Positions 1-64,000 of a stretch of 64,000 nucleotides of DNA are shown here, piece after piece; the stretch's first letter is position 1, and each line of letters begins with the position of its first letter. The translations under genes and the position numbers were made by a program. Origin of the DNA: Miniimonas arenae. GTDB taxonomy: Bacteria > Actinomycetota > Actinomycetes > Actinomycetales > Beutenbergiaceae. A model generated the notes under the pieces. The model searched no databases and had not been told where the DNA came from. It worked only from the letters and a program-made list of their open reading frames with translations. Location of the stretch: contig NZ_VENP01000001.1 of NCBI RefSeq assembly GCF_006351005.1, positions 124,001 through 188,000 of the forward strand. The letters run 5' to 3'.

Positions 1-522
1 ACCCCGCCGGATCGCGTGCACGTCGAACGCCGAGACCGTCACGGGCCGCGCGGCGAGCGCGACCTCCTCCCCCGAGCGGACGCGCGCGTAGGAGCGCTTG
101 CCGTCCACCTTGATCGCGCTCACGGCGCTGGGCACCTGCTGGAGCGCTCCCGTGAGGCGAGCGACGCCGTCGTGCACCGCGGCGTCGGTGACGACCGTGG
201 CACCGACGGCAGCGGTCACCTCGCCCTCGGCGTCGTCCGTCACGGTCGCCTGGCCCAGGCGGATGGTGGCGTCGTAGGTCTTGTCGGCGCCCACCACGTA
301 GGTGAGCAGCCGGGTCGAGCGCCCGACGCCGAGCACCAGCACGCCGGTCGCCATCGGGTCGAGCGTGCCGGCATGGCCCACCTTGCGCGTGCGCAGCAGC
401 CGGCGGGAGCGGGCGACGACGTCGTGCGACGTCCAGCCCGCGGGCTTGTCCAGCACGAGGAGGCCGTCCGGCTCCGCGGGTGCGGAGCCGGACGGCCTCG
501 GTGTGCTCGTGTGCTCGGTCAG
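1..522 (-). CDS. truB: tRNA pseudouridine(55) synthase TruB, N-terminal part (cut by window edge)
   Basis: TruB isomerises U55 of the tRNA T-loop to pseudouridine. Reading the minus strand gives GLLVLDKPAGWTSHDVV, then KVGHAGTLDPMATGVLV, the catalytic-Asp motif of the family, then TYVVGADKTYDATIRLG; the frame stays open to base 1, so the C-terminus is outside the window. It follows rbfA directly, the usual actinobacterial order. The start is a problem: no ATG, GTG or TTG lies in frame between rbfA and the conserved GLLVLDK strand. Candidates are a CTG at 522-520 that overlaps the rbfA stop, or a GTG at 456-454 that would remove the first strand. An 18-bp hairpin (460-499) covers this region. 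Identity is certain; the start is not. Confidence 0.9.
   Translation of the reverse strand, partial: MTEHTSTPRPSGSAPAEPDGLLVLDKPAGWTSHDVVARSRRLLRTRKVGHAGTLDPMATGVLVLGVGRSTRLLTYVVGADKTYDATIRLGQATVTDDAEGEVTAAVGATVVTDAAVHDGVARLTGALQQVPSAVSAIKVDGKRSYARVRSGEEVALAARPVTVSAFDVHAIRRG
460..499 (-). terminator. Perfect 18-bp hairpin after rbfA, inside the 5' end of truB
   Basis: Arms 460-477 and 482-499 are perfect reverse complements with a 4-base loop (GGGT). It lies 20-59 bases past the rbfA stop and looks like a GC-rich intrinsic terminator or attenuator without a U-tract. It overlaps the region where truB must start, so it could also limit truB translation or readthrough. Confidence 0.7.
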
Positions 523-1034
523 CGGGACGCCTCGTCGTACGCGGGCCCGACGGCGTCGCTCACGTCCGCGTCGCTCTCGCCGTCGGCCTCGCCGTCGGTC
601 TCGTCGACGGACGCGTCCTCGGGTCGGCGGTACGGGTCGGCGTCGCCCGCGTAGGTGGCGCCCTCGGCGAGAGCGCGCACCTCCGCGTCACGCGCGGCGG
701 CGATCCGCAGCGCCTCGGCGATGTCGGCCGCCGTCTGCGGCGTGTGGTCGAGCTGGAACGCGAGGGTCGGCGTGAGCCGCACCCCGGTCCGCTTCCCGAC
801 CTCCGAACGCAGCAGGCCCTTGGCCGACTCGAGCGCGGCGGCCGTGGCCGTCGCCTCCTCCTCGGTCCCGAGCACCGTGTAGAACACCGTGGCGTTCTGC
901 AGGTCGCCGGTCACGTTGACGTCGGTGACGGTGACGAACCCGAGCCGCGGATCCTTGATCCGCTGCTCGAGCATCGTCGCCACGATCGTCTTGATCGCCT
1001 CGCCGAGCCGGATCGCGCGTGAGTTGTCGCTCAT
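519..1034 (-). CDS. rbfA: Ribosome-binding factor A
   Basis: RbfA is a small KH-like protein that binds the 30S precursor and helps mature the 16S 5' end, needed for growth in the cold. The 171-residue product starts [19 protein letters not shown] and has the family core ([29 protein letters not shown]) in residues about 25-55 and a C-terminal KH-like region to about 115. The last 50 residues are an acidic Asp/Glu/Ser-rich tail, common in actinobacteria. Its ATG overlaps the infB TGA (ATGA), so it is translationally coupled to infB. Confidence 0.96.
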
Positions 1035-4000
1035 GCGCGCTCCTTCTCGCGGGTCTCGAACGTCTCGACGACGTCACCCTCGCGGATGTCGTTGAACGAG
1101 CCGAGCCCGATACCGCACTCGAAGCCGTCGCGCACCTCGGTGACGTCGTCCTTCTCGCGGCGCAGCGACTCGATGCGCAGGTTGTCCCCGACCACGACGC
1201 CGTCGCGCAGCACTCGCGCGGACGCGTTGCGCCGGATGAGACCGGAGCGCACGCGCGAACCCGCGATGTTGCCGAACTTGGAGCTGCGGAAGATCTGCAG
1301 GATCTCCGCCGTCCCGAGCTGGACCTCCTCGTAGATGGGCTTGAGCATGCCCTTGAGGGAGTTCTCGACGTCCTCGATGGCCGCGTAGATGACCGAGTAG
1401 TAGCGGATGTCGACGCCCTCGCGGTCGGCCAGCTCGGACACCCGGACGTCCGGGCGCACGTTGAAGCCGATGATGACGGCGTTGTCCACCGTCGCCAGGT
1501 TGACGTCGTTCTGCGTGATCGCACCGACACCGCGGTGGATGATCCGCAGGTCGACCTCGTCGCCCACGTCGATCTTGAGCAGCGCGTCCTCGAGTGCCTC
1601 GACGGCACCGGACACGTCGCCCTTGATGATGAGGTTGAGCGTGTCGACCTTGCCCTGCTCGACGGCCGCGTTGAAGTCCTCGAGGCTCATGCGCTTGCGA
1701 CGCTTGGCCAGGAGGGCAGCACGCTCGGCGGCGTCACGCTTGTCGGCGATCTGCCGGGCCGTGCGGTCGTCCGGCGCCACCAGGAAGGAGTCGCCGGCCC
1801 GCGGGACCGAGGTCAGACCCAGCACCTGGACGGGCGCGGACGGGCCGGCCTCGCTCAGGTTGTCGCCGCGGTCGTCGAACATCGCCCGGACTCGGCCGTA
1901 GGCCGTGCCCGCCACGATGGAGTCGCCGACCTTGAGCGTGCCGGACTGGACCAGGACGGTCGCGACCGAGCCGCGACCCTTGTCCAGGTTCGCCTCGATG
2001 GCCACGCCGCGCGCGTCCTTGTTCGGGTTCGCCCGCAGGTCCAGGGCCGCGTCCGCGGTGAGCAGGACGGCCTCGAGCAGCTCGTCGATGCCCGTGCGGT
2101 TCTTGGCGGACACGTTGACGAACATCGTGTCGCCGCCGTACGCCTCGGCCACCAGGTTGTACTCGGTGAGCTGCTGCATCACCTTGTCGGGGTTCGCCCC
2201 CTCCTTGTCGACCTTGTTGACGGCGACGACGATCGGCACGTTGGCGGCCTGGGCGTGGTTGAGCGCCTCGACCGTCTGCGGCATCACGCCGTCGTCGGCC
2301 GCGACCACGAGGATCGCGATGTCGGTGACGTCGGCACCACGCGCACGCATGGCGGTGAACGCCTCGTGACCCGGGGTGTCGATGAAGGTGATCGCGCGGT
2401 CCTCGCCCTCGTGCTCCACCGACACCTGGTAGGCGCCGATGTGCTGGGTGATGCCGCCGGCCTCGCCCGCGACGACGTCCGTGGACCGGATGGCGTCGAG
2501 GAGCTTGGTCTTTCCGTGGTCGACGTGACCCATGACGGTGACGACCGGCGGGCGTGCCACCAGGTCCTCGTCGCCCTCGGCCTCGAGCTCGGCGTCCAGG
2601 TCGATGTCGAACTGGCCGAGCAGCTCGCGGTCCTCGTCCTCCGGGGACACGATCTCGACGACGTAGCCGAGCTCGACGCCCAGCGCCTCGAGGGTGCCCT
2701 CGTCGAGCGCCTGCGTGACAGTGGCCATCTCACCGAGGTGGAACAGCACCGTCACGAGGCTCGCGGGGTTCGCGTCGATCCGGTCGGCGAAGTCCGTCAG
2801 GCTCGCGCCACGACGGATCCGCACCACGGTGGTGCCGTCGCCGCGGGGAACCTGCACGCCGCCGATCGACGGCGCGGACATCTGCTCGAACTCCTGGCGC
2901 TTCGCCCGACGCGACTTGCGTGCGCGGACCGGCTTGCCCCCGGCGCGACCGAACGCGCCCTGGGTGCCGCCGCGACCACCACGGCCCGCGGGACCGCCGC
3001 CACCGGGACGACTCCCGCCGCCGGCGCCACCAGCACCGCCGCCGGGACCGCCGAAGCCGCCACCGCCGCCGGGACGACCACCGCCGCCGCCGTAACCGCC
3101 GCCGCCACCGGGACGACCGCGTCCGGGCGCGCCGGCGCCACCGCGTGCCGGGGCACCGGGACGGCCGACGGCGCTGCGGCCGGGCATCGAGGAGGGTGAG
3201 GGGCGAGGACCGCCGGGACGCGGGCCGGCCGCACCCGTGCCGCCGGGACGCGGACCGGCGGTGCCGCCGGGACGGGGCCCGGCGCTGCCACCGGAACCAC
3301 CGGGACGAGGCATGCCCTGCGAGGCCGCGAACGGGTTGTTGCCCGGACGCGCGCCGGGACGCGGACCGGCAGCGCCACCGCCGCCGCCCGAGCCGCCGGA
3401 GCGCGGCATGCCCTGCGAGGGCGCGAACGGGTTGTTGCCCGGTCGCGTGGACTGACGCGGCCCGGGGGTCGCGCCGCGTGCGCCGTCGGGGCGCATCTGA
3501 CCGCCACCCTCGGCGCGCCGCTGGTCACCCGGACGCGGGGTGCTCGCGGGACGCGGAGCCGGGCGAGCCGGCGCGGGCCGGAACTCGGCCGACGAGGAGC
3601 CCTCGGTCGGAGCCGGGGCCGTGGACGCGGCCGACCCAGCGGGGGCGGCCGGACGCTCGGACTCGGCCAGGCGCGGGGCGGTCTGCCCGGCCGGCGTGGC
3701 CGGGGCTGCGGCTGCGGGTGCCTGGGGCGCCGGCGGAGCGGGAGCCTGAGGCGCTGCGGGCGCGGGTGCCTGGGGTGCCGCCGGGGCGGACGCCTCGGCG
3801 GGGGCGGCGCTCGTCGCGCTCGTATCGGCCGGACGTGCCGTCGGACGGCTCGTGCGGGGCGCGGGGGTCGAGCCCCCGGCTGTCGGGGCGCCACCGGCCG
3901 GCGCACCCGCGGGCGCTCCGGAACCGGCGAGCTGCTCGCGAACGCGCCGCACCACGGGCGGCTCGATCGTCGAGGACGCCGACTTCGCGTACTCCCCCAT

Positions 4001-4078
4001 CTCTTGCAGACGGGAGAGCATCGTCTTGCTGTCTATCCCGAGCTCTCGTGCCAGCTCGTGGACTCGGACCTTGGCCAC
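1031..4078 (-). CDS. infB: Translation initiation factor IF-2
   Basis: IF-2 is the GTPase that delivers fMet-tRNA to the 30S subunit and promotes subunit joining. The 1015-residue protein starts (GTG) with the IF2_N domain [15 protein letters not shown] and has a long Pro/Ala/Gly-rich linker (about residues 60-390) with repeats of the type NNPFAxSQGMPR and glycine-rich runs. The G domain carries [16 protein letters not shown] and NKVDKEG; beta-barrel domains and the C-terminal fMet-tRNA binding domain follow. The long linker is typical of actinobacterial IF-2. It lies between ylxR and rbfA in the nusA-infB operon. Confidence 0.98.
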
Positions 4079-4148
4079 AACACTCCTTCTCCGGGTCCAC
4101 CCGGGAAGGGGGGACCACGATCAGTGGGTCGAGCTCATTGCTGAGTAC

Positions 4149-4607
4149 TCATCGGGTGCCCATCGGCGTGTCAACCCGCTCTCGTCGCTCGTTGCTCTGC
4201 TCGATGCTCCTGCCTGGTGCAGAAGCTGATGCGGCGCCGTGCACCGCCCCCGACTCGAACCACGCGACCACCGCCGTCGTGTCCACCGGTCCCTGCAGAC
4301 GCAGGGCCCGGACGACACCGCCGCGGCGGAGCGCCAGCTCGAGGCAGGACTGCGACGGGTGAAGCCACCCGCCACGCCCCGGTGCGCTGCGGCCCTCGTC
4401 GACGACCACCCGGGGGTGGTCGCCGTCCCGGACCAGGCGCACCAGCTCAGTTCGTGCCCCCTTGCCGCGGCACCCGACGCACGTGCGGACCGGGCCACCT
4501 GGACCCGGCGCGGGCCGCGCGTCAGCGCGGCTCGAGGTCGGGGCGGAGGTGGTCACCGGCTCGCGGACGTCGGGTGCGGACGAGCGTGGGGACACGGAAC
4601 CGTCCAT
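4149..4607 (-). CDS. ylxR: YlxR family (DUF448) RNA-binding protein
   Basis: YlxR proteins are small nucleic-acid-binding proteins encoded between nusA and infB, with proposed roles in RNA processing or transcription. The core is recognisable as RTCVGCRGKGARTELVRLVR followed by GRGGWLHPSQSCLELALRRGG. I place the start at the ATG 4607-4605 (MDGSVSPRSS), which begins 4 bases after the nusA stop; an upstream frame extension into nusA is unlikely to be used. The result is 152 residues, longer than the usual 90-110 because of a low-complexity N-terminus and a C-terminal tail. Confidence 0.88.
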   Translation of the reverse strand: MDGSVSPRSSAPDVREPVTTSAPTSSRADARPAPGPGGPVRTCVGCRGKGARTELVRLVRDGDHPRVVVDEGRSAPGRGGWLHPSQSCLELALRRGGVVRALRLQGPVDTTAVVAWFESGAVHGAASASAPGRSIEQSNERRERVDTPMGTR

Positions 4608-4611
4608 CAGT

Positions 4612-5652
4612 CTACCCCCGGGGCTGCCCGGCGGGCGACCCGGGGTCGCTCGGACCCTGCTCACCCTCGCCCTCGGCGTCGGACCGGATGTCGATCCGCC
4701 AGCCCGTCAGCCGCGCCGCGAGCCGCGCGTTCTGGCCCTCCTTGCCGATCGCGAGGGACAGCTGGTAGTCCGGCACGACGACGCGCGCGGCGCGCGCCTC
4801 GAGGTCCACCACCGTCACGCTGCTCACCCGCGCCGGCGACAGCGCCGCCGCGACGAACCGCGCCGGGTCGGTGTGGAAGTCGACGATGTCGATCTTCTCC
4901 CCCCGCAGCTCCGCCATGACGGCGCGCACGCGCTGACCCATCGGACCGATGCACGCCCCCTTGGCGTTCAGCCCGGCGACGCGCGAGGCGACGGCGACCT
5001 TGCTGCGGTGACCCGCCTCCCGAGCAAGGGCGATGATCTCCACGCTCCCGTCGGCGACCTCGGGCACCTCGTGCTCGAACAGCTTGCGGACGAAGTTGGG
5101 GTGCGTGCGCGAGAGCGTGATGAGGGGGCCGCGCGGACCGCGGGCCACCTCGGTCACGTACGCCCGGATGCGCTCACCGTGCTCGAACACCTCGCCCGGC
5201 ACCTGCTCGTGCGCCGGCAGCGTGGCCTCCACGCCCTTGGCGAGCTCCACGAGCACCGCGCCCTGGCGGCCGCCCTGCTGCACCACACCCGACACGAGCT
5301 GGAGCTTCGTCCCGCGGAAGTCGCCCAGCACGCGCTCGTCCTCGGCGTCGCGCAGCCGCTGCACGATGACGCTGCGCGCCGTCGCGGCGGCCATCCGGCC
5401 GAAGCCCTCGGGAGTGTCCTCGTAGGTCTGCGTCACGGGCGGCTCGCCGTCGTCGCCCTCCGAGACGACCTCCGTGACGAGCACCGCCACGTGGCCCGTG
5501 GACCGGTCGAGCTCGACGCGCGCACCCGGCTTCGCGCCCGGCGTGCGCTCGTACGCGGTGAGCAGCGCCTGCTCGATCGCGCCGATCAGCACGTCGAGGG
5601 GAATCTCGTTCTCGCGGCCGATCAGCCGCAGTCCTGCCATGTCGACGTCCAT
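4612..5652 (-). CDS. nusA: Transcription termination/antitermination factor NusA
   Basis: NusA binds RNA polymerase and nascent RNA and modulates pausing, termination and antitermination. The 346-residue protein has the N-terminal RNAP-binding domain ([21 protein letters not shown]), an S1 domain, and two KH domains (about 200-330; [35 protein letters not shown]). It lacks the C-terminal acidic repeats of enterobacterial NusA, as is normal in actinobacteria. The ATG overlaps the rimP stop (ATGA), showing coupling with rimP, and ylxR follows immediately. Confidence 0.97.
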
Positions 5653-6149
5653 CAGTCCTCCTCCAGCCGTCGCAGCTCGACCTCGACGACCGCGTTCTCG
5701 ATCGTGGAATAGGGCACGACGGCGTCGCTCCCGTCCACGCGCAGGGTCACCCCGGTCTCGTCGGCACCGACCACGCGGCCGGTCACCGAGCGCGCCGCAC
5801 CGTCCGCGATCGCGGCCGCCGTGCGACGCGCGGTCACCAGCCGACCCTCGGCGCGACGGAAGTGCCGAGGCGAGGTGAGCGGGCGGTCCACGCCGGGCGT
5901 GGTGACCTCGAGCGTGTAGGCGCCGGGGATGACGTCACGCTCGTCGAGGGCGGCGGAGATGGCCCGCGAGGCCTCGCCGAGCAGGTCCGACCCGAGGGAC
6001 CCGGGTCCGTCGGCGAGGTCGAGCACCACGCGAACGAGGCGCCGCTTGCCGACCGAGCGCACCTCCACGGCCTCCAGAGCGAGGTCGTGGAGTCGGACGA
6101 CCGGCTCGACCACGGCTCCGATGCGTCGGTCCAGGGTGTCGCTCGCCAT
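5652..6149 (-). CDS. rimP: Ribosome maturation factor RimP
   Basis: RimP assists 30S assembly, binding before S12. I choose the ATG at 6149 ([18 protein letters not shown]), giving 165 residues, the normal family size; the upstream frame continues without a better start. Family features include [14 protein letters not shown], an [10 protein letters not shown] helix, [20 protein letters not shown] and a C-terminal SH3-like domain. It is the first gene of the rimP-nusA-ylxR-infB-rbfA unit and is divergent from the DUF4439 gene, so the 136-bp gap 6150-6285 should hold both promoters. Confidence 0.96.
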
Positions 6150-6272
6150 CTCGTCTCCAGTTGTCGCCGTGCCCAGTCGCCCCGCGCGGGGCGCCCCCGG
6201 CGGACCGGCGCGCGGCGATCGAGACTCAGGTCCGATCGGCACGGCGTGGTCACCACCGGGGCCGCACAAGAC

Positions 6273-6278
6273 TACCCT
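6273..6278 (+). promoter_or_regulatory. Putative -10 element, leaderless DUF4439 gene
   Basis: TACCCT lies 7 bases before the GTG at 6286 and no Shine-Dalgarno sequence fits between them. This spacing puts transcription start at the start codon, as in leaderless actinobacterial mRNAs. No clear -35 hexamer is seen. Confidence 0.45.
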
Positions 6279-6285
6279 CGACCGC

Positions 6286-7305
6286 GTGCCAGGCCGTCCC
6301 CGCGCTTCGATCGCGCGCGCTCTCGCGGTGGCGAGCCTCGCCGTCGGGCTCTGCGTCGGACTCTCGGGCTGCGGGGTCCGCCTCGACGTCCCGCCCCCCG
6401 CGATCCCGACGGCGGACGCCGCCGAGCAGGCGCGTGCGGACGCCGTCGCGACGGCCGACGCGATCGCCGCACAGGCGACCGCGCTGGCGGGCCTCGGCGT
6501 GGCGGACCCGACCCTGGCGACCCAGATCGCGGCGGGCAGCACGGCCCAGGCCGGCGCCCTCGGCGGCACGTGGACGCCGCCGGCGCGGCCGAGCGCGAGC
6601 GCCGATCCGAGTGACGACGGGGCGAGTGCCACCGACGACGCCACCGGCGCGCCCACCTCGGCGGATCCGACCGTGGACCTCGTGAACGCCCTCGTCACCG
6701 GTGCCGCGCAGGCGCGCGCCGGCGCGGGTGCGACCTCGGGCGACACCGCGACGCTGCTGGGCTCGATCGCCGTCTGGCGCTCGCTCGCGGCGCACCAGCT
6801 CGCCTCGACCCTGCCTGCGGAGACGCTCACGGGAATCGCGCCCACCCTCCCGGCCGGGGGCACCGACCTCACCGCCGTCGGCCTGTCGAGCCTCTCGGGC
6901 GTCGACGACCTGATCCGCGGCCTGGACGCCGCGGCGTTCGGCTACGAGACGCTCGCGGCCCGCACCGACGACGACGCCCGGGCGGCCGACTGGGCCGCGC
7001 GCGCCACGGCGCTGCGCCGCGCGGGCGAGGCCGTGGCGAGCGCGGCCGACGTCTCGGGGACCGCGGCCGATCCGCGCGAGGCGCTGTACGACGTCGCCGA
7101 TCTCGTCGCGCTCGACCCGTCCGCCGCGGCCGCCTCGCTCGAGACCGAGGTGGCCGGGCTCTGGCTCACGGCGCCGCTGCCCGCGGGCCTGCGCCCGGCG
7201 GGCGTGGACGCCGCCGTCGAGGCGCTCCTGCGTGCCCGCGAGCTGGGTCCGCTCGCGGCGCTCGACTCCCCCGCAGCCGTGCTGCCGGGACTCGCGGCGC
7301 CCTGA
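6286..7305 (+). CDS. DUF4439 ferritin-like lipoprotein
   Basis: Probable exported lipoprotein of 339 residues with unknown function. The GTG start gives a signal peptide (ARALAVASLAVGLCVGLSGC) with a lipobox LSGC near residue 25. A low-complexity Ala/Pro/Ser/Thr stretch follows. The C-terminal ~150 residues form predicted helices with AAHQ and GYETLAA segments that fit the DUF4439 ferritin-like family; a gene of this family sits between rimP and proS in mycobacteria too, and this synteny is the main support. Whether it binds metal cannot be judged: few Glu/His pairs typical of di-iron ferritins are visible. Divergent from rimP, convergent with proS. Confidence 0.75.
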   Translation: MPGRPRASIARALAVASLAVGLCVGLSGCGVRLDVPPPAIPTADAAEQARADAVATADAIAAQATALAGLGVADPTLATQIAAGSTAQAGALGGTWTPPARPSASADPSDDGASATDDATGAPTSADPTVDLVNALVTGAAQARAGAGATSGDTATLLGSIAVWRSLAAHQLASTLPAETLTGIAPTLPAGGTDLTAVGLSSLSGVDDLIRGLDAAAFGYETLAARTDDDARAADWAARATALRRAGEAVASAADVSGTAADPREALYDVADLVALDPSAAAASLETEVAGLWLTAPLPAGLRPAGVDAAVEALLRARELGPLAALDSPAAVLPGLAAP

Positions 7306-7333
7306 CGCCGAGCCCGCCGCTGCCCGACCCGAC

Positions 7334-9130
7334 TCAGCGCAGCGAGTCGACCGTCTCGGCGACCACGCCCACGGCCTCGGCCACCGGGACCTCGCGGGTC
7401 ACGCCCGAGGCGCGCTGACGCACCTCGACCACGCCGTCCGCGAGGCCGCGGCCGACGACGACCACCACGGGCACGCCGAGCAGCTCGGCGTCGGCGAACT
7501 TCACGCCCGGTGACACCTTGCGCCGGTCGTCGTAGAGCACCTCGATGCCCGCGAGCTCGGCACCGGCAGCGATCGCCTCGGCCGCCTCGAACACGGCCTC
7601 GTCGCGGCCGGTGGCCACGAGGTGCACGTGCGCGGGCGCGACGGCGACGGGCCAGGTCAGGCCCTTGTCGTCGTGGTAGGCCTCGGCCAGGGCGGCGACG
7701 GCGCGGGAGACCCCGACCCCGTAGGAGCCCATGTGGACCAGGCGCGCCTTGCCGTTCTGGTCCAGGACCGTCAGGCCGAGGGCCTGGGAGTACTTCGTGC
7801 CCAGGTCGAACACGTGGCCCATCTCGATCCCGCGGGCGAGCTCGAGCGGGCCCGACCCGTCCGGCGCGGAGTCGCCGGCGCGCACGTCCGCGCCCTCGAC
7901 CGTGCCGTCCGCGGTGAAGTCCCGGCCGGCGACGAGGTCGAACACGTGCCGGCCCGGCTGGTCCGCGCCGGTGATCCAGCGCGTGCCGGGCACGATGCGC
8001 GGGTCGAGCAGGTAGCGCACGGCGCCGGCCGTGATCGTGCCGTCCTCGGCGAGCGTGCGGGGCGCACCGTTCGGTCCCAGCGCGCCCGGGCCGATGTAGC
8101 CCTTGACGAGCTCGGGGTGCGCGGCGAAGTCCGCCTCGCCCGCCTGCTCGACCTCGGCCGGCGCGAGCGACGCCTCGAGCCGCTTCATGTCGACCTCGCG
8201 GTCGCCGGGCACGCCGATCACCACGACCTCGCGACGGCCGTCCGGCCAGGTGAGCGCGACGACGACGTTCTTGAGCGTGTCGGCCGCCGTCCAGGCGCGG
8301 TCGGGGCGCGGGAAACGCTCGTTCGCGACGGCTACGAGGGTCGCGATCGTCGGGGTGTCCGGCGTGTCCTCGACGTGCGCGGCCGGGACGTCGGAGGCGT
8401 CCACGTCCGGCGGAACCGGGGTCGTGACGGCCTCGACGTTCGCGGCGTACCCGCCGGGCGAGCGCACGAAGGTGTCCTCGCCGATCGGCGAGGGCACGAG
8501 GAACTCCTCGCTGCGCGACCCGCCCATCGCGCCCGACGTCGCCGTCACGATCACGTACGGCAGGCCGAGCCGGGTGAAGATCCGCTCGTACGCGTCGCGC
8601 TGCGCCTGGTAGGAGGCGCGGTGGCTCTCGGCGTCGAGATCGAACGTGTAGGCGTCCTTCATGATGAACTCGCGCCCACGCAGCAGGCCCGCACGCGGAC
8701 GGGCCTCGTCGCGGTACTTCGTCTGGATCTGGAACAGCGTGAGCGGCAGGTCCTTGTAGGAGGAGTACAGGTCCTTGACGACCAGGGTGAACATCTCCTC
8801 GTGCGTGGGCGCGAGGAGATAGTCGTTCTCGCGGCGGTCCTTGAGCCGGAAGAGGTTGGGTCCGTACTCGGTCCACCGGTTGGTCGCCTCGTAGGGCTCG
8901 CGCGGCAGCAGCGCCGGGAAGTGGATCTCCTGGGCCCCCGCAGCGGCCATCTCCTCGCGCACGACTGCCTTGACCTTCGCGAGCACCCGCAGACCCAGCG
9001 GTAGCCAGGTGTAGATGCCGGGGGCCGCGCGCCGGATGTATCCGGCGCGCACCAGCAGCTTGTGGGAGTCGACCTCGGCGTCGACCGGGTCGTCGCGCAG
9101 GGTGCGCAGGAACAGGGAGGACATCCGCAT
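7334..9130 (-). CDS. proS: Prolyl-tRNA synthetase
   Basis: Class II synthetase charging tRNA-Pro. I start at the ATG 9130 ([20 protein letters not shown]; 598 residues); ATG 9124 is an equal alternative, and the open frame upstream runs into the repeat array and is not coding. Family features: [25 protein letters not shown], motif 2 [19 protein letters not shown], then [20 protein letters not shown]. An editing (INS) domain sits between motifs 2 and 3, and motif 3/anticodon-binding domain include [20 protein letters not shown]. This is the bacterial-type ProRS with editing domain. Confidence 0.97.
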
Positions 9131-9217
9131 CAGCACGCGAACCAGCCTAGTTCGCTGCGGGTGCGGCCCGTGCACGACGGCGAGCCCGCCTCGCGCGGGC
9201 GGGTGGCACCCGCGCGG

Positions 9218-9363
9218 GAGCGCCGGGTTGCGGTGACGGGCCACGCCGAGCGCTGGGTTACGGCTACGCGGCGACACCGAGCGCCGGGTTGTGGTCACGA
9301 GTGAGCGCCGTGGTGACCACAACTCAGCGCTCGCCGAGGCCCGGTGACCACAGCTCAGCGTTC
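9218..9363. repeat. Array of five 20-bp repeats, three direct and two inverted
   Basis: Units at 9218-9237, 9248-9267 and 9279-9298 match the consensus GAGCGCYGRGTTGTGGTCAC; units at 9313-9332 and 9344-9363 are the same element on the other strand. Neighbouring units start about 30-31 bases apart. Units 3 and 4 face each other across 14 bases and could pair as a long hairpin or cruciform (18 of 20 bases). The array fills the 293-bp gap between the GNAT stop and the proS start; just beyond it the motif CTCCGGCT recurs several times near 9390-9425. Confidence 0.8.
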
Positions 9364-9423
9364 GCGAATGCCGGGGCGCCGAACGCCGGCTCCGGCTCCC
9401 TCCGGCTACAACCGCACCTCCGG

Positions 9424-10281
9424 CTACAGCACGATCGTCGTGTACCCGCCGACCTGGTCGAACCCCACCCGGCGGTACGTGCGCCGCGCTGCGGTGTTGT
9501 AGTCGTTGACGTACAGCGAGACGGTGCGCGCTCCCAGCTCCCGGGCGCGCTCGACCACGGCGGCGGTGCCGGCCGCGCCGAGGCCACGCCCGCGCGCGTC
9601 GGGCGCCACCCAGACGCCCTGGATCTGCGCCACGCCGAGCGACATCGCGCCGATCTCCGCCTTGAACAGCACCCGCGCCGTCGGACCCTCGCCCTCCATC
9701 ACCACGAACGAGCGGCCCGCCTCGAGCAGCTGGCGCACCCGCGCGGCGTAGCCGCCGCCGGCGGACAGCGGGGAGTACCCGTACTCCTCGGTGAACATCG
9801 CCACGCTCGCGGGGAGCATGACGTCGATCTCGTCGGGGCGGGCTGGGCGCACCCGGACGTCGCCGGGGATCCGGGGTGGCGTGGCGAGCGCGAGCGAGGG
9901 CTGCTCACGCACCTGGCGCGGCTCGGGCCACGCGAGCGCGAGCCGGTTCCACACCGCGTGCACGGCGGTGGCGTCGCCGACGAGCGACGCGAACCGCCGG
10001 CCCTGCTCGATCACGGCGCCGGCGATCTGGTCGAGCCCGCGTCCGCTCGGGCTCACCGGCACGATGTTCGGGCCGACCCAGGCGAGCGCCTGCAGCTCAC
10101 CGTGCTCGAACGTCCCCCAGGCGCCGGCCCCCGCGTAGGAGCGCACACCGGACTCGTCCAGGCGCACCGACGCGAGCACCGCGGCGACGGGGTCGCGCGC
10201 GCACAAGGCGTACGCCGCGCCGAGGTCCTCGGGACGCAGCGGTCGCGCGCCGCTCGCGGCTGCCCACCTCACGCCGGCCAC
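9424..10281 (-). CDS. GNAT family N-acetyltransferase
   Basis: A 285-residue protein with two parts: an N-terminal ~140 residues (DUF4081-like in related actinobacterial proteins) and a C-terminal GNAT domain with the acetyl-CoA loop [19 protein letters not shown] and the late motif [16 protein letters not shown]. Substrate unknown. In mycobacteria a homologous GNAT gene follows ispG and rseP; here it lies 6 bases after rseP, with no ispG between. Probably cotranscribed with rseP. Confidence 0.85.
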
Positions 10282-10287
10282 CTCACG

Positions 10288-11595
10288 TCAGCCGCCAAGG
10301 CTGACGGGCGCGACGAGGTCGCCGACGGTGAGCAGCACGAAGATCAGCAGGAACACGCCGACCACGACGTACGTGAGCGGCAGGAGGCGCGAGGTGTCCA
10401 CGGGCCCGGGGTCGGGCCGTCCGCGCAGCCGGGCGATCCATCGTCGCGCGCCCTCCCACAGCGCCCCCGCGACGTGCCCGCCGTCGAGCGGCAGCAGCGG
10501 GATGAGGTTGAACACGAACAGTGCGAGGTTGAGCGACGCGAGGAGCTGCAGCTGCGTGAGGGCGAAGCCCGCGACGCCGAAGTCGGTCGGGGTCGCCGCG
10601 GCCTCGCCCGCGATGCGCCCGACCCCCACGATGCCGATGACGCCGGTGTCGCGCTCGCCGCCGCCGAAGGTCGCCGAGGCGATCGACACGAGGTGAGCGG
10701 GCAGCGACGCGACCCCCTGGAACGTCAGCCCCAGCATCGTGCCGAAGTCGCCGACGAGCTCCCCCACGCTCGCGGGCTCGAGCTCCGAGCGCGGGCTCAC
10801 CCCGACCGTGGGCACCTCGCGCGTGACCGTGGCACCGTCGGCGTCCAGGACCTCCCGCTCGACCAGCTCGGGCGTCACCTCGAGCGTGACCTGCGCGCCG
10901 TCGCGCTCGACGACGACGGCGGTCGGTCCCGTCGAGGCGGCGATCGCCGCCTGGGCGTCGGCCCAGGAGGCGATCGGCGTGCCGCCCCACGACACGAGCG
11001 TGTCGCCGGGCTGCAGGCCGGCCGCCTGCGCGGGCGACGCGGGGTCTGACGCCGTGCACTCCTGCCCGGCGGCGGGCATGCAGGGCGACACGGCGCCGAG
11101 GGTCGTGGTCGAGGTCGGGAGCCCGATGCCGAGGTAGCACACGGCGAGGAGGACGAACGCGAGGACGAGGTTGGCGACCGGTCCGCCGAGCATGACGACG
11201 ATGCGGCGCGGCACCGCGAGGGCGGTGAAGGTCCGGGACAGGCCGCCGGGCGGGATCTCGCTCGCGGAGAACTCCCGGGCGTCGGCTGCGGCCTCGCGCG
11301 CCCACCGACGCAGGCCGCGGGTGCCGGCCAGCTCGCGGCGGGAGGCCTTGGCCGGCGAGAGCTGCTCGGCCGTGGGGTACATGCCGACCATCCGGATGTA
11401 TCCGCCGAGCGGGATCGCCTTGACGCCGTACTCGGTCTCGCCGCGCCGGCGCGACCACAGCGTCGGGCCGAACCCGACCATGTACTGGGTGACCAGCACC
11501 CCGAACCTCTTCGCGGGGACGAGGTGGCCCAGCTCGTGCCAGGCGATCGAGGCCAGCAGGCCGAGCACGAAGACTCCGACGCCGAGCCAGAACAT
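10288..11595 (-). CDS. rseP: Site-2 intramembrane metalloprotease (RseP/Rip1 family)
   Basis: M50 zinc protease in the membrane that cleaves anti-sigma factors and other membrane substrates. The ATG 11595-11593 gives 435 residues ([32 protein letters not shown]): first TM segment with the HExxH zinc motif HELGH. A central PDZ domain follows (AGLQPGDTLVSWGGTPI) and the C-terminal NxxPxxPLDGGH motif is present as NLIPLLPLDGGH with the third ligand Asp. The start overlaps the stop of the DivIVA-like gene (ATGA). dxr, the common upstream neighbour in this order, is absent. Confidence 0.95.
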   Translation of the reverse strand: MFWLGVGVFVLGLLASIAWHELGHLVPAKRFGVLVTQYMVGFGPTLWSRRRGETEYGVKAIPLGGYIRMVGMYPTAEQLSPAKASRRELAGTRGLRRWAREAAADAREFSASEIPPGGLSRTFTALAVPRRIVVMLGGPVANLVLAFVLLAVCYLGIGLPTSTTTLGAVSPCMPAAGQECTASDPASPAQAAGLQPGDTLVSWGGTPIASWADAQAAIAASTGPTAVVVERDGAQVTLEVTPELVEREVLDADGATVTREVPTVGVSPRSELEPASVGELVGDFGTMLGLTFQGVASLPAHLVSIASATFGGGERDTGVIGIVGVGRIAGEAAATPTDFGVAGFALTQLQLLASLNLALFVFNLIPLLPLDGGHVAGALWEGARRWIARLRGRPDPGPVDTSRLLPLTYVVVGVFLLIFVLLTVGDLVAPVSLGG

Positions 11596-12149
11596 CACTC
11601 GACGGCGAGCAGGACGTCCACCACGCGGTCGAGATAGGCGTCCACCGGGCCCTCGGCGTAGGCGCGCGGGCGCGGCGCGCTGCCGAACGTGGCGGCGCGG
11701 ACCTCGGCCGCGGTGAGGGGTGTGCCGTCGTCGAAGTACGCGACGAGGCGGTCCAGGAGTGCGTCGACCGCGGCGGCGTCGTACCCGCGGCCGCGCTCGG
11801 GAGGGGCGAAGCGCGACCCCGCGGGGCGGGTCAGGCGCTCGTAGAGCACGGTCGCCCGCTCGACGACCCCGGACAGCCACGCCCCCTGGCCGTTGTCCGC
11901 GATGAACTCGGCACGCTCGGCGGAGACGAAGGCGGCCTCGAGCCGGTCGAGCGCGGCGTCGACGCTGGAGGCCCGGTAGCCGCGCCGGACGAGGTCGAAC
12001 GCCGCGCTGCGCACGGCGTGCGCGTCGATGTCCGCGGCGCCGTCGTCGGTGGCCTCGTAGGCCTTCCTCGCGCGGGCGAAGAACTCGTCGACCTGCTCGG
12101 TGTCGTACCCCCGATGGGTCGGGGCGACCCGGGGGAAGAGCTGGGTCAC
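11595..12149 (-). CDS. DivIVA domain-containing protein
   Basis: 184-residue protein starting at a GTG (12149) that overlaps the rlmN stop. It has three to four short DivIVA-like motifs: [20 protein letters not shown], then [37 protein letters not shown] and [17 protein letters not shown]. Each resembles the GYdxxxVDxFL start of DivIVA, repeated without a long coiled coil, so this is a repeat variant and not Wag31 itself. Function unknown; a polar or membrane-curvature role is inferred from the motif only. Tightly packed between rlmN and rseP. Confidence 0.78.
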
Positions 12150-13405
12150 GCCGTCGCCTCCTTCAGTCCTGAACCGCGCCGCGGCCGGCCCGGCTGCTCG
12201 TCTGCACCCGCGGCGAGCTGGCCGCACGCGCCGTCGATGTCACTGCCCCTGGTGTCACGGATCGTGGTCGGGATCCCTGCCCTGCGCAACCGTGCCACGA
12301 ACTCGGCCTCGACGTCGGGAGCGCTCGCCGTCCACCGGGAACCGGGCGTCGGGTTGAGCGGGATCGGGTTGACGTGCACCCAGCCCCGCCCGCGCTTGAC
12401 GAGCTCGTCCGCGAGCAGCGACGCCCGCCAGGCGTGGTCGTTGACGTCCCTGATCAGCGCGTACTCGATGGAGACGCGTCGACCGGTGATCTCGAAGTAG
12501 CGGCGGGCGGCGTCCAGCGCCTCCCCCACCTTCCACCGCGCGTTGATCGGGATGAGCTCGTCGCGCAGCGCGTCGTCGGGCGCGTGCAGCGACAGCGCCA
12601 GCGTCACGGGGATGCCCTCGTCCGCGAGCTTGTTCATCGCGGGGACGAGCCCGACCGTGGAGACGGTGACGTTGCGCGCGGACAGCCCGAGGCCGGCCGG
12701 CGCGGGCTCGATCATCCGGCGCACCGCCCCGACCACCGCCTTGTAGTTCGCGAGCGGCTCCCCCATCCCCATGAAGACGACGTTGGACAGCCGGGTCGGG
12801 CCGCCGGGCAGGTCGCCGTCGCGGCTGGCACGTGCGGCGAGGCGGACCTGCTCGACGATCTCCGCCGTCGAGAGGTTGCGGGTCAGACCCATCTGGCCGG
12901 TGGCGCAGAACGGGCACGCCATCCCGCACCCGGCCTGGCTGGAAACGCACAGCGTGGTGCGGTCGCGGTAGCGCATGAGGACCGACTCGACCTTCGAGCC
13001 GTCGTGCATCGACCAGAGCGTCTTGACGGTGTCGCCGCCGTCGGCCTCGAGCGTGCGCACGGGCGTGACGAGCTCGGGCAGCAGCGCGTCGACGAGCTCG
13101 CCGCGGGCACCCGACGGCAGGTCGGACATGTCGCCGACGTCGCGCGTGAGGTGCGTGAAGTAGTGCCGCGAGAGCTGGTCGGCACGGAAGGCGGGCACGC
13201 CGAGCTCCGCGACGGCGGCCTTGCGGCCCGCGAAGTCGAGGTCGGCGAGGTGGCGCGGCGGCTTGCCGCGCCGCGGTGCGGCCATCTGCAGGCGGGGACG
13301 GCCGCCGGGCGCGGGCCGGTCGGCGGTCGCGGTCGTCGGGGCGCCCGGTCCGGTCGGGTCGGTGGGTCCGACGGTCGGGGTGGGCAGCGGGGTCTCGGTC
13401 ATCAC
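12146..13405 (-). CDS. rlmN: 23S rRNA (adenine2503-C2)-methyltransferase RlmN
   Basis: Radical SAM enzyme methylating A2503 of 23S rRNA and A37 of some tRNAs. 419 residues; ATG start at 13405 gives a low-complexity N-terminal extension before the core at [18 protein letters not shown]. Seen: the cluster motif [29 protein letters not shown], and the methyl-carrying cysteine near the end in [10 protein letters not shown]. All key features of an active RlmN are present. It is 8 bases downstream of cdsA and overlaps the DivIVA-like gene by GTGA. Confidence 0.96.
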
Positions 13406-13413
13406 ATCTCCAG

Positions 13414-14679
13414 TCAGCTCGCCGGCACGAGCACGGCGAGGAGCGTCACGGCGACGGGGGCGACCATGAGGAGCGAGTCGACCCGGTCCAGGACCCCGCC
13501 GTGACCGGGCAGCAGCGAGCCCATGTCCTTCATGCCGAGGTCACGTTTGATGAGGGACTCGCCGAGGTCGCCCACGAGCGCGGCGAACACGCCGACGATC
13601 GCCACCACGACACCGACCCACCAGTGCGCGCCGAGCAGCGAGGTGGCCATCGGCCACGCCACCAGCACCCCCGCGAGCAGTGAGCCGGCGAGGCCCTCCC
13701 ACGACTTCTTGGGGCTCACCGACGGGGCGATCGGGTGGCGGCCGAACGCGACGCCCGCGGCGTACCCGCCCGTGTCGCACGCCACGGCCAGGGCGACGAC
13801 GAGCAGGACGCGCCACACGCCGTCGTCGGCGGACAGGGCCAGAGCCAGGAACGAGGCGAGGAACGGCACGTAGGCCGTGACCAGCAGCGCGGCCGAGGCG
13901 TTGCGCAGGGCGCGCACACCGGGCACGTCGATGACGGTCCACACCACGACGCCACCCGCGGTGAGGATGAACGCGACGAGCAGCGCCTCGGCGCCCACGA
14001 GGTACGCGGACACGAGCATGCCGACCGAGCCGACGAGGATCGGCAGCAGCGGGACCTCGATCCGCACGCGCGCCAGCGCACCGCGCAGCTCGACCAGCGC
14101 GCCGACGACGCCGGCCATCACCAGCAGGCCGAACAGCTCCTTCTGCAGGAAGAGGCTGAGCAGGAGCGCCGCGCCGAGGCCGACGCCCACGCCGATCGCG
14201 ACCGGGAGGTTCCGGCCGGCCCGCGACGGCGGTGCCGTCAGCACCTCGCTCGGCGTCGGGTGGTCCACGAGCGGCTCGCGCGACGCCGAGTCGACGTCGG
14301 ACACCGTCGCCCCCTCGGGCAGGGCGTCGGGCGCGACGTCGCCGACGGTCTCGTCCCCGCCGTCGCGCACGACGGCGGGCACCGCCTCGGGCGCGAGGGC
14401 CGGCTCCGCGTCAGGCTCGGCCGTGCGCACGACGGCGGACGCCGCCTCGGGCGCGGCCGGCACCGTCGCGGGTGGCTCGGCCGTGTGCTCGACGGCGACG
14501 CCTGCCTGCTCGGGCTCGGCGAGGGGTGCGGGCGTCCGCCCGAGGCGAGGCTCGCCGTCGGGCGCGACCGCCGGAAGCACGCCGCTCTCCCGGAGCCGGC
14601 GCAGCTCGCGCCGGGTCAGAGGGGCGCCGACGGGGGCGGTGTCGCCCTCGCGCGGGGTGTCCGTCACGGCCTGGCTCAC
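13414..14679 (-). CDS. cdsA: Phosphatidate cytidylyltransferase (CDP-diglyceride synthase)
   Basis: Membrane enzyme making CDP-diacylglycerol from CTP and phosphatidate for phospholipid synthesis. 421 residues; the C-terminal ~270 residues contain about eight hydrophobic segments and the family signature [20 protein letters not shown]. The first ~145 residues are a soluble low-complexity extension with repeated Ala/Pro/Glu/Val blocks ([20 protein letters not shown]), matched by imperfect DNA repeats near 14360-14510. The GTG start overlaps the frr TGA. Confidence 0.94.
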
Positions 14680-15233
14680 ACCTCGAGGAGCTCGCGCTCC
14701 TTGTGCGAGAGCAGGGAGTCGATCGTGTCCACGTGGGCCTTGGTGAGGGACTCGAGCTCCTTCTCGGCGCGCACGACCTCGTCCTCGCCGCTCTCGCCGT
14801 CCTTCACGAGACGGTCCAGCTCGTCCTTGGCCTTGCGGCGCACGGCGCGCACGGACACGCGCGCCTCCTCGCCCTTGTGCTTGGCGACCTTGACGTACTC
14901 CCGGCGCCGCTCCTCGGTGAGGGCGGGCAGGTTGACGCGGATGACGTTGCCGTCGTCGGTCGGGTTGACGCCGAGGTCGGACTCGCGCAGCGCCTTGATG
15001 ATCTCGTTGGTCGCGGAGCGGTCGTACGGGTTGATGAGCACCACGCGCGCCTCGGGGATGGTGACACCCGCGAGCTGCTGCAGCGGCGTCGGGGATCCGT
15101 AGTAGTCCACGAGCACCTTGTGGAAGAGGCCCGCGTTGGCGCGACCGGTGCGGATCGAGCCGAGCTCGTCGCGCGCGACCTCCACGGCCTTGTCCATCTT
15201 GTCCTCGGCCTCGAGGAGAATGTCGTCGATCAC
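14676..15233 (-). CDS. frr: Ribosome recycling factor
   Basis: RRF splits post-termination ribosomes together with EF-G. The GTG at 15233 gives [20 protein letters not shown], 185 residues, exactly the family length; AAGGAG precedes it by 9 bases, which decides this start over the longer open frame. Conserved stretches include [34 protein letters not shown] and [20 protein letters not shown]. It lies about 100 bases downstream of pyrH, the normal pyrH-frr pair. Confidence 0.97.
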
Positions 15234-15330
15234 TGGAACTGCTCCTTCGTGCGCCGCAGCGCGTCGTGGTGAGGCGTGGACCGCCCGAAACCTGTTCACC
15301 CCCGCACGCGTGCGCGGCGGGCTCGGCACC

Positions 15331-16050
15331 TCAGGCGGTCACCACCGTGCCGATACTCTCACCCCGGAGCGCGCGGGTGACATTGCCGCGCTCGCTCATG
15401 CCGAAGACCCGCATCGTCATGCCGTTGTCGCGGCACAGGCTGAAGGCGGTGGCGTCGAGCACCTTGAGGTCGCGCTGCAGGGCCTCGTCGAAGGTCAGGT
15501 GGTCGAGCTTCACCGCGGTGGGGTCGAGCCGGGGGTCGGCGGTGTACACGCCGTCGACCCCGTTCTTGCCGACGAGCACCTCGTCGCAGTGCACCTCGAG
15601 CGCCCGCTGGATCGAGACGGTGTCGGTGGAGAAGTACGGCATGCCGGCGCCGGCGCCGAAGATGACGGCGCGACCCTTCTCCATGTGCCGGATGGCGCGC
15701 AGCGGGATGTACGGCTCGGCCACCTGGCCCATCGCGATCGCGGTCTGGACGCGGGTGCTGACGCTGGCCTTCTCGAGGAAGTCCTGCAGCGCGAGGCAGT
15801 TCATCACCGTGCCGAGCATGCCCATGTAGTCGGCGCGGGCGCGGTCCATGCCGCGCTGGGAGAGCTCGGCGCCGCGGAAGAAGTTCCCGCCGCCCACGAC
15901 GATGGCGACCTGCACGCCGTCGGCCACGGCCTCGGCGATCTCCGCGGCGGTGCGGGCGACCACGTCGGGGTCGAGCCCGATCGAACCGCCGCCGAACACC
16001 TCGCCGGACAGCTTCAGGAGCACGCGGCGGGGCTTGGTCGCGCTGGTCAT
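15331..16050 (-). CDS. pyrH: UMP kinase
   Basis: Phosphorylates UMP to UDP in pyrimidine nucleotide synthesis; hexameric amino-acid-kinase fold, usually GTP-activated and UTP-inhibited. 239 residues with [40 protein letters not shown] and [15 protein letters not shown], all typical. Upstream lie a 14-bp tandem repeat and the tsf terminator, so pyrH probably has its own promoter in 16051-16160. Confidence 0.97.
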
Positions 16051-16068
16051 GATCGCGTTCCTCTCGTT

Positions 16069-16130
16069 CCTACGGCTCGGGTGTGCGGCTCGGGTCCTGC
16101 GGCTCGGGTCCTGCGGCTCGGGTGCGGCTC
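16069..16130 (-). repeat. 14-bp tandem repeat in the pyrH upstream region
   Basis: Unit CCTGCGGCTCGGGT, two exact copies at 16096-16109 and 16110-16123, with degenerate copies on both sides (about four and a half in all). It lies between the tsf terminator and the pyrH start, in what would be the pyrH leader or promoter. No known regulator motif recognised. Confidence 0.75.
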
Positions 16131-16162
16131 TGACGGGCAGCGCTGCTGGGCCCTGGTGTGCA

Positions 16163-16203
16163 TGCGGCCCCGCACCGTCGGAGTCCGACGGCGCGGGGCC
16201 GCA
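16163..16203 (-). terminator. Long hairpin terminator after tsf
   Basis: TGCGGCCCCGC-A-CCGTCGGA and its complement form a roughly 20-bp stem with one mismatch and almost no loop, starting 10 bases past the tsf stop. No U-tract, as is usual for GC-rich actinobacterial terminators. It separates rpsB-tsf from pyrH. Confidence 0.75.
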
Positions 16204-16212
16204 CGTGGGAGG

Positions 16213-17058
16213 TCAGGCGCCGACGCGGTAGCGAACGAAGCCGGTGAGCTCGCCACCCGACTCCTTCACGACCTGACCGACGGTCTTCTTCGGGTCGCGC
16301 GCGTAGGCCTGCTCGAGGAGGACCTGGTCCTTGAAGAACCCGTTGAGGCGACCCTCGACGATCTTCGGCAGAGCGGCCTCCGGCTTGCCTTCGTTGCGCG
16401 AGATCTCCTCGGCGATCCGGCGCTCGTCGGCGACCGTCTGCTCCGGGACGTCCTCGCGCGAGAGGTACAGCGGGGAGTACGCGGCGATGTGCATCGCGAC
16501 GTCGGACGCCACCTGGGCCGCCGCCGCGTCGCTCGCCACGATGACGCCGACCTGCGGGGGCAGGTCCTTCGCCGTCTTGTGCAGGTAGACCGCCACCCGC
16601 TCGCCGGGGACCCGGTGCACGCGGCGCACCACGATCTTCTCGCCGAGCGTCGCGGCGGCCTCGTCCACGACCTCCTGGACGGAGCGGTCGCCCACGAAGG
16701 CCGCGAGCAGCGCCTCGGTGTCGGCGGCCTCGGAGGCGACGGCCGCACCGAGGACGGTGTCGGCGAGGGCGAGGAACCTCTCGTTCTTCGCCACGAAGTC
16801 GGTCTCGGCGTTGACCTCCACGAGGACACCGACCTGACCGTCGGCGTCGGGCGCGTCGACCACGGCGGCGGCGACGAGGCCCTCCGAGGCGGAGCGACCC
16901 TCACGCTTCGCGACGCCCTTGAGGCCCTTGACGCGGATGATCTCCATCGCCTTGTCGACGTTGCCGTCGGCCTCGTCCAGCGCCTTCTTGACGTCGAGCA
17001 TGCCAGCGCCCGACTTCTCCCGCAGTGCCTTGATGTCGGCGGCGGTGTAGTTCGCCAT
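16213..17058 (-). CDS. tsf: Elongation factor Ts
   Basis: EF-Ts is the nucleotide exchange factor of EF-Tu. 281 residues starting MANYTAADIKALREKSGAGM (UBA-like N-terminus), with the TDFVAKN motif (VNAETDFVAKNERF) and the dimerisation region. Normal length for actinobacteria. Downstream of rpsB, 129 bases apart, and followed by a strong hairpin. Confidence 0.97.
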   Translation of the reverse strand: MANYTAADIKALREKSGAGMLDVKKALDEADGNVDKAMEIIRVKGLKGVAKREGRSASEGLVAAAVVDAPDADGQVGVLVEVNAETDFVAKNERFLALADTVLGAAVASEAADTEALLAAFVGDRSVQEVVDEAAATLGEKIVVRRVHRVPGERVAVYLHKTAKDLPPQVGVIVASDAAAAQVASDVAMHIAAYSPLYLSREDVPEQTVADERRIAEEISRNEGKPEAALPKIVEGRLNGFFKDQVLLEQAYARDPKKTVGQVVKESGGELTGFVRYRVGA

Positions 17059-17187
17059 CTGTTCCGTCTCTCTTTCGTCCGTACTGACGTGCGTGCTGCG
17101 TGCGTGCTGTGCGCGGCTGAGGGTGCTGCCTGCGGCCGCGTGCGTGCGACCGCCCCGGGACGCGAGGCGTCCCGGCGCGGAGCGACG

Positions 17188-18156
17188 TCAGGCCTGCGTG
17201 TCCTCGGCGGTATCGGCCTCGGCGGTCTCGGCGGCAACCTCGGCCTCGAGCTCCTCGGCGACCTCCTGGGTGGCGACGGCCTCGGCGACAGCCTCGACCG
17301 CCACGGCCTCCGCCTCGACGGCGAGCTCCTCGGCCACCTCGGCGGCGGCGGCGGCCTCACCGGCGGTGACCTCGGACTCGACCGCGGCGGCCTCACCGGC
17401 GAGCAGCTCCTGCTCCCACTCGGCAAGGGGCTCGGCGGTCTCAGCGCCGGCCGCGGCACCACCCGAGTGGCGCGCGATGGTGCCCTCGGCGACGGCGTCG
17501 GCGACCACGCGGGTCAGCAGCGCGACGGCGCGGATCGCGTCGTCGTTGCCCGGGATCGGGAAGTCGACCTCGTCGGGGTCGCAGTTGGTGTCGAGGATCG
17601 CGACGACCGGGATGTTGAGCTTGCGGGCCTCGGCGATCGCGAGGTGCTCCTTCTTCGTGTCGACCACCCACACGGCGGAGGGGACCTTCGCCATCGTGCG
17701 GATGCCGCCAAGGGTGCGCTCGAGCTTGTCCTTCTCGCGGCGCATCATGAGGAGCTCCTTCTTCGTGCGGCCGGACGCGGCCACGTCGTCGAAGTCGATC
17801 TCCTCGAGCTCCGCGAGGCGCGCGAGGCGCTTGCTCACGGTCTGGAAGTTGGTGAGCATGCCACCCAGCCAGCGCTGGTTGACGTAGGGCATCCCGACGC
17901 GCGCGGCCTGCTCGGCCACGGCCTCCTGGGCCTGCTTCTTCGTGCCGACGAACAGGATCGTGCCGCCGTGGGCGACCGTCTCCTTGACGAAGGAGTACGC
18001 GCGGTCGATGTCCGCGAGCGACTTCTGCAGGTCGATGATGTAGATGCCGTTGCGCTCGGTGAAGATGAAGCGCTTCATCTTGGGGTTCCAGCGACGGGTC
18101 TGGTGCCCGAAGTGGACGCCGCTCTCGAGGAGCTGGCGCATGGTGACGACGGCCAT
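17188..18156 (-). CDS. rpsB: 30S ribosomal protein S2
   Basis: Structural protein of the 30S subunit. The ATG 18156 gives [20 protein letters not shown]; the core through [30 protein letters not shown]-like segment is typical (here [20 protein letters not shown]). GGAAGGA precedes the start by 7 bases. After residue ~255 there is a 65-residue tail made almost only of Ala, Glu and Val, much longer than most S2 tails but of a kind seen in GC-rich actinobacteria. 322 residues in total. Confidence 0.96.
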
Positions 18157-18524
18157 GGCTCGTCCTTCCGGCGCGGATCGCTCCGCGCGTCGGGCGGGCC
18201 GCACGAGCGACCCGCGTAACGGTTCTCCGCCGGTACGGCGGCCTGGTGCTCACGACGCGTCGCGACCACCCGGAGGTGGACCGTGGACGGCGCGTCCCGG
18301 GGGCGCACTCCGTCGCGCGAGGCGACGGCTGCCGACCGGTGTGTGGGCACGCGATGTCAACCGGCACGGACCGGTTGCACCGAGAATCCTACCCCGTCCG
18401 CGGCGGGCCCCCCACCCGATCTCCTGGCGCCCCGGCTTGTCCCCCGCGGGCGCTCGCGCCGCGTCGTCCACCACCCGGCGGCGGCGGCCATGCGGACCCG
18501 ATCGGACCGGCGCACGCTCGGGTG
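18157..18524. other. 368-bp divergent intergenic region, rpsB leader
   Basis: No gene is seen. On the minus strand TAGGAT (18391-18386) is a good -10 candidate for rpsB, which would leave a leader of about 220 bases with several GC-rich inverted repeats. A regulatory leader is possible but I recognise no known motif. The M23-like gene reads away on the plus strand. Confidence 0.4.
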
Positions 18525-19205
18525 ATGAGCTCCCTGCTGTTGCGCTCGGGCGCGGCGATCCTCGCCGTCGGCGGTCTGCTCGCGACGGCGCACGCCGCGA
18601 CGCACGACGGCGAGCGCGCGGACACCCTCGACTCGCCCGCGGCCGTGGCGGGCGAGGCGGCGGGCGCGACGGCCGGCGCGACGGCCGGCGCGACGGCCGG
18701 CGCGACGGCCGGCGCGGGAACCCCGGCTGGTGGCGCTGCGGGAAGCGGGGCCGCACGCCCCCAGGCCGGGGGTGCGGCCGAGCTGCCCGGCCGCGTGACG
18801 TACGGGTGGCCGATCGAGCCCGCCGACGTCGTGCGCCCGTTCGACGACCCGGCGCAGCCCTGGCTCGCCGGCCACCGCGGCGTCGACCTCGCCGGGTCGG
18901 TCGGCGTACCGGTGCGCGCGGCGGCCGACGGCGTGGTCGCGTTCGCCGGCACGGTCGCCGGGCGCGGGGTCGTCTCGGTCGACCACGCCGACGGCATCCG
19001 CACGACGTACGAGCCGGTGACGGCGAGCGTCGTCGCGGGTCAGGCGGTGGCGGCGGGCGACGCGCTCGGGACGCTGGACGCCGGGCACGGGCGCGGGTCC
19101 GACCTGCACTGGGGCGCCCGGCGCGGACGGGACGACTACCTGGACCCGACACTGCTGGTCACCGGCGACGTCGTGATCCGGCTCCTCCCGCTCGAGGCGG
19201 GGTGA
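18525..19205 (+). CDS. M23/LytM-domain protein, probably exported, catalytic histidines not conserved
   Basis: 226 residues with a signal peptide (LLLRSGAAILAVGGLLATAHA), a low-complexity linker with four GATA repeats encoded by a 12-bp tandem repeat (about 18664-18715), and a LytM/M23 fold from residue ~95. Zinc-ligand motif GHRGVDLA (HxxxD) and the last ligand His in SDLHWGARRG are present. The two catalytic His of LytM-type enzymes appear as Glu (RTTYEPV) and Asp (SDLHW), so it may bind but not cut peptidoglycan. The gene beside rpsB is conserved in actinobacteria. GTG 18522 is an alternative start. Confidence 0.82.
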   Translation: MSSLLLRSGAAILAVGGLLATAHAATHDGERADTLDSPAAVAGEAAGATAGATAGATAGATAGAGTPAGGAAGSGAARPQAGGAAELPGRVTYGWPIEPADVVRPFDDPAQPWLAGHRGVDLAGSVGVPVRAAADGVVAFAGTVAGRGVVSVDHADGIRTTYEPVTASVVAGQAVAAGDALGTLDAGHGRGSDLHWGARRGRDDYLDPTLLVTGDVVIRLLPLEAG

Positions 19206-19219
19206 CCGAGCACCCGCAC

Positions 19220-19268
19220 GTCAATCCACGTTGACATGCTCGCCCACGCGCGTCATCCTGGGTTGACA
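19220..19268 (+). promoter_or_regulatory. Inverted repeat GTCAA-N6-TTGAC and further TTGACA, upstream of the small HTH gene
   Basis: GTCAATCCACGTTGAC (19220-19235) is a perfect 5-base inverted repeat with a 6-base centre; TTGACA occurs at 19231-19236 and again at 19263-19268. The first TTGACA could be a -35 with CATCCT (19254) as a weak -10. The symmetry suggests an operator, possibly for the HTH protein itself (inference). Confidence 0.35.
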
Positions 19269-19312
19269 CGCGGGACGCGAGATCGCGACCCGACCGGATC
19301 GGAGGTGACGCG

Positions 19313-19507
19313 ATGACGATGGCGATGGAGGACGACGGTCCCCTCGGCGAGCTGCGACGGATCACGCAGACGCGACGCGAGCTCGATCGTCGGGAGGAGA
19401 TCGCGGTGCGCCGAGCCCGCTCTGCCGGCTTCTCGTGGGCCGCGATCGCGACCATGCTCGGCGTCACCCGCCAGGCGGTGCACAAGCGGTACGGCCGCCG
19501 CACCTGA
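19313..19507 (+). CDS. Small helix-turn-helix protein
   Basis: 64 residues, almost all a single HTH: RRARSAGFSWAAIATMLGVT followed by RQAVHKRYGRR, which looks like a sigma-70 region 4 or AsnC-like DNA-recognition helix. A strong GGAGGTG lies 5 bases before the ATG, so it is surely translated. Proteins of this size and motif are common in actinobacteria, with unknown targets. It lies alone between the M23-like gene and the convergent xerC; an inverted repeat upstream may be its operator. Confidence 0.8.
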   Translation: MTMAMEDDGPLGELRRITQTRRELDRREEIAVRRARSAGFSWAAIATMLGVTRQAVHKRYGRRT

Positions 19508-19599
19508 GCCGCGATCTCGGTCGAGCCGCACGGACGGGGCTCCACGCCCTCCTCCCCAGGAGCAGACAGGTGCACCCTCACGAGTCGGGGGCGACCGCG

Positions 19600-19706
19600 G
19601 CGCCGGGAGTCACGCGCGGGGGTGTGCCTGGCGAACCGTTCTCCGTCAGGAACCGGGCCGTCCACACCGAGCGCCGGGAGTCACGCGCGGGGGTGTGCCT
19701 GGCGAA
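19600..19706. repeat. 36-bp direct repeat across the xerC stop codon
   Basis: An exact 36-base sequence occurs at 19600-19635 and 19671-19706, separated by 35 bases (71-bp period). The right copy contains the last nine codons and stop of xerC on the minus strand; the left copy is an orphan duplicate downstream. The two copies are identical. Confidence 0.9.
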
Positions 19707-20802
19707 AGGCCGCGAGCAACCGCTCCGAGCTGACATGGGTGTAGCGCTGCGTCGTCGCGAGCGAGGCGTGGCCGAGCATCTCCTGGATCGACCGCAGGTC
19801 GGAGCCACCCTCGAGCAGGTGCGTGGCAGCCGAGTGCCGCAGACCGTGCGGTGCGAGGTCGGGCAGGCCGGCTCCGCCGGTGACCCGGTGGACCAGGGTC
19901 CGCACCGTGCGGGGATCGATCCGACGACCGCGAGCCCCGACGAACAGTGCTCGCCCCGCGGCCTCGCTCGCGAGCTCGGAGCGCAGGTCCAGCCAGGCGC
20001 GCAGCGCCTGCGCGGCGGGTCGGCCGAACGGCACGACGCGCTCCTTGTCCCCTTTGCCCACGACGCGCACGAGGCGCTCACCCAGGTCGAGGGACGTCAC
20101 GTCGAGCGCGCACGCCTCCGAGACGCGCAGCGCCGCGCCGTAGAGCAGCTCGACGATGGCCTGGTCGCGGGCCGCGAGCGCACGATCGTGGGCCGACGGC
20201 GCGACCGGGGGCTCGCCGTCGGGCGCGGGATCGAGGAGCCGTTCGCGCTGGTCCCGGGAGCCCGCGACGTCGGGCCCTGGCGGGGCAGCGGGCGGACGGT
20301 CACCCGCACCAGCCCGTTCCCCCCGCGGGGCGGGCGGCGCAACGGCGGGTTCGGCACCGCGCGCCCGGGCGTCGAGGCCGGCGAGCGCCGTCCGGGCCTG
20401 CTCGGGCGTCAGCACGGCGGGCAGGGTGCGGTCGGCCTTCGGGCTGCGCAGCCGCAGCGCGGGATCGTGCGCCAGATGCCCGCTGCGGACGGCCCACGCG
20501 GAGAAGGTGCGCGCGGCGGCGCTGCGGCGAGCCGTCGTCGCGCGCGACAGCCCACGGGCGTTCTGGCGGGCGAGCCACTGCCGCAGGACCGCCAGGTCCA
20601 GCCGCGACAGGTCCGCCCCGGACGGTCCGCCCGGCACCTCGGCCAGCAGGTCGAGGACGTCGCCCACGTACGCGCGGACCGTGTGCACCGAGCGCGCGCG
20701 CTGCAGCCGCAGGTGCGCCGCGAACTCCTCCACGAGCGCGGCGTCCCCCGGGCGGGTGCCGTCGGGCACCACGATCCCCGCGTCCTGCGCGCTGGTCGTC
20801 AC
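19681..20802 (-). CDS. xerC: Tyrosine recombinase XerC
   Basis: Resolves chromosome dimers at dif together with XerD. 373 residues from the GTG at 20802 (VTTSAQDAGIVV). N-terminal core-binding (SAM-like) domain, then the catalytic domain with LRVSEACALDV (Arg), GKGDKERVVPFG (Lys), HGLRHSAATHLLEGG (His-x-x-Arg), GHASLATTQRYTHV (His and Tyr nucleophile). Odd: an insertion of about 50 residues rich in Pro/Ala/Arg (from ARGAEPAVAPPAPRGERAG to SAHDRALAARD) lies between the domains; usual XerC is about 300 residues. Located downstream of dprA, as in mycobacteria. Confidence 0.93.
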   Translation of the reverse strand: MTTSAQDAGIVVPDGTRPGDAALVEEFAAHLRLQRARSVHTVRAYVGDVLDLLAEVPGGPSGADLSRLDLAVLRQWLARQNARGLSRATTARRSAAARTFSAWAVRSGHLAHDPALRLRSPKADRTLPAVLTPEQARTALAGLDARARGAEPAVAPPAPRGERAGAGDRPPAAPPGPDVAGSRDQRERLLDPAPDGEPPVAPSAHDRALAARDQAIVELLYGAALRVSEACALDVTSLDLGERLVRVVGKGDKERVVPFGRPAAQALRAWLDLRSELASEAAGRALFVGARGRRIDPRTVRTLVHRVTGGAGLPDLAPHGLRHSAATHLLEGGSDLRSIQEMLGHASLATTQRYTHVSSERLLAAFRQAHPRA

Positions 20803-20883
20803 CGTGCCACCGTCGTCGTCGCACGCCCCCGGGGCAAGCCACCACACCGCGGGCCGTTCCTCCCGCTCTCACCTGCGACCCGA

Positions 20884-22062
20884 TCACCGGGCCACCCGGC
20901 GCACGCGGTCGCCGTCGCGCACCGCGTGCCCGCGCAGCTCGAGCAGCCCGAGCGCGGCAAGGACCTCGCCGTGGGCGAGCCCGCACACGCGCACCACGGA
21001 GTCCGGGTGCGCCGCCCCGCGCGCGGGCAGCGCCTCCCAGACCAGCGCCTCCCGGGGCGCGAGCCCGGGCGGCACGTCGTCGAGTCGCACCGCGGAGTCG
21101 TCCCGCTCCCGGTCGCGCTCCATCCCCGCCGTCGCGGCCGGCCCGAGCTCGGCCACGAGCTCGCGCACCTCCTCGGCGTCCGTCACGCAGACCGCGAGCT
21201 GCTCACGCAGCAGGCGGTGACAGCCGGCCGAGGACGCCGAGGTGACCGGCCCGGGTACGGCCCCGACCGGCCGCAGCAGCCGCGCCGCGTGCTGCGCCGT
21301 CGACATCGTGCCGGACCGCCAGCCCGCCTCGACCACGACGCACGCCGCCGCGAGCGCGGCGATGAGGCGGTTGCGGGTGAGGAACCGGCTCCGGCTCGGT
21401 GCGCTTCCCGGGCCGAGCTCGGACACCACCGCGCCCTCGCGCGCGACCCGGGTCAGCAGCTCCGTGTGGCCGGTCGGGTAGAACCGGTCGAGGCCGCCGG
21501 CCATGACGGCGACGGTCGGGCCGTTCACCGCGAGGCTCGCCCGGTGCGCGACGGCGTCGATCCCGTACGCGCCGCCCGACACGACCACGCGCCCGTCCCC
21601 CGCAAGTGCCGCCGCGAGCTCGAACGCCACGTGCTCCCCGTACGGCGTCGCGGCCCGCGCCCCGACGATCGCGACGCCGCCCTCGATCGCGTGCGCCGCG
21701 AGCTCCGGGTCGCCCCGCACCCACAGGCACTGCGGGGCGCGCGGCCCGAGGTCGTCGAACGCGCGCGGCCACCGGCGGTCGGCCGGGTGCAGCACGGTGC
21801 CGCCGAGTCTCGTGATCTGCGCCAGCTCGCGCGCGGGGTCGAGCCCGTCGAGCCGCGGTCGCCACCGGGCACGCGCCCGTTCCCAAGGCTCTCGCTCCCC
21901 CGCCGGCGGGTCCCAGGCCTCGCGGCGCAGCCAGGCGAGCGCCGCCACGGGACCCAGCGCGGCGACGAGACCCACGGCGAGCTCGTCCCCCGGTTCCGCG
22001 AGCCGTGCCCAGGCGACGGCCGCGAGCCGCGGGTCCTCGACGTCGGCCGTCGGCTCAGCCAT
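20884..22062 (-). CDS. dprA: DNA-processing protein DprA
   Basis: DprA binds ssDNA and loads RecA during natural transformation; in actinobacteria the role is unclear. 392 residues: N-terminal SAM-like region, Rossmann fold with VAIVGARAATPYGEHVAFEL and VVSGGAYGIDAVAHRASL, then VVVEAGWRSGTMSTAQHAA and GPVTSASSAGCHRLL. The C-terminal ~70 residues form a winged-helix-like region (EALPARGAAHPDSVVRVCGL). Start overlaps the end of yifB by 8 bases. Confidence 0.94.
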   Translation of the reverse strand: MAEPTADVEDPRLAAVAWARLAEPGDELAVGLVAALGPVAALAWLRREAWDPPAGEREPWERARARWRPRLDGLDPARELAQITRLGGTVLHPADRRWPRAFDDLGPRAPQCLWVRGDPELAAHAIEGGVAIVGARAATPYGEHVAFELAAALAGDGRVVVSGGAYGIDAVAHRASLAVNGPTVAVMAGGLDRFYPTGHTELLTRVAREGAVVSELGPGSAPSRSRFLTRNRLIAALAAACVVVEAGWRSGTMSTAQHAARLLRPVGAVPGPVTSASSAGCHRLLREQLAVCVTDAEEVRELVAELGPAATAGMERDRERDDSAVRLDDVPPGLAPREALVWEALPARGAAHPDSVVRVCGLAHGEVLAALGLLELRGHAVRDGDRVRRVAR

Positions 22063-23581
22063 GACGGCCCCGCATCCGCAGCGTCATCGCACGGCCCACG
22101 TCGTCCGCGCCCGGCTGGTCCCGGCCCGCAAGGTCGGCGAGCGTCCAGGCCACCCTCTGCACGCGTTCGGCGCCGCGCAACGAGAGGTGCCCGTGCTCGA
22201 CGGCGCGCGTCAGGTCCGCCCGCGCCTCGCGGGGCAGCGGGTGGTGCTTGCGCAGCCACGCCCCCGGCACGCCCGCGTTCGTGCGCCACGGGCAGCCCGC
22301 CCACCGCACCCGCATGCGCTCGCGAGCCTCCAGGACGCGCGCGGCGATCGGCGCCGAGGGCTCCCCGCCCGGACCCGCGAGCGCCGCCATCCGCGCGGCC
22401 GGCACGTCGACCTGCAGGTCGACCCGGTCCAGCAGCGGACCGCTGAGCCGGGCCAGGTAGCGGCGCCGCGCGAGCGGCGAGCACTCGCAGTCGACACCCT
22501 TGCCCGCCGACATCCCGCACGGGCACGGGTTCGCGGCGAGGACCAGCTGGAAACGCGCCGGATAGCGAGCCGAGGCGTCCGCGCGGTCGATCACCAGCTC
22601 ACCGCTCTCGAGCGGCTGACGCAGCGTGTCCAGCACGCGCGGCGCGTACTCCGGGGCCTCGTCCAGGAGAAGCACGCCCAGGTGCGCGCGGCTCGCGGCC
22701 CCCGGACGAGGCACCCCGGCGCCCCCGCCGACGACGGCCGCGGCGCTCGCCGTGTGGTGCGGCGCCTCGAGCGGGGGCCGACGAATGAGGCCCTGGCGCG
22801 GATCGAGCGTGCCGGCCACCGAGTGCAGCGCCGTCACCTCGACCGCCTCGGCCTCGGTGAGGTCGGGCAGCAGACCGGGCAGCCGGGCCGCGAGCATCGT
22901 CTTGCCCGTCCCGGGAGGTCCGACGAGAAACAGGTGGTGGCCGCCCGCCGCCGCCACCTCGAGCGCGAACCGCGCCTCGGGCTGCCCGACGACGTCGGCC
23001 ATGTCGAGCGCACCCGCCTCCCGAGGCTCGAGGTAGGACCTGGGGACCGCCGGCAGGTCGGGCACCGCGACCTGTCCGCCGTAGGAGTGCAGCAGCTCGG
23101 CGAGGTGACGCACGCCCACCACCTCGGCGCCCGGCACCATGCTCGCCTCGGCGACGTCGGCCTCGGGCACCACGACGTGCCGCAGGCCTGCTCCGACCGC
23201 CGCGTGCACCATGGGCAGCACCCCCCGGACCGGGTGCAGGCGGCCGTCGAGGCCGAGCTCGCCGAGGTGGACGGCGTCGGGTCGCCCGTCGCCCGCGACC
23301 CCCGCGGCCGCGAGGATCGCGACGGCGATGGCGAGGTCGAACGCCGTGCCGAACTTCGGCAGCCCGGCGGGCCAGAGGTTGACGGTGACGCGCTTCTGCG
23401 GGAACGCGACCGCGCACGACGACACCGCGGAACGCACCCGCTCGCGCGCCTCCATGAGCGTCCGGTCCGGCCGACCCACGAGGCCGAACGCCGGCAGCCC
23501 GGGGGCGAGGTGCGCCTCGACCTCGACGACGTGCCCGACCAGACCCTGCAGCGAGATCGCACGCGTGCTCCCCAGGCCCAT
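22055..23581 (-). CDS. comM: YifB/ComM family Mg chelatase-like AAA+ ATPase
   Basis: ComM is a helicase-like AAA+ protein that helps integrate donor DNA in transformation; other members are of unknown role. 508 residues from ATG 23581 (MGLGSTRAISLQGLVGHVVE). N-terminal Lon-like domain (RVRSAVSSCAVAFPQKRVTVNL), Walker A GPPGTGKTMLA, Walker B LLLDEAPEY, sensor-like NPCPCGMSAG, C-terminal Mg-chelatase domain with LSLRGAERVQRVAWTLADL. The ATG overlaps the yraN stop. With yraN and dprA it forms a conserved trio. Confidence 0.94.
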   Translation of the reverse strand: MGLGSTRAISLQGLVGHVVEVEAHLAPGLPAFGLVGRPDRTLMEARERVRSAVSSCAVAFPQKRVTVNLWPAGLPKFGTAFDLAIAVAILAAAGVAGDGRPDAVHLGELGLDGRLHPVRGVLPMVHAAVGAGLRHVVVPEADVAEASMVPGAEVVGVRHLAELLHSYGGQVAVPDLPAVPRSYLEPREAGALDMADVVGQPEARFALEVAAAGGHHLFLVGPPGTGKTMLAARLPGLLPDLTEAEAVEVTALHSVAGTLDPRQGLIRRPPLEAPHHTASAAAVVGGGAGVPRPGAASRAHLGVLLLDEAPEYAPRVLDTLRQPLESGELVIDRADASARYPARFQLVLAANPCPCGMSAGKGVDCECSPLARRRYLARLSGPLLDRVDLQVDVPAARMAALAGPGGEPSAPIAARVLEARERMRVRWAGCPWRTNAGVPGAWLRKHHPLPREARADLTRAVEHGHLSLRGAERVQRVAWTLADLAGRDQPGADDVGRAMTLRMRGRHG

Positions 23582-23937
23582 CAGCCCACCGCCTGCAGGT
23601 GCGACAGCCGGACGGGCCCGACGGCGGGCAGGAGCACCGCGACGACGTCCAGCCGGACGTCGCTCGCCCGCGTCTCGTGCGTCGCGAGCCACTCCCCCGC
23701 CAGACGCCGCAGGCGGGCGAGCTTCACCGGTGTGACCGCCTCCGCGGGGTGTCCCATCGCCGTGCCGGTGCGCGTCTTCACCTCGACGACCACGATCGTC
23801 GCGCCGTCGCGCGCCACGAGGTCGAGCTCGCCTGCGCGGCAGCGCCAGTTCCGGTCGAGCACCTCCCAGCCGCGGCGGTGCGCCCACTGTGCCGCGATGT
23901 CCTCCCCGCGACGCCCGACGTCGTCCTTGTGCGCCAT
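23581..23937 (-). CDS. yraN: UPF0102 family protein YraN
   Basis: 118 residues starting MAHKDDVGRRGEDIAAQWAH. Conserved endonuclease-like core: WRCRAGELDLVARDGATIVVVEVKTRTG, with the E-(x)n-D and E-V-K residues of the restriction-endonuclease-like fold. Biochemical function not established. The upstream open frame to 24300 is not conserved and is rejected as an extension. It opens the yraN-yifB-dprA-xerC group. The 175-bp gap to the CGNR gene has no gene. Confidence 0.93.
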   Translation of the reverse strand: MAHKDDVGRRGEDIAAQWAHRRGWEVLDRNWRCRAGELDLVARDGATIVVVEVKTRTGTAMGHPAEAVTPVKLARLRRLAGEWLATHETRASDVRLDVVAVLLPAVGPVRLSHLQAVG

Positions 23938-24108
23938 GGCCCACCTCCTCGCGCCCAGCGTCGGCGCGCGGGGTCGAGCGCACCAGGCCGGGTGTGCACG
24001 GCGCACCCGGCGTCGACGCGCGAGAGGGCCGGGGACAACTGGCGCGCGGGCCGGGCCGCAGGACGACGAGTCGTGCGCCGAGGGCAGCCGCGCGCTGCGC
24101 GCCGCAGC

Positions 24109-24140
24109 CGACTCAGCTGCGCGCCGACTCAGCCGCGCGC
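24109..24140. repeat. 16-bp tandem duplication across the CGNR gene stop codon
   Basis: CGACTCAGCTGCGCGC (24109-24124) is followed by a 15/16 copy (24125-24140). The first copy contains the stop codon (24113-24115, minus strand) and the second encodes the residues just before it. A third related stretch (CTCAGCCGCGCGC) follows. Confidence 0.7.
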
Positions 24141-24694
24141 CGCAACAGCTCAGCCGCGCGCCGCGCGCGGTAGGCCTCCACGTGGGCCCGGTTCGCGCAG
24201 TTGTTGACGTCGCAGAACCGCCGCGAGGAGTTGCGCGAGAGGTCCACGAGCACGGCGGCGCAGTCGGCGCCCTCGCACCGCCGCAGGCGGTCGAACGCAC
24301 CGGACCGGATCACGTCGACCATCGCCATCCCGGTCTCGACGAGCATCTGCACGTCGAGCGGGGCGTCCATCGGCACGGCGTGCAGGTGCCAGTCCCAGCT
24401 GTCGTGCCGCATGAGCCGCGGCGTCGCGTCGCCGTCGGCGAGCATCGCGTTGACGAGCGCGACCGCCTCGTCGCGGCAGACGTCCCACAGGGGCGCGATC
24501 CGGTCGCGCACGGCGCGGACCGCCGCCACCTCCGCCTCGTCCCCGTCGCGGCGGCCGCTGTAGCCGTGCGAGGCGTAGAAGCACTCGAGTGCGGCGACCG
24601 AGGCCATCCGGTCGACGCCGTCGCGCATCCGAGCCGTGTTGACGAGCGCCGAGGCCGCCACGAGCGCCGACGTGGTGTCAGGGCTGAACAGCAT
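24113..24694 (-). CDS. CGNR-type zinc finger (ABATE domain) protein, putative regulator
   Basis: 193 residues. N-terminal ABATE-like domain (MLFSPDTTSALVAASALVNT) and a C-terminal zinc-finger region CEGADCAAVLVDLSRNSSRR with FCDVNNCANRAHVEAYR, which matches the stress-associated CGNR finger except that the signature reads CANR. Members are presumed transcription regulators. AGGAG precedes the ATG by 6 bases. It is divergent from an EamA exporter gene across 117 bp, a common regulator-transporter arrangement, so it may control it (inference). Confidence 0.87.
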   Translation of the reverse strand: MLFSPDTTSALVAASALVNTARMRDGVDRMASVAALECFYASHGYSGRRDGDEAEVAAVRAVRDRIAPLWDVCRDEAVALVNAMLADGDATPRLMRHDSWDWHLHAVPMDAPLDVQMLVETGMAMVDVIRSGAFDRLRRCEGADCAAVLVDLSRNSSRRFCDVNNCANRAHVEAYRARRAAELLRRAAESARS

Positions 24695-24695
24695 G

Positions 24696-24738
24696 TTGAC
24701 TCCTGACTGGATTCGGGCCTACGGTCAGCAGCATCCTA
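24696..24738. promoter_or_regulatory. Overlapping divergent promoter candidates
   Basis: Plus strand: TTGACT (24696-24701), 18 bases, TACGGT (24720-24725), pointing to the EamA gene. Minus strand: TAGGAT (24738-24733) as -10 for the CGNR gene. The two would overlap, allowing mutually exclusive transcription. Predicted by eye. Confidence 0.4.
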
Positions 24739-24811
24739 GGCAGACGCTCCTGACCACGTCCCGAGCGCACCGCTCCACCCGCACCTCCGGTGCCCCGTCG
24801 CGAAGGCCGTC

Positions 24812-25960
24812 ATGTCGTCTGCCCTGCCGACCCCGACCGGCCCGTCCGCCGGCCCCGCGACCGGCCCGACCGGCGCCGCGGCCGGCCCCGCGACCGGCCC
24901 CGTGATCCCCGGCGCCACGCCGTCCGCGGCGCTGCACCCGGGTCGGGACCGCGCCGTCGGGCTCGCGATCGGACTCGCCGCGGCTGCGGCCTTCGCGACG
25001 AGCGGACCGTTCGTGAAGCCGCTCCTGCAGGCCGGCTGGACCCCCGGCGGCGCGATCGTGGTGCGGCTCCTGATCGGGGCGGCGCTGCTCAGCGTCCCGA
25101 CCGCGCTGGCACTGCGCGGGCGGTTCGCGTCGGTGCGCGCCAACTGGCGCTGGATCCTCGTGTTCGGCCTCACCGGCGTCGCGGCGCCGTCGACCCTGTA
25201 CTTCCTCGCCGTGGAGCGGCTTCCGGTGGCCGTCGCGCTGCTGATCGAGTACACCGGCCCGCTGCTGCTCATCGCGTGGTCGTGGCTGCGCACCCGGCGG
25301 ATGCCGGCACCGGGCGTGCTCGTCGGCGCGAGCCTCGCGATGCTCGGCCTCGTCGGCGTGCTCGACGTCACGGGCGCCGTTGCCCTCGACCCGGTCGGCC
25401 TGGTCTTCGCGGTGTGCTCGGCCCTGGGCAACGCGGCCTACTTCGCGCTCTCCGCCCGTCCGCTGACGATCCCGCCGCTCGCGATGGCGGGGCTGGGGAT
25501 GTGGGTGGGCGCCGTCGCCGTCGTCCTGCTCGGCCTCGTCGGCCTGCTGCCGGTCGCGATGGTCGCCGGCGACGTCCCGATGCTCGGCGGTGAGGTCCCG
25601 GTCTGGGTGCCGCTGCTCGTCATCGGCGTCCTGCCGACCGCGGTGGCGTACGGGCTCTCGGTGATCTCGGTGCGCAAGCTGGGTGAGCGCGTCGCGTCGT
25701 TCGTCGCGCTCGCCGAGGTGCTGTTCGCCGTCGTGCTCGCGTGGCTGCTGCTGCGCGAGGCGCCGACGCTGGTGCAGTGGCTCGGCGGCGCCGCCGTCGT
25801 GGCGGGCGTGGCGCTCGTGCGGCGGTTCGCGGAGGTGAGCCCGGACGACCTGCCGCCCGCCGCCGCGCACGCCGAGCCGGTCGATGAAGCCGCCGGCCGG
25901 ACGCCCGCCGCGCGCGTCACGGCATCTGCAGATCGGCCTTCGCCAGCTCCTCGACGTTGA
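24812..25960 (+). CDS. EamA (DMT family) transporter
   Basis: 382 residues with about ten hydrophobic segments in two EamA repeats, e.g. AIGLAAAAAFATSGPFVKPL, PVAVALLIEYTGPLLLIAWS, VPLLVIGVLPTAVAYGLSVI. This family exports metabolites, amino acids or toxic compounds; the substrate cannot be told. The first ~45 residues are a low-complexity Gly/Pro/Ala/Thr extension with repeated GPATGP blocks. The C-terminal tail is soluble, and the gene runs tail-to-tail into the DUF2469 gene with a 44-bp overlap. Probably controlled by the divergent CGNR protein. Confidence 0.9.
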   Translation: MSSALPTPTGPSAGPATGPTGAAAGPATGPVIPGATPSAALHPGRDRAVGLAIGLAAAAAFATSGPFVKPLLQAGWTPGGAIVVRLLIGAALLSVPTALALRGRFASVRANWRWILVFGLTGVAAPSTLYFLAVERLPVAVALLIEYTGPLLLIAWSWLRTRRMPAPGVLVGASLAMLGLVGVLDVTGAVALDPVGLVFAVCSALGNAAYFALSARPLTIPPLAMAGLGMWVGAVAVVLLGLVGLLPVAMVAGDVPMLGGEVPVWVPLLVIGVLPTAVAYGLSVISVRKLGERVASFVALAEVLFAVVLAWLLLREAPTLVQWLGGAAVVAGVALVRRFAEVSPDDLPPAAAHAEPVDEAAGRTPAARVTASADRPSPAPRR

Positions 25961-26219
25961 CGTCCTTGAACGTCACGACCCGCACCTGCTTGACGAACCG
26001 CGCCGAGCGGTAGACGTCCCAGACCCACGCGTCCGTCAGCGTCAGCTCGAAGAAGACCTCCCCGCCCGCGGACCGCACCTGCAGGTCGACGTTGTTGGCG
26101 AGGTAGAAGCGGCGCTCGGTCTCCACGACGTAGGAGAACAGCCCCACGACGTCGCGGTACTCGCGGTAGAGCGCGAGCTCCATCTCGGTCTCGTAGTTCT
26201 CCAGGTCCTCGGCACTCAC
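25917..26219 (-). CDS. DUF2469 family protein
   Basis: 100 residues from the GTG at 26219 ([20 protein letters not shown]), highly conserved in actinobacteria and always near rnhB and lepB (homologue of mycobacterial Rv2901c). The sequence continues [20 protein letters not shown], then [19 protein letters not shown] and [19 protein letters not shown]. No catalytic motif is visible; function unknown. The start overlaps the rnhB stop by GTGA. Confidence 0.93.
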
Positions 26220-27046
26220 AAGACCATCATGCCGTCCGACGGCGAGTCCTGCGTCCGTGGCACCCTCGGCACCGCCGGCATCCCCGTGGCGTGCGCGGCG
26301 GCCTCCCCGGAACCGGCCTCGGCACCGGCGACACCGGGAAGCGACCACGACCGGCGGTGCAGCGCGCTCGGACCGTGCTGCGCGAGCGCCGCGATGTGCG
26401 ACGGCGAGGCGTAGCCCTTGTTCTCGGCCAAGTCGAAACGCGGGTCGCGCGCGTGCTCCGCGCGCATGAGGCCGTCCCGCTCGACCTTCGCGAGGATGCT
26501 CGCGGCGGCGACGCCCGTGCACGTCATGTCCGCCTTGATCCGGGTCCGGACGCGAGGCACGACGGCGAGCACCGGCTCGGGTGCGGCGGCGAACCCCGAG
26601 AACAGGTCCTCCGGCGGCGTCAGCCAGTCGTGGTTGCCGTCGAGCAGCACCACGTGCGGTGGGAGCGGCAGGGCCGCCAGCGCCCGGTGCCCGGCCAGGC
26701 GCAGTGCGGCGATGATGCCGATCGCGTCGATCTCCGCGGGGCTCGCGTGCCCGACGGCGCACGCCACCGCCCAGCGCCGGATCGGCGCGACGAGCGCCTC
26801 GCGGCGCGGCGGAGGCAGGAGCTTGGAGTCGCGCAGGCCCGACGGCGCCCGGCGGTCCAGGCAGGACACCACGACGCCGACCGACACCGGGCCGGCGAGG
26901 CAGCCGCGGCCGACCTCGTCCATCCCGGCGACCACGAGGCCGCCCTCGGCGAGCTCGCGCTCGACGCGGCGCGACGGCGTCACGGTGCGCGGCGGCGGGA
27001 CGGGGCGCGACCCTCGGCGCGGGGGCGCGGTCGCAGGGGCAGACAT
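26216..27046 (-). CDS. rnhB: Ribonuclease HII
   Basis: Removes ribonucleotides and RNA primers from RNA-DNA hybrids. 276 residues from ATG 27046 ([19 protein letters not shown]); GTG 27058 is an alternative. Catalytic motifs: [20 protein letters not shown] (Asp-Glu), [10 protein letters not shown] (Asp), [20 protein letters not shown] (Asp with KAD). Longer than the usual ~200-230 because of tails at both ends, the C-terminal one rich in Ala/Gly/Pro. Between lepB and DUF2469, conserved order. Confidence 0.95.
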
Positions 27047-27093
27047 GGTGGCGGTCACGGCACCACGGTAGGACGGCGCGGTGGCAGGGCGGG

Positions 27094-27897
27094 TCAGGAC
27101 GGGTCCGGGACGTCCGCGAACGTCGCCCCGGGGCTGCGCAGGATCGTCCACCGGTCGGCGGGCCAGATCGTCACCTTGGCGACGCCGACGACGTTGTCGA
27201 TCGGGACCATGCCGCCGCCCGGGTCGCCGAGGTGGTAGCGCGAGTCCCGGGAGTCCGAGCGGTTGTCGCCCATCACCCAGACGCTGCCCTCGGGCACCGT
27301 GACGTCGAACGTGATCTCGCTGGGGACCGCGCCGTCGATCACGTACGGCTCGTCGATGCCGACGCCGTTCACGGTGATCCGACCCGACGTGTCGCAGCAC
27401 GTGACGTGGTCGCCGGGCATGCCGATGACGCGCTTGATGAGGTGCGAGCCGGTGTTGGCGGGCAGCAGCCCGACGAACTCCCCGACCCGCACGAGCGCCG
27501 AGCGCACCGGGTCCGTCTCGGTCTGGGCGTCGTCGAGCCAGCCACCGGGATCGACGAACACGACGATGTCCCCGCGGTTGAGGTCGAGGGGCCCGGGGAC
27601 GAGGCGCGAGACGAGCACGCGATCCCCGATGTCGAGCGTCGTCTCCATCGACTGGCTGGGGATGTAGAACGCCTGGACCAGGAACGTCTTGATGAGGAGG
27701 GAGAGCACGAGCGCCGAGCCGAGGACCACGACGGTCTCGCGCAGCGCCGACAGCCCGCGTCGGCCCTTCGCGGGACGGCCCGGCTGGGCCGATGCGTCGG
27801 TGCGTCGCCGCGCCTGCGCTCGTTCGCCGTCGGACGTCCCGTGCCCGTCGTTCGCGGAGCCGGACGCGCCGGAGCCCGGCTCGTCAAGGTCGGTCAT
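27094..27897 (-). CDS. lepB: Signal peptidase I
   Basis: Membrane serine protease that cleaves Sec and Tat signal peptides. 267 residues from ATG 27897 ([16 protein letters not shown]). A ~50-residue hydrophilic N-terminus precedes one TM segment ([20 protein letters not shown]). Box [20 protein letters not shown] contains the nucleophile Ser; box [14 protein letters not shown] the general-base Lys; box [15 protein letters not shown] pair (VTCCDTSG) lies in the periplasmic part. Downstream of rplS, as expected. Confidence 0.96.
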
Positions 27898-27955
27898 GGT
27901 CCTCCCTCGTCGGCCGGGCTCCGGTGCGGTGCTCAGGGTCGCGCGCCGCGGACGG

Positions 27956-28297
27956 TCAGCGCTTCTCCTTGATCTTCGCGGCCTTACCGCGCAGGTTACG
28001 CAGGTAGTAGAGCTTGGCGCGACGCACGTCACCGCGGGTGACGACCTCGATGTGGTCGATCGACGGCGTGTGCAGCGGGAAGATGCGCTCCACGCCGACG
28101 CCGAAGCTCACCTTGCGGACCGTGAAGGTCTCGCTCACGCCGCCGTTGGCGCGCGCGATGACGACGCCCTGGAAGACCTGGATGCGGGAACGGGTGCCCT
28201 CGACGACCTTCACGTGCACCTTGACGGTGTCACCGGGCCGGAAGGACGGGATGTCGTCGCGCAGCGAGGCTGCGTCGACGGAGTCGAGCTTCTGCAT
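27956..28297 (-). CDS. rplS: 50S ribosomal protein L19
   Basis: 113 residues from ATG 28297 ([20 protein letters not shown]). Conserved L19 sequence: [22 protein letters not shown] and [21 protein letters not shown], ending in the basic KAAKIKEKR. It sits at the 30S-50S interface. 156 bases separate it from the trmD stop; the usual trmD-rplS neighbourhood. Confidence 0.97.
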
Positions 28298-28453
28298 GTC
28301 TGCTCCTCGTCGTGGGCCACAGGACCCACGATGAATCGTGGCGCGCGATGGCGCCTGTGTCTCGATCGGGAAGGTCACGGAACGATCGGGCGGAGCCCCG
28401 CACGCCTCCCCTGTGGCAGAGACAACGGGTGCCGCCTGGCGCGACCCAGCGTC

Positions 28454-29851
28454 CTAGTCTGCCACACCGCCCGGCGTCGGGCCGAACCGGGTGAGCATCA
28501 CCACGTCGGAGTGCTCTGCGCCGCCCACGACGTACGTGCGCGTGCCGACGACGGCGAACCCGTGCCGTGCGTAGCGCCGCTGCGCCGCGGCGTTGGCCGC
28601 GTTGGTGCCGAGCCAGACCGCGGCCACGCCACGTCCACGCGCCGCGGCGAGCGCGGCGTCCATGAGCGTCCCCGCGAGGCCGGTGCCGCGCGCCCGCGGC
28701 AGCAGGTAGAGCTTGGAGAGCTCGGCGAGGCAGTCCTGACCGTCGACGCCCACCGGGGCGCCGTCGCCCTGCGCCGCGCCGACCAGCACGAGCGCGTAGC
28801 CCAGCAGCTCGCCGTCGTGGTCCTCGAGCACGAGCACGAGGTGCTCGGGGTCGGCGAGGTGGGCCTCGAACGACGCGACCGACAGGTGCTCGGCGACGTG
28901 CGCCCGCACCTCGCCGAGCGTCGTGGAGTCCGGGCACGCGAGCGGGAACGTGATCGCGGCGACGTCGGCGAGGCGCGCCGCGTCGTCGGGCGCCGCGGGG
29001 CGCACCCGCACGGGACCGAGCAGCCGCCCGTCGCGCCCGACGACGACACCCGCCTCGGCGAGCACCGCACGGTCGCGCACATCGAGATCGGCGACGGCGA
29101 GTTCGCGCAGCAGCGCGGGCCGGCGCCGCGCGGTGCGGGTCAGCGCGACGTCGCGTCGCCAGCGCTGCACCGCGCCGTGGTGGCCGGACGTGAGCACGGC
29201 CGGCACCTCGAGGCCGTCCCAGTCCGCGGGCCGGGTGTAGACCGGGTACTCCAGCAGGGGCTGGGAGAACGACTCCTCGACCACCGACTCGGGGTTGCCC
29301 AGGACGCCGGGCAGCAGCCGCACGACCCCCTCGATCATCGCGAGCGCGGCGACCTCGCCGCCGTTGAGCACGTAGTCGCCGAGGGAGAGCTCGTGCACCG
29401 CGCGCACGCCCGGGGTGTCGGCGAGGCGCTCCACGAGTCGCGCGTCGATGCCCTCGTACCGGCCGCACGTGATCACCGCACGCACGTCGGGGCTGGCGAG
29501 GGTGGTCGCCAGGTCGGCCAGCGTCGCCTGCGTCAGCGGGACGCCCGACGGCGTGGGCACCAGCACGAGCACCTCGCGCGGGTCGGTCGTCGGCTCCGCG
29601 GAGGGGTCCGGCCGGTGCTGCGCCGTGGCCTCGATCGCCCGCAGCCACACGTCCGGACGCATCACCATGCCGGCGCCGCCGCCGAACGGCGCGTCGTCCA
29701 CGGAGCGGTGCCGGTCGGTCGTGACGTCGCGCAGGTCGTGCACGCGCAGGTCCACGAGCCCGCTCGTGCGGGCCTTCCCGACCAGCGACAGGTCCAGGGG
29801 CGCCAGGTACTCGGGGAAGATCGAGACGACGTCGATCCGGGGCGTGCTCAC
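28454..29851 (-). CDS. trmD: tRNA (guanine37-N1)-methyltransferase fused to a GNAT acetyltransferase
   Basis: 465 residues from a GTG that overlaps the rimM TGA. Residues 1-245 are a complete TrmD, which methylates G37 next to the anticodon to prevent frameshifting: IDVVSIFPEYLAPLDLSLVG, DDAPFGGGAGMVMRPD, VITCGRYEGIDARL and the SAM-knot stretch LSLGDYVLNGGEVAALAMIE. After a short linker, residues ~280-460 form a GNAT domain (VRVRPAAPDDAARLAD; acetyl-CoA loop LPRARGTGLAGTLMDAAL; NAANAAAQRRYARHGF). Standard TrmD ends near residue 250. The frame is continuous; the acetyltransferase substrate is unknown. Confidence 0.93.
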   Translation of the reverse strand: MSTPRIDVVSIFPEYLAPLDLSLVGKARTSGLVDLRVHDLRDVTTDRHRSVDDAPFGGGAGMVMRPDVWLRAIEATAQHRPDPSAEPTTDPREVLVLVPTPSGVPLTQATLADLATTLASPDVRAVITCGRYEGIDARLVERLADTPGVRAVHELSLGDYVLNGGEVAALAMIEGVVRLLPGVLGNPESVVEESFSQPLLEYPVYTRPADWDGLEVPAVLTSGHHGAVQRWRRDVALTRTARRRPALLRELAVADLDVRDRAVLAEAGVVVGRDGRLLGPVRVRPAAPDDAARLADVAAITFPLACPDSTTLGEVRAHVAEHLSVASFEAHLADPEHLVLVLEDHDGELLGYALVLVGAAQGDGAPVGVDGQDCLAELSKLYLLPRARGTGLAGTLMDAALAAARGRGVAAVWLGTNAANAAAQRRYARHGFAVVGTRTYVVGGAEHSDVVMLTRFGPTPGGVAD

Positions 29852-30444
29852 GCGTCCGACCCGGGCGTCGGTGCCTCGGGACCGCCCGCCGGAGCCTCGT
29901 CGTCGGGGTCTTCGTCGAGGTCGTCGTCCTCGGGCTGGGGCTCGTCGGCGAGCAGCCCGCCGGGCGGGTCGAGCACGACGAACCCGCCTGCGACGTCGAC
30001 CTCGGGCACGATCGCCGTCACGAACGGCACGAGGGTGCGCGCCCCGGACGGCTCGCGCACCACGAGCACGTCGTGCGCGGGCATCGACTCGACGGCGAGC
30101 ACCGCCCCGAGCACGCGGCCGTCGCGAGCGCGCGCCTCCAGCCCGACGAGGTCGGCCGGGTACCAGGCGTCGCCCTCGAGCACCGCCGGCCCCAGCAGGA
30201 GCAGGCCGGACATCGCCTCGGCGTCGGTGCGGTCGGTGACCTGCTCGAAGGCGATGAGCGCGGCGGACCCGCTCGTGCGCCGTCGGGCGATCGTGAGCTC
30301 ACCCACGCGCGGGTCGTCGGTGACGACCCGCTGACCCGGCGCGAGGCGGGACGGGTCGTCGGTGCGGATCTCCAGGCGGACGTCACCGCGCAGCCCGTTG
30401 GCCGCGCCGAGCCGGGCGAGGATGACGTAGCCGTCGGGGATCAT
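29848..30444 (-). CDS. rimM: Ribosome maturation factor RimM
   Basis: Assists maturation of the 30S head near S19. 198 residues from ATG 30444 (MIPDGYVILARLGAANGLRG), which carries the conserved GxxxaxGLrGdv start. The RimM N-terminal barrel and the C-terminal PRC-barrel (WYPADLVGLEARARDGRVLG) follow, with VPFVTAIVPEVDVAGGFVVL. The final ~35 residues are an acidic Asp/Glu/Pro tail. Upstream is a hairpin terminator after khpA, so rimM-trmD may use a separate promoter or depend on readthrough. Confidence 0.95.
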   Translation of the reverse strand: MIPDGYVILARLGAANGLRGDVRLEIRTDDPSRLAPGQRVVTDDPRVGELTIARRRTSGSAALIAFEQVTDRTDAEAMSGLLLLGPAVLEGDAWYPADLVGLEARARDGRVLGAVLAVESMPAHDVLVVREPSGARTLVPFVTAIVPEVDVAGGFVVLDPPGGLLADEPQPEDDDLDEDPDDEAPAGGPEAPTPGSDA

Positions 30445-30518
30445 GCGCTTCTCCTGGTCGGTCGGGCGGAACGTGCTGGTCGGCCGCATCGCGTGGATCG
30501 GCAGGTGGGCCGGAGACG

Positions 30519-30551
30519 CCGCAGGGCCGCCCGAGACGGACGGCCCTGCGG
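30519..30551 (-). terminator. Hairpin between khpA and rimM
   Basis: Perfect 11-bp stem: CCGCAGGGCCG (30519-30529) and CGGCCCTGCGG (30541-30551) with an 11-base loop, 27 bases past the khpA stop. Likely intrinsic terminator or attenuator in the rpsP-khpA-rimM-trmD unit; no U-tract. Confidence 0.7.
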
Positions 30552-30577
30552 GGTGCTGCGGTGCTGCGCCCGAGTCC

Positions 30578-30814
30578 TCAGCGCCGGTCGACGTCGACGA
30601 CGTCGATGCGCACGGGACCCTCGGCGATCGCGCCGACCACGGTGCGCAGCGCGCGCGCCGTGCGGCCGGACCGGCCGATCACCCGGCCGAGGTCGGCCGG
30701 GTTGACGCGGAGCTCGAGGTAGTCGCCGCGTCGCGCGGAGCGCGCGGTGACCTGCACGTCTTCGGGGTTGTCGACGATCCCCCGGACCAGGTGCTCGAGC
30801 GCGTCGGCCAGCAT
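30578..30814 (-). CDS. khpA: KH-domain RNA-binding protein KhpA
   Basis: 78 residues from ATG 30814 (MLADALEHLVRGIVDNPEDV). A single KH domain with the GxxG loop in LGRVIGRSGRTARALRTVVG. KhpA (with KhpB) binds many RNAs and affects cell elongation and division in Gram-positives. The gene is always next to rpsP in actinobacteria and starts 5 bases after the rpsP stop. Confidence 0.94.
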   Translation of the reverse strand: MLADALEHLVRGIVDNPEDVQVTARSARRGDYLELRVNPADLGRVIGRSGRTARALRTVVGAIAEGPVRIDVVDVDRR

Positions 30815-30819
30815 GGGGC

Positions 30820-31266
30820 TCAGGACTCCGTGCTCTCGGCGTCCTCCGCGGCCTCGGCCGCGGGCTCCTGCGCCGCGGCGGCGGCCTTGGCCTCGGACGC
30901 CTTGGCCTTGCGGAGCTCGGCGTCGGCCTCGACGGCGGCGATCGCCTCGGCGGTCTTGTCGGCGCTCACGGCGCCGTCCTTCGTGCGCAGGGTGCCCTCG
31001 GCGCCCGGGAGGCCCTTGAACTTCTGCCAGTCGCCGGTCACCTTGAGGAGCGCGAGGACCTGCTCGGTCGGCTGCGCGCCGACACCGAGCCAGTACTGCG
31101 CGCGGTCGGAGGAGATGTCGATGACCGACGGCTCCTCGGTCGGGTGGTACTTCCCGATCTCCTCGATGACGCGGCCGTCCCGGCGGGTGCGGGAGTCGGC
31201 GACGACGACGCGGTAGTACGGCGCGCGGATCTTGCCCAGGCGCTTGAGGCGAATCTTGACAGCCAC
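30820..31266 (-). CDS. rpsP: 30S ribosomal protein S16
   Basis: 148 residues from the GTG at 31266 ([20 protein letters not shown]). Typical S16 core to residue ~80 ([36 protein letters not shown]). The last ~60 residues are an Ala/Glu/Lys-rich tail, common in actinobacterial S16. First gene of the rpsP-khpA-rimM-trmD group. The 223-bp gap to ffh (31267-31489) should hold its promoter; I see no clear motif there. Confidence 0.96.
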
Positions 31267-31489
31267 GGTGGTGGTTACTCCTATGTCGGTGGTGAGCGCG
31301 GCCGACCCTGGGCGTGGGGACACCCGCCGGGGCGCTCGGGACACGACGTCCACCGGAGAGAGGGCCGGAGTCGTCGGGTTCAGCGGACCATTGTGCCAGA
31401 CTCGCGGGCCCGTTCCGACATCGCACCGGTGCCGGCGCGAGCGCCCGGTCCGGGCGGCCCGCGTCGAGAGGCCTCGGCCGGCCCGGCTG

Positions 31490-33055
31490 CTAGCGCCCGA
31501 GGTACTTCGTCAGGTCCTCGGGCAGGTCGAGCGACGGCGGCGCCGACGGGTCGGTGAGGCCGAACGCGGAGCCCCTGCTGGCCGTCGGACGCTCGAGCGC
31601 CGCTCGCTCCGCGGCGGCGCGCTTGGCGGGGTTGCCGCTGCGGGACTTCTTGCCGCGCTGCACGGGCGGGGCCATCTTGCCCTTGGACTTCTTGCCCATC
31701 CCGGGCATCGAGCCGAGCCCGAAGCCGCCCCCGGCCATGTTCGGCGCGCCGCCGCCGCGGGCCATCGACCGCATCATCGTCTTGGCCTGCTCGAACCGGT
31801 CGAGCAGCTGGTTGACCTCGGTCACCGTGGTGCCCGAGCCGCGCGCGATGCGCGAGCGGCGGGAGCCGTTGATGATCTTCGGGGTGTCGCGCTCAGCGGG
31901 CGTCATGGACCGCACGATCGCCTCGACGCGGTCCACCTCGCGCTCGTCGAAGTTCTCCAGCTGCTCGCGGATCTGGGCCATCCCGGGCAGCATCCCGAGC
32001 ATCTTCTTCATCGACCCGAGCTGCCGCATCTGCTGCATCTGGGTGAGGAAGTCCTGGAGGGTGAAGTCGCCGTCGCCCGCGATCTTGTTCGCGAGCTCGG
32101 CCGCCTGGTCCTCGTCGAAGGCGCGCTCGGCCTGCTCGATGAGCGTGAGCATGTCGCCCATGTCGAGGATCCGCGACGCCATCCGGTCGGCGTGGAACCG
32201 CTCGAAGTCGCCGACCTTCTCCCCCGTCGAGGCGAACATCACGGGTACGCCCGTGACGGAGGCCACCGACAGGGCGGCACCACCGCGCGCGTCACCGTCG
32301 AGCTTGGACAGCACGACACCGGTGAAGCCGACGCCCTCGGCGAACGCGTTCGCGGTGGTAACGGCGTCCTGGCCGATCATGGCGTCGATGACGAAGAGGA
32401 TCTCGTCGGGCTGCGTGGCGTCGCGGATGTCCGCGGCCTGCTGCATCATCTCGGCGTCGACACCGAGGCGGCCCGCGGTGTCGACCACGACGACGTCGTA
32501 GAACTGCTCCTTCGCGTGCGCGACGCCGGAGCGCGCCACCTCGACCGGGTTGCCCACCCCGTTGCCCGGCTCGGGCGCCCAGACCGCGACGCCGGCGCCC
32601 TGGCCGACGATCTGCAGCTGCTGGACGGCGTTCGGACGCTGCAGGTCGGCGGCGACGAGGAGCGGGGTGTGGCCCTGCTCGGTGAGCCAGCGGCCGAGCT
32701 TGCCGGCGAGCGTCGTCTTGCCCGCACCCTGCAGACCGGCGAGCAGGAACACCGTCGGGGGCCGCTTGGCAAACCGCAGCTCGCGGGCCTGCCCGCCGAG
32801 GATCCGGGTGAGCTCCTCGTGGACGATCTTGACGATCTGCTGCGCGGGGTTGAGCGCCTTCGACAGCTCGGCCGCCTCGGCCCGCTCGCGCACCGTGGCG
32901 GTGAAGTCGCGCACCACCGGAAGGGCGACGTCGGCGTCCAGGAGCGCACGGCGGATCTCGGAGATCGACGCCGCGATGTCGGCGTCGGAGAGGCGGCCGC
33001 GGCCACGCAGGGACGAGACGGCGGCGTTGATGCGGTCGGACAGGCTGGCGAACAC
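31490..33055 (-). CDS. ffh: Signal recognition particle protein Ffh
   Basis: SRP54 homologue that binds signal sequences and 4.5S RNA and docks with FtsY. 521 residues from GTG 33055. N domain helices, G domain with [24 protein letters not shown] and [15 protein letters not shown], then the methionine-rich M domain ([40 protein letters not shown]). Normal length. Downstream of glnD by 47 bases. Confidence 0.97.
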
Positions 33056-33102
33056 GTGACCTCGCTGGTTCGGGGGGAACGGCCCTCAGGGTATCGCGGG
33101 CG

Positions 33103-34998
33103 TCAGTCCACCAGCTGCGCGAGGGCCCGCCGGTACAGCGCCTCGACGAGCTGCGCGCGCCACGGCGTCCACGCCTTCGGCCCGGCCGCGCGCGCGTCCG
33201 CCTCGGTGAGCACCCGCAGGAGGGTGAGCGTCTCGCGGTCGTGGCCCACGCCGTCGAGCAGGCGCGCCGTGGTCGCGGGGTCCTCGAGGTCCGCCCGGGT
33301 CGCGAGGTCGGGGAGCAGCAGGTGGTGGCGCACGAGGCCCACCACGGCGTCGGCGTCCGGGGCGGGGACGCCGAGGGTGCGCAGCAGCGGCGCGACGCGG
33401 CGGGCTCCCTCGACGCTGTGGTCGGCGACGCCGGACACCTTGCCGAGGTCGTGGAAGATCGCGGTGAGCAGGAGGACGTCGCGCCGCGGCACGTCCTTGC
33501 CCAGCTGGGAGGCGTTCGCCGCGGTCTCGACCATGTGCCGGTCCACGGTCCAGGTGTGGATCGGGTTGCGCTGCGGACGGTTGCGCACCTCGCGCCACTG
33601 CGGGAACCAGGTCGTCACGACGCCGGCGAGGTCGAGCGCCTCCCACACGTCGACCTGCGAGGCGCCGGAGCCGAGCAGCGCGAGCAGGTGCTGGCGGGCC
33701 AGGGCCGGCCACGGCTCGGGCGGCGGCGGAGCGGTGGCGAGCGAGGCGACCGTGACGGGCGAGAGCGGCAGGCCCGTGCGCGCCGAGGTCGCGGCGGCGC
33801 GCAGCGGGAGGAGCGGATCCTCCTCGGGCCGCACCTGCGCGGCCAGGACGACCTCGCCGTCGTGCTCCACGAGGCCGTCTGCGAGCGCGCGCAGGCGCGG
33901 CGCGACCCGGCGGCCGCGGACGAGGAACGGTGCGCGCACCGAGGGCCGGCGCAGCGCCTGACGCGCGCTGCGCACCGTGATGTCGAGCGTGTAGGAGACC
34001 GTGCGGGCCGACTCGGCGATGGAGGCGAGCAGGTCGTCGCGGTCGGCGTAGCCGCAGCGCGCCGCGACGGCGTCCGCGTCCACCTGGAGCAGGCGACTGG
34101 TGTGCCGGCCGGTCTCCAGCGCGACGGCGTCGCGCACCGTGAGCAGGTGGTCGTGCGCGCGGTCGAACGCGCCGTGCGGGCGGTCGGTGAGCCACGTCGC
34201 GACGAGCGCCTCGACCACGACGGCGTCGCGGATCCCGCCACGCGCCTCCTTGAGGTCGGGCTCGATGAGGTAGGCGAGCTCACCGCTGCGCTCGGCACGC
34301 TTGCGGGTCGAGGTGAGCAGCTCCGGCAGGCGCCGGCGGGCGGCGCCGCGCCAGTCCTCGAGCACCGCGGTGCGCGCGCGGCTCACGACCACCGGGTCGC
34401 CGGCGACCCCGCGCAGGTCGAGCAGGCCGACGGCGGCGACGAGGTCCTTGGAGGCGATCTGGCGGCACTGCGCGAGCGTGCGCACCGAGTGGTCCAGGTC
34501 CAGGCCCGCGTCCCACACGGGGTACCAGAGCGCGCTCGCGAGCGCCTCGACCTGGTCAGGGGTGAACGTGCGGCCGTCGTGCACGAGCAGGCAGTCCAGG
34601 TCCGACGTGGGCCCGGCGTCGCGCCGCCCCTGCGAGCCCACGACGGCGAGCGCGGCACCCTCGGACAGGTCGAGTCCCAGCTTCTCCCCCGCATCGCGCC
34701 ACAGCGCGGCGAGCGCCTCGTCGACGACGTCGGCCAACGCCCGACGGTAGGCCTGACCCTCGAGCAGGTCGGAGTCCTCGTCGGCCGCGAACGGCGCGAC
34801 CGCCGGCCGCACGCCGTCGGCGAGGCCCGCCGTCGGGCCCTGCCCTGGGCTCGCCATCGGGCCCTGCCCCTGGCTCGCTGCCGTGCTGGCTGTGCTGGAG
34901 CCCGGTCCGCCGGGCAGCTCGAGCCGGACGCGGCGGAGGTCCCGCACCGTGCGGTGCGGGACCTCCCCCGGCACGTCCGCTCCGGTCTGAGCGGTCAC
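33103..34998 (-). CDS. glnD: PII uridylyl/adenylyltransferase GlnD, lacking C-terminal ACT domains
   Basis: Modifies the T-loop tyrosine of PII according to nitrogen status. 631 residues from GTG 34998. Nucleotidyltransferase signature at ~121-137: [18 protein letters not shown]. The central helical region follows and the HD domain is intact ([20 protein letters not shown], ~513-532; [16 protein letters not shown]). It ends at [12 protein letters not shown], where other GlnD proteins (about 800-900 residues) continue into two ACT domains that sense glutamine. Only 47 bases remain before ffh, so the ACT part is absent and not merely shifted. The N-terminus has a short repeat ([17 protein letters not shown]) and overlaps a hairpin. 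Confidence 0.93.
34935..34966 (-). terminator. Perfect 14-bp hairpin after glnB, inside the glnD 5' end
   Basis: Arms 34935-34948 and 34953-34966 are exact complements with a GTGC loop. It begins 39 bases past the glnB stop and lies within the first ~21 codons of glnD. Terminator- or attenuator-like; could lower glnD expression relative to amt-glnB. Confidence 0.65.
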
Positions 34999-35004
34999 GC
35001 GCTG

Positions 35005-36656
<1,652 letters not shown>

Positions 36657-36739
36657 CCACGTCCCCTCTCCTCACCAGCCGGGTGGCTGGGTCCGGGAAG
36701 GAATCTCGCGGAGCCATGTCACGCGCCGCGGCGCGCGAC

Positions 36740-36755
36740 GTTACGGGAACGTGAC
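36740..36755. promoter_or_regulatory. GlnR-type binding site upstream of amt
   Basis: GTTAC-GGGAAC-GTGAC fits the actinobacterial GlnR box GTnAC-N6-GTnAC exactly. GlnR is known to activate amt-glnB(K)-glnD in Streptomyces and Mycobacterium under nitrogen limitation. It lies 84-99 bases from the amt ATG in an otherwise empty 244-bp gap (36657-36900). Single site found by eye. Confidence 0.65.
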
Positions 36756-36900
36756 AGCGGCCCTGGCCACGTGAACTTCTCGTTGCGCGGGCTGCGAAAG
36801 CGGCCCACGCCGTCCGGATCGTGGGACAGCGCGCCCATGACGTGGCGCGACGGCGGCACGCCGAGGCGCTGGGACGGCGCTGGAAGAGCTCGCGGCCGTC

Positions 36901-38067
36901 TCAGCCGAGCAGGGCGTCGACGAACGACTCCGGGTCGAACGGTGCGAGGTCGTCCGGGCCCTCGCCCAGGCCGACGAGCTTCACGGGGATGCCGAGCTCG
37001 CGCTGGACCGCGACGACGATGCCGCCCTTGGCGCTCCCGTCGAGCTTGGTGAGCACGATGCCGGTGAGCTGGGCGACCTCGGCGAACACGCGTGCCTGAC
37101 GCAGCCCGTTCTGCCCGGTCGTCGCGTCCAGGACGAGGAGCGACTCGGTGATCGGCGCGCGCCGGCTCGCCACACGGGCGATCTTGCCGAGCTCGTCCAT
37201 GAGGCCGGCCTTGTTCTGCAGGCGACCGGCGGTGTCGATGATGACGACGTCCACGCCGTCGGCGACGCCGCGGTCCACCGCGTCGTGGGCCACGCTCGCC
37301 GGGTCCGCGCCGTCACGGTCGCTGCGCACGACCTCGACGCCGACCCGCTGGGCCCACGTGGCAAGCTGGTCGGCCGCGGCCGCGCGGAAGGTGTCGGCGG
37401 CGCCGAGGAGAACGGTCTGGTCCTGCGCGACGAGCAGGCGCGCCAGCTTGCCGACGGTGGTGGTCTTGCCGGTCCCGTTGACGCCGACCATGAGCACGGT
37501 CGCGGGCAGCCAGGTGCCGTCCACCTCGCGGCGCGCCGTCGCGAGCGTGCGGTCCATCGTGGGGTCGACCTGGGCCAGGAGCAGCTCGCGCAGCGTGGCC
37601 CGGATCGCGACGGGGTCCCGCGTGCCGTCCACGCGCAGCCGGGTGCGCAGCTCGGTGAGCAGCGCCGTGGTCGGCTCGAGGCCGAGGTCGGCCTGCAGCA
37701 GGGTCTCCTCGAGCTCCTCCCACGCCGCCTCGTCGAGCCGGTCGCGGCCGAGCACGGCGAGCAGGGCCTGGCCGAGCGCGCCGGACCGTGCCAGCCGCGA
37801 GCGGAGGCGGACCAGCCGGCTCGGCACGCTCTCCGGGGTGGTGAGCTCCGGCGCGGTGGCGGCGGGTGGTGCGCGGGACGGCTCGGCCGTCTCGACCGGT
37901 TCCTCGCCCGAGGGCGGCGCCGGCCCGGTCGGCGGGGTGGTGGGCTCCGCGACGGGCGGGGCCGCAGGCGGGAGCGCGCGACGGCGGCGGCGCGGGACGA
38001 GCAGCGCCAGCGAGCCGACGACGAGGACGACGACGCCGATGAGGACCGGCAGGACCCAGTCGGCCAT
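36901..38067 (-). CDS. ftsY: SRP receptor FtsY
   Basis: Membrane-associated GTPase receptor for the SRP. 388 residues: N-terminal TM anchor ([20 protein letters not shown]) followed by a basic patch and a Pro/Ala/Glu-rich linker, then the NG domain with [40 protein letters not shown] and [16 protein letters not shown]. Its ATG overlaps the stop of the small membrane-protein gene by one base (ATGA-like arrangement). Transcribed toward amt but separated by 244 bp. Confidence 0.97.
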
Positions 38068-38414
38068 CAGGAGTGGGAGTCTCCCCGCACACGGCCCGCG
38101 AGGGCGCGCGAGGAGCTGACGATCGACTCCAGGCCGTGCTCGATCCCGTGCTCGACGCGGGCCGGGACCGTCACGTACCCGTCGGCCTGCTCGGCGTCCG
38201 CGAGGAGGTCGGCGATGCCCACCGTCTCGCCGTCCGCGGCGGCGCGATGCTCCTCGACGATGCCGGGACCACCCACGCGTTCACCGCGCACGAGGTCCGA
38301 CAGACGGTTGCGCCAGCCCTCCTCGGGGCGCCGCACGACCATCATGACGGCGAGCAGACCCCCGGCGAGCAGGACGGCCAGGACGATGGCCCAGACGGCG
38401 GAGAAGGCAGGCAT
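38067..38414 (-). CDS. Small single-span membrane protein, function unknown
   Basis: 115 residues: one N-terminal TM segment ([20 protein letters not shown]) and a soluble remainder with [20 protein letters not shown] and a C-terminal helix [18 protein letters not shown]. No family recognised. It lies between smc and ftsY in the same direction and touches the ftsY start, so it is probably real and coexpressed with ftsY. Reverse-strand frames over it have no support. Confidence 0.6.
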
Positions 38415-38524
38415 GCGTCCAGTATCGCCCGGGCGTCCCGGCGCGTCGGGGGCGCCACGCCCGTCGAGAAGCGAAGGGGTCGTGAAGGTGCGTGAGGTCG
38501 CTCACCCGCGCGGAGCGGGGCCGG

Positions 38525-41500
38525 TCAGACGTCGGGATCGCCGGGCTCGCCGTCGCGCTCGATGCGCTGACCGATGACGGCGGACACGCCGTCGCCCCGC
38601 ATGGTCACCCCGTACAGGGCGTCCGCGATCTCCATCGTGCGCTTCTGGTGCGTGATGACGATGAGCTGGGAGCTGCTGCGCAGCTCGGCGAAGATCTCCA
38701 GGAGCCGACCGAGGTTGACGTCGTCGAGCGCGGCCTCGACCTCGTCCATGACGTAGAACGGGCTCGGGCGGGCGCGGAAGATCGCGACCAGCAGCGCCAC
38801 GGCCGTCAGCGAGCGCTCGCCACCGGACAGCAGCGACAGCCGCTTGACCTTCTTGCCCGGCGGGCGAGCCTCGACCTCGATCCCGGTGGTGAGCATGTCG
38901 TCGGGCTCGGTGAGCAGCAGCCGCCCCTCGCCGCCGGGGAAGAGCCGCGCGAACACGCCGCGGAACTCGCGCTCGGTGTCGACCCACGCCTCGGTGAACA
39001 CCTGCTCGACGCGCGCGTCGATCTCCTTGACGATCTCGAGCAGATCCGCGCGGGACTTGCGCACGTCGGCGAGCTGCTCCACGAGGAACGCGTGCCGCTC
39101 CTCCAGTGCCGCGTGCTCCTCCAGGGCCAGCGGGTTGACCTTGCCCAGCAGCGCCAGGGCGCGTTCGGCCGATCGCAGGCGCTTCTTCTGCCGGTCGCGG
39201 TCGTAGGGCTCGGTGGGGGTGCTCGCGTCCGGGTCGTCGGGGGCGTCGGTGGCTTCGGTGGCGTCGGTGGCGTCGGATCCCGCGACCCCGAGCAGCGGCA
39301 CCGGCACGTCGGGTCCGAACTCGGCCAGCAGGATCTCGGGGTCTAGTGCGAGCTCGTCCAGGCTGCGCTGCTCGAGGGCCTCCACCCGCATCCGCTGCTC
39401 GGCGCGCGCGAGCTCGTCGCGGTGGAACGCGTCGGTGAGCTCCGCCAGGCGCCGCGCGAGCACGTCGACCCGCGTGCGAGTCGTCGCGATCCGCTCGTCC
39501 ACCTCGGCCCGCTGCTGCTGGGCGGCGTCGCGGTCCTCCGCCGCGCGCGCGAGCGAGGTCTCCAGCAGCACGAGCGTGGCCGACGCCGCCTGCCGCACGC
39601 GGTCGGCCACCGCGGCGCGACGCTGCCGGGCCGCCTCGAGGCTCGCCGCCCGCGCCCGGGCGTCCCGCTCGACCCGGGCGGCCCGCTCGAGGCTCGCCGC
39701 GCGGCCGGCGGCCGCCCGCGTGCGCTCCTCGACGGTGCGCATGGCGAGGCGTGCGTCGGTCTCCGCGGAGCGGGCCGCGCGCGCCGCGTCGGCGCACGCG
39801 TCCCGGTGCTCGGTGGCGCGGTCGAGGTCGGCTGCCGCGTCGGCGGGCTCGGCCTGGGCCACCTCCAGGCGCGCGAGCAGGTCCGCGAGCTCGCTCTCGC
39901 GCTCCTCGCGGCCTGCCTCGGCGGCGGCGATCGCGGCCTCGGCCCGCTGCGCCTCGCCGCGCGCACCGCGGATCGCGGCGCTCAGCCGGCCCAGCCGCTC
40001 GGCGACGGCGGTGAACGCGGCGTCGGACGCGTGCAGGTCCGCCAGGGTGGCGTCGTAGGCCGCCTGCGCCGATGCGGCGCCCTCCCGCGCCGCCTGGAGC
40101 GCGAACCTCGCCCGGTCGCCGCGCTCACGCGCCGCGTCCCGCTCCCGCGCCGCCTCCTCGCGCGCCGCCGTGATCGCGAGCAGGTTGGCCTCGCCCGACA
40201 CCCCGCCGCTCGCGTGCGTCGCGGTCAGCACGTCGCCCTCGCGCGTCGCCACCACGCGCACCCCGGGTGCGGCGAGCGCCGCACGGGCCGCGCCGAGGTC
40301 CTCGACCAGCGCCACGCCGTCGAGCAGGCCGACGACGGCGGAGCGCACGTCCGCGCGGATCGTCACCTCCGCGAGGGCCCAGGTCGCCCCGGGGGGCGCG
40401 GCGGGCGCGTCGGGCGCAGCGGCGGGCGCGGCGGGCGCAGCGACGGCGGCGCTCGCCTCGGGCTCGCCGTCGGGGGCGTCCTGGGCGAGCACGAGCCGGG
40501 CGCGGCCGGCGTCGGTCTCGCGCACGCGGCGCAGCGCGTCGACCGCGGCGCCCACGCCGTCGACCACGGCCGCGTCCACCAGCTCACCGAGGGCCGCCGC
40601 GACGGCGGCCTCCCACCCGGGTGCGACCGCGAGGGCGTCGGCGAGCGGGCCGCGCAGGCCGGCCACGCCGTCGTCCGCGAGCAGGGCACCCGTGCCGTCA
40701 CCGCGCTCGGCCGAGAGCGCGAGGGCGTCGTGCCGCGCGGTCCAGCGGTCCGCGTCCCCGGTCGCGGTGCGCAGCTCGGCCTCGAGCCGCGCGATCTCCT
40801 CGCGCGCCTGCTCCAGCCGCGCGCTCGCGGACTCGTGCGCGGCGTCCAGGCCCTCCTCGCCGTCCTGCACCCCGGCGGCGGTGAGCTCGAGCTCGGCGAA
40901 CTCGACCTCGGCCTCGCTCGCGCGGCGGGACGCGTCTGTGAGCACCGCGCCGAGCCGCTCGAGCTCGGCCTGCTGGGCCTCGACGCGGCTGCGGACGGCG
41001 CCGACCTTGCCCGCGAGCCGGGCCAGGCCCTCGCGGCGGTCGGCGACGCCCCGGTGCACGGCGGCGAGCTCCTTCTCGGCCGCCGCGGCCGCCTCCTCCG
41101 CGACCCGCCGGGCGCCGAGCGCGGCCTCGAGCGCCGCCGTCGCCGCCGCGAGCTCGGCGCGGGTCAGCCGCTCCGCCTCCCGCGCGCGCTCGGCCTGCGC
41201 GTCCAGGTCGTCCGGGTCGGGGCCGTCGTGCTGCGCGACCGCCGTGCCGAGCAGCCGGCACCGCTCGTCGGCGAGCGTCGCCGTGCCGCGCAGCCGCTCG
41301 CGCACCCCGGACAGCCGGTACCAGACCTCGGTCGCCTCGGCGACGGCGGGCGCGAGCCGCGCGCCCTCGGCCTCCGTCCGGGCGAGCTCGGCGCGCGCCG
41401 TCTCGAGCGCGGCCTCGACCTCCTCACGGGCGGCCTCCAGCGCCGTGACGTCGGCGACCTCGGCGGCGTGCGCGGCCCGCGCCTGGGCGAGGTCGTCGGC

Positions 41501-42190
41501 GAGGAGGCGGGCGCGTGCGTCGCGCAGGTCGGCCTGGACGGTCGCGGCACGCCGGGCGACCTCGGCCTGCCGGGCGAGCGGGCCGAGCTGACGCCGGATC
41601 TCGCCCACGAGGTCGGTGAGCCGGGCGAGGTTCGCCGCCGTCGACTCGAGCTTGCGCAGCGCCTTCTCCTTGCGCTTGCGGTGCTTGAGGATGCCCGCGG
41701 CCTCCTCGATGAAGCCGCGGCGCTCCTCGGGCGTGGCGCGCAGCACGGCGTCGAGCTGGCCCTGCCCCACGATGACGTGCATCTGCCGCCCGAGCCCGGA
41801 GTCGGAGAGCAGGTCCTGGATGTCGAGCAGCCGGCAGGGCGTGCCGTTGATCGCGTACTCCGAGCCGCCGGAGGAGAACATGGTCCGCGAGATCGTGACC
41901 TCGGCGTAGTCGATCGGCAGCGCGCCGTCGGAGTTGTCGATCGTGAGGGCGACCTCGGCGCGCCCGAGCGGGGGGCGCGAGGAGGTGCCGGCGAAGATGA
42001 CGTCGGACATCTGTCCGCCGCGCAGCGACTTCGCGCCCTGCTCCCCCATCACCCACGCGAGGGCGTCGACGACGTTCGACTTGCCCGAGCCGTTGGGGCC
42101 CACGACGCACGTGATGCCCGGCTCGAGGTGCAGGGTGGTCGCGGACGCGAACGACTTGAAGCCGCGCAGCGTCAACGTCCGCAGGTACAC
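38525..42190 (-). CDS. smc: Chromosome segregation protein SMC
   Basis: Condensin ATPase of 1221 residues. Head: Walker A VVGPNGSGKSNVVDALAWVM near residue 30; C-terminal signature LLSGGERSLTAVALLVA and Walker B YVMDEVEAALDDVNL. Two long coiled coils rich in Ala/Glu/Arg surround the hinge (~510-680; DGVAGLRGPLADALAV, TREGDVLTATHASGGVSGE). The hinge has an Ala/Pro-rich insertion (ASAAVAAPAAPAAAP), and an acidic insertion DATDATEATDAPDDPDAS lies near the C-terminal head. Located between ndk and the ftsY pair. Confidence 0.97.
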   Translation of the reverse strand: MYLRTLTLRGFKSFASATTLHLEPGITCVVGPNGSGKSNVVDALAWVMGEQGAKSLRGGQMSDVIFAGTSSRPPLGRAEVALTIDNSDGALPIDYAEVTISRTMFSSGGSEYAINGTPCRLLDIQDLLSDSGLGRQMHVIVGQGQLDAVLRATPEERRGFIEEAAGILKHRKRKEKALRKLESTAANLARLTDLVGEIRRQLGPLARQAEVARRAATVQADLRDARARLLADDLAQARAAHAAEVADVTALEAAREEVEAALETARAELARTEAEGARLAPAVAEATEVWYRLSGVRERLRGTATLADERCRLLGTAVAQHDGPDPDDLDAQAERAREAERLTRAELAAATAALEAALGARRVAEEAAAAAEKELAAVHRGVADRREGLARLAGKVGAVRSRVEAQQAELERLGAVLTDASRRASEAEVEFAELELTAAGVQDGEEGLDAAHESASARLEQAREEIARLEAELRTATGDADRWTARHDALALSAERGDGTGALLADDGVAGLRGPLADALAVAPGWEAAVAAALGELVDAAVVDGVGAAVDALRRVRETDAGRARLVLAQDAPDGEPEASAAVAAPAAPAAAPDAPAAPPGATWALAEVTIRADVRSAVVGLLDGVALVEDLGAARAALAAPGVRVVATREGDVLTATHASGGVSGEANLLAITAAREEAARERDAARERGDRARFALQAAREGAASAQAAYDATLADLHASDAAFTAVAERLGRLSAAIRGARGEAQRAEAAIAAAEAGREERESELADLLARLEVAQAEPADAAADLDRATEHRDACADAARAARSAETDARLAMRTVEERTRAAAGRAASLERAARVERDARARAASLEAARQRRAAVADRVRQAASATLVLLETSLARAAEDRDAAQQQRAEVDERIATTRTRVDVLARRLAELTDAFHRDELARAEQRMRVEALEQRSLDELALDPEILLAEFGPDVPVPLLGVAGSDATDATEATDAPDDPDASTPTEPYDRDRQKKRLRSAERALALLGKVNPLALEEHAALEERHAFLVEQLADVRKSRADLLEIVKEIDARVEQVFTEAWVDTEREFRGVFARLFPGGEGRLLLTEPDDMLTTGIEVEARPPGKKVKRLSLLSGGERSLTAVALLVAIFRARPSPFYVMDEVEAALDDVNLGRLLEIFAELRSSSQLIVITHQKRTMEIADALYGVTMRGDGVSAVIGQRIERDGEPGDPDV

Positions 42191-42252
42191 GCCTGGAACT
42201 CTATGGGGTCGTGCGGCCGCGGCCGGGCAGCCCGCGACCTGCGGTGGCGTCG

Positions 42253-42372
42253 AAGTGGCCGGCCGGCGCGGTCTCCGGCGCGGTCATCAGCGCGGCGCTC
42301 GGCGCGGTCATCGGCGCGGCGCTCGGCGCCGTGCTCGCCGGCGTGCTCGGCGCCGTCCGTGCCGTGCGTGCC
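42253..42372. repeat. 24-bp tandem repeat between ndk and smc
   Basis: Two near-identical 24-base copies (42277-42300, 42301-42324, one mismatch) flanked by degenerate copies. The plus strand can be read as a Gly/Ala/Val-rich zipper-like peptide (AGAVSGAVISAALGAVIG) from GTG 42211 or 42244; the minus strand as RADDRAERRADD. No good Shine-Dalgarno for either, so probably noncoding. The 201-bp gap has no other feature. Confidence 0.6.
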
Positions 42373-42391
42373 GACCACGCGCGCCGATCCG

Positions 42392-42814
42392 TCAGGACGG
42401 GAACCAGAGCGCGATCTCGCGCTCGGCGGACTCCGGGGAGTCGGAGGCGTGCACGAGGTTGCGCTGCACCTTCTCGCCCGTGTCGGCGCCGAGGTCGCCG
42501 CGGATCGAGCCGGGCGCGGCGGCCGTGGGGTCGGTCGCGCCGATGATCGTGCGCACGCCCTCGATCACCCGGAAGCCCTCCACGACCACGGCCACGAGCG
42601 GGCCGGAGCCCATGAACTCCAGGAGCGGGGCGTAGAACGGCTTGCCGACGTGCTCGGCGTAGTGCGCCTCGAGCAGCGGCGTGTCCGCCGTGCGCAGGTC
42701 GAGGGCGGTGAGGCGGTACCCCTTGGCCTCGATGCGGCGGAGGATCTCGCCGGTGAGGTTGCGGGCGACGCCGTCGGGCTTGACGAGGACGAGGGTGCGC
42801 TGAACGTCGGTCAC
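42392..42814 (-). CDS. ndk: Nucleoside diphosphate kinase
   Basis: Balances NTP/dNTP pools by phosphotransfer through a catalytic His. 140 residues: QRTLVLVKPDGVARNLTGEI start, RTIIGATDPTAAAPGSIRGD, and the active-site segment RNLVHASDSPESAEREIALW with the phospho-His. Slightly longer loop than usual. Normally directly followed or preceded by DUF4233 and folC; here DUF4233 is retained 12 bp upstream. Confidence 0.97.
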   Translation of the reverse strand: MTDVQRTLVLVKPDGVARNLTGEILRRIEAKGYRLTALDLRTADTPLLEAHYAEHVGKPFYAPLLEFMGSGPLVAVVVEGFRVIEGVRTIIGATDPTAAAPGSIRGDLGADTGEKVQRNLVHASDSPESAEREIALWFPS

Positions 42815-42825
42815 GGGTCGTGACC

Positions 42826-43374
42826 CTACCGCCCGGGCTCGGTGGCGCTCGTCCCGCCCGGGTCTCCGGCGGACCCGGTGTCGGCGGGGGTGCCGCGCTC
42901 GGTGTCGGCGTCCCCGTCAGCCGTGCCGTCGACCCCGCCGGCGGCACGCCAGTGCGCCAGCTCGGCGACGTGCCGCTCGGCCCGCTCGCGGTCGATCCGC
43001 GCCCCGACCCGCAGCGACACGACCCACACCACCCCGAACACCACGGCCACGGTGAGCAGGTGCGCGCGGAGGTCGGCCATGAGCAGGCCGGCCACCAGGA
43101 GCGCCACCTGGATCGCCGAGCCGAGCACGTAGCCCGCCCGCGAGCGCAGCGACCCGGCCGCGACGAGGCACAGCACGGCCGCGCCCGCGCCGACGGCGAG
43201 GATCGCCGGCGTCGGCGCGGAGCGCAGCCCGTAGGCGGCCACGGCCGCGAAGAACACCACGAAGGCCTCGAGCCCGAGCACGGTCGAGCAGAACATCCGC
43301 AGCGCCGACCGGGGCGCACGCGGCGGCGGGCCGGGGTCGGTGGCGTCGGGACTGGTCGCGTCGGGATCGGTCAC
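42826..43374 (-). CDS. DUF4233 membrane protein
   Basis: 182 residues from GTG 43374, chosen because AGGAGGG lies 10 bases upstream; longer GTG starts (43383, 43410) have poor spacing. About four TM segments (FCSTVLGLEAFVVFFAAVAA, AILAVGAGAAVLCLVAAG, VALLVAGLLMADLRAHLL, VVFGVVWVVSLRVG) and a soluble acidic tail. The family sits between folC and ndk in most actinobacteria; function unknown. Here the dha genes lie where folC should be. Confidence 0.87.
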   Translation of the reverse strand: MTDPDATSPDATDPGPPPRAPRSALRMFCSTVLGLEAFVVFFAAVAAYGLRSAPTPAILAVGAGAAVLCLVAAGSLRSRAGYVLGSAIQVALLVAGLLMADLRAHLLTVAVVFGVVWVVSLRVGARIDRERAERHVAELAHWRAAGGVDGTADGDADTERGTPADTGSAGDPGGTSATEPGR

Positions 43375-43399
43375 CGCGCCCACTCCCTCCTGCGTCGGG

Positions 43400-44161
43400 C
43401 TAGAGCTCACCGAAACCGCTCTCGAACGTGTGCGCGACGGCGTCGATCGCCTCGTGCGCCTCGGGTCCGGTCGCGGCGAGGGTCACCTCGAGCCCCTGGG
43501 TGAGCCCGAGCCCCATGAGCGAGAGCAGGCTGCCTGCGTCCACGCCGTCGATCGTGACCTCGGCGTCGAACGACGCCGCGAGCTGGGCGAGCGTGGCGGC
43601 CGGGCGGGCGTGCAGGCCCTGCGGGTTCGTCACCCTGACCCGCCGGCTCACCGCTCCCGAGGCGGTCGGGACCGCAGCGCGGTCGTTGGAGGCGTCCGAG
43701 CCGGTGACCCCGCGGGGCTGCTCCGGGTCGAGCTCGTCCTGTACCTGCCGGGTCGCGGCGGCCGCGGCGGCCACGACGTCGCGCACCGAGCCGCCGGTCT
43801 GCGCGGCGACGGCGGCCGCGACCGCCCCCTCGACGAACGCGCCCCCGGCGAGCACCACGCGGGAGTCCTCGAGCGCCTCGACGACCGACTCGGCCGTCAT
43901 CCGGGCCGAGCCGATGTCGGCGAGGATCACCACGCCGTCGCAGCCCGCGTCCAGCTCGGCCGCGACGGCGCGCTCGACGACGTCGAAGCTCGTGCCGAGT
44001 CGCGCGTCGTCGGTGCCGCCCGCGGGGCGGAGCACGACGTCGGGCGCCATCTGGGCGGCGAGCTCGACCACCCCGGCGGCGAGCAGCGCGGAGTGCGAGA
44101 CGAGGACGAGGCCGGTGGTGCTCTCGGTCCGGCCCGGACCGCCGGGGCGGCGCAGGCTCAT
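43400..44161 (-). CDS. dhaM: Dihydroxyacetone kinase phosphotransfer subunit DhaM (EIIA-HPr)
   Basis: Donates phosphate from the PTS to the ADP bound by DhaL. 253 residues from ATG 44161 (MSLRRPGGPGRTESTTGLVL). EIIA-Man-like domain with phospho-His in LVLVSHSALLAAGVVELA; then, after an acidic linker, an HPr domain with phospho-His in NPQGLHARPAATLAQLAA and the SLLSLMGLGLTQG helix. No enzyme I domain is attached, so it needs general EI or HPr. The ATG overlaps the dhaL stop (ATGA). Confidence 0.93.
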   Translation of the reverse strand: MSLRRPGGPGRTESTTGLVLVSHSALLAAGVVELAAQMAPDVVLRPAGGTDDARLGTSFDVVERAVAAELDAGCDGVVILADIGSARMTAESVVEALEDSRVVLAGGAFVEGAVAAAVAAQTGGSVRDVVAAAAAATRQVQDELDPEQPRGVTGSDASNDRAAVPTASGAVSRRVRVTNPQGLHARPAATLAQLAASFDAEVTIDGVDAGSLLSLMGLGLTQGLEVTLAATGPEAHEAIDAVAHTFESGFGEL

Positions 44162-44792
44162 GCCTGCGCCGCCCGGGCGGCCGCATCGAGCAGGAGCGCG
44201 CTGGAGGCCGCACCCGGGTCGCGGTGGCCGACGCTGCGCTCGCCGAGGTAGCTCGCGCGGCCCTTGAGCGCCACGAGCGGATCGGTGTCCACGGCGCCCT
44301 GCTGCGCCGCGTCGGCGGCTGCGCGCAGGACCTCCGCCGGGCTCGCTCCCGAGGCGGCCGACGACTGGGCCGCGGCGACGGCGGGGGTCCACGCGTCGAC
44401 CATCGTCTTGTCACCCACGTTGGCCTTGCCGCGCGCGACGATGCCCTCGAGCCCGGCGTCGAGCAGGGTGTGCACGCCCTCGGCGTCGATCTCCGGCGCG
44501 TCGCTCACCTTGGCCGCACGCAGGAACGCCGTGCCGTAGAGCGGGCCAGCGGCGCCGCCGACGGTCGACATCAGGGTGGTCGCGACGAGCTTGAGCACCC
44601 CGCCGACCGTCTCGGCGCTGGAGCCGTCGACCGCGGCGGCCACCGCGGTGAAGCCGCGGGCGAGGTTCTCGCCGTGGTCGCCGTCGCCGATCTCGCGGTC
44701 GAGCTCGGACAGCTCGACCCGGTGCTCGACGACGGTCTCGGTGGCCAGGGTGACGAATCGCCGCGCCCACGCGACGTCGAGGGTGGCTGCGC

Positions 44793-44796
<4 letters not shown>
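44158..44796 (-). CDS. dhaL: Dihydroxyacetone kinase ADP-binding subunit DhaL
   Basis: Transfers phosphate to dihydroxyacetone held by DhaK, with tightly bound ADP. 212 residues from GTG 44796 (VSAATLDVAWARRFVTLATE). Metal/ADP-binding motif ELDREIGDGDHGENLARGF with the conserved Asp residues, TLMSTVGGAAGPLYGTAFLRA, GDKTMVDAWTPA and LGERSVGHRDPGAASSALLL. Start overlaps the dhaK stop (GTGA), end overlaps dhaM. Confidence 0.94.
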
Positions 44797-45791
<995 letters not shown>

Positions 45792-45837
45792 GTCGAGCTC
45801 CTTCGCTGCGTGTCTTGCTCCGCCGGGTCTCCCCCGA

Positions 45838-45861
45838 CCCACGCGCCGGAGCACGCGTGGG
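45838..45861. promoter_or_regulatory. Inverted repeat upstream of dhaK, possible operator
   Basis: CCCACGCG-N8-CGCGTGGG, perfect 8-base arms, 47 bases before the dhaK start. It could be an operator for a regulator of the dha operon or an mRNA hairpin in the leader; no regulator gene is adjacent. Confidence 0.45.
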
Positions 45862-45958
45862 CCACGTCCCACTCTGCACCCGCACGGTCATCCGTGCGAG
45901 CAGTGTGCACGGGCGTGCCGACGCGGTGCCTCGCAGTGGCCGTCCGTGCGCCCACCCC

Positions 45959-46068
45959 GTTCGCGAGGTACTTTCCGTCCTTTCGCGAGAGGAAGTCCGT
46001 CCTTTCGCGAGGTGCTTTTCGTCCTTTCGCGAGGTGCCTTTCGTCCTTTCGCGAGAGGATCTCCGTCG
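45959..46068 (-). repeat. Array 1: five 22-bp repeats downstream of the kinase gene
   Basis: Five units with an exact 22-base period, each starting TTTCGCGAG and ending TCCGTCC or a close variant, with the palindrome TCGCGA in every unit. Two versions occur: GAGGTACTTTCCGTCC-like and GAGAGGANNTCCGTCC-like. The array lies 22 bases past the kinase stop and upstream of dhaK. No spacers between units. Confidence 0.9.
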
Positions 46069-46090
46069 CCCGCCTGCGCGGAGCGACCTC

Positions 46091-46735
46091 TCAGGCGAGC
46101 GAGCCCGGCACGACGAGGTCGGCGCGGTCCCGGGTCGACTCGACCACGACGGCGTTGGGCCCGTCGACCTCGGCGGCCCACGCCGTCGCCGCCTCCACCG
46201 AACGCTGCCGGGAGTGCCGCGCGACGAGGCGGCGGGTGCGCTCGCCGTCGGGCGTGCTGACGAACCACACCTCGTCGAGCGCGGCACGCACCTCGTCCCA
46301 GGGCGCCTGCGCGACGAGGAGGTAGTTGCCCTCTGTGACGACGATCCGGTGCGCGGGCTCGACGGCGATCTCCGCCGCGATCGGTTCGCCCACCTCGCGG
46401 CGGTAGCTGGGCGCGTACACCGTCCGGTCGACCTCGTGGCGCAGCCGGGTGAGCAGCGCGAGGTAGCCCCAGCCGTCGAAGGTGTCGAGCGCGCCCTTGC
46501 GGCCGCTCCGCCCGAGCGCCGCGAGGGTCCGGTTCGCCAGGTGGAAGCCGTCCATCGGCACGTGCACGGCGTCGGGTCCGAGCTCGGCCACGAGCCCGGT
46601 CGCGAGGGTCGTCTTGCCCGCACCCGGGCTCCCGGTCAGGCCGAGAAGCACGCGACCCGGCGGCGTGCCGGGCGACGACGGCGTGCCGAGCGTCCGCACG
46701 CGGGCCACGAGTGCGTCGAGAGAGTCGGCGATCAC
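46091..46735 (-). CDS. P-loop nucleoside/nucleotide kinase-like protein
   Basis: 214 residues of the uridine kinase/pantothenate kinase-like superfamily. Walker [21 protein letters not shown] near residue 30, PMDGFHLANRTLAALGRSGR, YAPSYRREVGEPIAAEI, VVTEGNYLL (Walker B-like) and DEVWFVSTPDGERTRRLVAR, then RHSRQRSVEAATAW. The substrate is not clear; members phosphorylate nucleosides or sugars such as fructose. The gene stands between folC and dhaK and is flanked on both sides by arrays of a 22-bp repeat in inverted orientation. Confidence 0.85.
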   Translation of the reverse strand: MIADSLDALVARVRTLGTPSSPGTPPGRVLLGLTGSPGAGKTTLATGLVAELGPDAVHVPMDGFHLANRTLAALGRSGRKGALDTFDGWGYLALLTRLRHEVDRTVYAPSYRREVGEPIAAEIAVEPAHRIVVTEGNYLLVAQAPWDEVRAALDEVWFVSTPDGERTRRLVARHSRQRSVEAATAWAAEVDGPNAVVVESTRDRADLVVPGSLA

Positions 46736-46785
46736 GCCGACAGCCTGACACGTGGGCGGCGGCCGCGGCCCATCGACCGTGCCGA

Positions 46786-46873
46786 CGACCGGGATCCTCT
46801 CGCGAAAGGACGGAAAGTACCTCGCGAAAGGACGGACATCCTCTCGCGAAAGGACGGAAAGTACCTCGCGAAC
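46786..46873 (+). repeat. Array 2: four 22-bp repeats upstream of the kinase gene, inverted to array 1
   Basis: Units 46786-46807, 46808-46829, 46830-46851 and 46852-46873 have the same 22-base period and are the reverse complement of array 1 units; the two unit types alternate strictly (CATCCTCTCGCGAAA type, AAGTACCTCGCGAAA type). The array ends one base before the folC stop triplet (46875). Confidence 0.9.
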
Positions 46874-46874
46874 G

Positions 46875-48308
46875 TCAGGGGCGGCCGAACAGCGCGCGCA
46901 CCTCCGCCGCCAGCACCACGGACCCCAGCGCGATGACGCCGGCCCCCGTCCCCACGCCCATGGCCTCGGACTCCGCCAGCTCGGCGGCCAGCGTCAACGC
47001 GTCGGAGAGCCGGTCGGCCACGTGCACGCGGTCCTCCCCGAACACGTCGCGGGCCAGCTCGGCGAGGTCCTCCAGCTCCATGGACCGCACGGAGGAGGAG
47101 TGCGTCACGACGATCTCGTCCAGCACCGGCTCGAGCTCGGCGAGGATCCCCTCGACGTCCTTGTCCCCCATCACGCCGAACACGCCGACGAGCCGCTCGA
47201 ACGCGAACGCCTCCTCGAGCGTGGCGACGGCGGCCCGCGCCCCCGCGGGGTTGTGCGCCGCGTCGACGAGCACGGTCGGCGAGGACCGCACCAGCTCCAT
47301 CCGCCCGGGCGAGGTCACGCCGGCGAACGCCGCCTCGACCACCTCGCCCGGCAGCGCGACGCCGCCGAGGAACGCCTCGACGGCGGCGACGGCGAGCAGC
47401 GCGTTGTGCGCCTGGTGCTCGCCGTGCAGCGGGACGAACACGTCCTCGTACACCGCGCCGATGCCGCGCAGCGTGACGACCTGACCGCCCACCGCGACCG
47501 ACCGCGCGAGCACCGCGAGCCCGGGCGTGAGCAGCAGCTCCTCGCCCTCGACGTCGTCGGGCACCTCGACCACGACCCGCGCGCCGACCGCCTCGGCCCA
47601 GTCGAGCACCACGGCGAGCGCCTCGTCGCTCTGGCGCGCGAGGACCGCCGTCGCGCCCGGCTTGATGATCCCGGACTTCACGCCCGCGATCTCGGCGACG
47701 GTGTGCCCGAGCCAGCGCTCGTGGTCCAGCGCGATCGGGGTGAGCACGGCGACCTCGGCGTCCACGACATTCGTGGAGTCCCACTCCCCGCCCATGCCGA
47801 CCTCGAGCACCGCGACGTCCACCGGCGCGTCCGCGAACGCGGCGAACGCCATGGCCGTGAGCACCTCGAAGAACGACAGGATCCCGGTCGCGCCGTACTT
47901 GCCCGACGCGACGAGCTCGTCGTCGACCAGCCCGACGTACGGCGCGATGTCGTCCCACGTGCGCACCCAGGCCTCGGCGCTGATCGGCTCGCCGTCGATC
48001 GCGATGCGCTCACGCACGTTCGCCAGGTGCGGCGACGTGAACCGCCCGGTGCGCAGGTTCAGCTCGCGCAGCAGCGCGTCGATCATCCGCGCGGTCGACG
48101 TCTTGCCGTTCGTCCCCGTGAGGTGGATGGCCCGGAAGGAGCGCTGCGGCTCCCCCAGCAGGTCCACGATCCGGCGCACCCGGTCGATCGTCGGGTCGAA
48201 GTCGTGCTCCGGAGTGCGGCGCAGGATCTCGTGGTAGATCTCCCGCGCCCGCGCCTCGATCGCGCGGTCCTCCTCGCGGCGCGACGCGTCCGCACCGCCC
48301 CGGCTCAC
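46875..48308 (-). CDS. folC: Folylpolyglutamate/dihydrofolate synthase FolC
   Basis: Adds glutamate to dihydropteroate and folates; Mur-ligase fold. 477 residues from GTG 48308, which overlaps the ileS stop. Motifs: P-loop [36 protein letters not shown], the [20 protein letters not shown] segment, [20 protein letters not shown] and [15 protein letters not shown]. Immediately downstream of ileS. The next genes are array 2 and the kinase, not DUF4233 as in most relatives. Confidence 0.96.
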
Positions 48309-51300
48309 TCGGTCACCTCCGCCGTCGCACGCTCGGCGTCGCCGGTCTCGGCGTCGGCCTCGGCCCGCGCGAGCTCCACGACGGCGACGCCCCCCTTGGG
48401 CACGTCGACCTCCGGCACGACGTCGAGCTCGAGCGCGACGGCGAGCGTCTCCTTCGCGATGAACGCGCGGTGGGCCTGAGCCGCGGCGCGATGGTGCTCG
48501 GCGACCCCGAGGCGCAGCACGATCCGGTCGGTGACGTGCAGGTCCGCGGCCTTGCGCGCGTCCTGCACCTGCCGCACGACGTCGCGCGCGTACCCCTCGG
48601 CGCGCAGCTCGGCGTCCAGCGCCAGGTCGAGCACCACGAACCCGCCGCCGGGCAGCACCGCGACAGCGAGCTCGCCCTCGCCGGTCCCCGCGGCCTGCGT
48701 GACGAGCTCGTACTCGCCCTCCACGAGGGCGACCCCGCCGGCGGTGACCGTGCCGTCGGCGTCCTGCGCCCAGTCACCCTCGCGGGCCGCCCGGATCACC
48801 TGCTGCACCTGCTTGCCCAGGCGCGGTCCGGCCGCCCGGGCGTTCACGGTGAGCCGCGTGACGACGCCGTAGCGCGCTGCGGCGTCGGAGCCGAGGTCCT
48901 CCAGGCGCACCTCCTTGAGGTTCACCTCGCTCGCCACGATCGGCGCGAAGGGCTCGAACGCGGCGGCCTCGGCCTCGTCGGCCAGCACGACGGCGAGCGA
49001 GCGGAGCGGTTGACGCACCCGGACCTTCGCGGCCTTGCGCAGCGCGTGCGCCGTGGAGACCACCTCGCGCACGCGGTCCATCGCCGCGACCAGGTCGGGG
49101 TCGGGCACGAGCGCGGGCTCGACGTCGTACAGCGTGCGTGCGGGCCGGGAGGTGAACGCGTCCTCGTGCGATGCGCTCTCCGCGCGCGCCTCGGTCCGCA
49201 CCGTCACCGGCCAGTCGGTGAGGTGCACCGACTCCTCGCCGGTCAGGCCGCGCCAGATCTCCTCGGTCAGCAGCGGGGCGAACGGCGCCATGATCCGGGT
49301 GAGCGCCTCCAGGGCCGTCCACAGCGTGTCGTAGGCGGTCGTGTCCTCGTCCCAGAACCGCTGCCGCTGCGTGCGGACGTACCAGTTCGTGAGCAGGTCG
49401 ATGTGCTCGCGGATGAGCTGGCACGCGCCGGCGATGTCGTACGCGTCGGCCGCCCGCGTGACGTCGCGGGCGAGGTCGTGCGTGCGCGCGAGGAGGTAGC
49501 GGTCCATCTCGGTGTACCCGGCCAGCCGGCCATCGGCGTCGGGCGAGACGCGCTGCGCGCGGTAGCCCTCGCCGTCGTGCATGGTGTTGGCGTAGAGCGC
49601 GAAGAAGTACCACGCGTTCCACAGCGGCAGCAGCACGCCGCGCACCTCGGCGCGGATGCCCTCCTCGGTGACGACGAGGTTGCCCCCGCGCAGGATCGGG
49701 CTGGCCATGAGGAACCAGCGCATCGCGTCCGAGCCGTCGCGGTCCAGCACCTCGGTCACGTCGGGGTAGTTGCGCAGCGACTTCGACATCTTGCGCCCGT
49801 CGGAGCCGAGCACGATGCCGTGGCTGATCGCGCTGCGGAACGCGGGCCGGTCGAACAGCGCGGTGGCCAGCACGTGCAGCGTGTAGAACCAGCCGCGGGT
49901 CTGGCCGATGTACTCCACGATGAAGTCGCCCGGGTAGTGATGCTCGAACCAGTCCGCGTTCTCGAACGGGTAGTGCACCTGGGCGAACGGCATCGAGCCG
50001 GAGTCGAACCAGACGTCCAGCACGTCGGGGATGCGGCGCATCGTGGACCGCTGGTCGTCGGGTCGAGGATCGTCCGGGTTGGGCCGGGTCAGCTGGTCGA
50101 CCCACGGCCGGTGCAGGTCGGGCTGGCCGAGGTCGTTGCGCGGCACGTCGCCGAAGTCGCGTGCGAGCTCCTCGAGCGAGCCGTAGACGTCGATCCGCGG
50201 GTAGGCGGGGTCGTCGCTCACCCACACGGGGATGGGCGTGCCCCAGTAGCGGTTGCGGCTGATCGACCAGTCCCGCGCGCCCGCGAGCCACTTGCCGAAC
50301 TGGCCGTCGCGGATGTGCTCGGGCGTCCAGGCGATCTCCTGGTTCAGCTCGACCATCCGGTCGCGGAACTGCGTGACCCGGACGAACCAGCTCGACACCG
50401 CCTTGTAGATGAGCGGGTTCCGGCACCGCCAGCAGTGCGGGTAGGAGTGGTCGTAGGTCTCGTGGCGCAGCACGATCGGCCGCGCGTCCGCCGGCACCGC
50501 GGCGAGCGGGCCGGAGCCCGCCTTGAGGTCGGCGATGATCGCGGCGTTGGCGTCGAAGACCTGAACCCCCTCGTAGTCCGGCACGAGCGCCGTGAACCGG
50601 CCGCCGGAGTCCACGGTCACCACGGGCGTGATCCCGACGGCGTCGCACGCCGCCATGTCGTCCTCACCGAACGCGGGGGCCATGTGCACGAGGCCCGTGC
50701 CGTCCTCGGTGGTGACGAAGTCGCCCGCGATCACTCCGAAGGCGTGCGGGTTGTCCTCCGGTGCGACGCCGAGCGCGTCCCGGGCGGCCTGGTCCCGCTC
50801 CGCGTAGGCCGCCTCGTCGGCGAAGAACGGGAACGGCGGGTGGTAGTGCGCGCCCACGAGGTCGCTGCCCTGGATGGTCTCGACCACGCGCGCGTCCTCG
50901 CCCAGCTCGCGCGCGTAGGCGGCGAGCCGCGCCTCGGCGAGGATCACGCGGGGCGGTGCCTCGCCGTCGGGCACGGACGCCGCGAGCGGGGAGCCCTGCG
51001 CGGGCTCGACGACGACGTAGGCCACGTCCGGGTTGACCGCCACCGCCTGGTGGCTGGGCAGGGTCCACGGCGTCGTGGTCCAGATCAGCAGGTACTCCCC
51101 GCTCAGCAGCCGCAGGCCGACGGTGAGCGCCGGGTCCTGGCGCATCTGGTAGACGTCGTCGTCCATCCGCAGCTCGTGGTTGGACAGCGGCGTCTCGTCG
51201 CGCCAGCAGTACGGCAGCACGCGGAAGCCCTCGTAGGCCAGGCCCTTGTCGTAGAGCTGCTTGAACGCCCAGATCACCGACTCCATGAAGGTGGGGTCGA

Positions 51301-51802
51301 GCGTCTTGTAGTCGTTCTCGAAGTCCACCCAGCGCGCCTGGCGGGTGACGTAGTCCTGCCACTCCTTGGTGTAGCGCAGCACCGACTCGCGGCAGGCGGC
51401 GTTGAACGCCTCGATGCCCATCGCCTCGATCTGGGACTTGTCCGTGATGCCGAGGATGCGCTCGGCCTCGAGCTCGGCGGGCAGGCCGTGGGTGTCCCAG
51501 CCGAACCGGCGCTCGACGTGCTTGCCGCGCATCGTCTGGTACCGCGGCACGACGTCCTTGACGTAGCCGGTGAGCAGGTGGCCGTAGTGCGGCAGGCCGT
51601 TGGCGAAGGGCGGGCCGTCGTAGAAGACGAACTCGTTGCTGCCGTTCTCGCCGGCGTCGCGGTTGGCGACGCTCCTGCGGAAGGTGTCGCCGGCCTCCCA
51701 CGAGGCCAGCACGGCGCGCTCGATCGCCGGGATCGACGGCGAGGCCACGAGCGGGGTCGAGGGCGCGGCGTCGCGGCTGAGGGGGTAGTGCGAGCTGGTC
51801 AA
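48305..51802 (-). CDS. ileS: Isoleucyl-tRNA synthetase (eukaryotic-like type)
   Basis: Charges tRNA-Ile. I place the start at a TTG (51802-51800; [18 protein letters not shown]) because AGGAG lies 6 bases upstream and the frame further up runs through the T-box leader. 1165 residues. HIGH motif as [20 protein letters not shown], editing domain ([20 protein letters not shown]), KMSKS in [17 protein letters not shown], and a long C-terminal domain. The HYGH form and the length fit the IleRS2 group, also found in mycobacteria and often linked with mupirocin resistance (family knowledge). Regulated by a T-box. Confidence 0.96.
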
Positions 51803-51899
51803 CGGTGCTCCTGCGGGGTGCGGGTGGTGCGGCCGGCCGCGCGGTGCCAGGGCGTCGCGCGGGTCGTGCGTGCCACCGGCCTCATCTGCTGGCCGGCGA

Positions 51900-52155
51900 C
51901 GGGCACGAGGACGACCTCCCGGCGCTGGCCGGTGGACCGCGGTACCACCCCGCTTGCCACGCGCTGCACCGCATCCCGGACGTGGCGTCCGAGGCCCGGC
52001 CCGCTGCGCGCGGCCACTCGTTGACGGCTGTGACGGGCCTGCCCGTCCGGTTCTACTGAGGTCCGCGCCGTGTCGTCCTCGCACCGGGTGCGCGGACGGG
52101 CGGCCGGTGCCCGTTCTTCCGGAGGCTCGCCGGTGATGGCCGGGTCGACGCCTGT
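51900..52155 (-). ncRNA. Ile T-box riboswitch in the ileS leader
   Basis: On the minus strand the leader contains the T-box sequence GGGGTGGTACCGCGG (around 51951-51937), whose TGGT pairs with the uncharged tRNA 3' end, and a Stem I with the specifier ATC (52137-52135) in GCCATCACCGG, followed by CTCCGGAAGAACGGG and CAGTAGAACCGGACGGG. This matches the actinobacterial ileS T-boxes, which regulate translation initiation. About 95 bases separate the T-box motif from the ribosome site and TTG start. Boundaries approximate. Confidence 0.9.
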
Positions 52156-52161
52156 GCCTGA

Positions 52162-52167
52162 AGTCTA
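52162..52167 (-). promoter_or_regulatory. Putative -10 of the ileS T-box transcript
   Basis: TAGACT on the minus strand, a few bases before the T-box Stem I. GTGACC about 19 bases further up is a weak -35. Confidence 0.45.
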
Positions 52168-52197
52168 GCCGCCCGGGTCCGGGGGCGGTCACGGCAG

Positions 52198-52242
52198 CGC
52201 ACTGGGAGCGCACTCGGAGCGCACTCGGAGCGCACCTGGGAG
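52198..52242. repeat. Four copies of an 11-bp repeat upstream of the HAD gene
   Basis: Unit CGCACTCGGAG, two exact and two near copies in tandem, ending 10 bases before the HAD start codon and close to the divergent ileS promoter. No regulator recognised. Confidence 0.7.
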
Positions 52243-52252
52243 ACTGGAGGCG

Positions 52253-52933
52253 ATGACCACCCGCCGCTCCCCCCTCGTCCTGCTCGACCTCGACGGCACG
52301 CTCGTCGACTCCGCCCCCGGCATCACCGCCTCCGTGGTCACCGCCTTCACCGCGATGGGTCTGCCGGTCCCCGACGCGGCCGGCCTGCGTTCGTTCGTCG
52401 GGCCGCCGCTGCCCGCGTCGATGACGGCGCACGGGGTCGCGGCGGAGCGGATGTCGGAGGCGATCGGCTCCTACCGCCGCGCGTTCGAGGACGGCGGGAT
52501 GTGGAACTCCCAGGTCTTCCCCGGGATCCCCGACCAGCTGCGCCGCCTGCGCGCGGCCGGCGCGACGCTCGCCGTCGCGACGTCGAAGCCCGAGGTGTAC
52601 GCGCGCCCGATCTGCGAGCGGTTCGGGCTCGCGGAGCTGGTCGACGGCGTGTACGGCGCCCCTCTGGACCACGTCCCGTCCACCAAGGCGACCGTGATCG
52701 CGCACGCCCTCGAGGAGCTCCCGCTGCTCGGCGTCGAGGTGCCGCCGGTCGAGCAGATCCTCATGGTGGGCGACCGCCACCACGACGTCACGGGCGCCGC
52801 GGAGCACGGCATCGCGTGCCTGGGCGTCGCATGGGGCTACGCCGAGCCGGGTGAGCTCGACGACGCCGCCGGGCTCGTGCCCGCCGTCGGGGTGCTCGCT
52901 GACACCGTGCTCGCGCAGCTCGCGCGCCACTGA
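52253..52933 (+). CDS. HAD family phosphatase (Gph-like)
   Basis: 226 residues. HAD motif [17 protein letters not shown], cap domain with [12 protein letters not shown], motif II ATSKPE ([16 protein letters not shown]), motif III Lys in [11 protein letters not shown] and motif [21 protein letters not shown]. This is the phosphoglycolate phosphatase/beta-phosphoglucomutase-like subfamily; the substrate cannot be assigned. GAGACT lies 7 bases before the ATG and GGAGG only 2 bases before it, so initiation could be leaderless. Divergent from ileS. Confidence 0.9.
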
Positions 52934-52961
52934 CGCGGAACAGACGCGCCACTGACGCGGA
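52924..52961. repeat. 16-bp direct repeat across the HAD gene stop codon
   Basis: GCGCCACTGACGCGGA occurs exactly at 52924-52939 (with the TGA stop at 52931-52933) and again at 52946-52961, 22 bases later. Confidence 0.7.
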
Positions 52962-53096
52962 GCGTGCGCGGGGCTGCGCGAAGCCGATCCTGGGCCGACG
53001 CTGGCCGCTCCTCGACCGCCACCCGACCCGTTGCACCACGAGCAACGGCCGTCCCGCCTGGCGAACACCCCCTCCCGCACGGAGAGACGCGCGACG

Positions 53097-53102
53097 TACA
53101 AT
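53097..53102 (+). promoter_or_regulatory. Putative -10 element, leaderless ABC exporter operon
   Basis: TACAAT lies 7 bases before the ATG at 53110. There is no Shine-Dalgarno in the gap, so the transcript may be leaderless. No clear -35. Confidence 0.55.
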
Positions 53103-53109
53103 CGATTCG

Positions 53110-55143
53110 ATGACTGGCGCCGAGGCCCCCACCCCGAAGGACCACGGCCGGGAACGAAACCCGGCCCAGGCGGGGAGTACCCGCAGACCGGCAGCACCGC
53201 CGCCGCCCGCACAGTCCGGACCCGAGCGCCCTCGCTCCACGCCCGCGACGCTCGCGCAGCTGGTCCGCTGGGCCCGCCCCGCCATCCCCCGGATCGCGAT
53301 GGGCGGCGTCGCCGCCCTGCTCGCCAGCCTCCTCGCGCTCGCGATCCCCCAGGTGCTCCGCGCGCTGGTCAACGGGCCGCTGCTCACCTCCGGCTCGACG
53401 CGGGGCGTGGTCCAGGCCGCCGGTCTCGTGCTCGTCCTCGGCGTCACCGAGGCGGTCCTGGTCTGGTCCCGCCGCGTGTTCGTCGCCACCCCCGCCACGC
53501 TCGCCGAGCACGAGATGCGCGTCTCGCTCTTCGACCACCTGCTCGACCTGCCCGCCTCGTTCCACGACCGCTGGTCCGGCGGTCAGCTCCTCTCCCGGAT
53601 CATGGGCGACCTCTCGGCCGTGCGCCGGTGGCTCGCGTTCGGCTTCGTCATGCTCGTCGTCTCGAGCGTCACCGTGGTCGTGGGCCTCGGACTCATGGTC
53701 GCGACGGCCTGGCAGCTCGGCCTGCTCTACCTCGCCGGCGCCATCCCGATGGTCGTGCTGACCTTCCGCTTCCGCACCGCCTACGCCCGCGCCGCGCGCC
53801 GCGCCCGCGACCAGGCGGGCGACCTCGCCACCACGGTCGAGGAGTCCGTGCACGGGATCCGCGTCATCAAGGCCTTCGGCCGCGGCGACGAGGCCCACGA
53901 GGACTTCGTGCGCCAGGCCGACGAGCTGCGTGAGACCGAGGTGATGAAGGCCCGCACGCTCGCGCGGGTGTCCTTCTCCCTCACCACGATCCCCGAGGCC
54001 GTCACGGCCCTGTGCCTGGGCACCGGCGTGTGGCTCGTCGTCGAGGGCCAGGCCAGCGTCGGCGCGCTCGTCGCGTTCTTCGCCACCGCGGCCGTGGTCA
54101 ACCGACCCGTCGAGGCGATCGGCAACCTCCTGGCGATGACGCTCGACGCGCGCGCGGCGACCGACCGGTACCTCGAGGTCATCGACAAGCCCAACACGCT
54201 GGCCGACCCCGCCGCGCCCGCCCCCCGTCCGGCGCCCGCGTCGCGCGAGGGCTCCACGGTCGAGCTGCGCGACGTCGTCGTGCACTTCCCGGGGTCCGCC
54301 GACCCCGTCCTCGACGGCGTGACGCTGAGGCTTCCGCCCGGCCGCACCACCGCGCTGGTCGGGGTGACGGGCAGCGGCAAGTCGACGCTCCTCGGCCTCG
54401 TCCCGCGTCTCACCGACGTCACGTCGGGTGCCGTCCTCGTCGACGGCGTGGACGTGCGCGACCTGCGCCGCACCGACCTGCGCGCCCTCGTCGCCCCGGC
54501 GTTCGAGGACAGCGTGCTGTTCTCGGCGAGCGTGCGCGAGAACGTGCTGCTCGGCGTCGGGAACGACGAGGACCCACGCGACGGCGAACCCGCCGACACG
54601 GTCGACGCCACTGCCGACGACGACGCGCGCCTCGCGGACGCCCTCGCGGCCGCGCAGGCGACGTTCGTGCGGGACCTGCCCGACGGCGTCGACACGGTGA
54701 TCGGCGAGGAGGGTATGAGCCTGTCCGGCGGGCAGCGCCAGCGGCTGGCGCTCGCCCGCGCGATCGCGGCTCGACCCCGCGTCCTCGTGCTGGACGACCC
54801 GCTCTCGGCCGTCGACGTGACCACCGAGACCGCCGCCACCGAGGCGCTGCGCACGCTGCTGCCGGGGACCACGACGCTCGTCGTCGCGCACCGGCCCTCC
54901 ACCGTGGCGCTCGCCGACCACGTCGCCGTGCTCGAGAACGGCCGCATCACCGGCACCGGGACGCACGCCGAGCTGCTGCGCGACCACCCCCACTACCGCT
55001 ACGTGCTCACGGCGCTGGCGGAGGAGCACGGCGAGCACGTGGCCGACGCCGACGCCGCGCCCGACGGCGAGGCACCGCCTCCGTACCGAGGCGGCAGCCT
55101 TGCCGGGCTGCGGTCCGGCACGCCGACGGGAGGCCGCCGATGA
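53110..55143 (+). CDS. ABC exporter half-transporter, subunit 1 (degenerate-site type)
   Basis: 677 residues. N-terminal low-complexity Pro/Arg stretch, six TM segments (ABC1 type I exporter fold, ~60-350), then the ATPase: Walker [17 protein letters not shown], signature [17 protein letters not shown], Walker [14 protein letters not shown]-loop [13 protein letters not shown]. The catalytic Glu after Walker B is Asp and the Q-loop Gln is missing ([12 protein letters not shown]), as in the non-canonical half of heterodimeric exporters such as TM287/288. Pairs with the next gene (ATGA overlap). Probably exports drugs or lipids; substrate unknown. Confidence 0.9.
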
Positions 55144-56954
55144 CCACCACGACGCCCGCGAGCGCGACCCCCGACCTGCCGGACAGCTCCGACCGCGCCC
55201 CGGCGCACGAGGGCGCCAACCCCTCCCTCGCCCTGCTCGGCTCGCTCGTGCGACCCGTGCGTGGGCGCGCGATCCGGCTGGCGCTCACCGTCGCCGTCGC
55301 GCAGCTCGCGCTCGTGTCGGGCCCGGCGCTGGTCGCCTACGGCATCGACACCGGGATCCCGGCGCTGGTCGACGGCTCCCCGACCCCCGCCCTGGTGGCG
55401 ACGTTCGGCTACCTGGGCGTCGCCGTCGTGGGCGGCCTGCTCTCGGCCGAGACCGTGCGGCTCGCCGCGCGGGTGAGCCAGGCGATGCTGCTCGACCTGC
55501 GCTCCCGGCTGTTCCGGCACACCCAGCGCCTGGACCTGGAGTTCCACGAGCGCTACACCTCGGGCCGGATCATCTCGCGCCAGACCTCCGACACCGAGGC
55601 CCTGCGCGAGCTCCTCGACGGCGGCGTGACCGCGCTCGCCGCGAGCGGGCTGTCGATGATCCTCACTGCCGCGTCGCTGGTCCTGCTGGACTGGCGCAGC
55701 GGACTCGTGCTCATCGCGGCGCTCGTGCCCGGTGCGATCGTGACGCGCTGGTTCCAGCTGCGCAGCCAGGTGCAGTACCGCCGCCAGCGCAACGCCGCGG
55801 CCCGCGTGATCGTGCGGTTCGTCGAGTCCATGACCGGCATCCGCGCGCTCCAGGCCTTCCGCCGCGAGCGAGCGACGTCGAAGGAGTACTCCACGCTCGC
55901 GCTGGAGTACCGCCAGGCGAACCTCGAGGGCATCCGCCTGTTCGGCGTCTTCGACACGAGCCTCACGCTCATCGGGAACGTCTCGGTGGCCGCGGTGCTG
56001 CTGGTGGGCGGCCTGCGCGTGCTCGACGGCGGGATGGACGTCGGCGTGCTCGCCGCGGCGGTCCTGTACTCCAAGCGGTTCTTCGCACCGCTGCAGCAGA
56101 TCGGGACGTTCTACAACTCGATGCAGTCCGCGGTCGCGGCGCTGGAGAAGCTCGCGTCGCTGCTCGGCGAGGAGCCCACGGTGCCCGAGCCGACGCGTCC
56201 CGTCCCGCTCCCCCGCCCGCGCGGCGAGCTGCGCCTCGACCACGTCGAGTTCGGCTACGGCACCCACCCGAGCGTGCTGCCCGACCTGGACCTGCACATC
56301 CCCGTGGGGCAGAACCTCGCGCTCGTCGGCACGACCGGCGCGGGCAAGTCCACGATCGCCAAGCTCGTCGCGCGGTTCTACGACGTGCGCCAGGGCGCCG
56401 TGCGCCTGGACGGCGTGGACGTGCGCGAGCTGTCCACGCGCGACCTGCGCCGCGCCGTCGTGTTGGTCACGCAGGAGTCCTACCTGTTCTCCGGGTCCGT
56501 GGCCGCGAACATCGCGATCGGTGACCCGGGCGCGAGCCGCGAGCGGATCGAGGCGGCCGCACGCGCCGTCGGCGTGCACGACGCGGTGCTGGCGCTCCCC
56601 CAGGGCTACGACACCCCGGTGGACACGCGCGGCGTGCGGCTGTCCGCGGGTCAGCGCCAGCTCGTGAGCTTCGCGCGCGCGTTCCTCGCCGACCCGGCGG
56701 TGCTCGTGCTCGACGAGGCGACGAGCGCGCTCGATGTGCCCGGCGAGCAGCAGGTCCAGGAGGGCCTGCGCACCCTGCTCGCGGGGCGCACCGCGATCGT
56801 CATCGCGCACCGGCTCTCCACCGTCATGGCGTCGGACCGCGTGATCGTGGTGGAGCACGGCGCGATCCTCGAGGACGGCACGCCGGCCGAGCTCGTCGCG
56901 GCCGGCGGCCGGTTCTCCGACCTCTACCACGACTGGCAGGCCACGCTCGCCTGA
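55140..56954 (+). CDS. ABC exporter half-transporter, subunit 2 (canonical ATPase)
   Basis: 604 residues. Six TM segments (~50-330), then Walker A LVGTTGAGKSTIAKLVARFY, Q-loop VLVTQESYLFSGSVAANI, signature RLSAGQRQLVSFARAFLADP, Walker B VLVLDEATSALD with the catalytic Glu, H-loop VIAHRLSTVMASD. The signature reads LSAGQ in place of LSGGQ, which complements the degenerate Walker B of subunit 1: together one active and one weak ATP site. The ATG overlaps the stop of subunit 1. Convergent with the YhgE/Pip gene. Confidence 0.92.
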   Translation: MTTTTPASATPDLPDSSDRAPAHEGANPSLALLGSLVRPVRGRAIRLALTVAVAQLALVSGPALVAYGIDTGIPALVDGSPTPALVATFGYLGVAVVGGLLSAETVRLAARVSQAMLLDLRSRLFRHTQRLDLEFHERYTSGRIISRQTSDTEALRELLDGGVTALAASGLSMILTAASLVLLDWRSGLVLIAALVPGAIVTRWFQLRSQVQYRRQRNAAARVIVRFVESMTGIRALQAFRRERATSKEYSTLALEYRQANLEGIRLFGVFDTSLTLIGNVSVAAVLLVGGLRVLDGGMDVGVLAAAVLYSKRFFAPLQQIGTFYNSMQSAVAALEKLASLLGEEPTVPEPTRPVPLPRPRGELRLDHVEFGYGTHPSVLPDLDLHIPVGQNLALVGTTGAGKSTIAKLVARFYDVRQGAVRLDGVDVRELSTRDLRRAVVLVTQESYLFSGSVAANIAIGDPGASRERIEAAARAVGVHDAVLALPQGYDTPVDTRGVRLSAGQRQLVSFARAFLADPAVLVLDEATSALDVPGEQQVQEGLRTLLAGRTAIVIAHRLSTVMASDRVIVVEHGAILEDGTPAELVAAGGRFSDLYHDWQATLA

Positions 56955-56985
56955 GCGCTTCTGCGCCCCCCGCGGGTCCCGCCGC

Positions 56986-58968
56986 TCAGTCCTCCAGCGG
57001 CGGGTGCACGTCCGCCATCGTCCACGTGCGCCGCCGCGCCGCGACCGCCCACGTCCCCACGAACGCCGCGACGCCGACGCCGACCAGGACGAGGACCGCG
57101 CGCTGCAGCGTCTGCGGCGAGCCGCCGGTGAACGTCACCCGCAGCCCCTCGATGAGGTAGGTCATCGGCAGGTACGGGTGCAGCGCGAGCAGTGCGGGCG
57201 GCAGCGTCTGCGCCGGGTAGATCCCCGCCGACGCGGCCAGCTGCAGCATGAGCAGGACGAGCAGCACCGCCGAGCCCACGAGCCCCAGCGCGCTGCGGCA
57301 CAGGTGCGCGATGAGCGTGAACACGGCGACGGCCAGGGAGATCAGCCCCACCGACGCCCACGCGTGCACGGGGTCGAGCCCGAGGGCGACGTCCGCGACG
57401 GCGAGCAGCAGCCACGACCCCGCCAGCCCGACGCCGAGGATCGGCAGCCAGCCCGCGAGCGCGACCCGCCACGACGGCGAGCGCGAGACGAGCGCGCGGC
57501 CCGACGTCGGGCGCAGCACGAGGAACACGACGATGCCGAACACCCAGAGGGCGATCGAGAAGAAGAACGGCGCGAGGCCTCGGCCGTACACCTCGGCGGG
57601 GTTGTCCACCGTGAGCGTGACGTCGGTCGGGTCGCCGAGGATCGCGGCGTTCGCCTCGCGCTGGTCGGGGTCGAGGGCGGGAACCGCGGCCACGAGCTGG
57701 TCCAGCCCGGAGGCGAGGTCGGTGGCGCCGGTGTGCGCCGTGGTCACGCCGGAGGAGAGCTCGGCCGCGCCGTCCTTCGCCTCGGTGAGCTTGGTGGCGA
57801 GCTCGGCGGCGCCGTCGCGCACCTCCCCCGCCCCGGTCGCGACCTCGTGCGCGCCGTCGTTGAGCTCGTTCACCTGCGACTGCGCGTCACGCACGGTGTT
57901 CTGCAGGTCCGGCACCGAGCTCTGCAGCGCCTGCGCGTCGCTCTGCAGGGACTGGGCGTCGGTGTGGATCGCGTCGAGCGTCGTGCTCACCTCGGTCACC
58001 CGGGTGTCCACGCGCCCGACGGCGGAGGCGAGCGCCTCGTAGGCCGGGTCGCCGGCGAGCTCGGGGTGCGCCGCGAGCAGGTCCGCGAGTGCCTGGTTGC
58101 CGGCGTCGACCCGCGCCGTGAGGGAGTCGGCGCCGGTCGAGACGGTGCCCGTGAGGTCGGCCACGGCGGTGGTGAGGTCCGCGGCGCCGTCGGCGACGGC
58201 GGGGATCGCGGGCACGAGGTCGTCGGCGATCGGGTTCACGACGTCGGCGATCTGCTGCGTGCCGTCCGCCACCTGGGTCGCGCCGTCGGCGACCTGCGTC
58301 GCGCCGTCGGCGAGCTGGGACGCGCCGTCCTGGGCGTCGACGAGGCCGGACGCGAGCGCCGCGGCACCCGTGTCGGCGGTCGCGAGGCCGTCGCGCAGCT
58401 GTGCGGCGCCGTCGTCCGCCTGGGCGATCCCGTCGCGCAGCGTCGCGAGGTTGCCGTAGACCGACTCGAAGTACGCCTCGGTCGCCGCAGAGTTGATCTG
58501 CTCGTGCAGCGTGGCCTGGACCGTCTCGGCCATCACGCCGATCACGTACCCGTTGGCGTCGTTGCGGCGCATCTCGACCTCGGCGCGCTGCGGCGTCGCG
58601 TCGGCTCCCGAGGCCAACCGTGCCGAGAAGTCCTCGGGCACGGTGATCGTGAGGTAGTAGTCACCGTTCTCGAGGCCGGTGGCGGCGTCCGCCGCGTCGG
58701 TGAAGACCCAGTCGAAGATCGGGTCGTCCTTGAGGTTCTGCACGACCATCTCGCCGGCGTCGACGGTGCGGCCGTCGACCTCGACCGGCTGGTCCTCGTT
58801 CACGACCGCGACGGGGATCTGGTCGAGCTTGCCGTACGGGTCCCAGTTCGACCACAGGTACAGCGCCCCGTAGAGCGTGGGGACGATGAGCAGGAAGACC
58901 AGCGCGATCCGGTGCAGCGGGCGGTGGTGGCGGGCGATCTCGGCCCACGCCAGGCGGACGGTCCTCAC
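56986..58968 (-). CDS. YhgE/Pip domain membrane protein (ABC-2-like)
   Basis: 660 residues. One N-terminal TM segment (RIALVFLLIVPTLYGALYLW), a large external domain with DPYGKLDQIPVAVVNEDQPV, then a helical stretch (~180-430) of repeated seven-residue units such as DGATQVADGATQVADGTQQI and DGAAELATKLTEAKDGAAEL, and five C-terminal TM segments (SIALWVFGIVVFLVLRP, ALAGWLPILGVGLAGSWLLL, ...). Family members are phage-infection proteins and type VII-like or lipid-export ABC-2 proteins; the role here is unknown. GTG start overlaps the stop of the ATPase gene, so both form a unit. Confidence 0.9.
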   Translation of the reverse strand: MRTVRLAWAEIARHHRPLHRIALVFLLIVPTLYGALYLWSNWDPYGKLDQIPVAVVNEDQPVEVDGRTVDAGEMVVQNLKDDPIFDWVFTDAADAATGLENGDYYLTITVPEDFSARLASGADATPQRAEVEMRRNDANGYVIGVMAETVQATLHEQINSAATEAYFESVYGNLATLRDGIAQADDGAAQLRDGLATADTGAAALASGLVDAQDGASQLADGATQVADGATQVADGTQQIADVVNPIADDLVPAIPAVADGAADLTTAVADLTGTVSTGADSLTARVDAGNQALADLLAAHPELAGDPAYEALASAVGRVDTRVTEVSTTLDAIHTDAQSLQSDAQALQSSVPDLQNTVRDAQSQVNELNDGAHEVATGAGEVRDGAAELATKLTEAKDGAAELSSGVTTAHTGATDLASGLDQLVAAVPALDPDQREANAAILGDPTDVTLTVDNPAEVYGRGLAPFFFSIALWVFGIVVFLVLRPTSGRALVSRSPSWRVALAGWLPILGVGLAGSWLLLAVADVALGLDPVHAWASVGLISLAVAVFTLIAHLCRSALGLVGSAVLLVLLMLQLAASAGIYPAQTLPPALLALHPYLPMTYLIEGLRVTFTGGSPQTLQRAVLVLVGVGVAAFVGTWAVAARRRTWTMADVHPPLED

Positions 58969-60086
58969 GGCTGCGGCTCCTCGGGGGTCTCGCGGATCGA
59001 CTGACGGCGGGTCGGTGGGGGGTCCTGCGGCCCGCCGTCGGGCGCGGCCTGGGGCTGGTCGGCGTGCGCGCCGTCGGGCGGATCGGACTGGTCGGGGTGC
59101 GCGGCGTGCCGCGGCTGGTCGCGGGAGAGGCGGATCACGGTGTCGGCCCCGAGGGTGAGCTCGTCCAGGGTGGCGGCCACGACGACCGGCCCCGAGCTCG
59201 CGACCTCACGCGCGATCTCCCAGATCCGCCGGCGATCGTCGACCTGCAGGTCGGCCGTGACGTCGTCGATCACGACCAGCTCGGGTGCGCCGAAGGTCGC
59301 GAGGACGAGGTGCGCGGCGCGCTGCTCGAGCGCCGGGAGCTCCGAGACTCGCGCGTGCGGGTCGAACGAGAAGTCCAGTCGCTCCCACCACTGCTCGACG
59401 TGGTCGAGCGCGCGGTGCCGGTCGACCCGGGCCCAGTCCGCGGCGTCGCGCACGTTGTGTCGCAGGGTGAGCTCGGGGTCGAGCCCGACGTGGCCCCCGA
59501 TCAGCGCGACGGCGACTCGCGAGCGGTACCCGCGCAGCGCCGCGCCCCGCGTGCCCGCCGCGATCCGGCGCTCGCCGAGCGTCACGCTGCCGGCGGTCAC
59601 GCGCATCCGTCCGGCGAGCGTGAGCAGGAGGCTCGTGCGGCCGCTCCCGGCCGCCCCGACCACGGCCGCGACCGAGCGCGGGGCGAGCTGCGCGTGGACG
59701 CCGCGGAACACCCAGTGCCGCGGCGTGCGGACACCGAGCGCCTCGACCACGACGGCGGGCCTCGCCTCGTCCTCGCCCGCACCGCCGGAGAGCTCGTGCC
59801 CCGCGGCGTGCCGGTGCGCGGGCGGCGCCTCGAGCACCGTGGTGCGCGCGCGGTCGTCGCCCTCGTCCGGCCGCGCGGGAGGCGGCACGACGGCGGTGGC
59901 GGGCTCGGCGGCGGCGGGCTCGCCGTCGGGCGACGCGACGGCGGTGGCGGGCTCGCCGTCGGGCGCGGCGACGGAGGCAACCGGCACGGCGGTGGCGGGC
60001 TCGCCGTCGCGCGACTCGCTCTCGAGTGCGACGGGCGTCTCGTCGGACTCGTCGGTCGGCTGCGTGGGCTCGGGCGAGGAAGTCAC
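58965..60086 (-). CDS. ABC-type ATP-binding protein with degenerate motifs
   Basis: 373 residues from GTG 60086. About 115 N-terminal residues are low complexity with repeats of DGEPATAV-type. The ATPase domain is recognisable (VVGAAGSGRTSLLLTLAGRM; YRSRVAVALIGGHVGLDPEL; PELVVIDDVTADLQVDDR; VVVAATLDELT), but the Walker A Lys is Arg (GSGRTS), the signature is SELPALEQRA and not LSGGQ, the Glu after Walker B is Val, and the H-loop His is Thr/Leu. ATP hydrolysis is doubtful. Encoded just upstream of and overlapping the YhgE/Pip gene, so it is its likely partner. Confidence 0.85.
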   Translation of the reverse strand: MTSSPEPTQPTDESDETPVALESESRDGEPATAVPVASVAAPDGEPATAVASPDGEPAAAEPATAVVPPPARPDEGDDRARTTVLEAPPAHRHAAGHELSGGAGEDEARPAVVVEALGVRTPRHWVFRGVHAQLAPRSVAAVVGAAGSGRTSLLLTLAGRMRVTAGSVTLGERRIAAGTRGAALRGYRSRVAVALIGGHVGLDPELTLRHNVRDAADWARVDRHRALDHVEQWWERLDFSFDPHARVSELPALEQRAAHLVLATFGAPELVVIDDVTADLQVDDRRRIWEIAREVASSGPVVVAATLDELTLGADTVIRLSRDQPRHAAHPDQSDPPDGAHADQPQAAPDGGPQDPPPTRRQSIRETPEEPQP

Positions 60087-60105
60087 GCAGGCGAGGCTAC
60101 GACTC

Positions 60106-60879
60106 TCAGCGCCCCTCGGACCGCGCCACGAGCGTGTTCGTGGCCTGGGCCACAGGACGGATCATCAGCAGGTCGACGTTCACGTGCGCGGGACGGGTGA
60201 GTGTCCAGGCGATCGCGTCGGCGATGTCGGCGGCCACGAGCGGTTCGGCGACCCCCGCGTAGACCTTCTCGGCACGCTCGGCGTCGCCGTCGAACCGGTT
60301 GAGGGCGAACTCCTCGGTCTTCACCATGCCGGGCGCGATCTCGATGATCCGCACGGGGCGGCCGACGAGCTCCTGGCGCAGCGTGAGCGCGATCTCCCGC
60401 TCCGCCCGCTTGGCCGCGGTGTAGCCGCCGCCGCCGGGGTAGGCGCCGTGCGCGGCGGTCGAGGTGACGAACACGAGGTCACCTCCGCCGTCGGACTCGA
60501 GCGCCGGCAGCAGCGCCTGCGTGAGGCGCAGCGTCGCGAGCACGTTCATCTCGTACATCCCGAGCCAGTCGGCGACGTCGGCGTCCGCGACGGGGTCGAG
60601 CCCGATCGCGCCCCCGGCGTTGTTGACGAGCGCCCGGAGCGGGCCGTCCGCGGTCGCACGGTCGGCGAGTGCCGCGACCTGCGCGGGGTCGGTGAGGTCG
60701 GCGGCGAACACGGCACAGCCGGTCTCCTGCGCGAGCGCCTCGAGGCGGTCCGTCCGGCGTGCGGTCGCCAGCACGTCCCAGCCCCGCTCGCGCAGGGCGC
60801 GCACGGTCGCGGCGCCGATGCCGGTCGAGGCGCCGGTCACGACGGCGCGGGGCGGGCTGGTCTGCTCGGTCACGGTCAC
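60106..60879 (-). CDS. SDR family oxidoreductase (YdfG-like)
   Basis: 257 residues. Classical SDR: cofactor motif VVTGASTGIGAATVRAL (TGxxxGIG), FAADLTDPAQ, ALVNNAGGAIG (NNAG), catalytic Ser in VTSTAAHGAYPGG and YxxxK in YTAAKRAEREIAL. ARRTDR after the second strand suggests NADP(H). YdfG-like members reduce hydroxy acids such as serine or malonic semialdehyde analogues; the substrate here is not known. GTG start at 60879. Same strand as the aminotransferase, with a G-rich repeat between them. Confidence 0.9.
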   Translation of the reverse strand: MTVTEQTSPPRAVVTGASTGIGAATVRALRERGWDVLATARRTDRLEALAQETGCAVFAADLTDPAQVAALADRATADGPLRALVNNAGGAIGLDPVADADVADWLGMYEMNVLATLRLTQALLPALESDGGGDLVFVTSTAAHGAYPGGGGYTAAKRAEREIALTLRQELVGRPVRIIEIAPGMVKTEEFALNRFDGDAERAEKVYAGVAEPLVAADIADAIAWTLTRPAHVNVDLLMIRPVAQATNTLVARSEGR

Positions 60880-60904
60880 TCCTGGGTCGGTCGGTCGAGC
60901 TTGT

Positions 60905-61018
60905 TCGGGTGGGGCGAGGTCGGGTCGGGTGGGGCGAGGTCGGGTCGGGTGGGGCGAGGTCGGGTCGGGTGGGGCGAGGTCGGGTCGGGTCGGGTCGGGT
61001 GACGTCGGGTGCAGTCAG
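60905..61018. repeat. 20-bp G-rich tandem repeat between aminotransferase and SDR genes
   Basis: Four exact units TCGGGTGGGGCGAGGTCGGG (60905-60984) followed by a run of CGGGT pentamers and degenerate copies to about 61018. The plus strand has many runs of three or four G with short spacers and can form G-quadruplexes; the mRNA of the flanking minus-strand genes carries the C-rich strand. Confidence 0.88.
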
Positions 61019-61037
61019 GTCGAGTGCGGCCGGAGCG

Positions 61038-62396
61038 TCACAGCGCCGCTAGCGCGTCGTCGATGATCGCGAGGCCCTCACGCGCCTCGTCGGGCGTGAT
61101 GACGCAGGGCGGCACGACGTGCAGGCGGTTCTCCGCCACCATCGGGAGCACCCCGCGCGCCACCAGGTCCTTCTTCAGCGCACCCATCGCGCTCGCGGGC
61201 AGCGGCTCGCGTGTGGTGCGGTCGGCGACGAGCTCGACGGCCCAGAAGACGCCGCGGCCGCGGACCTCCCCGACGACGCCGTGCCGCTCGGCGAGCGCGG
61301 CGAGGCCCGGGCCGAGGACGTCGGCGCCGATCGCGGCGGCGTGCTCGACGATGCCCTCGCGCTCCATCGCCTCGATCGTCGCGACGATCGAGGCCATCGC
61401 GAGCGGGTGGCCGGAGTACGTGAGCCCGCCGGGGAACACGCGGTCGTCGAACGCCGCCGCGATCGGCTCGGACACGAGCACGCCGCCGGCGGGCACGTAC
61501 CCGGAGTTCACGCCCTTGGCGAAGGTCACGAGGTCGGCGGCCACGCCGTCGGCGGTGTGGGCGAACCAGTCCCCCGCCCGCCCGAACCCGGCCATCACCT
61601 CGTCGAGGATGAGGACGATGCCGTGCTCGCGCGCGAGCGCGCCGACGCCCGCGAGGTAGCCCGGCGGCGGGACGAGGACGCCCGCGGTCCCGGGGATCGA
61701 CTCCAGCAGGATCGCGGCGATCGTGCCCGGGCCCTCGGCCTCGATCGTGCGACGCAGGTGGCGCAGCGCGCGCTCGGACTCCTCCTGGGGCGACGTGGCC
61801 CAGAACTCCGAGCGGTACAGGTACGGCCCGAACACGTGCACGTGCCCGCGGGCGTACTCGTTCGGCATCCGCCGCCAGTCGCCGGTCGCGACGATCGCGG
61901 CGCCGGTGTTGCCGTGGTAGCTGCGGTAGTGGCTCACCACCTTGTCGCGCCCCGTCACGAGGCGGGCCATCCGGATGGCGTTCTCGTTCGCGTCCGCGCC
62001 CGCGTTCGTGAAGAACACCTTCGCGAACCCCTCGGGTGCGTGCCGGAGCACGGCCTGCGCCGCCCGGCCGCGCACCAGCACCGCGTTGGCCGGGGCGGCC
62101 GTGGTGAGCACGTCGGCCTGCGCCTTGATCCCGGCGACGACGGCGGGGTGCTGGTGCCCGAGGTTCGTGTTCACGAGCTGGCTCGACAGGTCGAGCAGCG
62201 TGCGCCCGGCGTGGTCCCACACCCGGCTGCCGGCACCGCCGGCGATGACGAGCGGGTCGAGCGACGCCTGGGCGGACCACGAGTGCAGGACCTGCCGGTC
62301 GAGCCGGCGGGTCAGCGCGTCCAGGTCCTCGTCACGGCCCGGGACGTCGGCGGCGCCCGCCTCGCCCGTCACGGCTGCGGTCTCGGGAGAGCTCAC
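61038..62396 (-). CDS. Class III aminotransferase (PLP-dependent)
   Basis: 452 residues from GTG 62396 (VSSPETAAVTGEAGAADVPG), with GAGAGG about 7 bases upstream. Class III features: SQLVNTNLGHQHPAVV, FFTNAGADANENAIRMARL, HYRSYHGNTGAAI, LILDEVMAGFGRAGDWF (PLP-binding Asp) and the PLP-Lys in VTFAKGVNSGYVPAGG. Such enzymes act on omega-amino acids, 4-aminobutyrate or amines with pyruvate; substrate not assignable. Upstream of, and divergent from, the substrate-binding lipoprotein gene. Confidence 0.92.
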   Translation of the reverse strand: MSSPETAAVTGEAGAADVPGRDEDLDALTRRLDRQVLHSWSAQASLDPLVIAGGAGSRVWDHAGRTLLDLSSQLVNTNLGHQHPAVVAGIKAQADVLTTAAPANAVLVRGRAAQAVLRHAPEGFAKVFFTNAGADANENAIRMARLVTGRDKVVSHYRSYHGNTGAAIVATGDWRRMPNEYARGHVHVFGPYLYRSEFWATSPQEESERALRHLRRTIEAEGPGTIAAILLESIPGTAGVLVPPPGYLAGVGALAREHGIVLILDEVMAGFGRAGDWFAHTADGVAADLVTFAKGVNSGYVPAGGVLVSEPIAAAFDDRVFPGGLTYSGHPLAMASIVATIEAMEREGIVEHAAAIGADVLGPGLAALAERHGVVGEVRGRGVFWAVELVADRTTREPLPASAMGALKKDLVARGVLPMVAENRLHVVPPCVITPDEAREGLAIIDDALAAL

Positions 62397-62668
62397 GATC
62401 CACCTCTCGTCGGTGTGCGCCGGGTGGGGCACGGACGCCTCCATCGTGCCGCACGGCGCACCCCGCGGAGTGCGGACCGGGGCGACGGCGAGCCAGGCGG
62501 ACGACGCTCGGGCGGCACCCGTGCGCGGCGGCGGTCGGGTGCGTGCCCCGGCGTAGGATCGAGCTGCGGGGCCGGTGCTCGCCCCGATGCACCTCGTGTG
62601 CCGCACACCCGTGCACCCTGGTCCGCCTGACCTCGGCTCCCCCTCGCTCGACCGCCCCTGGAGCTCCC
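62397..62668. other. Divergent intergenic region with promoter candidate
   Basis: TAGGAT at 62554-62559 is a good -10 for the plus-strand transporter gene and leaves a ~105-base leader with a GTGTGCCGCACAC inverted repeat. No riboswitch (for example cobalamin) recognised. Confidence 0.35.
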
Positions 62669-63802
62669 GTGCGCCGCCCCGCCGCCCTGCCCGTCCTGTG
62701 CGTCCTCACCGCCACGCTCGCGCTCGCCTCCTGCGCGGGCGGCACCTCGTCCGGCGGGTCCACGCCCGGGGGGACCACCGCCGACGGCGAGGCGACCTCG
62801 GGGACGCAGGCGTCGCCGTCGGGCACGGACGCGGCCTACGCGCCGTTCGAGGCGGACAACTGCGGCACCACGGTGACGCGCGAGGACGCGCCGGAGCGGA
62901 TCGTCACGGTGAAGTCCGCGATGACCGACCTCGTGCTCGCGCTCGGCGTGGGCGACCGGCTCGTCGGGACGGCCTACCAGGACGGCACGCCCGACCCCGC
63001 GGACCCGATCACGTCCGGCGAGGTCGCGACCGGCACGGCGCAGGACTCCGCCGCGATCCTCGCGGCCGTGCCCGCCCTGGGCGACCGGATGCCCTCGCAC
63101 GAGGCCGTCCTCTCGGTCGAGCCCGACCTCGTCCTGGCGGGCTGGGAGTCGACGTTCGCCGCGGACGCCGCCGGTGAGCGGTCCTCCTACGCCGACCTCG
63201 GCATCACGACGTTCGTCGCGCCGTCCGCGTGCACGCAGGCGCCGTACACGCCCGACCCGCTGACGTGGGACGACGTGTTCGGCGAGGTCGAGCAGGTCGG
63301 CGCGCTGCTGGGCCGCACGACCGAGGCCGACGCGCTGGTGGACCGGCTCGACGCCGATCTGGCGAGCGTCGAGCAGGACGTCCAGGCCGACGACGCGGGT
63401 GCCGAGCCGAGCGACGGACCGACGGCGCTGTGGTGGTCCTCGGGCACCGACACGCCGTTCGTGGGCGCCGGCGCGGGAGCACCGCAGCTCGTCATGGAGA
63501 CGGCCGGCCTGCTCAACGTCGCCGTCGACCTGCCCGGCGGGTGGGGCCCGTACTCGTGGGAGGCGGCCGCCGCGGCCGACCCCGACGTCATCGTGCTCGT
63601 GGACTCCGTCTGGAACTCGGTGGAGAAGAAGAAGGCGTTCCTCGCCGAGAACCCGGTGACCTCGGCGATGACCGCCGTGCAGCAGCAGCGCTACCTCGTC
63701 GTGCCGTTCGCGGCCACCGAGGCGGGCGTGCGCAACGTCGAGGCCGTGACGACGCTGCACGAGCAGCTCACCGCGCTCGACACGCAGCCCCAGCAGGGCT
63801 GA
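62669..63802 (+). CDS. FecCD-type ABC importer substrate-binding lipoprotein, like the proposed F420-0 transporter
   Basis: 377 residues from GTG 62669: signal peptide and lipobox (LPVLCVLTATLALASCAGG), a Gly/Ser/Thr linker, then a TroA/FhuD-like fold with NCGTTVTREDAPERIVTVKS, LALGVGDRLVGTAYQDG, MPSHEAVLSVEPDLVLAGWE and TTFVAPSACTQAPYTPDPLT. The last two are features I associate with the proposed F420-0 ABC transporter binding protein (TIGR03868). The cysteine in PSAC and the conserved WESTF region support this over a siderophore protein, but metal-chelate uptake cannot be ruled out. A permease gene follows. Confidence 0.8.
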   Translation: MRRPAALPVLCVLTATLALASCAGGTSSGGSTPGGTTADGEATSGTQASPSGTDAAYAPFEADNCGTTVTREDAPERIVTVKSAMTDLVLALGVGDRLVGTAYQDGTPDPADPITSGEVATGTAQDSAAILAAVPALGDRMPSHEAVLSVEPDLVLAGWESTFAADAAGERSSYADLGITTFVAPSACTQAPYTPDPLTWDDVFGEVEQVGALLGRTTEADALVDRLDADLASVEQDVQADDAGAEPSDGPTALWWSSGTDTPFVGAGAGAPQLVMETAGLLNVAVDLPGGWGPYSWEAAAAADPDVIVLVDSVWNSVEKKKAFLAENPVTSAMTAVQQQRYLVVPFAATEAGVRNVEAVTTLHEQLTALDTQPQQG

Positions 63803-63816
63803 GCCGGCAGCGTCGC

Positions 63817-64000
63817 GTGGTCGAGCCCGAACCAGTGCCGCCCGTGCCCGTGACCTCGCCGTCGCGCGTGCCGACGCCGTCCGGTCCGCGCCCGCGCCGC
63901 TCGGCCACCCCCTGGCTCGTCGTCGGCGGGGCCCTCGTGCTGATCGCGTCCGCGGTGCTCGCGCTCGGCGTCGGGCCGGCGGACCTGTCGCCCGCGCAGA
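63817..64000 (+). CDS. FecCD-type ABC transporter permease, N-terminal fragment (cut by window edge)
   Basis: From GTG 63817 the frame reads VVEPEPVPPVPVTSPSRVPT, a Pro-rich start, then the first TM segment TPWLVVGGALVLIASAVLAL and GVGPADLSPAQ, the hallmark of FecCD permeases after TM1. It begins 14 bases after the lipoprotein stop. Later GTG codons (63835, 63844, 63850) are possible starts. It should pair with an ATPase beyond the window. Confidence 0.75.
   Translation, partial: MVEPEPVPPVPVTSPSRVPTPSGPRPRRSATPWLVVGGALVLIASAVLALGVGPADLSPAQ

Follow-up and report, generated by a model that had tools for sequence, protein, structure and literature searches.

A conserved candidate pseudo-ATPase encoded beside YhgE/Pip membrane proteins in actinobacteria

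YhgE/Pip proteins of Firmicutes serve as phage receptors and as parts of type VII secretion systems, and YhgE/Pip proteins in general resemble ABC-2 permeases. To our knowledge, no dedicated nucleotide-binding domain (NBD) has been described for type VII EsaA/YueB or firmicute Pip. Pairs of one degenerate and one consensus NBD are well known from other systems (TM287/288, TAP); in these, the degenerate NBD as a rule continues to provide its partner's site with an intact signature. Our search of the open-licence literature found no description of a pseudo-NBD partner of YhgE/Pip. As judged from sequence, many actinobacteria with YhgE/Pip make such a partner, a dedicated ATPase-like protein without the residues for ATP hydrolysis.

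A YhgE/Pip gene and its ATPase-like neighbour

The window analysed here is a 64,000-nucleotide stretch of the Miniimonas arenae genome (contig NZ_VENP01000001.1, positions 124,001 to 188,000), in which the two genes of interest lie on the minus strand. One of them (56986..58968) encodes a 660-residue membrane protein with five LxxG heptad-repeat stretches. Its N-terminal domain (58456..58926, minus strand) matches TIGR03061 at E 1.7e-55 (187.2 bits; cut-off 96.15), and its C-terminal membrane domain (57028..57645, minus strand) matches both TIGR03062, at E 3.4e-53 (180.3 bits; cut-off 102.2), and Pfam ABC2_membrane_3; TIGR03057 is matched as well. By these profiles the protein is a full YhgE/Pip member. 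The N-terminal match to EsaA, TIGR03929, scored 80.7 bits, below its cut-off of 122.

The other gene (58965..60086, minus strand) overlaps the YhgE/Pip gene by the stop/start sequence GTGA (58965..58968, minus strand), as an earlier note on this DNA had reported. A search of its frame, open over 373 codons, found no internal stop, and a recent pseudogene was rejected on this ground. Pfam ABC_tran (PF00005) matches the product at E 2.4e-11 (44.8 bits; cut-off 25), placing it in the superfamily, and residues 106-325 (59112..59771, minus strand) constitute an ABC NBD by sequence. This stretch was used for folding, but single-sequence AlphaFold2 returned a mean pLDDT of 37.4, too poor to use. The domain is preceded by a Pro/Ala/Glu-rich extension (residues 1-105) in which DGEPATAV occurs twice and DGEPA three times in all (59913..60008, minus strand).

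The earlier note held that the Walker A Lys had become Arg and that the signature motif, the Glu after Walker B and the switch His had all been replaced. Alignment bears out each of these substitutions, and none of the four residues or motifs expected of an active ABC ATPase is present. Walker A reads GAAGSGRT (residues 144-151; 59634..59657), with Arg at position 150, and SELPALEQ (residues 248-255; 59322..59345) stands where LSGGQ would be expected. In Walker B, VVIDDV (residues 271-276; 59259..59276), the catalytic Glu is Asp, a conservative change. The switch region, VVAATLD (residues 302-308; 59163..59183), has TLD rather than the usual THD and places Leu307 in the aligned His column. Absent from the earlier note were the Q-loop region, ALIGG (59493..59507), which has no Gln, and the D-loop region, ADLQ. 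All of these elements are on the minus strand.

This loss of motifs exceeds chance when judged against controls from the window's own genome, which has 96 ABC_tran matches. Among the 30 strongest, SGG was found in 27, Glu in 29, His in 28 and Lys in all 30, the last figure being partly by construction, as a GK[ST] match was used to pick the frame. For the next 40 no such choice was made, and they gave Lys in 40/40, SGG in 27/40, Glu in 37/40 and His in 35/40. SGG, Glu and His were jointly missing in 0/30 of the first set and 1/40 of the second, the single case being a fragment.

Linkage, ancestry and selection

YhgE is present in at least 98 of the 296 genomes of the class. Among the matches listed for these genomes, all 87 with a pseudo-NBD profile score of at least 105 bits lie directly upstream of a YhgE match on the same strand, whereas none of the next 20, below 105 bits, adjoins YhgE, and chance gene order was rejected on this contrast. 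The count covers 107 matches to the profile and 90 places with YhgE, namely those scoring at least 138 bits and G300, taken from longer lists; among these listed matches, 87 of the 90 strong YhgE places have a pseudo-NBD. We also sampled 161 YhgE genes, a set that is not exhaustive and leaves out many places below about 115 bits. A pseudo-NBD or an MMPL-pseudo-NBD fusion accompanies 132 of them, with an ATGA, GTGA or TTGA overlap in 66 of these 132 gene pairs. For 28 others no NBD or MMPL gene was detected alongside, and 16 of the 28 belong to tandem YhgE pairs. Of 24 genomes in the family to which the window belongs, 4 have the NBD (E <= 1e-28) and 6 have YhgE (E <= 1e-15), and in none of the 24 does the NBD occur without YhgE. 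A TetR gene, detected with a purpose-built profile, occurs at 59 of 91 loci of at least 6 kb and at 22 of 25 MMPL-fusion loci; these are raw counts, which we regard as a lead only.

The linked set comprised 107 NBDs that stand alone and 5 full-length ones fused to MMPL (112), reduced to 110 as two-pair loci cost two rows, and to 109 for tree, motif and column counts by leaving out the fragmentary row of locus L156. The SGG signature, catalytic Glu and aligned switch His were each found in 0/109; the Walker A Lys is missing in addition in 93/109, and the Q-loop Gln column is altered in 109/109. The columns are inexact: His lies one column off the switch column in four members that have lost the P-loop, and four members have Gln at most two columns from the Q-loop position, which is unsteady in the second control too (Gln in 23/40). 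Arg is the commonest residue at the Walker A Lys column (64/110; Lys, 16/110). GxxxxGR[ST] occurs in 44/109 and GxxxxGK[ST] in 16/109, and the GSGRT-type motif, whose conservation beside YhgE/Pip the earlier note had proposed to check, is thus widely conserved. That note would have taken close homologues with both GKS/T and LSGGQ as a sign of a single decayed gene. L009, the closest homologue found, is 47% identical over residues 107-357 and does have a Lys-type Walker A, GPAGSGKT, yet it has no SGG, Glu or His at the aligned columns.

In a tree built without the motif columns, all 109 linked NBDs fall on one side of a branch against 30 canonical NBDs (SH-aLRT 99), the canonical rows all coming from one genome. 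Only 5 changes on this tree explain the Lys, Arg and other states of Walker A. The earlier note's suggestion of a distinct subfamily was well founded in that the linked NBDs form one clade and the residues for hydrolysis by known ABC proteins are missing from all 109 aligned members. The same kind of degeneracy was seen in many genera and at one locus outside the class (L231).

The domain is under purifying selection. Median dN/dS was 0.33 both in 25 pairs drawn from a P-loop-lost clade (25 of its 31 loci) and in the remaining 343 pairs, among which are MMPL-fused domains; the sole pair above 1 consisted of the two NBD pieces of locus L156. NBD and YhgE distances are correlated (Mantel r 0.88, 0/999 permutations), a correlation that shared vertical descent gives too.

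Several candidates were set aside. Three loci at 24-27% identity, from a contig scan with a single protein, scored 245-261 bits with the canonical NBD profile and are therefore ordinary ABC ATPases. The sixth homologue match, L013 (G079), is an ordinary two-domain ATPase that does not lie beside YhgE. A tblastn search of plasmid records with the GSGRT-type NBD L118 gave no match.

Members without a P-loop and fusions to MMPL pumps

Two features of the family had not been foreseen in the earlier note. One is the P-loop-lost clade, in none of whose 31 rows GxxxxG[KR][ST] is matched. Purifying selection nonetheless acts on its members, which stay paired with YhgE and have invariant residues of their own. 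Their joint profile finds structurally characterised ABC ATPases (best E 2.4e-8), and the best 60 of its 77 matches are all ABC proteins. Pfam ABC_tran at E <= 0.01 matches 7 of 29 members. Generic annotation would label the pseudo-NBD family ABC ATPase, and would leave the other 22 of these 29 unlinked to ABC_tran.

The other is the occurrence of the same domain in fusions. At 25 of the 161 loci sampled for YhgE, an MMPL (RND) pump has the NBD-like domain as its C-terminus, and the YhgE/Pip gene follows directly after the fusion gene. Membership of the MMPL family was confirmed for the two fused proteins tested (E 1.1e-87 and 1.1e-85). Inspection of the alignment by eye shows that 18 of the 25 lack the signature subdomain, and only 7 of the 25 tails are matched by ABC_tran when taken alone; truncated tails were called NBDs from profile matches that are weak (22 to 59 bits) and from their alignment with full-length ones. 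In Saccharopolyspora hirsuta, cholesterol induces YhgE and MMPL genes whose locus tags are neighbours (PMC9782250).

Possible roles and relation to known systems

We consider it probable that the window gene encodes a conserved pseudo-ATPase that is unable to hydrolyse ATP in the way known for ABC proteins and acts as a non-hydrolysing structural partner of YhgE/Pip. Gene order suggests that the two proteins make contact. The pseudo-NBD would be co-translated with YhgE/Pip and attach to it on the cytoplasmic side, serving as a structural clamp or as a partner in assembly. P-loop members (GxGR/KT), the window's included, could perhaps keep a nucleotide or phosphate bound, either as a fixed ligand or for sensing. 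Some members of the family are likely to bind nucleotide, given the Lys in 16/110 and the Walker B Asp in 72/110, and weak unconventional hydrolysis may occur in members that keep Lys or Asp. If transport occurs, its energy would come from elsewhere than the pseudo-NBD, and the MMPL fusions point to the proton-driven MMPL pump as the source. A tentative extension of this idea is that YhgE/Pip and the pseudo-NBD form half of a hybrid exporter, in which the dead domain docks an ABC-2-type protein onto a proton-driven MMPL (RND) pump. Adaptor and pump would be one polypeptide in some lineages; elsewhere, as in the window, the adaptor would be separate and the pump, if any, would act in trans. YhgE/Pip would supply a long heptad-repeat stalk, and ATP hydrolysis would have been abandoned because the motor had been swapped.

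Other explanations differ in how well they accommodate these data. It is possible, though we doubt it, that the pair is a nucleotide-sensing switch, in which P-loop members bind ATP or another nucleotide unhydrolysed and this binding determines the state of YhgE/Pip or its assembly. The Arg- and Lys-type Walker A motifs, the retained Walker B Asp and the few changes between Walker A states agree with this, but the clade of 31 rows without the motif is kept with YhgE under selection, and binding therefore cannot be the common function of the whole family. An active ATPase of new chemistry, with the Asp after Walker B and L-x-x-L-E taking the place of Glu and LSGGQ, seems improbable. These replacements are conserved, since Asp occupies the Glu position in 58/110 linked NBDs and [LIVM]-x-x-[LVIT]-[EDQ] the signature position in 61/109; against hydrolysis stand the changed switch His and Q-loop Gln columns in every one of the 109, the Arg for Lys in most members, and the relatives without a P-loop motif that hold the same genomic place.

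Still less probable is that the protein is the degenerate half of an asymmetric ABC dimer whose canonical NBD, encoded elsewhere, hydrolyses ATP at one site. The window's genome does encode many canonical NBDs, and L058 has a canonical-scoring one directly upstream on the same strand. A further canonical NBD was, however, found in only 4 of 91 YhgE loci of at least 6 kb (L058, L062, L221 and the window), three of these being on the other strand or at a tandem-YhgE locus, and the SGG that a degenerate half would give its partner is missing throughout the linked set. That the window holds a single decayed gene heading for loss, as its broken motifs might suggest, is scarcely credible in view of the open frame, the same degeneracy in many genera and at L231, the single clade, the dN/dS of about 0.33 and the linkage to YhgE.

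For the structural partner that we favour, known systems offer partial likenesses. The expected motor of YhgE appears to be nearly always present and dead at strong places, with fusion to a different motor elsewhere, and the question of how YhgE/Pip is energised thereby becomes testable. The pseudo-NBD shares its domain family with ABC NBDs (PF00005), and its neighbour is a membrane protein of the ABC2_membrane_3 type, as in systems with ABC-2 permeases; it differs in the replacement of catalytic motifs across the subfamily, in the clade without a P-loop motif, and in the absence of the signature subdomain from most MMPL-fused forms. The window's membrane protein is a full YhgE/Pip member with a sub-cut-off EsaA match, and unlike EsaA/YueB, most sampled actinobacterial YhgE proteins (132/161) come with a pseudo-NBD or its MMPL fusion. 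The fused proteins belong with the MMPL (RND) lipid exporters (PF03176) but end in a full or truncated pseudo-NBD, with YhgE/Pip following. As in TM287/288, TAP and CFTR, selection maintains an NBD whose catalytic residues are gone; those systems, however, have lost one of their two sites and possess a consensus partner, whereas here a canonical NBD lies directly beside the pair in L058 only.

The NBD and YhgE/Pip genes of the window

The 373-aa ABC-ATPase-like open reading frame at 58965-60086 (minus strand), which encodes the nucleotide-binding domain (NBD) considered here, is followed downstream on the same strand by the 660-aa YhgE/Pip open reading frame at 56986-58968, and coordinates and sequence both bear out the GTGA overlap that the earlier note had described between them. 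Pfam ABC_tran matches residues 128-278 of the NBD protein (E 2.4e-11), after a ~105-residue N-terminal extension that is rich in Pro, Ala and Glu and carries DGEPA repeats. The replacements claimed for its ATPase site stood up to inspection. In the stretches that we take to be the named motifs, Walker A Lys is Arg (GAAGSGRT), the signature is replaced by SELPALEQ, the Glu after Walker B is Asp (VVIDDV), and Leu occupies the aligned switch His column (VVAATLD); the Q-loop region, ALIGG, has no Gln. The membrane protein is, as proposed, a heptad-repeat YhgE/Pip protein, a full member by TIGR03061, TIGR03062 and its heptad repeats, and its membrane domain is of the ABC-2 type (ABC2_membrane_3, E 4.4e-25); no solved structure matched the protein by sequence at E <= 0.01.

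Upstream of the NBD gene and in the same orientation lies a short-chain dehydrogenase (SDR) gene (60106-60879, minus strand; PF00106); 19 bases separate its end from the start of the NBD gene, and one transcript may cover both. Between the SDR gene and an aminotransferase gene lies a tandem repeat (60905-60994; 4.5 copies of the 20-base unit TCGGGTGGGGCGAGGTCGGG, 98% matches). On the plus strand, two adjoining ABC exporter genes occupy 53110-55143 and on to 56954; because the first has LSGGQ but also LVLDDPLS, with Asp for the catalytic Glu, they probably encode a heterodimeric exporter in which one site is degenerate.

Linkage, motif loss and descent of the family

When the window NBD protein alone was searched against 119 related genomes, six contained a match at E <= 1e-15. 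Five of these lie beside YhgE: its own, three from the same family (identities 47, 39 and 38%) and, at 35%, one from the same order. The sixth is an ordinary ATPase that is not next to YhgE. YhgE (TIGR03061) is present in 71 of the 119 genomes. The remaining members of the family, too diverged for a single-sequence search at this threshold, came to light in the DNA upstream of YhgE genes. A 39-member profile was then run against 296 genomes of the class. Among the 107 matches listed, all 87 of at least 105 bits lie within 1.5 kb upstream of a YhgE match on the same strand, and none of the next 20, below 105 bits, is so placed; conversely, 87 of the 90 YhgE places listed have such an NBD. Of the 24 genomes from the window's family, 4 carry the NBD (E <= 1e-28) and 6 carry YhgE (E <= 1e-15); none has the NBD without YhgE. 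Outside the class but in the same phylum, an NBD of this kind was found upstream at 1 of 15 YhgE loci examined (L231). Stop/start overlaps of ATGA, GTGA or TTGA join 66 of 132 NBD-YhgE pairs.

The alignment comprised 110 NBDs linked to YhgE and, as controls, the 30 ABC domains of the window genome that scored highest. The earlier note had allowed that close homologues with normal motifs would make the window gene a single decayed copy. None of the linked homologues aligned has the full set of normal motifs: SGG, the catalytic Glu and the switch-column His are each absent from all 109 rows (fragmentary row L156 left out), and Lys is also gone in 93 of 109. The Q-loop column holds Gln in none of 109, four having Gln within two columns, and four members without the P-loop motif have His one column off the switch column. 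The 30 control domains retain Lys in 30 (their frame was chosen by a GK[ST] match), SGG in 27, Glu in 29 and His in 28. In the next 40 own-genome domains, picked regardless of motif, the counts are 40, 27, 37 and 35, and SGG, Glu and His are jointly gone in one, a fragment.

A GSGRT-type Walker A is widespread in the family. GxxxxGR[ST] occurs in 44 of 109 linked NBDs, and the Walker A residue is Arg in 64 of 110 (Lys 16, Pro 13, His 10, Gln 4, others 3). The P-loop motif is lost from a 31-row clade (GxxxxG[KR][ST] in 0 of 31 versus 60 of 78 other rows), as in AETEQRPT or in GPPGTGHT, where the glycines are kept and His stands for Lys. Other replacements are likewise conserved; [LIVM]-x-x-[LVIT]-[EDQ] stands at the signature position in 61 of 109, and Asp at the catalytic Glu position in 58 of 110. 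Pfam ABC_tran (E <= 0.01) recognises 7 of 29 motif-less linked NBDs, whose alignment has 11 invariant columns, including D82, P89, E101, P161 and R163. Searched as a joint profile, they hit structurally characterised ABC ATPases, EcfA best (2.4e-8), and the best 60 of 77 such matches are all ABC proteins.

The suggestion of a distinct subfamily was upheld. In a quick-search tree built without motif columns, a branch with SH-aLRT 99 divides the 109 linked NBDs from 30 canonical NBDs, the latter all from one genome; the window NBD clusters with L009, L010 and L011 (support 97), and Walker A states (Lys, Arg, other) require five changes. Median dN/dS is 0.33 in the P-loop-lost group (25 pairs) and 0.33 in the other 343 pairs, indicating that the family is kept by selection. 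Distances among the NBDs track those among the YhgE proteins (Mantel r 0.88; 0 of 999 permutations), a pattern that shared descent would produce too.

Gene arrangements and MMPL fusions

Arrangements (counted as "three ARRANGEMENTS") were scored at 161 distinct sampled YhgE genes: a stand-alone NBD accompanies 107, an MMPL (RND-type pump) protein with an NBD-like C-terminus accompanies 25, and an MMPL protein with the NBD undetected accompanies 1; the other 28 have neither, 16 of these being in tandem YhgE pairs and 1 at a contig end. Pfam confirmed MMPL in both fusions tested (L155, L063), with TetR beside one; in raw counts, TetR-like genes occur at 59 of 91 loci of at least 6 kb and at 22 of 25 fusion loci. 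ABC_tran matched 7 of the 25 MMPL tails alone. In 18 of 25, read from the alignment, the signature-holding helical subdomain is gone, so that only weak profile matches and alignment to full-length tails identify these. Without this subdomain, a domain would be unable to build a normal ABC site. At L181, where an MMPL gene lies upstream of YhgE with no NBD tail detected, the arrangement may be one more stage of decay or may be ancestral.

The tandem pairs (16 genes at eight loci: L054, L055, L057, L060, L062, L067, L068 and L082), beside which no NBD of this family was detected, perhaps encode heterodimers; other classes of the phylum repeatedly show two YhgE places separated by a few kilobases. 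Among loci of at least 6 kb searched with a canonical NBD profile, an extra canonical NBD sits directly beside the pair on the same strand only at L058 (4513-5239, minus strand; 190.7 bits), immediately upstream of the degenerate NBD and YhgE. Those at L062, L221 and the window are farther away or on the opposite strand.

A proposed contact role for the NBD

Taken together, these results show an ABC NBD subfamily that is tied to YhgE/Pip, is kept by selection and lacks the hydrolysis residues of the known mechanism in 109 of 109 aligned members. The NBD would be made by co-translation with YhgE/Pip and would bind its cytoplasmic face, acting there as a clamp or as a partner in assembly; where the P-loop is kept, as in the window NBD, a nucleotide may be held. 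Some YhgE genes lack an adjoining NBD, and the domain can be fused to an MMPL pump and lose its signature subdomain; for these reasons we think that its lasting role is contact rather than chemistry. In a bolder version, the NBD would dock YhgE/Pip onto a proton-driven MMPL pump.

No description of a degenerate NBD with YhgE/Pip or of an MMPL-NBD fusion was found in the open-licence literature searched, which is not proof of absence. In PMC3924187, a Streptomyces coelicolor protein is assigned to the Pip family and ABC-2 homologues are noted. A clue to cargo may come from Saccharopolyspora hirsuta, in which, according to PMC9782250, cholesterol raises 28 genes, including YhgE/Pip (3.82-fold) and MMPL (3.33-fold) genes with neighbouring locus tags, the former read by its authors as export of lipid components. 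The frequent clustering of actinobacterial crtR regulator genes with an mmpL-like gene, described in PMC7432914, may offer a second.
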